Part shown: in pieces, positions 1 to 33,054 of the stretch | Layout: each line of letters begins with the position of its first letter | Numbering within the stretch: position 1 is the first letter of the stretch | Origin: Arsukibacterium tuosuense | GTDB taxonomy: Bacteria > Pseudomonadota > Gammaproteobacteria > Steroidobacterales > GCA-2729495 | Direction of reading: 5' to 3' | Assembly: GCA_945872065.1 (NCBI GenBank) | Contig: CAMBYH010000022.1 | Location: 1 to 33,054 of the forward strand | DNA: 33,054 bases | Position numbers and translations under genes: made by a program | Notes under the pieces: model-generated | Told to the model about the DNA's origin: nothing | Seen by the model: only the letters and a program-made list of their open reading frames with translations | Databases searched by the model: none

Positions 1-618
1 CTCTGGATCTACACGGCCAGCCTCCGGGAGGCGCCGGATCCACCCGCGCCCGTGGTGCCCCCGTCATTGCAGGGGCCGCCCCGCCAGTTCGGCACCTACT
101 GCCAGCACTGGAACGCGCACTGGACCCGGGCGGTGGAGAACTTCGTCGATTTCGCCCACCCGTCCTACCTGCACCGGGACACGATTGGTTCCTGGACCCA
201 CGACTACGCGGAGAGCGGTGCCGTGGCGACGGTGGAGGTGCAGCCGGAGCCCTGGGGCTTCACCACGCTGAATTACTTCACCAGCCCGCGGCAGGGCTTC
301 CGGGTGGACTGGTACCGGCCGAATCTATCTGTGATCAACTTCGGCAGCAGCGCGGACAGCAAGCTGCACGTGTTCTCGATCCCCGAGTCAGCCACCCGCA
401 CACGGGTGATGACGGTGCGCCATTTGCCCCCCGGCGGGGACGCGGCCACCTGGAGCGCCCGGGCAGCGACCGTCGACAACACCATCCTCGATGAGGACCG
501 GCTGGTGGTGGAGTCCCAGCAGGGGCCGGTGGATGACGACCGGGAGATCTCGGTGGCAACGGACGCGCCCGCCGTCGCGTTCCGGCGCTGGCATCAGGCA
601 ATGCTTAAGGCGCGCTGA
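1..618 (+). CDS. Rieske-type aromatic-ring/oxidative demethylase oxygenase, catalytic C-terminal part (5' end outside window)
   Basis: The frame is open from the first base, so the gene begins upstream and the N-terminal Rieske [2Fe-2S] domain is not visible. The remaining ~205 residues look like the catalytic domain of a Rieske non-heme iron oxygenase large subunit. The segment ENFVDFAHPSYLH, about 40 residues into the visible part, matches the D-x2-H-x4-H mononuclear-iron signature of this superfamily, and the rest is the mixed beta-sheet substrate pocket ending in a helical tail (FRRWHQAML). Such enzymes hydroxylate or demethylate small organic substrates using electrons from a separate reductase; the substrate cannot be told. 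The stop overlaps the stop of the convergent lipoprotein gene by 14 bases. The family is fairly sure, the exact enzyme unknown. Confidence 0.75.
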   Translation, partial: LWIYTASLREAPDPPAPVVPPSLQGPPRQFGTYCQHWNAHWTRAVENFVDFAHPSYLHRDTIGSWTHDYAESGAVATVEVQPEPWGFTTLNYFTSPRQGFRVDWYRPNLSVINFGSSADSKLHVFSIPESATRTRVMTVRHLPPGGDAATWSARAATVDNTILDEDRLVVESQQGPVDDDREISVATDAPAVAFRRWHQAMLKAR

Positions 619-1258
619 CCTTCCGGTCGAGCACCAGGCCCATGACGAGCGCCCGGCCCTGCTGCTCCAGCTGGGCGGCGGTGCCTGCGTCCGTCAGCAG
701 GCTGGCGCAGCGGCTCTGGACCACCTCGGCCACGACGGTGGCCGGCTCGTTGACCCCCGCGTAGCGCTGGCCTTCGGCGGTCATGCACTTGAGGTAGGGG
801 TTGCCCGCGGCGGAAGTACTGACTGCCGCCGGGGCGCTTGCCACAGCAGTACTGGCCACAGAAGCACTGGCAACCGGTGGCGCAGCCACCTTGCGCTCCA
901 GCGCCTGCACCTGCTGCTGCTGGATCTCAAGCTCGGCCCGCTGGTCCAGGGCCGCCAGATCCTTCTGCAGAATCGGCTCAGTGTTCATGAACTCGGACTT
1001 CAGCCAGGTGTTCTCGGCGGTGATGAAGCTGGATCGGGAGGCCGAGCAGGCTTTCCTGGCGACCTCCGTGATGAGCGATGCGGACTCACCCGTCTGCTGG
1101 TAGCGGGCCGCCGCGTCAACCACACAGCCGACGTAGTCGTCGCCCGCCTTGCCCGCAGCCGCCTTCAGGGCAGCCTTATCGGTGGCGTTGGTCGTGAACT
1201 GGGCGCAGCCAGACAGCGCCACAAGCGTGCCGACTACAAGAAATACCCTGACTAGCAT
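605..1258 (-). CDS. Small predicted lipoprotein with central coiled coil
   Basis: The protein has 217 residues, starting at the ATG at 1258. That start gives a textbook lipoprotein signal peptide (MLVRVFLVVGTLVALSGC) with lipobox LSGC, so the mature protein should be lipid-anchored at Cys18. An upstream in-frame ATG would add 18 hydrophilic residues before the signal and is unlikely. The middle contains a Gln/Glu-rich helix (ELEIQQQQVQALERKV), probably a short coiled coil, followed by an Ala/Ser/Val-rich linker and a C-terminal segment with one cysteine (YLKCMTAEGQRYAG). No known family was recognised. It lies downstream of the beta-barrel gene on the same strand, separated from it by a terminator. 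Confidence 0.7.
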   Translation of the reverse strand: MLVRVFLVVGTLVALSGCAQFTTNATDKAALKAAAGKAGDDYVGCVVDAAARYQQTGESASLITEVARKACSASRSSFITAENTWLKSEFMNTEPILQKDLAALDQRAELEIQQQQVQALERKVAAPPVASASVASTAVASAPAAVSTSAAGNPYLKCMTAEGQRYAGVNEPATVVAEVVQSRCASLLTDAGTAAQLEQQGRALVMGLVLDRKVSAP

Positions 1259-1310
1259 CGCGTTCTCCGGCCTGGTGAGTGAACCACCGGCGTAGTGTAG
1301 TCGCCCGGCC

Positions 1311-1340
1311 AAAAAAAAACGCCCCGCCAGAGGCGGGGCG
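1311..1340 (-). terminator. Rho-independent terminator of the beta-barrel gene
   Basis: A 9-bp GC stem (cgccccgcc / ggcggggcg, 1320-1328 and 1332-1340) with a 3-base loop is followed, on the minus strand, by nine T residues (1319-1311). It sits about 60 bases past the stop of the outer-membrane gene at 1402 and upstream of the lipoprotein gene start at 1258, so it separates the two transcripts. Confidence 0.9.
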
Positions 1341-1401
1341 CTGATTTAGTCAGCCTTCAGAGTTGCGGACCAGCGGGTAGCCGGTCAGCAGTTCTCAGGC
1401 C

Positions 1402-2067
1402 TTAGAGGGAGAAGCCACCGAAGGTCCAGCGGAGGTCCAGGTTCATCGAGTTACTGCTGCTTTCAAACCCGCTAAGGATGACGGGGTCGCCAATGACGAC
1501 CGTTGCGCCAGTGGAGAAGTCCTTCGTCCAGTTGTAGCGGCCGCCCAGTGTTACGGAAACATTCGTAGCACTGTCCCCATCGAGTTCATCAGAGGCCTGG
1601 CCATCAAAGCTGGAGTCGGACCATGAGGCAATGGCAGAAGCCTCGACCTTGTCGGTGACGTTCGTGCGCACGCCAACGCCAATGCCGTAGCCATCGCGGC
1701 CAGCCTTGTTACCGAAGGCGGAACCTTCGCCACCGTCATAGCTGGTGTCGAAGTACGAGGCCTGCACAACCAGCTGGGACTTTTCGTTGATCGCCGGGTG
1801 CGCACCGACGGTGACATTCCAGCCGTCGAAATCATTCTGGATAGGTCCAATGCCCAGCGAGCCATCGATGAAGCCGGCCTGGATGTGCCAGATGTCGAGG
1901 AAGCCAAGGCTGGCGTCGAGGGTGAAGCCATCGGTCTGTTCGGCACCGAAGCTGTCGGCCTGGTAATAACCAACCTGGCCATAGGTCCACTCGGGCAGCT
2001 CAGCGGCGGCGGTGCCGGCGACGAGCAGTGCGGAAGCGGAAAGAAGGGCTGTCCCTAGCTTGTTCAT
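1402..2067 (-). CDS. Outer-membrane beta-barrel protein with signal peptide
   Basis: The protein has 221 residues from the ATG at 2067, preceded by an AGGAG ribosome-binding site (around 2073-2078). Residues 1-23 (MNKLGTALLSASALLVAGTAAA) form a Sec signal peptide cleaved after AAA. The mature part consists of alternating hydrophobic/polar strands rich in Gly, Tyr, Trp and Asp, as in small transmembrane beta-barrels, and ends in a strand (LDLRWTFGGFSL). The C-terminal residue is Leu rather than the usual aromatic. Polar, acidic loops (for example SSFDGQASDELDGDS) would face outside. The longer reading frame begins 53 codons upstream but lacks a signal sequence there and overlaps the promoter. 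The specific role (porin-like channel or structural) is unknown. Confidence 0.75.
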   Translation of the reverse strand: MNKLGTALLSASALLVAGTAAAELPEWTYGQVGYYQADSFGAEQTDGFTLDASLGFLDIWHIQAGFIDGSLGIGPIQNDFDGWNVTVGAHPAINEKSQLVVQASYFDTSYDGGEGSAFGNKAGRDGYGIGVGVRTNVTDKVEASAIASWSDSSFDGQASDELDGDSATNVSVTLGGRYNWTKDFSTGATVVIGDPVILSGFESSSNSMNLDLRWTFGGFSL

Positions 2068-2125
2068 GCAAAGTCTCCTGATTGAGTTTCGAGATACGGC
2101 GCCAGACTTTCCGTCGCCGGCGCGC

Positions 2126-2156
2126 AGTATAGACGCAACAGATTCGTTATGGTCAA
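2126..2156 (-). promoter_or_regulatory. Candidate sigma-70 promoter of the beta-barrel gene
   Basis: On the minus strand, TTGACC (2156-2151) and TATACT (2131-2126) resemble -35 and -10 hexamers with a 19-base spacer, slightly longer than ideal. The -10 lies about 59 bases before the start codon at 2067. No transcript data are available. Confidence 0.45.
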
Positions 2157-2265
2157 CAAAATTCTGGGGGAAAGCCCAATAAAGCCGGGGCTTCGCGGGG
2201 ACAGGCCTGTGGCAAACGGGCAACAACCCAGCAGCGGCGTGGCCTGAAGCCCCCTCCCGGCAGCC

Positions 2266-3312
2266 TCAGGCCACCCGGCGGACCCCCGGCAGGGAGAGCA
2301 CGTAATCGGCCCCCATGAGCCCCGAAGGGGTGCGATAGCCGCCCGGCAGGGTGGCCCCCAGCAGGTGCTGGACGATCCCGAGAGCCCCGGTCACGGTCAG
2401 GTCGTAGCCGTTGGGCGTGTCGATCTCGACCCGGCGCTCCTCCCCCCGCCCGTTCCGGACCTCACCCCAGATCCGGGACCGGGTGCTGGCCCGCTTCGCG
2501 GCGGTCGGCCCCTGCACCCGGGCCCCGATGCGCCGCTGGAGGTAGCGGACGACGGGTGGCCAGCCCAGCAGGGGGCGCAGCCAGTTGACCCGGCGGGCAT
2601 TGGCGATGGCGGCCGGAGAGACCGCCAGGTAGGTCTCGATGTTCCCGATGCCCGTGGACACGAAAGCGGTGTAGAGGTCGCCCCAGGGGATGGTCATGGC
2701 CGTGCGCGGCTTGCCGTCGTGGCTGAAGGTGCGGGTTTTGTAGGCCAGCGGCACGGCGACCAGCTGCCCGTCGCGCCGCACCCGGCCGCCCTTCGCCAGG
2801 CCCTCGACGCCGGTCTTGGTCGTGCCGGGGCTGGCGCCGCCGCTCGCCTCGAAGCCCAGGATCAGCTCCGTCGCATCCGGCAGCTCGCGCTTCAGCAAAG
2901 CGGCCACGCAATCGGTGGGCACCACGTCAAAGCCCGCGCCCGGCAGCACGACGATACCCCGGGCCCTGGCCCGGGCGTTCTGGGCGTGGCAGTGGGCGAA
3001 GACGTCGATCTCGCCAGTGATGTCGAGGTAATGGGCACCTGCCGCGAGGCAACCCTCCAGCATGGGCGCCGCCGTGGCCGAAAACGGGCCGGCACAGTGG
3101 AGCACGAGGGAAACGTCCATAAGCCCCGCCGCGATTTCGCCCGGCGCGTCGAGACCGAAGACACGGACAGGGAGTCCGTGCTCCGCGCCAAGGGCCCGCA
3201 GCGCCGCCGCATTGCGCCCAGCCAGGATGGGTTGCAGTCCCCTGCGCACGGCCTCGGCGGCCATGAGCTGGCCGGTGTAACCGTTGGCGCCGTAAATGAG
3301 CCAGTGGGTCAT
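2266..3312 (-). CDS. Saccharopine dehydrogenase-like NAD(P)-binding reductase
   Basis: The protein has 348 residues. The N-terminus (THWLIYGANGYTGQLMAAEA) is a Rossmann fold with a GANGYTG dinucleotide-binding loop typical of the saccharopine dehydrogenase/trans-acting enoyl reductase group. HCAGPFSATAAPMLEGC and HYLDITGE, around residues 70-100, match the conserved core of that family, as does the GAGFDVVPTDC segment. Members are single-domain oxidoreductases of mostly unknown substrate, some acting on lipids or polyketides; real saccharopine dehydrogenase activity is not implied. It is divergent from the DUF1289 gene, with 38 bases between the starts, and has no operon partner. The family is clear, the function open. 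Confidence 0.8.
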   Translation of the reverse strand: MTHWLIYGANGYTGQLMAAEAVRRGLQPILAGRNAAALRALGAEHGLPVRVFGLDAPGEIAAGLMDVSLVLHCAGPFSATAAPMLEGCLAAGAHYLDITGEIDVFAHCHAQNARARARGIVVLPGAGFDVVPTDCVAALLKRELPDATELILGFEASGGASPGTTKTGVEGLAKGGRVRRDGQLVAVPLAYKTRTFSHDGKPRTAMTIPWGDLYTAFVSTGIGNIETYLAVSPAAIANARRVNWLRPLLGWPPVVRYLQRRIGARVQGPTAAKRASTRSRIWGEVRNGRGEERRVEIDTPNGYDLTVTGALGIVQHLLGATLPGGYRTPSGLMGADYVLSLPGVRRVA

Positions 3313-3350
3313 AATTGCACTGTATCGTGAACGCTGGCGAGAAGCCCCGA

Positions 3351-3563
3351 ATGACCACGTCTACCAACGAAGCACCCGTCCCCAGTCCCTGCGTCGGCAT
3401 CTGCTGTATCGGCTATGACGGGCTGTGTTTCGGCTGCTATCGCAACCGTGCCGAGTTGTCCGCCTGGGGCACCGCCAGCGAGGCCGAGAAGCGGGAGATA
3501 CTCGTTCGCTGCCGGGAGCGACTCCAGCAGCAGGCTCTGGCGCCCGGAGACCCCTTCGAGTGA
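3351..3563 (+). CDS. DUF1289 family small cysteine-rich protein
   Basis: The protein has 70 residues. The core [21 protein letters not shown] carries the conserved cysteine pattern (PCxxxCxxx...CxGCxR) of the DUF1289/YdhL family, which suggests metal binding. It is followed by the usual helical tail ([17 protein letters not shown]). The ATG at 3351 is chosen over one 36 bases upstream because family members start shortly before the cysteine motif and the upstream one lies next to the start of the divergent gene. The stop overlaps a GTG start of malate synthase G, so the two are probably co-transcribed and may be translationally coupled. The function of DUF1289 proteins is not established. Confidence 0.85.
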
Positions 3564-5758
3564 CTAGCAGGCCGGTGACCACCAGGATAGAGCACAGCGG
3601 ACTGGCCATCGCGGCGGAACTCTACGAACTGATCGGCCAGGAGGTCATCCCCGGCACCGGGCTCACTGCCGATGCCTTCTGGTCCGCCTTCGCGCGCATC
3701 GTGGCCGACCTGACGCCCCGGAACCGATCCCTGCTGGACCAGCGGGATGCGTTGCAGGCGAAGATCGACGCCTGGCACCGGGCCAATCCGCAGGCAACCA
3801 TGGCCCGGTACCAGAACTTTCTCCAGGAAATCGGCTACCTGCTGCCGGAAGGCCCGGCGTTTCGCGTGACCACCAACCACGTGGACGACGAAATCGCCAC
3901 GCTAGCCGGTCCGCAACTCGTGGTGCCGCTCAAGAACGCCCGCTACGCACTCAATGCAGCCAACGCGCGCTGGGGCTCTCTCTACGACGCACTCTATGGC
4001 ACCGACGCGATCAGCGAGGATGGTGGTGCTGAACGGGGCAAGGCCTATAACCCGGTCCGGGGCAACCGGGTCATCGCCTACGGGCGGGACTTTCTCGATG
4101 CCACATTCCCGCTTGTGACCGGCTCCCACCGGGACGCGATCCGCTATGCCGTGAGTAACGGCGCCCTGACCATCACGCTCTCCGGCAACCGCCACAGCAC
4201 GCTGAAAGATCCCGCGCTCTTCGTCGGCTACGCCGGCAGTCCCGACGATCCGCAGGTGCTCCTGCTCCGCCAGCACGGCCTGCATGTGGAGATCCAGATC
4301 GACGCAGAGCACCCCATCGGCCGGGCTGACCCGGCCCACGTCAGGGACCTGTGCCTGGAAGCGGCACTGACCACGATCCAGGACTGCGAAGATTCCGTCG
4401 CCGCTGTCGATGGCGCCGACAAGGTTGAGATCTACCGCAACTGGCTCGGCCTCATGCGGGGCACTCTGCAGTGCGAACTGCCCAAGGGTGGCAGAACCAT
4501 CACGCGGCGTCTGGATCCGGACCGGGCGTACACGGCGGCGACGGGTGGCGAGCTGCGCCTGCCGGGCCGCTCGCTGCTGCTGATCCGGAACGTCGGCCAC
4601 CTGATGACGAACCCCGCCATCCGGTTCAACGGCGAGGACGTTTTCGAAGGCCTGATGGACGCCGCTATCACAGCGCTGATTGCCAAGCACGACATCCTGG
4701 GCCACGGAGCCCTGGGGCAAAGCGGATTGCGGAACTCCCGCACCGGTTCCATCTATATCGTCAAACCCAAGATGCACGGCCCGGACGAGGTCGCTTTCGC
4801 CGTGGAGCTGTTCGCCCGGGTAGAAGCTGCTGTCGGGCTGCCGCACAACACGCTGAAGATCGGCATCATGGACGAGGAGCGCCGCACCTCCGTCAACCTG
4901 CTGGAATGCATTCGCGCGGCCAGCGAGCGGGTCATCTTTATCAACACCGGCTTCCTCGACCGCACCGGCGACGAAATGCACACCTCCATGGAGGCGGGGG
5001 TCATGGTGCGCAAGGAAGACATGAAGTCCAGCGCCTGGATCAGCGCCTACGAGAACAACAACGTGGACGTAGGCCTGCTCTGCGGCCTGCCGGGCCACGC
5101 CCAGATCGGCAAGGGCATGTGGGCCAAGCCGGACCTGATGGCGGAAATGCTCCGCACGAAGATCGGCCACCTGGAAGCAGGCGCCAGCTGCGCCTGGGTG
5201 CCCTCCCCCACGGGCGCCGTGCTCCACGCCATTCACTATCACCAGGTGAACGTCGCTGCACGACAGGCCGCCCTGCGCTCGCGGCCCCGGGCCTCGCTGG
5301 ACGACATGCTCACCATCCCGCTCGCCGCCGATACCCACTGGAGCGCCGACGAACTGCGCGCCGAACTGGAGAACAACTGCCAGGGGGTACTGGGCTACGT
5401 GGTCCGGTGGGTGGATCAGGGCGTGGGCTGCTCCAAGGTGCCGGACATCCACAACGTGGGCCTGATGGAAGACCGGGCCACGCTGCGGATTTCCAGCCAG
5501 CACGTGGCGAACTGGCTGCGGCATGGCGTCGTCACCCGACAGCAGGTGCTGGAGGTCATGCACCGCATGGCGGCGATAGTGGATCGGCAGAACGCCGGCG
5601 ACCCTCTCTACAGGCCGATGGCCGCGAATCCGGAGGGCAGTCTGGCGTTCAAGGCCGCCTGTGCACTGGTGTTCGATGGATTGAGGCAACCCAATGGCTA
5701 TACAGAGCCGCTGCTCCACGCAGCGCGGCTGGTACTGAAGGCGCAGGATCTACAGTAG
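3560..5758 (+). CDS. glcB: Malate synthase G
   Basis: It condenses glyoxylate with acetyl-CoA to malate in the cytosol (glyoxylate bypass or glycolate use). The length, 732 residues, fits the monomeric G form (~720). The N-terminal pattern [21 protein letters not shown], the [21 protein letters not shown] helix, [21 protein letters not shown], the [11 protein letters not shown] loop and the [22 protein letters not shown] region are all typical. Starts: GTG 3560 overlaps the DUF1289 stop and has GGAGA nine bases upstream; GTG 3575 is also possible, while the longer open frame upstream reads through DUF1289. No isocitrate lyase lies in the window. The stop overlaps the convergent ceramidase-like gene by nine bases. 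Confidence 0.95.
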
Positions 5759-6523
5759 CGGCTTGACTGACGGCGGCTGATGCATCGCCCGCAGGGCCCA
5801 GAACACCGCGAGCGCCCCGAGCACGTGCTTGACACTGTGGCCGCTGATGAAGCCATTCGCGGCATAAATGCCAGCGTCGAAATACTCCGCCAGTTTGGCC
5901 AGCACGTAGGTGCCCAGTGTTGCCCACAGCCAGGACGCCCGCAGGCCGCCGCCCTTCCCCATGATGAGCAACAGAGGAATCAGCACCATGGGCAGGAACT
6001 GTACGAGGCCGTAGGCCCGCAGATCGCCCCGGCCCTGCAGTTCCGTCCAGTCCCAGTAGAGAACGGAAGCGACGCCCGCAAAGACCAGCGGCCATAACAG
6101 CCGCCGGCCGAGGCGCGTCGAGACCCGGTCCTCAATCACGATCGAGAACAGCCCCATGAAAGCGATAGTCATGGGGATGCGGTCCCAGGTCAGCGTGTCG
6201 CTGGTGGGCGCGTAGTGGTAGTAGGCAGAGCCGACACCGACCAGTAACGCCCCGAGGCAGAACACCAGATAAGAAGCAGGCGCCAGCTGGGGCTGCAACC
6301 TGGGCAAGGTCCACAGCCCGAAGACGCCCACCAGCACAAAGGGAACATTGGAGACGACGTTCCAGAAGTTGGGGGTATTGAGGAGCGACCTGCTATCGGC
6401 AAACGCGTGATAGACGGGATCCTGGGGAATCGGCGGCAACGCGAGAACGATGGCCAGAGCAATTGCCGTCACGGCAACGGCAGACCAGGCCGGCAGGTGC
6501 CGTCGCCGAGTCAGGTCCGGCAT
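5750..6523 (-). CDS. Alkaline ceramidase-like (CREST superfamily) membrane protein
   Basis: The protein has 257 residues and about seven hydrophobic segments. The motif [20 protein letters not shown] (near residues 98-118) holds the conserved Ser, His and Asp residues, and [10 protein letters not shown] near the C-terminus holds the two paired histidines of the CREST hydrolase superfamily (alkaline ceramidases, PAQR receptors, Per1). These residues coordinate a zinc ion in characterised members. Eukaryotic relatives hydrolyse ceramides; the bacterial substrate is unknown and could be another amide-linked lipid. It starts 24 bases after the aldo/keto reductase start region is left behind on the other side: the reductase stop at 6548 precedes this ATG by 24 bases on the same strand, so the two probably form an operon. 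A GGAG lies before the ATG. Confidence 0.8.
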
Positions 6524-6547
6524 GACTACTACTCCGGTACCGGGCCG

Positions 6548-7525
6548 CTACCGGCCTGGCGCCGGAAAGCCGGTCCCGGGTGGGGGCGAGATCTTGTCGA
6601 TCTCCGCCAGCTCTTCGGCAGAGCCGCGCCAGGCCACCGCCGCCACGTTCTGCTCCAGTTGCTGAACCGTCGTGACGCCCGCAATGACACTGGACACCCA
6701 AGGCTTACCGGCGAGCCAGCCCATGGCCAGCTCCAGCATGCTGTGGCTAAACCGGTCGCTCAGCGCGAACAGCCGAGCCACCTGTGCGAGCTTGTCCGGT
6801 GACGCAAAGGCTGACGCTGCCCACGCACCCCACTTAAGCAGGCGCGAATCTGCCGGGAAGTCCTTGCCAGGCACATACTTTCCGGACAGAAGGCCGCTCT
6901 CCAGGGGAAAGTAAGGCAGGATGCCCAGGCCAAAATGGCTGACAGCGGGCACCACCTCCCGTTCCAGATCCCGGCTAAGCACGCTGTAGCGGTTCTGTGC
7001 GGAAACGAATGCACTGAGGTGCTGCTCCCGGGACGTCCACGCGGCATCCGCAATCTGCCAGGCGGCATAGTTAGAGCAGCCCACATAGCGCACCTTGCCC
7101 TGGCGAACGAGATCATCCAGAGCCCGCAACGTCTCTTCTATTGACACGGCGGTGTCGGCCCGATGCATCTGGTAGAGATCGATGTAGTCGGTGCCGAGCC
7201 GCCGCAGGCTGCCCTCCACCGCCCGGATGATCCAGCGCCGGGAACCGCCCTGCATCCAGGCATGCTCCGAGGACATGGGGCCGGCAAACTTCGTGGCAAT
7301 AAGGAAATCAGCCCGGCGCGCGCCCAGCGCTTTACCCAGATACTCCTCGGCCGTCCCCCGGTTGCCGTAGACGTCTGCCGTGTCGAAAAAGTTGACGCCC
7401 AGCTCGATCGCGCGGTTGACGATGGCCGTCGCCTGGACCTGATCGTTCATCAGGCCAAAGTTCATGCAGCCGAGGCCCACCAGGGAGACCTGCAGGCCTG
7501 ATTTGCCGAGCGCTCGCGTTTCCAT
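6548..7525 (-). CDS. Aldo/keto reductase
   Basis: The protein has 325 residues from the ATG at 7525 (METRALGKSGLQVSLVGLGC), which matches the conserved family N-terminus; the open frame extends 45 codons further upstream with no family similarity. The catalytic tetrad is visible: Asp and Tyr in FFDTADVYGN, Lys in IATKFAG and His in YQMHRAD. The sequence folds as a TIM barrel and should reduce carbonyls with NADPH. It resembles the bacterial AKR group of general aldehyde/ketone reductases; the substrate is unknown. It is first in a probable two-gene operon with the ceramidase-like gene and is divergent from the methyltransferase gene 64 bases away. Confidence 0.88.
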   Translation of the reverse strand: METRALGKSGLQVSLVGLGCMNFGLMNDQVQATAIVNRAIELGVNFFDTADVYGNRGTAEEYLGKALGARRADFLIATKFAGPMSSEHAWMQGGSRRWIIRAVEGSLRRLGTDYIDLYQMHRADTAVSIEETLRALDDLVRQGKVRYVGCSNYAAWQIADAAWTSREQHLSAFVSAQNRYSVLSRDLEREVVPAVSHFGLGILPYFPLESGLLSGKYVPGKDFPADSRLLKWGAWAASAFASPDKLAQVARLFALSDRFSHSMLELAMGWLAGKPWVSSVIAGVTTVQQLEQNVAAVAWRGSAEELAEIDKISPPPGTGFPAPGR

Positions 7526-7589
7526 GGTCCGGGTTCTTTGCCTGGTTAATCTAGAGTACCAGCCGGAGCGATCCTGTATCGTGCCGGGC

Positions 7590-8252
7590 ATGGTTATTCC
7601 TGCCCAAATCCGCGACGAATACAACCGGCTGGGTGAACAGAAGGACGTGGTCCATCTCAAGGACTTCGCCCGGTGGAGCTACATCAGCAGCGCAGACTGG
7701 ACCGACCTGTGCCGCCGCTCGGCCGACTTCGCCGGCATCGAGGACGGGGATCGCCTGTTCGAGGCCGGCTGCGGCTCCGGCGCCTTTCTTGCCGAAGTGG
7801 CTGCCTACCGGCAGGTCACTCTGGCCGGAGTGGACTTTGCCGAGAACCTGGTGGCCATTGCCAGGAGCCAGCTGCCCGGCGACTTTCAGGTTGCCGATAT
7901 CACCAACCTCCTCACGGTAGAGAGCGGCAGCTACGACAAGGTGCTCTCCCATGGCGTCTTTCTTTACCTGGACTCGCTGGACGCTGCGCGCCGCGCAGTA
8001 CTCGAAATGGTGCGCATCACCAGACCCGGCGGCTTAGTCTACATCGGCATCGTCAACGACCCGGAGCGCCACGGGACGTTCGACCATCCGCCGTCCGGCT
8101 CCTTCCTTTTCACCCGCAGCTTCTGGCGGGACTTCGCCGCTGAACAGGGCCTCACTCTCGAACTGGTCGATCAGGACCAGATCTTCAGCAAACCGTCCGG
8201 CTACGATTGCTACTCTCGCGTACGCTATTCCCTTCTGCTGAAAAAACCCTGA
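7590..8252 (+). CDS. Class I SAM-dependent methyltransferase
   Basis: The protein has 220 residues. Motif I is LFEAGCGSGAFLAEV (near residues 53-67), followed by the acidic post-motif LAGVDFAENLVAIAR, a motif II-like region SYDKVLSHGVFLYLDS and motif III-like RITRPGGLVYIGIVND. This is a Rossmann-like methyltransferase fold; the acceptor cannot be told. The ATG at 7590 gives the start MVIPAQIRDEYNRLGEQKD; a GTG three codons upstream is an alternative. The gene precedes the phospholipase D-like gene by 24 bases on the same strand, so they may be co-transcribed, which would fit a lipid or envelope substrate (inference). Confidence 0.82.
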   Translation: MVIPAQIRDEYNRLGEQKDVVHLKDFARWSYISSADWTDLCRRSADFAGIEDGDRLFEAGCGSGAFLAEVAAYRQVTLAGVDFAENLVAIARSQLPGDFQVADITNLLTVESGSYDKVLSHGVFLYLDSLDAARRAVLEMVRITRPGGLVYIGIVNDPERHGTFDHPPSGSFLFTRSFWRDFAAEQGLTLELVDQDQIFSKPSGYDCYSRVRYSLLLKKP

Positions 8253-8276
8253 CAGAAAAACAATGAGGGGTCAGCC

Positions 8277-9446
8277 ATGAGCAGTGCTCGGCATTCGAGT
8301 GCGACACGCCTTGACGTCCTCACGAACCGTGAGGACGAGTGGTCCGTGCGCATGGCGATGGTGAACAGCGCCCGCCACTTTCTCCTCCTGACTACCTACT
8401 ACTTCGGCAGCGACGAGCGCAGCGGCCGGATGGCGGACGCCCTGATTGCCGCCGCCCACCGGGGCGTGCGGGTCGTGCTGGTCGTAGACCGCTTCGGGCA
8501 GCACCTGGCCCAGAACCTGAGCAGCCCGGGAGAAAGCCCGCGACTTCTCGATCGCTTCCGGGACCTGGAAGCCGCGGGAGGTCGCGTCGTCCACTACACG
8601 TCGGCGTCATTCATGCATCGCTGGGTTGGCGGTGGCGTCCACGTGAAGATTCAGGTCTCCGAGGCCGGCGTCGCTGTCTTCGGCAGCAGCAACATCGCCC
8701 ACCACTCTTTTGCCCAGTGGAACGAGGTGTCCCTGGAACTCGAGGGAGAGATCGTCCGCCATCTGCTCCAGGACGCCTGCCGCTTTGCCAGTCTGTCTGA
8801 GGCAGAGACGGCGACCCTGGCCGGTCTGCTTGCCTTGCCCGCCCGGTCCGCGCCCCGCCAGCGTTTGCGCTACGTCATGGAGGACCCGGCGGAGCGTTCC
8901 GGCCCGCTTTTCCCGTTTGGCACCGTGCACAATCGCCTGACCGCTGATCTCGTCCAGCTGATCGACAGTGCCCGCCGCTCGCTGCGGATTGCCTCGCTCT
9001 ACTGCAAGCCGGCTCCGGTGCTGAAAGCGGCACTGCTGCGCGCCTGCCGGAGGGGCGTTGACGTGGAGATCTTCCACTCCCACCGGGACTCCCTGGGGGT
9101 CACCCATTTACCGTGGCTCTCCGCCTCCATCCAGTACAGCTCGGTCCTGAAGGCCGGCGCCCGCATCTACGAGAACGTGGCGGGGGAACATGCCAAGGTG
9201 CTGCTGGTCGATGACCGGGAGGTGGCTGTGGGTAGCTACAACCTGGAGCACGCCGCCCACGACCGTCTCATCGAGGCGATGATTTTTTCCGATGACGTCG
9301 CAACCTGCGAGCGCTTCCGCACGCTTTTCGACTCGATGCGCAGGGCTCCGGGCAGCGCCGCCCTCACACCCGGCTGGCGGAGCGAGCTGTCCTTCCCGCT
9401 GCGGGTCAAGCGCTGGCTGTACCGCCCCCTGCAGCGCTGGCTGTAG
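8277..9446 (+). CDS. Phospholipase D / cardiolipin synthase-like protein with two HKD sites
   Basis: The protein has 389 residues with a GAGG ribosome site before the ATG. There are two PLD half-sites: GGVHVKIQVSEAGVAVFGSSN (about residues 120-140) and GEHAKVLLVDDREVAVGSYN (about 302-321). The second is a perfect HxKxxxxD; in the first the Asp position is Glu. The layout resembles ClsB-type cardiolipin synthases (~410 residues), which make cardiolipin or transfer phosphatidyl groups at the inner membrane. There are no obvious transmembrane helices. Following the methyltransferase gene, it may act in phospholipid metabolism. Substrate and direction of reaction are inferred from the family only. 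Confidence 0.85.
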   Translation: MSSARHSSATRLDVLTNREDEWSVRMAMVNSARHFLLLTTYYFGSDERSGRMADALIAAAHRGVRVVLVVDRFGQHLAQNLSSPGESPRLLDRFRDLEAAGGRVVHYTSASFMHRWVGGGVHVKIQVSEAGVAVFGSSNIAHHSFAQWNEVSLELEGEIVRHLLQDACRFASLSEAETATLAGLLALPARSAPRQRLRYVMEDPAERSGPLFPFGTVHNRLTADLVQLIDSARRSLRIASLYCKPAPVLKAALLRACRRGVDVEIFHSHRDSLGVTHLPWLSASIQYSSVLKAGARIYENVAGEHAKVLLVDDREVAVGSYNLEHAAHDRLIEAMIFSDDVATCERFRTLFDSMRRAPGSAALTPGWRSELSFPLRVKRWLYRPLQRWL

Positions 9447-9462
9447 GCCGACCGCGGCGGGG

Positions 9463-10422
9463 CTAATCCCTGGCGAGGATGGTGCTTGCCACGAGACACC
9501 CGCCGATGCCTTCGGTGCCGAAGCGATCGGTGACCGGATTCACCGGCGTGGTTATGACGCCTGCGAGGCGCTTGAAGGTCCCAAGCGGGCCCTGTTCAAT
9601 GATGTACGCATCCACCACAAAGCGGTCGCCGTCGTGGTCAGCGCCTTCGTCTTCGTCGCTATCTCCGTCATTGTCATTGTCACTATCGTCGTCGCCGTCC
9701 TCATCCCTGGACTTCCTGGAATCCTCGTCGGCATCATCTTCTTCGTGATCCCGTGGGCGCAGACGACCGATGATCGTCGCCTCGTCGCCAACCGCCAGCT
9801 GGAAATACTCCCTGGGCAGGCCGTCTTCACCGAAGATGCCGGTGGCAGCATCCGTGGTGACGAGTACACAACGGCCGTCTTCTTCGTGGCGCCGATCTTC
9901 ATCGGACGAGGAAATGAGGGCGCTCTGACACAGCCGCAGCTCGCCGCTGTCGTTGATCGCTGCGATCTCGCCGTGGATCCGCGTCAGGCCCGGTGCGGGC
10001 AAGCCGTTGGCTATATCGACGAAGATGACGGGCCGGACGATGACCCTGCCATTTCCGGTCTCGGGGACCTCCAGTGATTTCTTGACATCGAAGTCGAGGG
10101 TGATAACCAGCGTTGCGACCGCAGCCACAAAGAACGGGCCCCGGGGATTGAGATCGATCTTGCCGTTCCCGACCAGCTTCGCATCGATGGTCTCGACACC
10201 CGAGAAAAGGACAACCTTGCCGTCCTCCCCGAGCAGTTCGATGGACGTAATGGTGGCCAGGGCCTGATCCACCTCCCCGGTCGGCGCGTCCGTGAGTGCA
10301 ATGCCGACAGTGGCAAACTGGGCAGGCGCCGCGACACCACCGGTGCTGCCACCACCGCCGCCGCAGGCGGCGAGGGCTAGAAACGCTGCCGCGATCAGCG
10401 CGAAGGAAAAGGAGTTGTGCAT
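9463..10422 (-). CDS. DUF4382 lipoprotein with acidic low-complexity insert
   Basis: The protein has 319 residues. The lipobox LALAAC (Cys20) is followed by a glycine-rich linker. Residues ~37-140 match DUF4382 (VGIALTDAPTGEVDQALATI, KIDLNPRGPF, LDFDVKKSLEV, VIVRPVIFVDI). Compared with my memory of the family, about 50 residues between the ETID strand and KIDLNPRG are missing, in frame. Residues ~225-267 are almost entirely Asp/Glu/Ser/Asn and should bind calcium or stay disordered; an OB-like region flanks them. Function is unknown; relatives are surface or periplasmic lipoproteins. It is convergent with the PLD gene, 16 bases away, and divergent from the DUF4239 gene. Confidence 0.75.
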   Translation of the reverse strand: MHNSFSFALIAAAFLALAACGGGGGSTGGVAAPAQFATVGIALTDAPTGEVDQALATITSIELLGEDGKVVLFSGVETIDAKLVGNGKIDLNPRGPFFVAAVATLVITLDFDVKKSLEVPETGNGRVIVRPVIFVDIANGLPAPGLTRIHGEIAAINDSGELRLCQSALISSSDEDRRHEEDGRCVLVTTDAATGIFGEDGLPREYFQLAVGDEATIIGRLRPRDHEEDDADEDSRKSRDEDGDDDSDNDNDGDSDEDEGADHDGDRFVVDAYIIEQGPLGTFKRLAGVITTPVNPVTDRFGTEGIGGCLVASTILARD

Positions 10423-10557
10423 GGGGCATGCTCGGCAACAGCTGAGGCTTTATTCCAGTCCTGAACAGAATGTTCTGAGGATCCAGGTCCGGAATTAAGT
10501 AAAATCCGGCGCGAGCACCAGACTATACTTTCAGCTCTGAGTCTGCCGAGATTGCGG

Positions 10558-11319
10558 ATGTATCCAATAACAACCACCGTCCTCGTCGTGATGTTCACTT
10601 TCGGCGGCGCGCTGCTCGGCTTGTGGCTGCGCAGGGTCCTTCCGGTTTACCACCTCAACGACGAGTCCCGGGACGTCGTCCGGAACTCGATCGGCCTCGT
10701 CGTGATCATGACGGGCCTCATCCTCGGGCTGGTGGTCTCGTCGGCCAAGAGCACGTTTGATACCGCGGACGATTCGGTCCAGCAGAGCGCCGCCGACATG
10801 CTGGCCCTGGACCGGGCATTGAGATTCTACGGCGGCGAAACCCTTGAGATCCGCCGGTCGATCCGTGACACGCTGAAGGAGCGGCTCGTTGCGATCTGGC
10901 CTGAAGTAAATCCAGCCGCTTCTCCTGCGAATAATGTTCGTGTCGAGGTCGCCCTGGAGACGGTCATGACCCAGATCCTGGCGCTCAGGCCCACCACGGA
11001 TTCACAGCGGTGGCTGCAGGCTGAGGCGCTGGACCTGATCACCAACCAGGAGAAGAAGCTCTGGCTCAGAATGGAGCGTCAGGACAGCACGGCCGGACGC
11101 CCCTTCGGCGTCGTGGTGACCGCCTGGCTCGTCGTGATCTTTATCAGCTTCGGCCTCTTCACTCCGCGACACGCAACGGGGATAGGAACCCTGCTCGTCT
11201 GTTCGGCATCGGTCGCCGCGGCGATGTTCCTGATTGTCGAACTGGAAAACCCGCTCCAGGGGATGATCAAGGTCTCACCGGCACCGTTGCAGTTTGTGCT
11301 CTCAGAGCTCGGCAGGTAG
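10558..11319 (+). CDS. DUF4239 (bestrophin-like domain) membrane protein
   Basis: The protein has 253 residues. Two hydrophobic helices lie at the N-terminus (TTTVLVVMFTFGGALLGLWL and IGLVVIMTGLILGLVVSSAK) and two at the C-terminus (VVVTAWLVVIFISFGLF and GTLLVCSASVAAAMFLIVEL), with a long soluble helical region between them. That arrangement, and the SIGLVVIMTGLILGLVVSSAK segment, match DUF4239, predicted to be related to bestrophin channels. Ion transport is unproven. The ATG at 10558 is preferred; a TTG two codons upstream is in frame. A TATACT hexamer at 10524-10529 could be a -10 element but has no good -35. It is convergent with the broken Nramp gene. Confidence 0.75.
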   Translation: MYPITTTVLVVMFTFGGALLGLWLRRVLPVYHLNDESRDVVRNSIGLVVIMTGLILGLVVSSAKSTFDTADDSVQQSAADMLALDRALRFYGGETLEIRRSIRDTLKERLVAIWPEVNPAASPANNVRVEVALETVMTQILALRPTTDSQRWLQAEALDLITNQEKKLWLRMERQDSTAGRPFGVVVTAWLVVIFISFGLFTPRHATGIGTLLVCSASVAAAMFLIVELENPLQGMIKVSPAPLQFVLSELGR

Positions 11320-11328
11320 GCAGGGTCC

Positions 11329-12547
11329 TTAGACCAACGATCCGACCCAGCTCCAGGCCAGCGCACCCACGCACGCCAGGATCAGCGCAATGCCAATCCA
11401 CCCCGCGATGACTGTCCACCTTCCTGAGCGGGCATCTCCGCAGACGGCAAGATCCTGCGCCAGCAGCTGGAGCGCGATGACGTGCAGTGGCAGCAGCACT
11501 GCATTGACCACCTGGCTGGCATAGATGAGCGGGATGAGGGGCAGCCCCGGCAGGGAGACCACGCTGACGGCGGCGACCGTCAGGCCCACGAAGGCGGCGT
11601 AGAACCACTGAAAGTGGTGTGAGTCGAGATCCAGCGACGCCGGCACACCGGCTCCCTCGGCAATGGAATAAGCGGTGGCCAGAGGCACGATCGCGGCGGC
11701 GAGCAGCGATGCGCCCAGCAAGCCGGCGCCAAACAGCACGGTGGCAAAGGATCCCGCCAGGGGCTGCAGTGCGGCCGCCACATCCCGGGCGTCTTCGATG
11801 CGGACACCGGCGCGATTAAGCGTGGCGGCGCAGGCTACTGCGATCGCCAGACCAATCACACCCGTGAGTACGGAGCCAATGACCACATCGACGCGCTCCC
11901 AGCGCAGTTTGTCGGGGGTGATCTTCTTGTCGACGGCATAGGACTGGATGAAGGCCAGCCCCCAGGGGGCCAGCGTTGTACCAAGGGTTGCGGCGATGGC
12001 GATCCAGCCCCGCTGATCGATCGGTAGATTGGGAATCAGCGAACCGCGCCACACCAGAGACCAGTCCGGCGCGGCCAGGATGCCATCAACGATGTACAGC
12101 GCCAGCGTGGATGACACCAGCAGAAGGATGGCCTCCACGCGATGAAAGGAGCCCAGGACGACGACGAGGGAGATCAGCACCCCGGCGATCGGCCCACTGA
12201 CGAAGGAGGGAATTCCCACGAGTGACCCCGACAAAGCCTTTCCCGGTCGCGGCGCCAACCCGGACCGCCAGCAGATGAAAGAGCACGAGCAGCACGGTGG
12301 AGGCCGGGATGATCCACAGCAGTCGATAGCCGTGGTCAGTGCCGAGTATGGAATAGGTGGTGATGCCCGCCGGATCATCGTCGGAGAGCCCGGCCAGCAT
12401 CCCTGGCCCGAGCACAGCAAGGAACGCGGCGAAAGCCCCAATCCCTGCAGCGCGCAGGCGCGCGAAACGGCGGGCGATGCCCCGCCGCAAGTGCGCCACG
12501 GCGTGGGGTGGTGCGCCGGACCGCTTGCGCCGGCGATGAGCACTCAC
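11329..12547 (-). pseudogene. Nramp-family divalent metal transporter, disrupted by internal deletion and frameshift
   Basis: The N-terminal part is read from GTG 12547: LAVLGPGMLAGLSDDDPAGI, then helices through GAATGKGFVGV. The rest continues in a different frame from about 12222 (LVGIPSFVSGPIAGV) to the stop at 11329, with NRAMP segments such as GSFHRVEAI, ATLGTTLAPWGLAFIQS and AALQPLAGSFATVLFGAGLLG. Compared with relatives recalled from memory, about 38 residues including a transmembrane helix (the AEFAG region) are missing at the junction near 12220-12232. A single deletion whose length is not a multiple of three explains both the gap and the frame change. The canonical Met-Pro-His of helix 6 is Ala-Pro-Trp here. 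The GTG overlaps the metallopeptidase stop by four bases, implying an originally coupled operon. Confidence 0.75.
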
Positions 12548-13293
12548 GCGGCGGGTCCGCCTGCCCCGGGATTCAGAGCTGACCGGGCCAGCCGCCAGGA
12601 CGGCAGGAACTGATCAAGAAAGCCGTAGAAGCGCTGGTTGTGGCCCCGCTCCAGCAGGTGCGTAAGCTCGTGCACGACCACGTACTCCAGGCAGTGCTCG
12701 GGCTTCCGTGCGAGTTCCAGACTGAGCCAGATACGCCGTGCACGGATATTGCAGGAACCCCAGCGGGTGCGCATTTTCCTGATGCCCCATTCCGCAGCCT
12801 GCACGCCCAGGACGGGCTGCCACTGGGCCAGCAGCGGCGGGATCCGCTCCTGCAGCTGCTGTCGATACCAGCGCTCGAGCACACGGCTGCGGCCTTCCGT
12901 GCTCGTCCCGGGCCGGACGTACAGCGCAATGACATCCGCACCCGGAAGGGCCACGCGGGGCACGCCCTTCTGCTCGACAACCTGCAGCACATGGGGCTGT
13001 CCCAGGTAGTAGTGGCTCTCGCCACTGACCAGTTCCTGGCCGGACTCCCGGCGCTGACCCGCAAACCGCGCCTGCTGCCGCCGGATCCAGTCCAGGCGGC
13101 TGGCTACCAGTTCGTGGATAGTCTCATCGCTGATGCTCAGGGGGGCCGCGATGCGCACACTGCCGTAGGGCGGGTAGACCGCGAGACGGAGATGGCGGAC
13201 AGGTTTCCGCAGAACGGCGACTTCCAGATCACCGACGGTGATCCGGGACGCTTCAGCAGACTTGCGCTTGAGGGTGAACACGATCACCCCCAT
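12544..13293 (-). CDS. YgjP-type (DUF45) zinc metallopeptidase
   Basis: The protein has 249 residues. The zinc site YVVVHELTHLLERGHNQRFY (about residues 204-223) contains HExxH plus a downstream His, as in the YgjP/SprT-like DUF45 family, and KMRTRWGSCNIRARRIWLS is the other conserved block. Members are cytosolic putative metalloproteases of unknown substrate. The N-terminal half has the strand-rich domain usual for the family. It lies 14 bases downstream of the large secreted oxidase gene and overlaps the start of the disrupted transporter by four bases (GTGA), so the three could be read as one transcript. The family is confident, the biological role open. Confidence 0.85.
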   Translation of the reverse strand: MGVIVFTLKRKSAEASRITVGDLEVAVLRKPVRHLRLAVYPPYGSVRIAAPLSISDETIHELVASRLDWIRRQQARFAGQRRESGQELVSGESHYYLGQPHVLQVVEQKGVPRVALPGADVIALYVRPGTSTEGRSRVLERWYRQQLQERIPPLLAQWQPVLGVQAAEWGIRKMRTRWGSCNIRARRIWLSLELARKPEHCLEYVVVHELTHLLERGHNQRFYGFLDQFLPSWRLARSALNPGAGGPAA

Positions 13294-13307
13294 GGTAAGG
13301 CATGTCG

Positions 13308-16300
13308 CTAGGGAACGAGCCCGGAGGGTCCCGGCGGCAGGCCGAAGCGAGCCTTGAGGCGTGCGCCATCGTTGGAATCGACGACCCCGTTGCCATTCAG
13401 GTCCCGGTCCGGAAAGCTCGCCGAGCCGAAGGCCGCCTTCAGCAACGCACCGTCGTTGGAGTCGACGACACCGTTGTTATTGAAGTCCGCGTCACACAGG
13501 TTCCCATAACCATCGCCGTTGGTGTCGCGCTGGTCGGCATTCTTCACGAGCGTGCAGTTGTCCAGGGCATCCATGACCCCGTCGGCGTCCAGATCGGACA
13601 CCGGGGCTCCGCTCTCCTCGCTCCCGATCTGCTCCAGGTAGGCCACCAGCTTCGGCAGGTCAGCTGCGGGCACGGGGCGGCCATTGTGGGCCTCGATAGC
13701 GGCGGTCAGCGTCGGCGCAGAGCCATCGTGCAGATAAGGGGCTGTCGCCCACACGTCCCGCAGCGTAGGCACGTCGATGCCCGTGAGCACGCCGCCCAGG
13801 CGGTTGCCACTTGCCAGCGTCAGCGTCCCGACATTCATGACATTGCCCGCACCACTCACCGTGAAGCTTGCACCACCATGGCAGCTGGCGCAGTTCATGC
13901 TGGCGAAGACGGCCTTGCCCTCCGCCGCCAGGGTCGTCAGCGTGCCGTCGCCATTGCGCGCGGGACTCGGCGCAAAGCTGTTCAGGGACGCGAGGTAGGC
14001 GGCCAGGGCATCCAGGTCCGGGCTCAGCCCGGCTTTTGGATCGCCCAGCGGCGTACTACGCGTGCCAGCATTAAAGTTCTCGTCACTCATCAGGCCCGTG
14101 CCGCCCGCCAGGGCCCGGATCTGGCCCTCGAAGTCCTGGACCTCGTCAAAATTGTTGCTCCAGTGCAGGAAGCCCTGACCGGCAGCGCGACCCCGCAGGC
14201 TGATGGTATTGCGCAGGCCCTCGCCGAAGCCGCTCAGATCCCAGACGCGGCCGTCATGGCCACCGTCGTTATGGCAGGTGGCACAACTCATGTACCTGTC
14301 CAGGGCCAGGCGGGGGTCCCGGGCGTCATAGAACAGCTGCTTGCCGAGGAGCACGTTAGCCGGGAGCGCTTCCGTCGTCACGGACTGGAGAGTCGCCAGA
14401 CGGGGGACACTGGCCGTCCCCGAGAGCACAAGGGGTGACAGGTTGAAGACGTCAACGGTCCGGTCCATGAAATTGCTGACGTAGAGGCGGAGCCCATCCG
14501 GTGACACGAGCACGCCCTGGGGCGCCCGGCCCACGTCGAGGCGCAGGATCTGCAGGCCATCGTGGGCGCCGGCCACAACCACTTCCTGGCTGGTCTCCAG
14601 CGCCGCGAAGGAATAGACGCCCAGCTTGTCGAAAGCGATGGCACTGGTGAGGCTCGCGTTGTCGTGATCCATACGGCGGGACAGATCTTCGGTGCCGGCG
14701 CCGAGGACCAGGCGCGAGGTGATCGCCCGTACCGTGTTCTGGAAGTTGAGTCCCTGACCATCCCGGCGAACCCCGCGCAGGATGTTGTCCTGCTTCGACG
14801 GAACCAGGGCCTGGGTCCCGTCTGGCGAGATCACGGGTGCGCCCAGGTAGTTCGGTACGCCACTGCCTGCCGTCGCCGTATCCGGTACGGACAGGTGCCG
14901 AAGGATGATGGTCTGGGTCACCTGGAGCGCGGCCGTGTCGACCTGGACCACCTCGCCCCCTGCCGTGCCGGGCTGGACGATCGCGGTGCTCTCACCGGGC
15001 AGGAGGGGGGTAATGAACCGGGCGACGTACACGGTAGCCCCGTCCCAGCTGACCGACAAATGCCGCGGATTCGGGCCCACGGCAACTTCGCCAGTGACCT
15101 CCCGCAGATTGACGTCCAGGCGGAGCAGCCTGCCGAGCCCCTCCAGCACAACGTAAGCGGTGCTTCCGACGGGCGAGAACGCAAGGCCATAAGGCTCGGA
15201 ACCCCGGGGCAGCGAGATGGTGGCGGTGACCGCCAGCGTGGCGGGATCGATGACACTGATCGACGCCGACTGCTTGTTCGTGACCCAGACGCTGGCGTCA
15301 GGCGCTATAGCCACTGACCGCGGCGCCAGCTGCACAGGGATCTCTGCCAGCCGGGCATTGGTCACGGCATCGAAAGCGGTTACCGAGTCGTTGTCCCGGT
15401 TGACTACCCACAGGCGGCTGTTGCCACCCGCCGGTGCGCCGTAGGCGAGATTGCCCGACGCCGTCGGCCGGTTCGCCGTCAGCGGGAAATGCACCGTGAC
15501 GGGGGTGGTGCTGAACTGCTGCTGGCCACGGCTGTCAGTCACCGTCAACGTCACGTAGTAGATGCCGGGCGCGCTGAAGGTGTGGTCAATCGTCGGGGCA
15601 CCGGACCACTCGGTCTCCGGCGTGCCGTCGTCGAAGAACCAGCGATACTGGGGATTGATGGCACTGCTCACCACTGCATTGAAGGTGGCGGTGGAGCCGG
15701 ACAGCCGGGGGAGCTGGGCAGGCAGCGGCTCCAGCACCAGCGGGGCAATGGCGGTGATCACCCAGACGAAACTGGCGTTGGCCGCATTCACGCCGTCGCT
15801 GGCGGCGACATTCACGTTGTAGGTGCCTGGTACCGTGGGCGTGCCACTGATCAGCCCGGAAACCGGATCGATGGTCAGGCCCGTTGGCAGGCCGCTGGCG
15901 CCGTAGCCCAGCTCGTCCTGGTTGGGGTCCGTGGCCAGGAGCTGCAGGCTGACCGGCGTGCCCTCGGGCCCGGACTGGTTGGCAGGCGCCGTCAGGGTGG
16001 GAGTGATGGCGGGATTGGGGGTCGCGGCCACCGGAATCTGCACCATCCTGCTCACGGACGGTACACCCGCCGGGTTGAGGGCAAACAGCATGTAGAACCC
16101 CGGCGGGGCGTCGGCGGCCTTCGTCGGCGCCTGGACCATGATGCGACTGCCGCTGGCCACGGTAAAGGTTGCCTCGACGAAGCGTTGATCCATGTTCCAG
16201 CTGTGGGTTACCGAGCCCGTTCTGACGAGCGCCACCCGGCTGATGGGGCCGCTGCCGCCGAAGTCCAGCGGAAAGGTCTCCCCAATGTTCAGGGTGGACT

Positions 16301-17567
16301 GAATATTGGTGAGCGTCGGCCGGGCGGCCAGGCCGCCACCAGGACCGTAGAGGTATGGCGGGTAATAGATTTCAATGTTCTTGTTGTTCTGCGGGAGGCT
16401 GGAGGTGGGCGAGTTGGCGCCACCACCACCCACCATCACACTCGCATCCGGCAACAGAAGGGCCATCGAGTGATAGAGGCGGGTCCGGTCGCCCAGGGCG
16501 TGCTTGGTCCAGACGCCCGTGCTTGGGTTCCAGATCTCGGCGTAGTTGGTGGCACCCGTCAGGGAATTCCAGACTCCGCTGCCACCCGTGGCCAGCACCC
16601 GGCCGTCGGCCAGCACGGTGGCATTCACCAGCAGGCGTTTCAGGGCGAGATTGCCCGTACTGGTCACCACGGGCGAAGCGCCCGTGATATCGATGATCTG
16701 CGCCTGATTGGAGTTGCCGCCGAACTGCAGGATGCGCCCCGGCCGGTACATGGCGGCGCTGGAATCATTGCCCTTCGACCCGGTCAGCGTGGTCGGCAGG
16801 AGGGTGTAGGTGCCGGTCCCTGCCGGATTCACCTTGTACATCTTGCCGCTACTGTCGTAGCCGAAAATCAGGCCATCGGGTGCGACCCAGTTGCGGGGAT
16901 ACATGAAATTCAGGCCGCTGGTGTTGGCCTGGCTCAGCAGGCGAAAGGTGCCGTTGGTCCGCCGCACTTCTGGCCGGTCCGTGCCGCTGCTCCCGCCCTG
17001 GATGTAAACCTCCCCATTGGGGAGCGCGGTCGAGGTGGAATACCACCGGCCCCGGTTCATGTTGTTCTGGCGGGTCAGCGTGTTGTCGGTAAAGTTGAAG
17101 TAGTTGGTGTTGGGATTCGCGCTGTTGAGCACGCGCTGGGTGGAGGTATTCCACACGTCGCCACCGGCAATGAACACACCGCCGCCTTCGGGCAGGACCA
17201 GCTGGGAACTGCAGAACAGGTCGGTTGCCGTGACGTTGGGGAGCGTGAGATGCCCACCGGACAGACCCGCGCTGATATCCCACACGTCGTACTGGAAGCT
17301 GCCGCTCTGGATAGTCTGGCCCGAGAGCTCGGTGCTGCCATAAGTGAGCACCCGCTGATCCGGCAGCAGGACCGCATGAATGGGAATCAGCGGCCAGGGC
17401 GTGACGGGAGACCAGGCGCCATCCACGTTGTTGGCACGGGCCTGCTGGGCGACCAGGCAGCCGCCGACCAGGAGAATGAGTGCAGCGAGGACAACGACAC
17501 GGGCACGGTGAATCAACCTCAGCCGGAGCGTGTTGCCAGAAAGCGGCTTAGCCGGGAACGGCAGCAT
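13308..17567 (-). CDS. Secreted copper-radical oxidase fused to a diheme cytochrome c peroxidase-like domain
   Basis: The protein has 1,419 residues from the ATG at 17567; the open frame runs 37 codons further. An export signal (residues ~22-45) ends near ARA, with a possible lipobox at Cys37. Residues ~50-400 are a kelch propeller of galactose/glyoxal oxidase type and ~415-515 the DUF1929 domain. Cofactor residues align with galactose oxidase: Cys119 (DLFC), Tyr176 (GRWYS), Tyr365-His366 (RLYHS) and His455 (VTHSW). Then come Ig-like and PKD domains (~520-700), a YVTN-type propeller (~710-1050) and a cytochrome peroxidase/MauG-like domain (~1060-1310) with hemes CATCH (1095) and CASCH (1226) and APYLHDGS. 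The C-terminus has calcium-binding thrombospondin-3/dockerin-like repeats (~1325-1410). It probably oxidises an extracellular alcohol or aldehyde, making H2O2 that the heme domain could use (inference). Confidence 0.85.
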   Translation of the reverse strand: MLPFPAKPLSGNTLRLRLIHRARVVVLAALILLVGGCLVAQQARANNVDGAWSPVTPWPLIPIHAVLLPDQRVLTYGSTELSGQTIQSGSFQYDVWDISAGLSGGHLTLPNVTATDLFCSSQLVLPEGGGVFIAGGDVWNTSTQRVLNSANPNTNYFNFTDNTLTRQNNMNRGRWYSTSTALPNGEVYIQGGSSGTDRPEVRRTNGTFRLLSQANTSGLNFMYPRNWVAPDGLIFGYDSSGKMYKVNPAGTGTYTLLPTTLTGSKGNDSSAAMYRPGRILQFGGNSNQAQIIDITGASPVVTSTGNLALKRLLVNATVLADGRVLATGGSGVWNSLTGATNYAEIWNPSTGVWTKHALGDRTRLYHSMALLLPDASVMVGGGGANSPTSSLPQNNKNIEIYYPPYLYGPGGGLAARPTLTNIQSTLNIGETFPLDFGGSGPISRVALVRTGSVTHSWNMDQRFVEATFTVASGSRIMVQAPTKAADAPPGFYMLFALNPAGVPSVSRMVQIPVAATPNPAITPTLTAPANQSGPEGTPVSLQLLATDPNQDELGYGASGLPTGLTIDPVSGLISGTPTVPGTYNVNVAASDGVNAANASFVWVITAIAPLVLEPLPAQLPRLSGSTATFNAVVSSAINPQYRWFFDDGTPETEWSGAPTIDHTFSAPGIYYVTLTVTDSRGQQQFSTTPVTVHFPLTANRPTASGNLAYGAPAGGNSRLWVVNRDNDSVTAFDAVTNARLAEIPVQLAPRSVAIAPDASVWVTNKQSASISVIDPATLAVTATISLPRGSEPYGLAFSPVGSTAYVVLEGLGRLLRLDVNLREVTGEVAVGPNPRHLSVSWDGATVYVARFITPLLPGESTAIVQPGTAGGEVVQVDTAALQVTQTIILRHLSVPDTATAGSGVPNYLGAPVISPDGTQALVPSKQDNILRGVRRDGQGLNFQNTVRAITSRLVLGAGTEDLSRRMDHDNASLTSAIAFDKLGVYSFAALETSQEVVVAGAHDGLQILRLDVGRAPQGVLVSPDGLRLYVSNFMDRTVDVFNLSPLVLSGTASVPRLATLQSVTTEALPANVLLGKQLFYDARDPRLALDRYMSCATCHNDGGHDGRVWDLSGFGEGLRNTISLRGRAAGQGFLHWSNNFDEVQDFEGQIRALAGGTGLMSDENFNAGTRSTPLGDPKAGLSPDLDALAAYLASLNSFAPSPARNGDGTLTTLAAEGKAVFASMNCASCHGGASFTVSGAGNVMNVGTLTLASGNRLGGVLTGIDVPTLRDVWATAPYLHDGSAPTLTAAIEAHNGRPVPAADLPKLVAYLEQIGSEESGAPVSDLDADGVMDALDNCTLVKNADQRDTNGDGYGNLCDADFNNNGVVDSNDGALLKAAFGSASFPDRDLNGNGVVDSNDGARLKARFGLPPGPSGLVP

Positions 17568-17625
17568 TCTTCTTGTTTTTCGCAGACAGCCTCTAACGGG
17601 CCATTGCGGCAATCTTAACCCCGGG

Positions 17626-17692
17626 CGGGCCCTGCCGGGCGGACCTGGCGCACGCCCGGCAGGGCCCGGCTTTGGCATAAGCCCGGCCGGGC
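17626..17692. repeat. Strong GC-rich inverted repeats between genes
   Basis: Arms at 17626-17641 and 17653-17668 are perfectly complementary (16 bp, 11-base loop). A second, self-complementary 12-mer GCCCGGCCGGGC lies at 17681-17692. They sit between the stop of the small orphan gene and the start of the large oxidase gene, both on the minus strand. There is no convincing T-run on either side, so a classic terminator is only possible, not shown. Confidence 0.6.
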
Positions 17693-17705
17693 CCCTGTGA
17701 CTGCT

Positions 17706-18005
17706 CTAGTTGTTGCTGGCGGCCCGGGCGACGCTCACATTGGTGCGGTAGGTCTTTCGGCTGCCGGTGTTGAAGCTGCCGATCAGTGTCATGCCGTCGT
17801 GGAGCCTGCTGGCACTGGCCAGTTTGATGGTGTTGGCCTCGATCAGCTGGCACTCGCCGGGTGCGACGAGGGTCTCCTTGCCGTCGTGAGTCACCTTGAG
17901 GGGCACCGCTTCCGGCTCGTCATCCATGCAGACCCGGTAGCCCTTGATGGCGGCACCCCGCACGGCGCCGATCACGGCAACGCCGACGGTGTTGTGCTTT
18001 TTCAT
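17706..18005 (-). CDS. Small protein of unknown function
   Basis: The protein has 99 residues from the ATG at 18005, preceded by AAGGAG seven bases upstream, a strong ribosome-binding site; the open frame extends 21 codons further but without such a site. The start is MKKHNTVGVAVIGAVRG, followed by a Cys (GYRVCMDDE), a segment ending in another Cys (VAPGECQLIEAN) and a basic tail (SRKTYRTNVSVARAA). There is no clear signal peptide or membrane helix, and I do not recognise a family. It is divergent from the Crp/Fnr-like gene and the operator copies lie upstream of it, so it is a plausible target of that regulator. Confidence 0.6.
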   Translation of the reverse strand: MKKHNTVGVAVIGAVRGAAIKGYRVCMDDEPEAVPLKVTHDGKETLVAPGECQLIEANTIKLASASRLHDGMTLIGSFNTGSRKTYRTNVSVARAASNN

Positions 18006-18108
18006 GGCGGCACTCCTTATGGTTGTTTTTAGAGCGTCTTCTGGTTTTCGCCCGGCCCAATGCAGCACCGGGGTCGACCCAGAGACTGCGCCCCGATCAG
18101 TCGACGGG

Positions 18109-18126
18109 GTGTCAGTCGGCTGACAC
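18109..18126. promoter_or_regulatory. Operator copy 1 (Crp/Fnr-style inverted repeat)
   Basis: GTGTCAGTCGGCTGACAC has perfect 7-bp arms around four bases. The core TGTCA-N6-TGACA has the same half-site spacing as a CRP box (TGTGA-N6-TCACA). It is the nearest copy to the orphan gene, about 104 bases upstream of its start. Confidence 0.6.
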
Positions 18127-18179
18127 GGACGACGAAATAGCGCTGGAACGCGGCCGAAACCGCCGAATTTTCCCGGCGC

Positions 18180-18197
18180 GTGTCATCCGGACGACAC
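18180..18197. promoter_or_regulatory. Operator copy 2 (Crp/Fnr-style inverted repeat)
   Basis: GTGTCATCCGGACGACAC has the same 18-bp layout as copies 1 and 3. Its arms extend to 7 bp with flanking GC (GCGTGTC / GACACGC, 18178-18184 and 18193-18199). Confidence 0.6.
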
Positions 18198-18223
18198 GCA
18201 GCGCGGGTTTCCCCTCCTCCGCT

Positions 18224-18241
18224 GTGTCAGCCTCCCGACAC
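18224..18241. promoter_or_regulatory. Operator copy 3 (Crp/Fnr-style inverted repeat)
   Basis: GTGTCAGCCTCCCGACAC has 5-bp perfect outer arms and matches copies 1 and 2 in GTGTCA and GACAC at the same spacing. It lies just upstream of the likely start of the Crp/Fnr-like gene, which suggests autoregulation (inference). Confidence 0.55.
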
Positions 18242-18262
18242 GGGGTTCAGGTCAGGTCGGCT

Positions 18263-18742
18263 GTGGCCAGGAACAGACAGGCCAGCGGACCTGTGGCAGA
18301 GTCAGCGCTACTCGGCATCGACGGGCTGTCCCGGTGTGCCACGGCCCGCGCAGCACCCACCGCCGAGCTGTTCCTGATCTCCCGGGACCGGTTCCTGCAT
18401 CTGGTGGCCACGGATCCGCTGCTGTCCCTGGGCATGCTGGCCGTGTTCTGTCAGCGTCAGCGGAGCGCCAATCGCCTGATCGTGGGTGAGTACGCCCAGA
18501 AGGATATTCCGGCGCGGCTGGCCCACCGGGTGCTCGAGCTGACGGGGGAAGAACAAAGCGGCACCAGCTGCCTGGACATCACCCAGGCCGAGCTGGCCAA
18601 GTTCGTCTTCGTTTCGCGCCAGGTGGTCAACCAGTACCTGAGCGAGTGGCACAGCCGGGGCTGGGTCGCTACTTCACCCCGCCATCTGCGCGTGACCAAT
18701 CGGCAGGCCCTGGCTGCGGTGGCGGCGAGTGGCGCTAGGTAG
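18263..18742 (+). CDS. Crp/Fnr-family transcriptional regulator lacking most of the sensor domain
   Basis: The Crp-type helix-turn-helix is clear at the C-terminus (DITQAELAKFVFVSRQVV, then NQYLSEWHSRGW). It is preceded by the long dimer helix (IPARLAHRVLEL) and the last strands of a cyclic-nucleotide-binding fold (LLGIDGLSRCATARA, ELFLISRDRFLHLVA). The first ~70 residues of the sensor beta-roll are not recognisable in any frame upstream. The frame is open back to 18023, but that stretch does not resemble the family and contains the three operators. GTG 18263 is taken as start; GTG 18224, GTG 18293 or a more upstream start are alternatives. It may be a decayed gene or a ligand-independent short form. 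The stop overlaps the convergent lipoprotein gene by eight bases. Confidence 0.6.
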   Translation: MARNRQASGPVAESALLGIDGLSRCATARAAPTAELFLISRDRFLHLVATDPLLSLGMLAVFCQRQRSANRLIVGEYAQKDIPARLAHRVLELTGEEQSGTSCLDITQAELAKFVFVSRQVVNQYLSEWHSRGWVATSPRHLRVTNRQALAAVAASGAR

Positions 18743-19208
18743 TACTCCCGGCTCCGCAGGCCCGGGCCCACATTCTTTCAGCCGTGGTGCCTTCCGGAAC
18801 TGCCGTCAGCTCCGGCGGATCCGGATTGACGTTGATGATCTCCCCGCTGGCCATGGGCCCGGCGTGAGCCGACGTGGCGATGATGCTGAGCTGACGGGCG
18901 CTGCAGTCGTACTGATACTGGAGCTTGTCTGACAGCACCTGCTTGCCCGTCTTGTCGGGTTGGGGCGTCCTGTAGTCAATCAGGGCCCACATCTCTGCCC
19001 GGTCGCCCTCACGGCGAATGGTGGAGGGGTCGATGTAGATCGTGGCGTCTGGCGTGGCTTCAAAGACAATCCATTCGGAGACGGGTACCGGAGCGGGTGC
19101 GGGCTCCGCGACCGCGGTCGGTGGAGGTGAAGGTGGAGGTGCAGGCTTGCAGGACACGAGGCCCGAGGCCGTCAGCCCTAACAACAGTCCGGCGAGTGCT
19201 TTCTGCAT
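18735..19208 (-). CDS. Lipoprotein with surface-adhesin E-like domain
   Basis: The protein has 157 residues, with an AAGGA ribosome site before the ATG. A signal peptide with lipobox LVSC (Cys20) is followed by a Pro/Ala-rich linker (PAPPPSPPPTAVAEPAPAP). The domain after it matches the adhesin E/CNP1-like pattern: YIDPSTIRREGDRAEMWALI, DYRTPQP, YQYDCSARQL and a late Cys (WARACGAG), the two cysteines probably forming a disulfide. Haemophilus protein E binds host plasma proteins, but environmental relatives are simply small envelope lipoproteins of unknown role. It lies on the same strand as dusC, 46 bases downstream of the next stop, with an independent ribosome site. Confidence 0.72.
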   Translation of the reverse strand: MQKALAGLLLGLTASGLVSCKPAPPPSPPPTAVAEPAPAPVPVSEWIVFEATPDATIYIDPSTIRREGDRAEMWALIDYRTPQPDKTGKQVLSDKLQYQYDCSARQLSIIATSAHAGPMASGEIINVNPDPPELTAVPEGTTAERMWARACGAGSTT

Positions 19209-19254
19209 TGCGATTCCTTAAGACATGTTCTGCCAGAGGTGGTGGCCCACAAGT

Positions 19255-20217
19255 TTAGCCAGTCCGGTCCGCAAACAGCGCTCGCCTGATCTCCTCAGGC
19301 CGCACAACGCGCCGGATCCGGTCGAACTGCGATCGGGCCTCGGGGTAGTACCGCCCCAGATGCAGCAGCCATTGCTTCAGGCGACCGTGGCGAAAGCGCG
19401 CGGGAACATGCAGCTCAATGGCTGCCCAGAACTGCCGGAGCATTGGCCACATCTCGGGCCAGGAATAGCCCGCATCCCGCTCGCCGCGGATCATCAGGGC
19501 CAGCGCCGGATTGGCCACCGCTCCCCGCCCCAGCATGAGGGCATCGCAGCCGGAAACGGCAAGACACCGGTGTGCATCGTCCACGGTCCAGATCTCCCCG
19601 TTGGCGATCACGGGAATGCTGACGTGTTCGCGAATCCGCGCAATCCACTCCCAGTAGGCCGGCGGCCGGTAGCCGTCAGTCCGGGTGCGGGCGTGTACCA
19701 CGATCTCGGCAGCGCCGCCGGCGGCCAGCGCCTCCGCACACTCCAGCGCCCGGTCGGTGCTGTCGTAGCCCAGGCGCATCTTTGCGGTGACGGGAATCCC
19801 GGCAGGCACGGCGTCGCGCACAGCGCGAACGATGGTCCGCATCAGGACCGGATCCCGCAGCAGCGCCGCGCCGCCGCCGTGGCGATTGACGAGCTTGGTG
19901 GGGCAGCCAAAGTTGAGATCGATGCCCAATGCGCCAAGGCTCGCCGCTCGGGCTGCGTTTTCTGCCATGCAGACCGGGTCTGAACCCAGGAACTGCACCC
20001 GCACCGGCACGCCTGCTGGCGTACGCCCGCCGATCCTGAGCTCGGGAACGACGCGATAGAAGCGGTCGGCGGGCAGCAGTGCGCTGGTGATCCGGATGAA
20101 TTCGGTGACGCAGGCATCGATGCCGCTGCCGGCCTCAGCGGCACCGCTCACCTGCGTGAGGGTGTCCCGCAGGAGGTGATCAAGAAGGCCCTCCATCGGA
20201 GCGAGCAGGATGCGCAT
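19255..20217 (-). CDS. dusC: tRNA-dihydrouridine synthase C
   Basis: The protein has 320 residues. It is an FMN enzyme that reduces a uridine in the tRNA D-loop (position 16 in E. coli DusC). The N-terminus [18 protein letters not shown] and CVTEFIRIT match Dus[21 protein letters not shown] carries the catalytic cysteine, [17 protein letters not shown] and VIANGEIW form the flavin site, and GRGAVANP binds phosphate. The C-terminal [17 protein letters not shown] region is the DusC-type helical tRNA-binding domain. The assignment to C rather than A or B rests on these N- and C-terminal patterns. There is no strong ribosome site before the ATG, but the start agrees with the family. Confidence 0.93.
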
Positions 20218-20276
20218 GAACAGCGGGGCCCAAGGACAAGTGGTGCACGAGTGTAGCGGCTGGCCCCGAAACGGAA

Positions 20277-20298
20277 GAAACCCGCCGAAGCGGGTTTC
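20277..20298 (-). terminator. Terminator downstream of the PEP-CTERM gene
   Basis: A 9-bp stem gaaacccgc / gcgggtttc has a CGAA loop. Read on the minus strand it is followed by a T-rich tract (ttccgttt). It lies 26 bases after the stop at 20324 and before dusC. Confidence 0.65.
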
Positions 20299-20323
20299 CT
20301 GATTTCGTCTGCTGGCGGGACAT

Positions 20324-21089
20324 TTAGCTGGCCAGCTTCCGCCGCATCACGCCCGTCAACCCGAGGGCAGAGCCGAAGAGCCAGACCGCTGCGGGCACCG
20401 GCACCGCGGTAATTTCAAAGCGGCCCGTGTAGCTGTAGGCATCCGAACCGCCGGAACCCAGAAAGGCCAGCCGGGTGCTCATGGCCGTACAGCCGCCAAT
20501 GCCACTGCAGTCAAACGTGCCGGCCGCTGCAAGCGGTCCATATACAAAACTGCCACCACTGGAAAAACTGGCTCCCGTACCGATACCGTCGATAGACGTG
20601 CCGTTCAGCTGGGCTTCCAGGACGCCCAGAATATTGGGCGCGGCCATGGCCAAGGAGCCGCCGTTGTTCGGCGAGCCTTGCGTGAAGGTCCCCGCCAGGT
20701 CCAGCGTGTAGTTGGCCAGCCCGGTAATGGTCGGCGCGATGGGCGAACTGAAGACGACGGTGAAAATGCTTGCGGCACCGGAATCGACGAAGCCGACGGC
20801 GAAATTGAGGAAGGGATCGAGGTTGCCACTGGCCAGCTGCAGCGTGATCGTGTCCTGCTCAGCTCCCAGGCCCCAGGTAAAGGTCTGATTGAAAGCCGCG
20901 AAGTTACCTTCCTCATCGACCGCGAGCTGGATCAAGCCGGCAGTCCTGATGGGTGCGCCAGGGGACCTGGCCGTTCTGCCAGTAAACATTCAGTGTTGGG
21001 ACACCCTGAACGCCAACTGTCGAGGCTTCGATGCTGCCGGCGCCGAGCAGCAGGGCGGCAATCGGCAATCCCACGCGCAAGAGTTTCAT
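20324..21089 (-). pseudogene. PEP-CTERM exported protein gene with a frameshift near the signal peptide
   Basis: ATG 21089 begins a good signal peptide (MKLLRVGLPIAALLLGAGSI, EAS) and runs 58 codons before a stop at 20915-20913. The body of the protein is read in another frame that opens only after a stop immediately before 20989. It ends in VPVPAAVWLFGSALGL, then a short tail with MRRKLAS: the VPxPAAVWLF motif, transmembrane helix and basic end of a PEP-CTERM sorting signal recognised by exosortase. A one-base-type indel between about 20992 and 20913 would join the two. It may be real inactivation, phase variation or a sequence error. Exosortase itself is not in the window. The role of the mature domain is unknown. 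Confidence 0.75.
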
Positions 21090-21202
21090 CAACTTTTTTC
21101 CCGACTCGCCGGTACCTGTCTCAGGCCCGGATTATGTTTAGCGGATCTAAGCCTTATGTGAAGGACTCTTGCGTACCTGTGTGGCGGGTTCTGATCGCCC
21201 CG

Positions 21203-22069
21203 TCAACCCCCGGCCCCGGGGGCCAGCCACCGCCCCAGATTCGCCAGGCTCCGGGCCCACAAGTCCGCGGCCACGACAGGGTCCCAGTCCAGTTCCACCG
21301 CGCGCCGCCCATCCCGCCCCTGCCGGACGTAGAACGCACCATTGACCTCTCCCGCCAACGGGTCCATCGCGAGGTACAGGGGCACCAGCGCGCCCTCCCC
21401 CGGCGGCCGCATGCCGGGCTTGAGGCGCTCGTAACCCCCGCCGGCAAAGAGCGTGTTCGTGTGAAAGAAATTCGTGTCGATCAACCCCGGGCAGAGCGCG
21501 TTGCTCACCACCCCGCTGCCGGCCAGCCTACCCGCCAAATGATGGCTGGACAGCACGTTCATGAGTTTGGTGTTGGCGTAGGCTTGCCAGCCGTCGAACG
21601 GTTGCTCCAGCTGCCGGTTGCCGAAGTCGACCCGGCCGCCACCCAGCGCCGTCGACGCGACATTGACGATGCGCGCTGGCGCGCTGGCCCTGAGGGTGTC
21701 CAGCAGCATCTGGGTCAGGAGGAACGGCGCCAGGTAGTTCACCGCAAAGGTCATCTCGAAGCCGTCCGCGCTCAACTGCCAGTGATCAGTGAGCAGCCCG
21801 GCGTTGTTGATGAGGACGTTGAGCCCGGGAAAGTCGGTGCGCACCCGCTCGCCGAGGGCCGCTACTTGGTCGAGGGCCGCGAAATCCGCCAGCACGGCAT
21901 GGAGCGACTGGTTGCCGGTGGTGGCGCGCAGCTGCTCAAGGGTGGACTCGAGCTTGCGCGGCTCACGACCGTGGAGGATGACCCGTGCACCCTGCTCCGC
22001 CAGGGCCAGCGCGGTGGCCTTGCCGATGCCATCGGTGGCCCCGGTGACGAGATAGGTGGGGCTGTTCAC
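21203..22069 (-). CDS. Short-chain dehydrogenase/reductase (retinol dehydrogenase-like)
   Basis: The protein has 288 residues. The cofactor loop YLVTGATDGIGKATALA has the TGxxxGxG motif. NNAG (LINNAGLLTD), the catalytic Ser in VNVASTALGG and YANTK (Tyr-x3-Lys) form the active site. The length and the C-terminal segment (GMRPPGEGALVPLYLA, then GAFYVRQG) resemble the retinol-dehydrogenase/WWOX-like branch rather than FabG. The HGREPRKLE stretch after beta-2 suggests NADP preference. Substrate unknown. The upstream neighbour is divergent (PQQ dehydrogenase); the downstream PEP-CTERM gene starts 113 bases away with its own site. Confidence 0.87.
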   Translation of the reverse strand: MNSPTYLVTGATDGIGKATALALAEQGARVILHGREPRKLESTLEQLRATTGNQSLHAVLADFAALDQVAALGERVRTDFPGLNVLINNAGLLTDHWQLSADGFEMTFAVNYLAPFLLTQMLLDTLRASAPARIVNVASTALGGGRVDFGNRQLEQPFDGWQAYANTKLMNVLSSHHLAGRLAGSGVVSNALCPGLIDTNFFHTNTLFAGGGYERLKPGMRPPGEGALVPLYLAMDPLAGEVNGAFYVRQGRDGRRAVELDWDPVVAADLWARSLANLGRWLAPGAGG

Positions 22070-22171
22070 GGGGGGATTCTAGGGGAGGCCGTACTTGAGG
22101 AACACCTTATGCTGGCAGGCATTCAGGCCTAAGCTTTGCGTTGTCCTCCTTAGTCACTGCCGGAGATCACG

Positions 22172-23323
22172 ATGCTTCCCGCGTTTCTGCTGCCCCTCCT
22201 GCTGCTCGCTGGTGCCGTCGAGGCTGACCAGCGCAGCCCGACATCATCGACGACCAAGCCGTTCACCGAGAGCGTGATCGCTGATTTCGCTGCGCCCTGG
22301 GCAATGACCTTCCTGCCCGATGGCCGCATGCTGGTGACCGAAACCCAGGGGCGGCTGCTGCTCGTTGCGAAAGATGGCAGTGAGCAAACAATTGTCAGCG
22401 GCACGCTGCCGGTCGACAGTGCGGGCCAGGGCGGCTTGCTGGACGTCGCGCTGGCGCCCGGTTTTGCCACGAACAATCAGGTCTATTTCAGCTTTTCGGC
22501 CAGCGGCGAGGGTGGCACAGGCGTGGTGCTTGCGCGGGGCACGCTGGTGATCTCTCAGCCGGCGTGCGGCGACGGGCCATGCCCCACAGTCGCGGCACTG
22601 AACCAGGTGGAGGTGCTGCACCGCGCGTTTCCCTATGTGACCGGCAACAGCCACTACTCGGGCCGGATCGCCTTCTCGCCTGACAGCCAATATCTGTTCT
22701 ATGCCAATGGCGAGCGCCAGAAATTCGATCCTGCGCAAGACCCGAAAGTGTCGCTGGGCAAGGTGCTGCGCCAGACGCTGGATGGCAAGCCAGCCCCGGG
22801 CAACCCGCTGGCGGCCCAGGGCTTTGATCTGGCCATCTGGTCCTATGGCCACCGCAACATTCTGGGCCTGGCCTTTGATCCCCAGGGGCGTTTGTGGGCC
22901 CAGGAAATGGGGCCGCAGGGCGGCGATGAACTCAACCTGATCATGCCTGGCAGAAACTACGGCTATCCCAGAGTTTCCAACGGCAGTCACTATGGCGGCC
23001 GCAACATCCCCGATCATGCGCCGGGTGACGGGTTCGAAGCTCCGGCGGTCTGGTGGGCCCCAGGGATTGCGCCGGCCGGTCTCATGATCTATTCGGGCGG
23101 GCTATTCCCGGCATGGCAGGGGGATGCGTTCATCGGCGGCCTGTCGTCGCGGTCGCTGGTCCGCGTCGATCTCGACGGCGCAACCGCCAGAAAGGGCGAC
23201 CAGTGGGACATGGGCGCGCGAATCCGGGAAGTCGAACAGGGCCCGGATGGCGCCATCTATGTCCTGGAGGATGGCGATGACGGTTCCCAGGGACGGCTGA
23301 TCAAGCTGGTGCCCAGGGGATAG
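22172..23323 (+). CDS. PQQ-dependent sugar dehydrogenase (soluble aldose dehydrogenase family)
   Basis: The protein has 383 residues with GGAG before the ATG. A signal peptide (MLPAFLLPLLLLAGAVEA) directs it to the periplasm. The six-bladed propeller shows the family motifs FAAPWAMTFLPDGRMLVTE, GQGGLLDVALAPGF, the catalytic His region NSHYSGRIAFSPD and the cofactor-binding stretch SYGHRNILGLAFDP, then EMGPQGGDELNLI and GRNYGYP. This matches the YliI/Asd and soluble glucose dehydrogenase B family, which oxidises aldose sugars with pyrroloquinoline quinone. The real sugar is unknown, and no PQQ synthesis genes are in the window. It stands alone in its direction. Confidence 0.9.
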   Translation: MLPAFLLPLLLLAGAVEADQRSPTSSTTKPFTESVIADFAAPWAMTFLPDGRMLVTETQGRLLLVAKDGSEQTIVSGTLPVDSAGQGGLLDVALAPGFATNNQVYFSFSASGEGGTGVVLARGTLVISQPACGDGPCPTVAALNQVEVLHRAFPYVTGNSHYSGRIAFSPDSQYLFYANGERQKFDPAQDPKVSLGKVLRQTLDGKPAPGNPLAAQGFDLAIWSYGHRNILGLAFDPQGRLWAQEMGPQGGDELNLIMPGRNYGYPRVSNGSHYGGRNIPDHAPGDGFEAPAVWWAPGIAPAGLMIYSGGLFPAWQGDAFIGGLSSRSLVRVDLDGATARKGDQWDMGARIREVEQGPDGAIYVLEDGDDGSQGRLIKLVPRG

Positions 23324-23408
23324 GCTGGCAGAGGTTCTGGGGGGCCTTCGGCGACGCCGGAACAGAGTCAACCCGGTCGGCGCGTTGCCACAAGCCCCGT
23401 GACGTGAC

Positions 23409-24044
23409 CTACCTCGCATCACCGCCAAGTGGCTGGTAAAAGACGAACTCACCAATCTCGGCAGTCTTCTTGTACTCCGTCGACCAGCCGGGCGTCACGT
23501 TCCGGTGATGAAAGTACAAGGCGCCCCCGGTTCGATCCTTGAGCTGAAGGTTGAGCGCCCTTCGCGCGATCTCCTTGGCGAACGCGTAGGACTCATCCTC
23601 CTTAACCCGATCCGAACGGCCATCGCACCACCAGGAAAACTGGCACGCGCCCTCCTCGCGACCTTGCCGGACAACGGCGCAAACCGTATTCGGAAAGCCC
23701 GCGTGGCCCAGCCGGTTCATGACGACACTGGCGACGGCGTCCATGCTGGCCGCCTGCTCGCCCCGGGCCTCCCAGTAGATGGTGCGTACCAGGCAGGTGA
23801 TGGGGTCGTCCAGCTGCTCTTTGCCATCCGGATCAACCGCCTGCACTTCGGACTTCCCGATGATCTCCACTCGGGAGGGCGCCGTGTTGGCTCCGTCGGC
23901 CGCCGCATTCTGCTCCAGTGCCTCCGCCTTCTTCTCCGTGGCTTCCGGGCCGTTGGCGGCTGGCAGCGCCTTGTCACCCTCGGGCGGTTGGCAGCCCAGG
24001 AGAACGATGAGCGCAAGGCAAGCCGCAAGCCCTATCCGGTGCAC
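23409..24044 (-). CDS. SleB-type cell wall hydrolase lipoprotein
   Basis: The protein has 211 residues from the GTG at 24044, the first possible start since a stop (TAA) lies just upstream. A lipoprotein signal (LALIVLLGC, Cys18) is followed by a low-complexity linker of about 60 residues. The Hydrolase_2 (SleB/CwlJ) domain follows: TCLVRTIYWEARGE, AVASVVMNRLGHAGFPN, GACQFSWWCDG and GALYFHHRNVTPGW, with the catalytic Glu in WEARGE. The family hydrolyses peptidoglycan; in spore formers it degrades cortex, but non-sporing bacteria also carry it, probably for wall remodelling. It faces the convergent PQQ dehydrogenase gene. Confidence 0.87.
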   Translation of the reverse strand: MHRIGLAACLALIVLLGCQPPEGDKALPAANGPEATEKKAEALEQNAAADGANTAPSRVEIIGKSEVQAVDPDGKEQLDDPITCLVRTIYWEARGEQAASMDAVASVVMNRLGHAGFPNTVCAVVRQGREEGACQFSWWCDGRSDRVKEDESYAFAKEIARRALNLQLKDRTGGALYFHHRNVTPGWSTEYKKTAEIGEFVFYQPLGGDAR

Positions 24045-24108
24045 GAGTTAATGCCCGATTGAATGATGCTAAAGCACATCTCCCTACTCTGCCGAATTGA
24101 AGACAGTG

Positions 24109-24182
24109 CGCGCCCGGACCGATTCGAACGGCCGACCCCCTGGTTCGAAGCCAGGTGCTCTATCCAGCTGAGCTACGGGCGC
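24109..24182 (-). tRNA. tRNA-Arg (anticodon UCG)
   Basis: A 74-base cloverleaf is read on the minus strand. The acceptor stem GCGCCCG/CGGGCGC, D-arm GCTC/GAGC, anticodon arm CCTGG-CTTCGAA-CCAGG, five-base variable loop and T-arm GGCCG-TTCGAAT-CGGTC all pair (one G-U). The anticodon TCG reads CGA (Arg). The discriminator is G (24109) and CCA is not encoded. A TATA-rich stretch just upstream (24190-24200) may be its promoter. No integrase lies next to it. Confidence 0.95.
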
Positions 24183-24219
24183 ATGTCTCTGTATATAAGT
24201 ATCGCGCGTGAACGCGCTC

Positions 24220-24882
24220 CTACGCGCGGGCGGCCATCATCTTCAGGAAGCCCTCGAAGGCCGTGCCGTAGGCCTGCAGGATCGGGCCGCAGTCCGGGTG
24301 GCTTTCACAGGCCTTCCACCAGACGCTCAGGCGGCCGCTCTCGGTGGGGTCCGTGATGCCGAAGTTTCCCGCGCCCATGATCTTCTTCATCATCATGGCG
24401 CAGGTGCTGAGGGCGCAGTCGCCCAGGGTGGGCGTGTTGCCCACACAGAACGGGCCGCTGCCCATGGCGTGTTCGGCGTAGCCGAAGGTCTTCACGAGTT
24501 CCTTTGCCGAAGACTCCACCACCGCCTGATCCCGCTTGGCAGGATTCATCTGGCGAAACAGCGGGCTCACGTGCTGGACGATGTACAGGTCGGTGATGCG
24601 CGCGATGAGCCGGGACCGGGCGCGGTCGATGGGCAGCTTGGGCAGGCCGGAGGTCTGGGGGAACGCGTCTTCCAGGTAATCGCAGATGATCGTCGATTCG
24701 CCCAGGCCCTGACCGTCCACATCCAGCGTTGGCATTTTGCCGATGGGATTGAGCATCAGGTACTCGGGGCTCTTGATCCCGCCGCCAGGGGGCTCCATCA
24801 GGGGCAGTTCGACGCCCTTGATCTTCGCGTACATGACCACGCGGGCAACGTAGGGGGAGGCAATGGCGCCGTAGAGCTTCAT
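24220..24882 (-). CDS. Glutathione S-transferase family protein
   Basis: The protein has 220 residues with AAGGA before the ATG. The N-terminal thioredoxin-like domain (MKLYGAIASPYVARVVMYAK) has Ser near the active site (SPYVARV), and NPIGKMPTLDVDGQ and LGESTIICDYLEDAF provide the cis-Pro and the Glu-Ser glutathione site. The C-terminal helical domain has the usual hydrophobic core (GNTPTLGDCALSTC). Typical roles are conjugating or isomerising electrophiles, or stress protection; the substrate is unknown. It begins 28 bases after the pyrB stop on the same strand, so it may share a transcript with pyrB. Confidence 0.88.
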   Translation of the reverse strand: MKLYGAIASPYVARVVMYAKIKGVELPLMEPPGGGIKSPEYLMLNPIGKMPTLDVDGQGLGESTIICDYLEDAFPQTSGLPKLPIDRARSRLIARITDLYIVQHVSPLFRQMNPAKRDQAVVESSAKELVKTFGYAEHAMGSGPFCVGNTPTLGDCALSTCAMMMKKIMGAGNFGITDPTESGRLSVWWKACESHPDCGPILQAYGTAFEGFLKMMAARA

Positions 24883-24910
24883 GGTGCTGTTCCTTGGGGG
24901 TCTGGGTTGA

Positions 24911-25921
24911 TCAGGTGAGAACTGAAATGTCGAAATCGCGGACGAGCGCGTCCGCCTGGAAAATTTTCAGCAGGATCGCCACCCGCATCCACATGCCGTT
25001 GCGCTCCTGGCGCCAGTAGACCGCGCGAGGGTCGTCATCCACTGCCGGCGCGATCTCGGGGCCCCGGGGCAGCGGGTGCATGATCACGGCAGTGGGCTTC
25101 ATCAGGCGGATGTTTTCGGGCGTCATGCTGTAGTCGGCGTAGTTGATCTGGCGGGTCTCACCCGCCGTGTCCCACTCGGACTGCATACGGGTAACGTAGA
25201 TGGCGTCGAGGGAGGGCAGCACGTCCGGCAGCCTGGCCTCGTCCACGAAGGGGATGTTGTGCTCCTTCAGGTGGGCCTTGATGTCGGGCTCCAGGGCAAA
25301 CTGCGGGGGTGCGATCAGCACCAGACGCATGTTGCGGTAGTTCTTCATCAGGTAGCAGAGGGAGCGCACCGTGCGACCGCGCTTCAGGTCGCCCATCAGG
25401 CCGATCACCTTGCCGTCGATGCCGCCCTGCTCCTCGAAACTGCGGTCCAGGGTATAGATGTCCAGCAGGGCCTGGGTCGGGTGCTGGTCCTGGCCGCTGC
25501 CGGCATTGATGATGGGCACGGGCCGGGGAATGCGGTTCATCAGGTCTGCGGCCCGAGCTGCTTCGCCGGACCGGGGCGTGCGCATCACGATCACGTCCAC
25601 GTAGGAACTGAAGGTGCGGATGCTGTCCTCGAAGCTCTCGCCCTTGACCTCCGAGGAGGTGGACGGGTCCCGGATCTCGCTGGTCCGGATACCCAGCACG
25701 TGGCAGGCGTTGCTGAAGGACAGGAAGGTGCGGGTGGACGGTTGCACGAAGTAGAGCATGGCGCGGCGGTCGGGCAGCAGGCCGAGCAGGAAGCGGGCCC
25801 CGTCCGGGTGCTTGGCCAGGAGCCGCACCCGGGTGGTCAGTTCGCAGAGGTCGTCCAGCTGGGCCCGGTCGAACACCCGGGGGTCAATCACGTGGAACAG
25901 CGGGGCGGGCTGCAGCGGCAT
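24911..25921 (-). CDS. pyrB: Aspartate carbamoyltransferase catalytic subunit
   Basis: The protein has 336 residues. It catalyses the first committed step of pyrimidine synthesis, carbamoyl phosphate plus aspartate to carbamoyl-aspartate. The carbamoyl-phosphate loop is VQPSTRTFLSF (residues ~59-69), followed by STSSEVKGESFEDSIRT with the Lys of the 80s loop, AGSGQDQHPTQALLDIY and MHPLPRGPEI. At 336 residues it is slightly longer than E. coli PyrB (~311), mainly at the N-terminus. No pyrI regulatory subunit gene is adjacent; pyrC is about 4 kb away. The leader contains the 64-bp palindrome, which could affect expression. It is probably followed by the GST gene. Confidence 0.92.
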   Translation of the reverse strand: MPLQPAPLFHVIDPRVFDRAQLDDLCELTTRVRLLAKHPDGARFLLGLLPDRRAMLYFVQPSTRTFLSFSNACHVLGIRTSEIRDPSTSSEVKGESFEDSIRTFSSYVDVIVMRTPRSGEAARAADLMNRIPRPVPIINAGSGQDQHPTQALLDIYTLDRSFEEQGGIDGKVIGLMGDLKRGRTVRSLCYLMKNYRNMRLVLIAPPQFALEPDIKAHLKEHNIPFVDEARLPDVLPSLDAIYVTRMQSEWDTAGETRQINYADYSMTPENIRLMKPTAVIMHPLPRGPEIAPAVDDDPRAVYWRQERNGMWMRVAILLKIFQADALVRDFDISVLT

Positions 25922-25965
25922 CTGGGCTTCTTTCGCTCTTTTCGGCCGCCGCGATGATAGCAGGG

Positions 25966-26029
25966 AAGGTACCGGACCTTAGTTTTGTTAGTTATTCGAA
26001 TAACTAACAAAACTAAGGTCCGGTACCTT
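25966..26029. repeat. Perfect 64-bp palindrome between pyrB and the permease gene
   Basis: The 32-bp arms are exactly complementary around the centre TTC|GAA (25997/25998). The outer part is GC-rich (AAGGTACCGGACC); the core of about 38 bp is very AT-rich (TTAGTTTTGTTAGTTATTC arm), unlike the surrounding DNA. It begins 44 bases upstream of the pyrB start codon. Transcribed in either direction it would form a very stable hairpin. It contains no gene. Confidence 0.9.
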
Positions 26030-26070
26030 TTCGCGGGTACCTTTTCGCGTTTTCGCGGTACCTTTTCGGG
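26022..26070. repeat. Tandem 14-bp repeats next to the palindrome
   Basis: GGTACCTTTTCGCG occurs at 26022-26035 and again at 26036-26049. A partial copy (TTTTCGCG, 26050-26057) is followed by GGTACCTTTTCGGG at 26057-26070. The outer end of the palindrome carries the same AAGGTACC/GGTACCTT word, so both seem part of one repeat element. Confidence 0.85.
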
Positions 26071-26125
26071 GAAATACAGAAACTTTTGACTGGCATCGGG
26101 GAGGGCTGCTGGCTAGGCTGCAGGC

Positions 26126-27115
26126 ATGGATCTGTCCTTTGCCCTGTCGAACTTCCTCAGCCCGCCGATCCTGTTCTTTTTCCTCGGGCTGCTGGCGGTT
26201 CTGGTCCGGTCAGACCTGGAGATCCCCCAGCCGATCCCAAAATTCCTGTCTCTCTACCTGATGCTCGCCATCGGCTTCAAGGGTGGGGTTGAACTGGGGC
26301 AAAGCACCCCCGGAGGCCAGGTCCTGCTGACCCTCGGGGCGGCCATCGTCATGGCGGCAGTAGTACCGGTGTACTGCTTCTTCATCCTCCGCCGCCGCCT
26401 CAATGTCTACAACGCCGCAGCCATCGCCGCGACCTACGGCAGCGTCAGCGCCGTCACTTTCGTCACCGCCACGGCATTCCTTGACCAGTCCGGCATCCCG
26501 TACGGTGGCTATATGGTCGCCGCCATGGCCCTCATGGAGTCGCCGGCCATCGTGGTGGCGGTGATCCTGGCGCGGCTGGCCCTCAGCAAGCCGGGCCCCG
26601 ATGGCACAGCCCCCACCCTGGAGACGGGCTGGAGCCACCTGCTGCGGGATGCATTCTTTAATAGCAGCGTCTTCCTGATCCTGGGCAGCCTGCTGGTGGG
26701 TGTGATTACCGGCGACCGGGGCCAGACTGCGCTCCATCCCTTCACCAATGCCCTGTTCCAGGGAATGCTCTGCTTCTTCCTGCTGGACATGGGTATCGTT
26801 GCTGCACGGCGCCTTAAGAACCTGCGCACCAGCGGCGGCTTTCTGCTGGGCTTTGCGATCCTGATCCCGCTCTTCAATGCGCTGCTCGGCATCGGCCTGT
26901 CGCGGCTGCTCGGCCTGGGTACCGGCGACGCCCTGCTACTCACCACCCTCTGCGCCAGCGCGTCCTACATTGCCGTCCCCGCTGCCATGCGGCTGGCACT
27001 GCCGGAGGCCAATCCAGGCCTGTCGCTGCCGCTTGCCCTCGCGGTAACCTTTCCGCTGAACATTACGCTTGGTCTGCCCCTTTACCTGGCGCTGATCCAA
27101 CGGTTCGGGAGCTGA
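26126..27115 (+). CDS. SbtA-family sodium-dependent anion (bicarbonate) permease
   Basis: The protein has 329 residues and about ten hydrophobic helices. It matches the SbtA/DUF897 family: FLSPPILFFFLGLLAVLVRS at the N-terminus, IGFKGGVEL, AATYGSVSAVTFVTA, MALMESPAIVVAVI, FQGMLCFFLLDMGIVAA and TTLCASASYIAVPAAMRLA. Cyanobacterial SbtA (~370 residues) carries Na+ and bicarbonate; proteobacterial relatives are mostly untested. The next gene, two bases after the stop, encodes a SbtB-like P-II protein, the known partner that blocks SbtA. The following gene is cysD, so a substrate linked to sulfur metabolism is possible (inference). The stretch from the palindrome to this start holds no gene. Confidence 0.9.
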   Translation: MDLSFALSNFLSPPILFFFLGLLAVLVRSDLEIPQPIPKFLSLYLMLAIGFKGGVELGQSTPGGQVLLTLGAAIVMAAVVPVYCFFILRRRLNVYNAAAIAATYGSVSAVTFVTATAFLDQSGIPYGGYMVAAMALMESPAIVVAVILARLALSKPGPDGTAPTLETGWSHLLRDAFFNSSVFLILGSLLVGVITGDRGQTALHPFTNALFQGMLCFFLLDMGIVAARRLKNLRTSGGFLLGFAILIPLFNALLGIGLSRLLGLGTGDALLLTTLCASASYIAVPAAMRLALPEANPGLSLPLALAVTFPLNITLGLPLYLALIQRFGS

Positions 27116-27117
27116 CC

Positions 27118-27411
27118 ATGCAAGCCGTCAAGCGCGTCGAAATTGTTACTGACACACTCCAGCTGGACCGGGTCCTCGAACTGCTCGACAAGGCGGGGGT
27201 GTCTGGCTACACCGTCATCCGCAATGCGGAGGGCAAGGGCCACCGGGGTGTCCGGTCGGGCGACGACGTGACGCGGGTCTTCCAGAACAGCTACATCCTG
27301 ACGGCCTGCACCGAAGAGCAGCTGGAGAAGGTCGTGGCAGCGGTCCGGCCGGTGCTGAAGCGGGTCGGCGGCATGTGCCTGGTGAGCGACGCCCTCTGGG
27401 TCCTGCACTAG
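27118..27411 (+). CDS. SbtB-like P-II family regulator of the permease
   Basis: The protein has 97 residues with the ferredoxin-like P-II fold: [20 protein letters not shown], then the T-loop [20 protein letters not shown] and the C-terminal [10 protein letters not shown]. SbtB proteins bind adenyl nucleotides and gate SbtA at the membrane. The C-terminal CGPxxC redox loop of some cyanobacterial SbtBs is absent. It starts two bases after the permease stop, clear evidence of a shared transcript; cysD follows after 23 bases. It is unlikely to be a general GlnB/GlnK because it lacks the conserved Tyr51 T-loop context and is short. Confidence 0.85.
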
Positions 27412-27434
27412 AGTCATGCACTAGACGGCATCCC

Positions 27435-28340
27435 GTGAGGCTCGCAAACTCCCACCTCGACTGGCTCGAATCGGAATCGATCCACATCCTTCGGGAAGCC
27501 ATCGCCGAGGCGCAGAACCCGGTGATGCTGTTCTCTGCGGGCAAGGATTCGACCGTGATGGCACATCTGGCCCTCCGCGCCTTTTACCCCAGCCCGCCCC
27601 CGATGCCTCTGCTGCACGTGGATTCCACCTGGGAATTCAGGTCCCTCATCGAATTCCGGGACGCTTTCGCCCGGGAACATGGCTTCACGCTGATCGCCCG
27701 CGCTAATGAAGAGGGCCGGGCCGCAGGGATCAACCCCTTTGAGCATGGGGACGCCTACACCAGCGTCATGCGGACCGAACCGCTCAAGACTGCCCTCGAC
27801 GAGGGTGGTTACGACATCATCTTCGGGGGCGCCCGGCGGGATGAGGAGAAGTCCCGCGCCAAGGAGCGGATTTTCTCCGTGCGGAGCGCCGGCCACGGCT
27901 GGGATCCCCGCCAGCAGCGCCCGGAACTCTGGCGGCTCTACAACACACGCCTCGGCAAGGGCCAGTCTGCCCGGGTCTTTCCGCTCTCCAACTGGACGGA
28001 GAGTGATATCTGGGCCTACGCCCTCCTGCACAAGATCCAGCTGGCTCCGCTTTACCTGGCTGAACCGCGGACGGTGGTCGAACGCAACGGTACGCTGATC
28101 GTCGTGGATGACGAGAGCCGCATGCGGTTCCAGAGCGGCGACCGCCTCCACACCAGGACCGTGCGCTTCCGGACCCTCGGCTGCTGGCCGGTGACAGGTG
28201 CCATTGAGTCAGAGGCTACAACGCTTGCCGCCGTGGTGGATGAGACGCTGCGGGCGTCGAGCTCGGAGCGCCAGGGGCGCATCAGTGACGGCGAGGATGG
28301 CGGTTCCCTCGAGCAGAAGAAGCGCGAAGGCTACTTCTGA
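27435..28340 (+). CDS. cysD: Sulfate adenylyltransferase subunit 2 (ATP sulfurylase small subunit)
   Basis: The protein has 301 residues, matching E. coli CysD (302). The N-terminus [16 protein letters not shown], the PP-loop [86 protein letters not shown] and the C-terminal [10 protein letters not shown] and KKREGYF all agree. With the GTPase subunit CysN it activates sulfate with ATP to APS for cysteine synthesis or sulfation. GTG 27435 is the start that fits the family; an upstream GTG lies inside the previous gene. CysN is not adjacent on either side, and the gene follows the SbtA/SbtB pair by 23 bases, which is unusual. Confidence 0.94.
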
Positions 28341-28408
28341 GCATGTCGGGCTCCGACCTGCCGTCTATACTTTCCAGGCCCCGCGCTTAACGGCAACCAG
28401 CAGCTCTT

Positions 28409-29170
28409 ATGAACGCACCCTCCTTTCCCGTCACCCTCGCCGGTCGCCGCCTGCTCATCACCGGCGCTGCTTCCGGCATTGGCCTGGCACTGCTGCGGGG
28501 TGCGGTGGCGGACGGCGCGGAGTGCGCCGTCCTCGTCCGGGACAAGGCGGAGGCAGACAGCATCGCGGCACTGCTGCCCGCGGCCCGAATCCAGGTGGGA
28601 GACTTGCGCGATCTCGCCGGCGTTGCCGCCGTAACCCGCAAAGCGCTGGCGAGTCTTGGCGGGCAGGTGGATGGTCTGGCCTGCTCCGCCGGCGTCTTTG
28701 ACCAGCGCGGTGCGCTGGAGACGGATCTGCAGCAGTGGCAAACGGTTCTGGACGTGAACCTCACGGCAGCCTTCGAAGTGGCCCGGGAGTGCGCCCGGGT
28801 GATGGCCACCGCAGGCCGTGGTTCGATCGTGCTGGTCTCCAGCCAGATCGGCATCATCGGTCACCCGCGGGCCGCGGCCTACACCGCGTCTAAAGCCGCT
28901 TTGAATGGTCTCGTGCGGGCTCTGGCCATCGAGCTGGCGGGCGCCGGCGTGCGGGCGAACGCGGTGGCGCCGGGACCCATTGCAACGCCGATGACAGAGG
29001 CGGCCCGGGCCGACAACCGCCGCTCAGCGGCTCTGCTGGCCAGCATTCCTCTGGGGCGTTTCGGCACGTCGGAGGAAGTTGCGGCGGCCATTGCCTTCCT
29101 CCTGTCCGACGCCGCGTCCTTCATCACCGGGCAGGTGCTCTGTGTGGATGGCGGCGTGACTACGGCCTGA
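28409..29170 (+). CDS. Short-chain dehydrogenase/reductase (FabG-like)
   Basis: The protein has 253 residues. LLITGAASGIGLALLRG is the cofactor loop, CSAGVFD replaces the usual NNAG, and IVLVSSQIGIIG and AAAYTASKAALNGLVRALA hold the Ser-Tyr-Lys triad. NAVAPGPIATPM and the C-terminal FLLSDAASFITGQVLCVDGG are typical of classical FabG-like SDRs. The substrate is unknown. It begins 68 bases after cysD and may be in the same transcript, although a TATACT hexamer at 28366-28371 could be part of its own promoter. It is convergent with the sua5 gene, six bases apart. Confidence 0.87.
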   Translation: MNAPSFPVTLAGRRLLITGAASGIGLALLRGAVADGAECAVLVRDKAEADSIAALLPAARIQVGDLRDLAGVAAVTRKALASLGGQVDGLACSAGVFDQRGALETDLQQWQTVLDVNLTAAFEVARECARVMATAGRGSIVLVSSQIGIIGHPRAAAYTASKAALNGLVRALAIELAGAGVRANAVAPGPIATPMTEAARADNRRSAALLASIPLGRFGTSEEVAAAIAFLLSDAASFITGQVLCVDGGVTTA

Positions 29171-29176
29171 CCGTGG

Positions 29177-30160
29177 TCAGGCCTTAGGCGCGCCGCCGCT
29201 GGCCCGGGTCAAGCGGTCGTGCACCGCCTCCCAGCCCTCGGCTCGCGGCGGCAGTTCAACCAGCAGCAGCCCACAACCCCAGGAATCAACCTCCCGCAGG
29301 CGGGCGTAGAGCTGCTGGCCGTAGGTCGCCGGCTCGGCGGGCATGCGGACCCACCGGCAATTGAGCGGCGGCGGCAGCGGCGCGCGGAGTGCCAGAACGG
29401 CAGTCGGCTTTTCGCCAGGCGGCGAGCCAGCCAGTTCGGCGGCCGCGTCGGCCACGAGGCGCAGCGGCGTGTCCGGCACGTAGTGGGATGCCAGCAGGCC
29501 CGGGGCGCGGGGCGCGCCCGCCCCGCCGATTTCCGGCACCGCGCCCAGAATCTCGCCGAGGGCCGTGCGACTCACGGCACCTGGCCGCAACACCCGGGTT
29601 GACGGCCCGCTCAGATCAAGAATGGTGGATTCGAGGCCAACCGCGCAGGGTCCGTCATCCACAATGCAGTCCAGATTGGCGCCGAACTCGGCAACGACAT
29701 GCGCGGCCGAGGTCGGGCTGACCCTGCCAAAGCGATTAGCCGAGGGCGCCGCGATGCCGCCACCGAAGGCGCTCAGCAACGCCAGCGCCAGGGGGTGGCC
29801 CGGCACGCGGAGTCCCACCGTATCCTGACCACCGGTGACAAGGTCAGACACGCCGGGCGCGCGCCGGAGGATCAGCGTCAGCGGGCCGGGCCAGAAGCGC
29901 CCAGCCAGTCGCCAGACCACCGGTGGAATCTCCCGCGCCCAGCGCTCGATGTCCCGGGCTGCCGCCACGTGCACGATGAGCGGGTGGTCGGCCGGCCGGC
30001 CCTTGGCGGCAAAGATGCGGGCCAGGGCCTGCTCGTTGGCCGCATCGGCGCCCAGGCCATAGACCGTCTCCGTCGGAAAGGCCACCAGGCCCCCACGTCG
30101 CCAGACCTCGGCGGCCGCCAGGATTTCGGCCCGACGATTCCCGAACGTCGCGTCGCTCAA
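29177..30160 (-). CDS. Threonylcarbamoyl-AMP synthase, Sua5 type
   Basis: The protein has 327 residues. It makes threonylcarbamoyl-AMP for the t6A37 modification of tRNA. The YrdC domain is clear: [59 protein letters not shown] and [16 protein letters not shown]. The extra C-terminal Sua5 domain follows after the linker [11 protein letters not shown], so this is the long form rather than TsaC. The start is TTG at 30160, overlapping the pyrC stop (TTGA), which implies translational coupling downstream of pyrC. Family and function are well supported. Confidence 0.9.
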
Positions 30161-31197
30161 GTGACGAGACTCCAGCCAAGCGTGCCGCCGGCGCGGAGCG
30201 GCACGCCAGGGTCAGCGCCAAAGGGCACCTGCTCAGGCACCGTCCAGGGCCGGGCCTCCAGAGTGATCCGCTCCCGGTTCCGGGGCAACCGGTAAAAGTC
30301 GGGCCCGTGAAAACTGGCGAAGGCTTCCAGACGTTCCAGCGCGCCCGCCTGAGCAAACGCCTCGGCATAGAGTTCCAGCGCCGCGTGGGCCGTGTAGAGG
30401 CCGGCGCAGCCGCAGGCCGCCTCCTTCGCCTGGCGCGGGTGCGGCGCGCTGTCCGTGCCGAGAAAGAACCGGGGGTGGCCACTGGTCGCCGCCTCCACCA
30501 GCGCGAGACGGTGCGTCTCCCGCTTGAGCACCGGCAGGCAGTAATGGTGGGGCCGCATTCCCCCCGCAAACATCGCGTTGCGATTCAGCAGCAGGTGGTG
30601 CGCGGTGATCGTTGCGGCGACGGTGGGGGGCGCAGCGCGAATGAACTCTGCCGCCGTTGCCGTGGTGATGTGTTCAAGGACGATGCGCAGACCCGGAAAG
30701 TCCCGCACCAGGGGCTCCAGGTGCCGCTCGATGAAGACGGCCTCCCGGTCGAAGACGTCGGTCGCCGCATCCGTGACTTCGCCGTGGAGGAGCAGGGGCA
30801 TGGCGTGCCGTTCCAGGGCGGCCAGCACGGGATAGCACCGCCGCAGATCCGTCACACCCGCTGCGGCATTGGTGGTGCCATGCGCGGGGTAGTACTTCAC
30901 CGCGTGCACGACCCCGCTCGCCCGGGCCCGGGCAATCTCTTCGGGCGCCGTGTTCTCCGTCAGGAACAGCGTCATCAGCGGCTCGAAGGCGTAACCCGCC
31001 GGCAGGACGGCCAGGATGCGCTCCCGATAGGCCTGGGCCTGGGCTGTGGTCGTGACGGGCGGCACCAGATTGGGCATGACGATGGCACGGGCAAAGCGCC
31101 GCGCGGTATCGGGCAGCACCGAGGCCAGCACGTCCCCATCCCGCAGGTGCAGGTGCCAGTCGTCGGGCCGGGTGATGGTCAGGCGGGTGACTTGCAT
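30157..31197 (-). CDS. pyrC: Dihydroorotase, class II (PyrC)
   Basis: The protein has 346 residues. It closes carbamoyl-aspartate to dihydroorotate, the step after PyrB. The metal site is intact: HxH at H15/H17 ([11 protein letters not shown]), carboxylated Lys101 ([13 protein letters not shown]), His138 (LLLHGEVTD), His176 (LEHITTATA) and Asp in [13 protein letters not shown]. The sequence follows E. coli PyrC closely. ATG 31197 is chosen because the residues before RPDDWHLHL match the family; starts up to 31242 are possible and would overlap the divergent gene's start region. Sua5 is coupled downstream. Divergent from the racemase-family gene. Confidence 0.93.
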
Positions 31198-31240
31198 AGG
31201 CTGTTCGGACCCTGGGTTCATTGCAGCTAGAATTGTCATC

Positions 31241-31975
31241 ATGACACCGGAACCTCCCGACTACGGCCCCCGGGCCCGGGTTGGCATCGCCGTCCCGCAT
31301 TCCAATCCTACCGTGGAGCCGGAAGTGCGCGCACTGGTCCCCGCTGCCATCGGTGTTTACGCCACGCGCCTCACGCACCCGGCGACCCGGGTTGAGGAAC
31401 GCCTGAACCACTACGTGCGGCACATGCCCGCGGCGATCCGGACCTTTGGTGAGATGACCCTCGCGGCCTTCGGCTTTGGCTGTACCGGGTCGTCCTACAT
31501 GGCGGGCATGGCACTGGAAGAGCAGCTGACCGCGGCGGCCGCCGCCGAGTGCCGCATCCCGGTGATCACCGCGGCCCAGGCCATCCGGCTGGCCCTCAAG
31601 AGCCTGGGCTGCAATTCCATTGCCCTGGTGTCGCCCTACCCGGCCGAACTCGCCGAGGCCGGCTACCGCTACTGGGCTGACGCCGGGATCCGGGTCGTCG
31701 CCCGGCTGCGGGTCGATCCCGCACTGACCGACACGCACCGGATCTATGAACTGACGAGTGCAGACGCGCTGGCAGCGCTGCGGAAGATCGACAGGTCGGG
31801 CGCCGACTGCCTGCTCGCCAGTGGCACCGGCATGCCCACCCTGCGGGCGCTGCGGATCCTGCACAGCGAGAGCAGCCTGCCGGCGCTCTCGTCGAACCTC
31901 AGCCTCGCCTGGGCCCTGACCCGGGTGGCGGCACCGGAACTGGTGCCGGCCACACCGGCCGGGCTGCTCGGCTAG
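31241..31975 (+). CDS. Asp/Glu racemase superfamily, maleate isomerase/arylmalonate decarboxylase-like
   Basis: The protein has 244 residues from the ATG at 31241. The fold has two Rossmann-like halves: [20 protein letters not shown], then [13 protein letters not shown] with a first cysteine, and [19 protein letters not shown] in place of the second half-site. In maleate isomerases and racemases both half-sites carry a catalytic Cys; here the second reads Ser-Gly-Thr-Gly, so only one likely remains, as in single-Cys decarboxylase-type members, but on the opposite side. The role could be isomerisation or decarboxylation of a small diacid. It is divergent from pyrC and its stop overlaps the convergent flavoprotein by four bases. 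Confidence 0.8.
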
Positions 31976-33054
31976 ACCGCCATCCCCACCTCGTAGCCCT
32001 GGCGGGTAGCGGCCAGGACAGACCGGGGGGCATAGCAGTCGCCAATCAGATGCACCTTGCGGCCCGCCGCCTCGCAGGCACCGCGTAGCTGATCGTCCGG
32101 CACCCGGGGCGTTGCGAAGGTCACGGTGGCCACGTCGTCGAGCTTGATAGAGTCGCCGTTGTAGACATTGAACAGCGTCAGGCAACCGTCCTCCAGCCCG
32201 TCCAGGGACCGGGGTTCCACGTTGGTCAGGATCTCCACGCGGCGGTCGAAGAGCTGCTGGTAGATGGACTGGCGGTTGAGTAAGGGCACGTCGGAGGCAA
32301 GCCGCTCCCGGGGCGTCACGATCGTCACCCGGGCGAAGCGGTCGAGCAGCTTCAGCGCCGCGCCGTAGGTCATCTCCGTGTGGTCCTGGTCAAAGAGCAC
32401 CAGGCGACCGGCTTCTTTTGTGGTCCGGCCGCGGAGGCTGATCAGCAGTCCGCGCAGGTCGAAGACCAAACCCTCCGCCACGTACTCGGCGGGGATGAAG
32501 GCGGGCACGGCCATGGTGCTGCCGGTCGCGAGGATCACCGTGTCAGCCTGGAGCGTGGCCGCCAGCGCTGCGTCCACCGCCCTCCCCATCCGGAACTGCA
32601 CGCCGTGCTGCCGGCAGACCAGTTGCTGGTAATCGTAGATGCTCGAGAGGTGCTCGCCGCCGGGGACCTCGGCGTGCAGGCGCGTCTTGCCGCCGGGCTC
32701 ATCGGCCGCGCCGTAGACCGTCACCCGGTGCCCGCGGGCTGCCGCGACCCAGGCGGCTTCGAGGCCCGCGATGCCGGAACCGATCACGGCCACGTCTTTC
32801 TTCACCGCAGCCGGGGCTGGCTGCCAGTCCACTTCGTCCGGTTCACCCACCCGGGGATTGTTGTCGCACTCGAGGCGCGTGCCCTCGATCACGGTGCGCC
32901 AGCAGGTGTTGCAGGACACGCAGTAGCGGATCTGGGCTTCCCGGCCGGTGCGGGCCTTCTCGCCCCAGGCGGGATCGGTGATCAGCGGCCGGCCCAGGAA
33001 GACCAGATCCGCCGTGCCATCGGTCAGGGCCCGCTCGGCCTCATTGGGGTCGGT
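31972..33054 (-). CDS. Old yellow enzyme/2,4-dienoyl-CoA reductase-like FMN/FAD/4Fe-4S oxidoreductase, C-terminal part (5' end outside window)
   Basis: The frame stays open to the right edge, so the N-terminal FMN barrel is mostly missing. Visible at the edge is the barrel end (LVFLGRPLITDPAWGEKA), then the cysteine cluster RYCVSCNTCW plus a further Cys (LECDNNPRVG) that binds 4Fe-4S. The FAD/NAD domain follows: VAVIGSGIAGLEAAWVAAARG, VTVYGAADEPGGKTRLHAEV and VILATGSTM. The C-terminal HLIGDCYAPRSVLAATRQGY is typical of the FadH/trimethylamine dehydrogenase group. Such enzymes reduce enoyl or dienoyl thioesters or demethylate amines; the substrate is unknown. The stop overlaps the convergent racemase-family gene by four bases. 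Confidence 0.85.
   Translation of the reverse strand, partial: TDPNEAERALTDGTADLVFLGRPLITDPAWGEKARTGREAQIRYCVSCNTCWRTVIEGTRLECDNNPRVGEPDEVDWQPAPAAVKKDVAVIGSGIAGLEAAWVAAARGHRVTVYGAADEPGGKTRLHAEVPGGEHLSSIYDYQQLVCRQHGVQFRMGRAVDAALAATLQADTVILATGSTMAVPAFIPAEYVAEGLVFDLRGLLISLRGRTTKEAGRLVLFDQDHTEMTYGAALKLLDRFARVTIVTPRERLASDVPLLNRQSIYQQLFDRRVEILTNVEPRSLDGLEDGCLTLFNVYNGDSIKLDDVATVTFATPRVPDDQLRGACEAAGRKVHLIGDCYAPRSVLAATRQGYEVGMAV

Follow-up and report, generated by a model that had tools for sequence, protein, structure and literature searches.

An AA5 copper-radical oxidase unit joined to a propeller and a diheme cytochrome c domain in a predicted exported bacterial protein

One reading frame with two kinds of redox center

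The stretch of DNA analyzed here (the window, 33,054 nucleotides) carries a gene on the minus strand (13308..17567; all coordinates below refer to this strand) that encodes 1,419 residues, followed by a stop codon, in one open frame. Its product combines a copper-radical oxidase unit with a diheme cytochrome c domain, which raises the question of what the heme portion could do for an oxidase to which it is covalently tied. From the N- to the C-terminus, the order is an AA5 head, an Ig-like spacer, a PKD spacer, a YVTN propeller, the diheme c domain and a TSP3/dockerin-like end. Pfam matches above cut-off are Glyoxal_oxid_N (residues 113–237), Kelch_6, GO-like_E_set (416–511, E 1.6e-23), He_PIG (523–605), PKD (623–687), CCP_MauG (1070–1143, 1.4e-9), RoxA-like_Cyt-c (1267–1293) and Cytochrom_C. 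Read from the start at 17567, the N-terminus (residues 1–43, 17439..17567) looks like a signal peptide, pointing to an exported protein. An alternative upstream ATG would give 1,456 residues instead of 1,419. The motif VGGC at residues 34–37 is a possible lipobox alternative; lipobox-like sequences ending in SCGG or ACGG occur in 14 of 26 fused proteins, and the nearest relative (L011) lacks one.

The fused frame is confirmed as genuine, the result of neither chance nor misassembly, because an orthologue in the same genus is 73% identical and other genera (Piscinibacter, Rhizobacter, Rivibacter and Azohydromonas) show an identical succession of domains in records not labelled as metagenome bins. 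This order recurs in numerous independent records, a complete plasmid among them, which rules out a chimeric assembly. The single frame and the succession of oxidase, propeller and diheme units, as given in the preliminary description, are thus borne out by Pfam, by alignment to galactose oxidases and by the relatives. The fusion occurs in many proteobacteria. GO-like_E_set and CCP_MauG both match in all 26 aligned fused proteins, and the 25 others retain all copper and heme residues within their coverage. Both kinds of partner are already known as separate proteins, and no description of an AA5-diheme fusion was found among the matches listed in the open-access literature, which suggests that the fused arrangement is undescribed. 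An AA5 oxidase with an inactive CE3 domain, cited in PMC11267884, is also a bacterial AA5 fusion, but its partner is non-redox.

The copper-radical oxidase head

The AA5 unit (residues 49–512, 16032..17423) consists of a kelch propeller and an E-set domain, as assigned from Pfam and the galactose oxidase alignment. Galactose oxidases of solved structure align over residues 49–511 (best E 4.8e-46), and the cofactor residues named in the preliminary description, Cys119, Tyr176, Tyr365-His366 and His455, coincide with the Cys, Tyr and His motifs conserved in those enzymes. Cys119 (17211..17213) is the expected thioether partner of Tyr176 (17040..17042), the expected radical tyrosine, of the RWY type; each is conserved in every one of the 24 rows, out of 26, in which its position is covered. 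Tyr365-His366 (16470..16475), the expected axial tyrosine and first histidine ligand, and His455 (16203..16205), the expected second histidine ligand, are kept in 26/26. Both the Cys and the Tyr needed for the cross-linked AA5 cofactor are present, and the bond between them is predicted. The head would be an AA5 oxidase that reduces O2 to H2O2, as predicted by family; the AA5 enzymes characterized so far carry out two-electron oxidations with O2.

A Trp at the Trp290 position, together with Arg330, is an indicator of galactose activity in AA5_2 galactose 6-oxidase (PMC11267884). The window protein lacks a Trp of this type and has Ser194 at the corresponding spacing; identity as a galactose oxidase proper is rejected on this ground. 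The RGY heads of three relatives (L025, L026 and L031) retain the galactose-oxidase Trp, and the RWY heads are without it.

The propeller-diheme tail

The head is followed by the He_PIG Ig-like spacer (residues 523–605, 15753..16001), the PKD domain (623–692, 15492..15701) and a YVTN/hydrazine-synthase-beta-like propeller (698–1060, 14388..15476). An AlphaFold2 model of the propeller and diheme domain (629 residues, mean pLDDT 83.1) confirms the second propeller that had been proposed: its best solved matches by VIA are the YVTN propeller 1l0q (Z 37.6) and then hydrazine synthase beta (5c2v_B, Z 35.8), and propellers head the best 50 Foldseek matches listed for the same model. NCBIfam hydrazine_BC matches with E 6.1e-25, at 87.5 bits versus a cut-off of 1250.

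The diheme c domain (residues 1066–1318, 13614..14372) belongs to the hydrazine-synthase-gamma/bCcP/MauG superfamily according to Pfam, phmmer, profile, Foldseek and VIA comparisons. Heme 1 would be held by the motif Cys1095–His1099 (14271..14285; 26/26) and heme 2 by Cys1226–His1230 (13878..13892), whose two cysteines and histidine are kept in 26/26, with the spacing CxxxCH in four relatives (L017, L019, L020 and L022). Trp1136 (14160..14162; 26/26) is the counterpart of the inter-heme Trp of bCcP and MauG, and hhalign pairs it with a Trp of a MauG-like protein. Neither Met nor Tyr is found as the sixth ligand of heme 2 at the spacing set by PYxHDG; His1294 (13686..13688) stands there in 26/26. 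This ligand is Met in bCcP and Tyr in MauG. As His1294 occupies the Met/Tyr position by PYxHDG spacing, a bis-His heme 2 is suggested, and the gamma-II heme of hydrazine synthase has been described as bis-His (PMC12607021).

The domain falls between hydrazine synthase gamma and the cytochrome c peroxidases, and the methods disagree on which is nearest. By profile, hydrazine synthase gamma precedes bCcP/MauG (1.5e-20 versus 5.8e-19). In phmmer, the peroxidase YhjA (9qdt) comes first (4.7e-14) and hydrazine synthase gamma second (1.4e-13). VIA favors hydrazine synthase gamma (Z 12.0 versus 10.9 for bCcP/MauG) and Foldseek ranks YhjA first and hydrazine synthase gamma third, but these structural rankings are weak evidence, as the diheme domain modelled by itself has low confidence (pLDDT 64.5). 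The preliminary description had called this region MauG/cytochrome-peroxidase-like; the CCP_MauG match and the CxxCH motifs at 1095 and 1226 uphold that, but together with the propeller its likeness to the hydrazine synthase beta-gamma pair is no weaker. The diheme domain follows the propeller directly, as in that pair (5c2v B and C, which belong to the best solved matches of the two parts), and Ca. Scalindua japonica has a fused beta-gamma form (PMC12758564). In contrast to the window protein, hydrazine synthase beta-gamma has no AA5 head, and the third heme-bound cysteine (Cys165 of gamma) is absent here, residues 1060–1320 holding only the four CxxCH cysteines. Hydrazine synthase identity is rejected on this ground and on the hydrazine_BC score, far under cut-off; PMC12758564 reports that in non-anammox relatives the most important functional residues of hydrazine synthase are missing.

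With bCcP, YhjA, MauG, MbnH and BthA, the domain shares two c hemes, the PYxHDG motif and the inter-heme Trp (absent in BthA; PMC6405878). It differs in the histidine that replaces the Met or Tyr ligand and in the lack of a recognizable distal Gln-Pro-Glu set, which bCcP, MauG and BthA are reported to share (PMC6405878). In the diheme domain of the window protein, no Gln is followed by both Pro at +4 and Glu at +10; the hhalign alignment of this loop is not firm, and Leu1159, ten residues past Gln1149, is kept in 26/26. The spacing is seen in separate MauG-like proteins whose genes adjoin the fused one in L050 and L057. RoxB and RoxC rubber oxygenases were considered and rejected (NCBIfam RoxC 20.2 and RoxB 16.5 bits versus cut-offs of 900); the RoxA structure 4b2n reaches a VIA Z of 8.2.

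At the C-terminus (residues 1321–1419, 13311..13607), the calcium-binding repeats first proposed correspond to a TSP3/dockerin-like module, but the TSP_3 and Dockerin_1 profiles score just under cut-off. The module recurs in three further proteins of the genome (71–80% identity).

What the heme tail could do for the oxidase

Some gene neighborhoods suggest a link between the fusion and copper supply. About one fused locus in three (9/28) has a SCO1/SenC gene no more than 3 kb away, against 0/17 free AA5 loci and 0/7 loci of AA5-less tails, a comparison that favors the fused group because seven of the nine positive loci served to build the SCO profile. Pfam confirms SCO1-SenC in L024, L011, L023, L028, L031 and L032; the calls in L015, L025 and L027 rest on the custom profile and BLAST clustering. 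The free AA5 set comprises L033 and 16 of 17 unfused loci (G074 left out; the free AA5 genes of L036 and L008 lie outside it), and several of its loci reach contig edges, so that some may be truncated. On the lower-GC L048–L050 and L057, the GC-based gene caller performed poorly and neighbors were under-read; the SCO profile covered all frames. Plasmid CP099607.1 carries the fused gene, a monoheme protein gene and SCO in a row. In L084, a free GlxA-like AA5 gene adjoins a DHOR diheme gene.

The phylogenies bear on how closely tail and head belong together. AA5-linked tails (28 rows, including two whose head is cut or broken) are split by a starred branch (98/95) from the seven AA5-less tails, to whose grouping a long-branch warning attaches. 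The fused heads fall into separate starred clades, representing at least two AA5 clades. The AU test rejects a single clade for the 19 heads paired with the 23-row tail clade (p-AU 6.5e-5, a descriptive value because the group was picked after the trees were inspected). The AA5 tree was built without L019, L020, L032 and L095, and the tail tree without L015. Since all 25 fused heads share one unstarred group (88/81) with eight free heads, the pattern may go back to a single old fusion, after which heads were exchanged and tails lost. As the tails pair with differing heads (RGY with the Trp, RWY without), the tail keeps to AA5 and not to one specificity; common to the heads are the predicted Cys-Tyr site and, by family, H2O2.

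The explanation that we prefer, and hold at about an even chance, is that the protein is an exported AA5 oxidase carrying its own heme partner in one chain, which would activate the head and remove peroxide. The head would oxidize an alcohol or aldehyde, with H2O2 as product. The tail, fed by this H2O2 and in some species by a small cytochrome c, would help to bring the copper-tyrosine site to its active radical state, like the peroxidases of GlxA and of Colletotrichum alcohol oxidase, and would remove excess peroxide; SCO would provide the copper. Substrate and direction of electron flow are predictions of the same kind. The closest precedent is Streptomyces lividans, where GlxA maturation needs Sco and the heme peroxidase DtpA, which forms Compound I from H2O2 made by GlxA (PMC4736821). 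That system likewise combines an AA5 oxidase, a copper chaperone and a heme peroxidase that serves low-copper maturation with the oxidase's H2O2, but as separate proteins, and DtpA is a DyP-type monoheme enzyme rather than a propeller-fused diheme c protein. In Colletotrichum, a secreted peroxidase converts an inactive AA5 oxidase to its active form, as followed by EPR, and highly efficient peroxidase activity is not required (PMC9770985). This Perox-AlcOx pair of Colletotrichum and Magnaporthe also brings together a secreted AA5 oxidase and its dedicated heme peroxidase, but it is encoded by two genes and the peroxidase is of the fungal class II type. A glyoxal oxidase is reactivated by peroxidase plus a mediator (PMC10928124). 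Neither an activation or maturation role of heme peroxidases nor the copper-chaperone gene of relatives figured in the preliminary description.

Several points weigh against this explanation. The distal set is not recognizable, and hydrazine synthase gamma, a close relative, is not a peroxidase. For these reasons the on-site use of peroxide that was first proposed, although the best-supported reading and one with precedents among separate proteins, is something we infer. Seven tails without AA5 exist, and 19/28 fused loci, including that of the window, have no SCO gene within 3 kb (11/28 lacked full flanks). The separate MauG-like genes of L050 and L057 could be a sign that the fused domain shares this job with another protein. 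In Streptomyces, GlxA maturation is restored by added copper even in the absence of DtpA (PMC4736821), and removing peroxide had little effect on one glyoxal oxidase, for which a mediator worked best (PMC10928124).

A related, more tentative possibility is that the enzyme matures itself, the tail being a dedicated maturase and re-oxidase that builds or restores the head's Cys-Tyr radical with the head's peroxide. The tail would then have stayed with AA5 units of different lineages because its job is identical for all.

Oxidative attack on a second, polymeric or aromatic substrate by H2O2 (or O2) at heme 1, by MauG-type long-range or RoxA-type chemistry with PA14, discoidin and dockerin-like modules as anchors, seems unlikely. 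It would suit the relationship to MauG and, more distantly, RoxA, the RoxA-like_Cyt-c (16/26), PA14 (18/26) and F5/8 type C (5/26) matches among fused proteins, and the protocatechuate dioxygenase genes ~2.5 kb from the plasmid CP099607.1 copy. However, the RoxA-like match in the window protein covers 27 residues around PYLHDG, and PYxHDG stretches recur across the superfamily; the distal residues that MauG employs are not recognizable, and the binding modules vary among members, so no single substrate is implied.

We consider it doubtful, more so than such attack, that electrons pass from the copper site through the hemes to a small cytochrome c and on into the respiratory chain, so that the protein would be a dehydrogenase rather than an oxidase. 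A monoheme cytochrome-like gene does lie beside the fused gene in L025, L031, L032 and on plasmid CP099607.1, and owing to His1294 heme 2 may be an electron-transfer heme of the gamma-II kind, but a cytochrome c is equally expected as a peroxidase donor, the two spacers and second propeller separate the centers in sequence, and the O2-dependent chemistry of characterized AA5 enzymes speaks against it. Least probable is that the tail is a separate NO, O2 or redox sensor or binding module, tied to the oxidase for localization: similar tails do occur under other heads (L034, L035, L051–L053, L058 and L059, in which the AA5 profile detected no AA5 head and, for L034, the head matched no PDB sequence) and hydrazine synthase heme gamma-I binds NO (PMC12607021), but the separation of AA5-linked tails in the tree and the confinement of SCO linkage to them among the examined loci speak for a role connected with the copper enzyme.

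As biocatalysts, copper-radical oxidases are useful but limited by loss of the radical state, and in laboratory practice a peroxidase is added to keep them active (PMC9770985 and PMC10928124). In a natural single-chain version the activator would come built in, and one branch of the widespread hydrazine-synthase-beta-gamma-like proteins would gain a possible function. The help of heme proteins in copper-radical enzyme maturation would likewise become open to direct test.

Architecture and conserved residues of the fused protein

The fused protein is encoded by one 1,419-residue frame, as the preliminary description had proposed; the frame lies on the minus strand (window positions 17567 to 13308). 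Pfam domains over the cut-offs follow in the order Glyoxal_oxid_N, Kelch_6, GO-like_E_set, He_PIG, PKD, CCP_MauG, Cytochrom_C and RoxA-like_Cyt-c. The oxidase and CCP_MauG parts predicted earlier are therefore present, as is a PKD domain, with the calcium-binding-type end (TSP_3 and Dockerin_1 profiles) falling just below the cut-offs. This TSP3/dockerin-like C-terminal module (window 13311–13607, minus strand; ~97 residues, ending near PPGPSG) has copies at 71–80% identity in three further proteins encoded by the window's genome and at 48–75% identity in other genomes (loci L002, L003, L004, L009, L010 and L037–L040 in all), and may serve as a common tag for export or attachment.

Residues 49–511 of the AA5 copper-radical oxidase head can be aligned with galactose oxidases of solved structure (best E 4.8e-46). 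Cys119, Tyr176, Tyr365-His366 and His455, the cofactor residues named in the preliminary description, coincide with conserved motifs of these enzymes, and we take them to have the same cofactor roles. The two expected CxxCH motifs are located at 1095 and 1226. We aligned 26 fused proteins (the window protein, 20 from a one-per-species scan, four from wider class and phylum samples, and one from a plasmid), all of which contain GO-like_E_set and CCP_MauG, with PKD in 23 and PA14 in 18. Cys119 and Tyr176 are kept in all 24 rows that reach that part, and Tyr365, His366, His455, both heme motifs, Trp1136 and His1294 in all 26, the heme 2 motif being CxxxCH instead of CxxCH in L017, L019, L020 and L022. 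His1294, counted from PYxHDG, occupies the position of a Met in bCcP and of a Tyr in MauG-like neighbour proteins, which suggests that heme 2 is bis-His. The γ-II heme of hydrazine synthase is described as bis-His in PMC12607021. A lipobox-like stretch (...SCGG or ...ACGG) in 14 of the 26 proteins makes it probable that many of them are lipoproteins; the case of the window protein is ambiguous (VGGC), and its nearest relative lacks that cysteine.

The model of residues 692–1320, comprising the propeller and diheme part (the tail), was built on 28 aligned tails and has a mean pLDDT of 83.1 and a pTM of 0.89. The best solved match of the propeller is the YVTN propeller 1l0q (Z 37.6, 283 aligned, 1.7 Å), and hydrazine synthase β (5c2v_B; Z 35.8, 305 aligned, 2.0 Å) is also among the best, bearing out the second propeller of the preliminary description. 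The diheme domain alone was modelled poorly (pLDDT 64.5), and the top Foldseek match of this poor model is the peroxidase YhjA (9qdt). A sequence profile of the domain ranks hydrazine synthase γ first (1.5e-20), then bCcP (5.8e-19), with MauG lower (1.2e-8), and single-sequence phmmer places YhjA (4.7e-14) narrowly before hydrazine synthase γ (1.4e-13). Because the profile favours γ while phmmer and Foldseek favour YhjA, we place the diheme domain between the hydrazine synthase γ and peroxidase groups.

Occurrence and gene neighbourhood

A search of 40 genomes from the window's taxonomic family, with its own counted in, gave a full-length relative in the window's genome and in one of the seven others of the genus (73% identity); the match in family genome G009 is restricted to the AA5 part. 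The scan of one genome per species gave 30 loci. The arrangement proposed earlier for survey in homologues, AA5 and diheme parts in a single open frame, occurs in 20 of these, two of them cut inside the head by a contig edge. Both parts are present with a broken or cut frame in L015, L027 and L032, L033 is AA5 alone, L034 and L035 are tail alone, and in L037–L040 the match is confined to the C-terminal module. The interruptions at L015:3535-7884 and L032:7868-13022 may represent sequencing error or decay. In Rivibacter subsaxonicus (L036:3189-12986), two free AA5 genes lie immediately upstream of the fused gene.

In wider samples, the tail was found in 5 of 369 class genomes (seven loci, four with an AA5 head; E 1e-40 or better) and in 3 of 398 phylum genomes (four loci, with AA5 heads in the window's genome and G465). 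PF09118 occurs in 13 of the 369 class genomes (21 loci, of which four are fused proteins already counted and some others lie at contig edges). Five matches were obtained among 72,556 plasmid records, one of which, CP099607.1, covers most of the length; its fused gene is annotated solely as a discoidin domain-containing protein. No title or abstract among the open-access matches listed describes an AA5–cytochrome fusion, in agreement with the preliminary description, which pointed to no described enzyme of this arrangement. This novelty is provisional, since the search covered open-access papers only.

With a profile trained on seven of the nine positive loci, a SCO1/SenC copper chaperone gene is found within 3 kb in 9 of 28 fused loci (L011, L015, L023, L024, L025, L027, L028, L031 and L032), in none of the 17 free AA5 loci and in none of the 7 tail relatives without an AA5 head, the 3-kb flanks being complete in 17, 11 and 5 loci, respectively. 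On CP099607.1 the fused gene is followed by a monoheme protein (CVNCH) and then a SCO family protein, and L025, L031 and L032 have a small cytochrome-like gene, homologous to this monoheme protein, close to their fused gene. No SCO gene neighbours the fused gene of the window, although that genome has SCO genes and cytochrome c assembly genes at other places. A divergent gene for a Crp-like HTH protein (HTH_Crp_2; window 18023–18742, plus strand) lies upstream of the window's fused gene.

MauG/MbnH-like diheme genes adjoin the fused gene at L050:10758-11987 (minus strand) and L057:11012-12460 (plus strand), with CCP_MauG over its cut-off and NCBIfam below. A fragment of a homologue is also seen at the edge of L030. 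At L084:535-4389 (minus strand), a free GlxA-like AA5 gene adjoins a DHOR-type diheme gene, and this pair is an unfused counterpart of the AA5–diheme pairing.

Proposed likeness to an oxidase, chaperone and peroxidase trio

The fused protein, with its SCO neighbour in a third of the loci, would resemble the GlxA/Sco/DtpA trio of Streptomyces lividans (AA5 oxidase, Sco and heme peroxidase), with two of the three partners joined in one chain. PMC4736821 reports that mature GlxA was not seen in liquid culture without Sco or DtpA unless copper was added, that DtpA Compound I formed from H2O2 made by GlxA, and that in certain Burkholderia genes for oxidases of this type are found together with sco. 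In Colletotrichum, as described in PMC9770985, a secreted peroxidase converts an AA5 alcohol oxidase from the inactive Cu(II)-nonradical to the active form, for which efficient peroxidase turnover is not needed.

Three observations weigh against this likeness. The distal Gln-Pro-Glu set, described in PMC6405878 as conserved across bCcP, MauG and BthA, is not recognisable in the fused protein; the diheme neighbours in L050 and L057 do have it. GlxA maturation in a DtpA mutant was restored by copper alone, according to PMC4736821. Lastly, PMC10928124 attributes little importance to H2O2 removal for one glyoxal oxidase.

Histories of heads and tails

In a diheme-domain tree of 35 sequences, a starred branch (98/95) parts 28 tails of the AA5-linked group (including L027 and L032, with cut or broken heads) from the seven without AA5, with a long-branch warning inside the latter. 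In an AA5-domain tree of 44 sequences, heads with an RGY motif at the radical tyrosine (L025, L026, L031 and L135) group with further gammaproteobacterial AA5s, some fused and some free (12 rows, 100/100), and RWY heads, including the window's, form a different clade (19 rows, 100/99). The tails of these same four RGY loci share a starred 23-row clade with the window's tail (99/95). A single clade for the 19 heads that represent this tail clade in the head tree was rejected (p-AU 6.5e-5), the group having been picked after the trees were seen. All 25 fused heads, with eight free ones, fall in one unstarred group (88/81). The conflict between the two trees requires an exchange of heads or tails.

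The RGY heads L025, L026 and L031 retain the Trp typical of galactose oxidases, a position held by Ser194 in the window head. The tail thus accompanies AA5 oxidases of differing predicted specificity, and its role should therefore concern what the heads have in common, the Cys-Tyr site and H2O2. Other tail relatives (L034, L035, L051, L052, L053, L058 and L059) carry different N-terminal regions of roughly 450–500 residues; Pfam searches of these regions in four AA5-less relatives gave nothing except, in L058, a weak LVIVD repeat. The propeller–diheme module may thus be able to partner a variety of heads. PMC12758564 reports that fused β–γ relatives of hydrazine synthase are very common among environmental bacteria, and the AA5-linked fused family is a branch of this kind, one with a probable partner enzyme.
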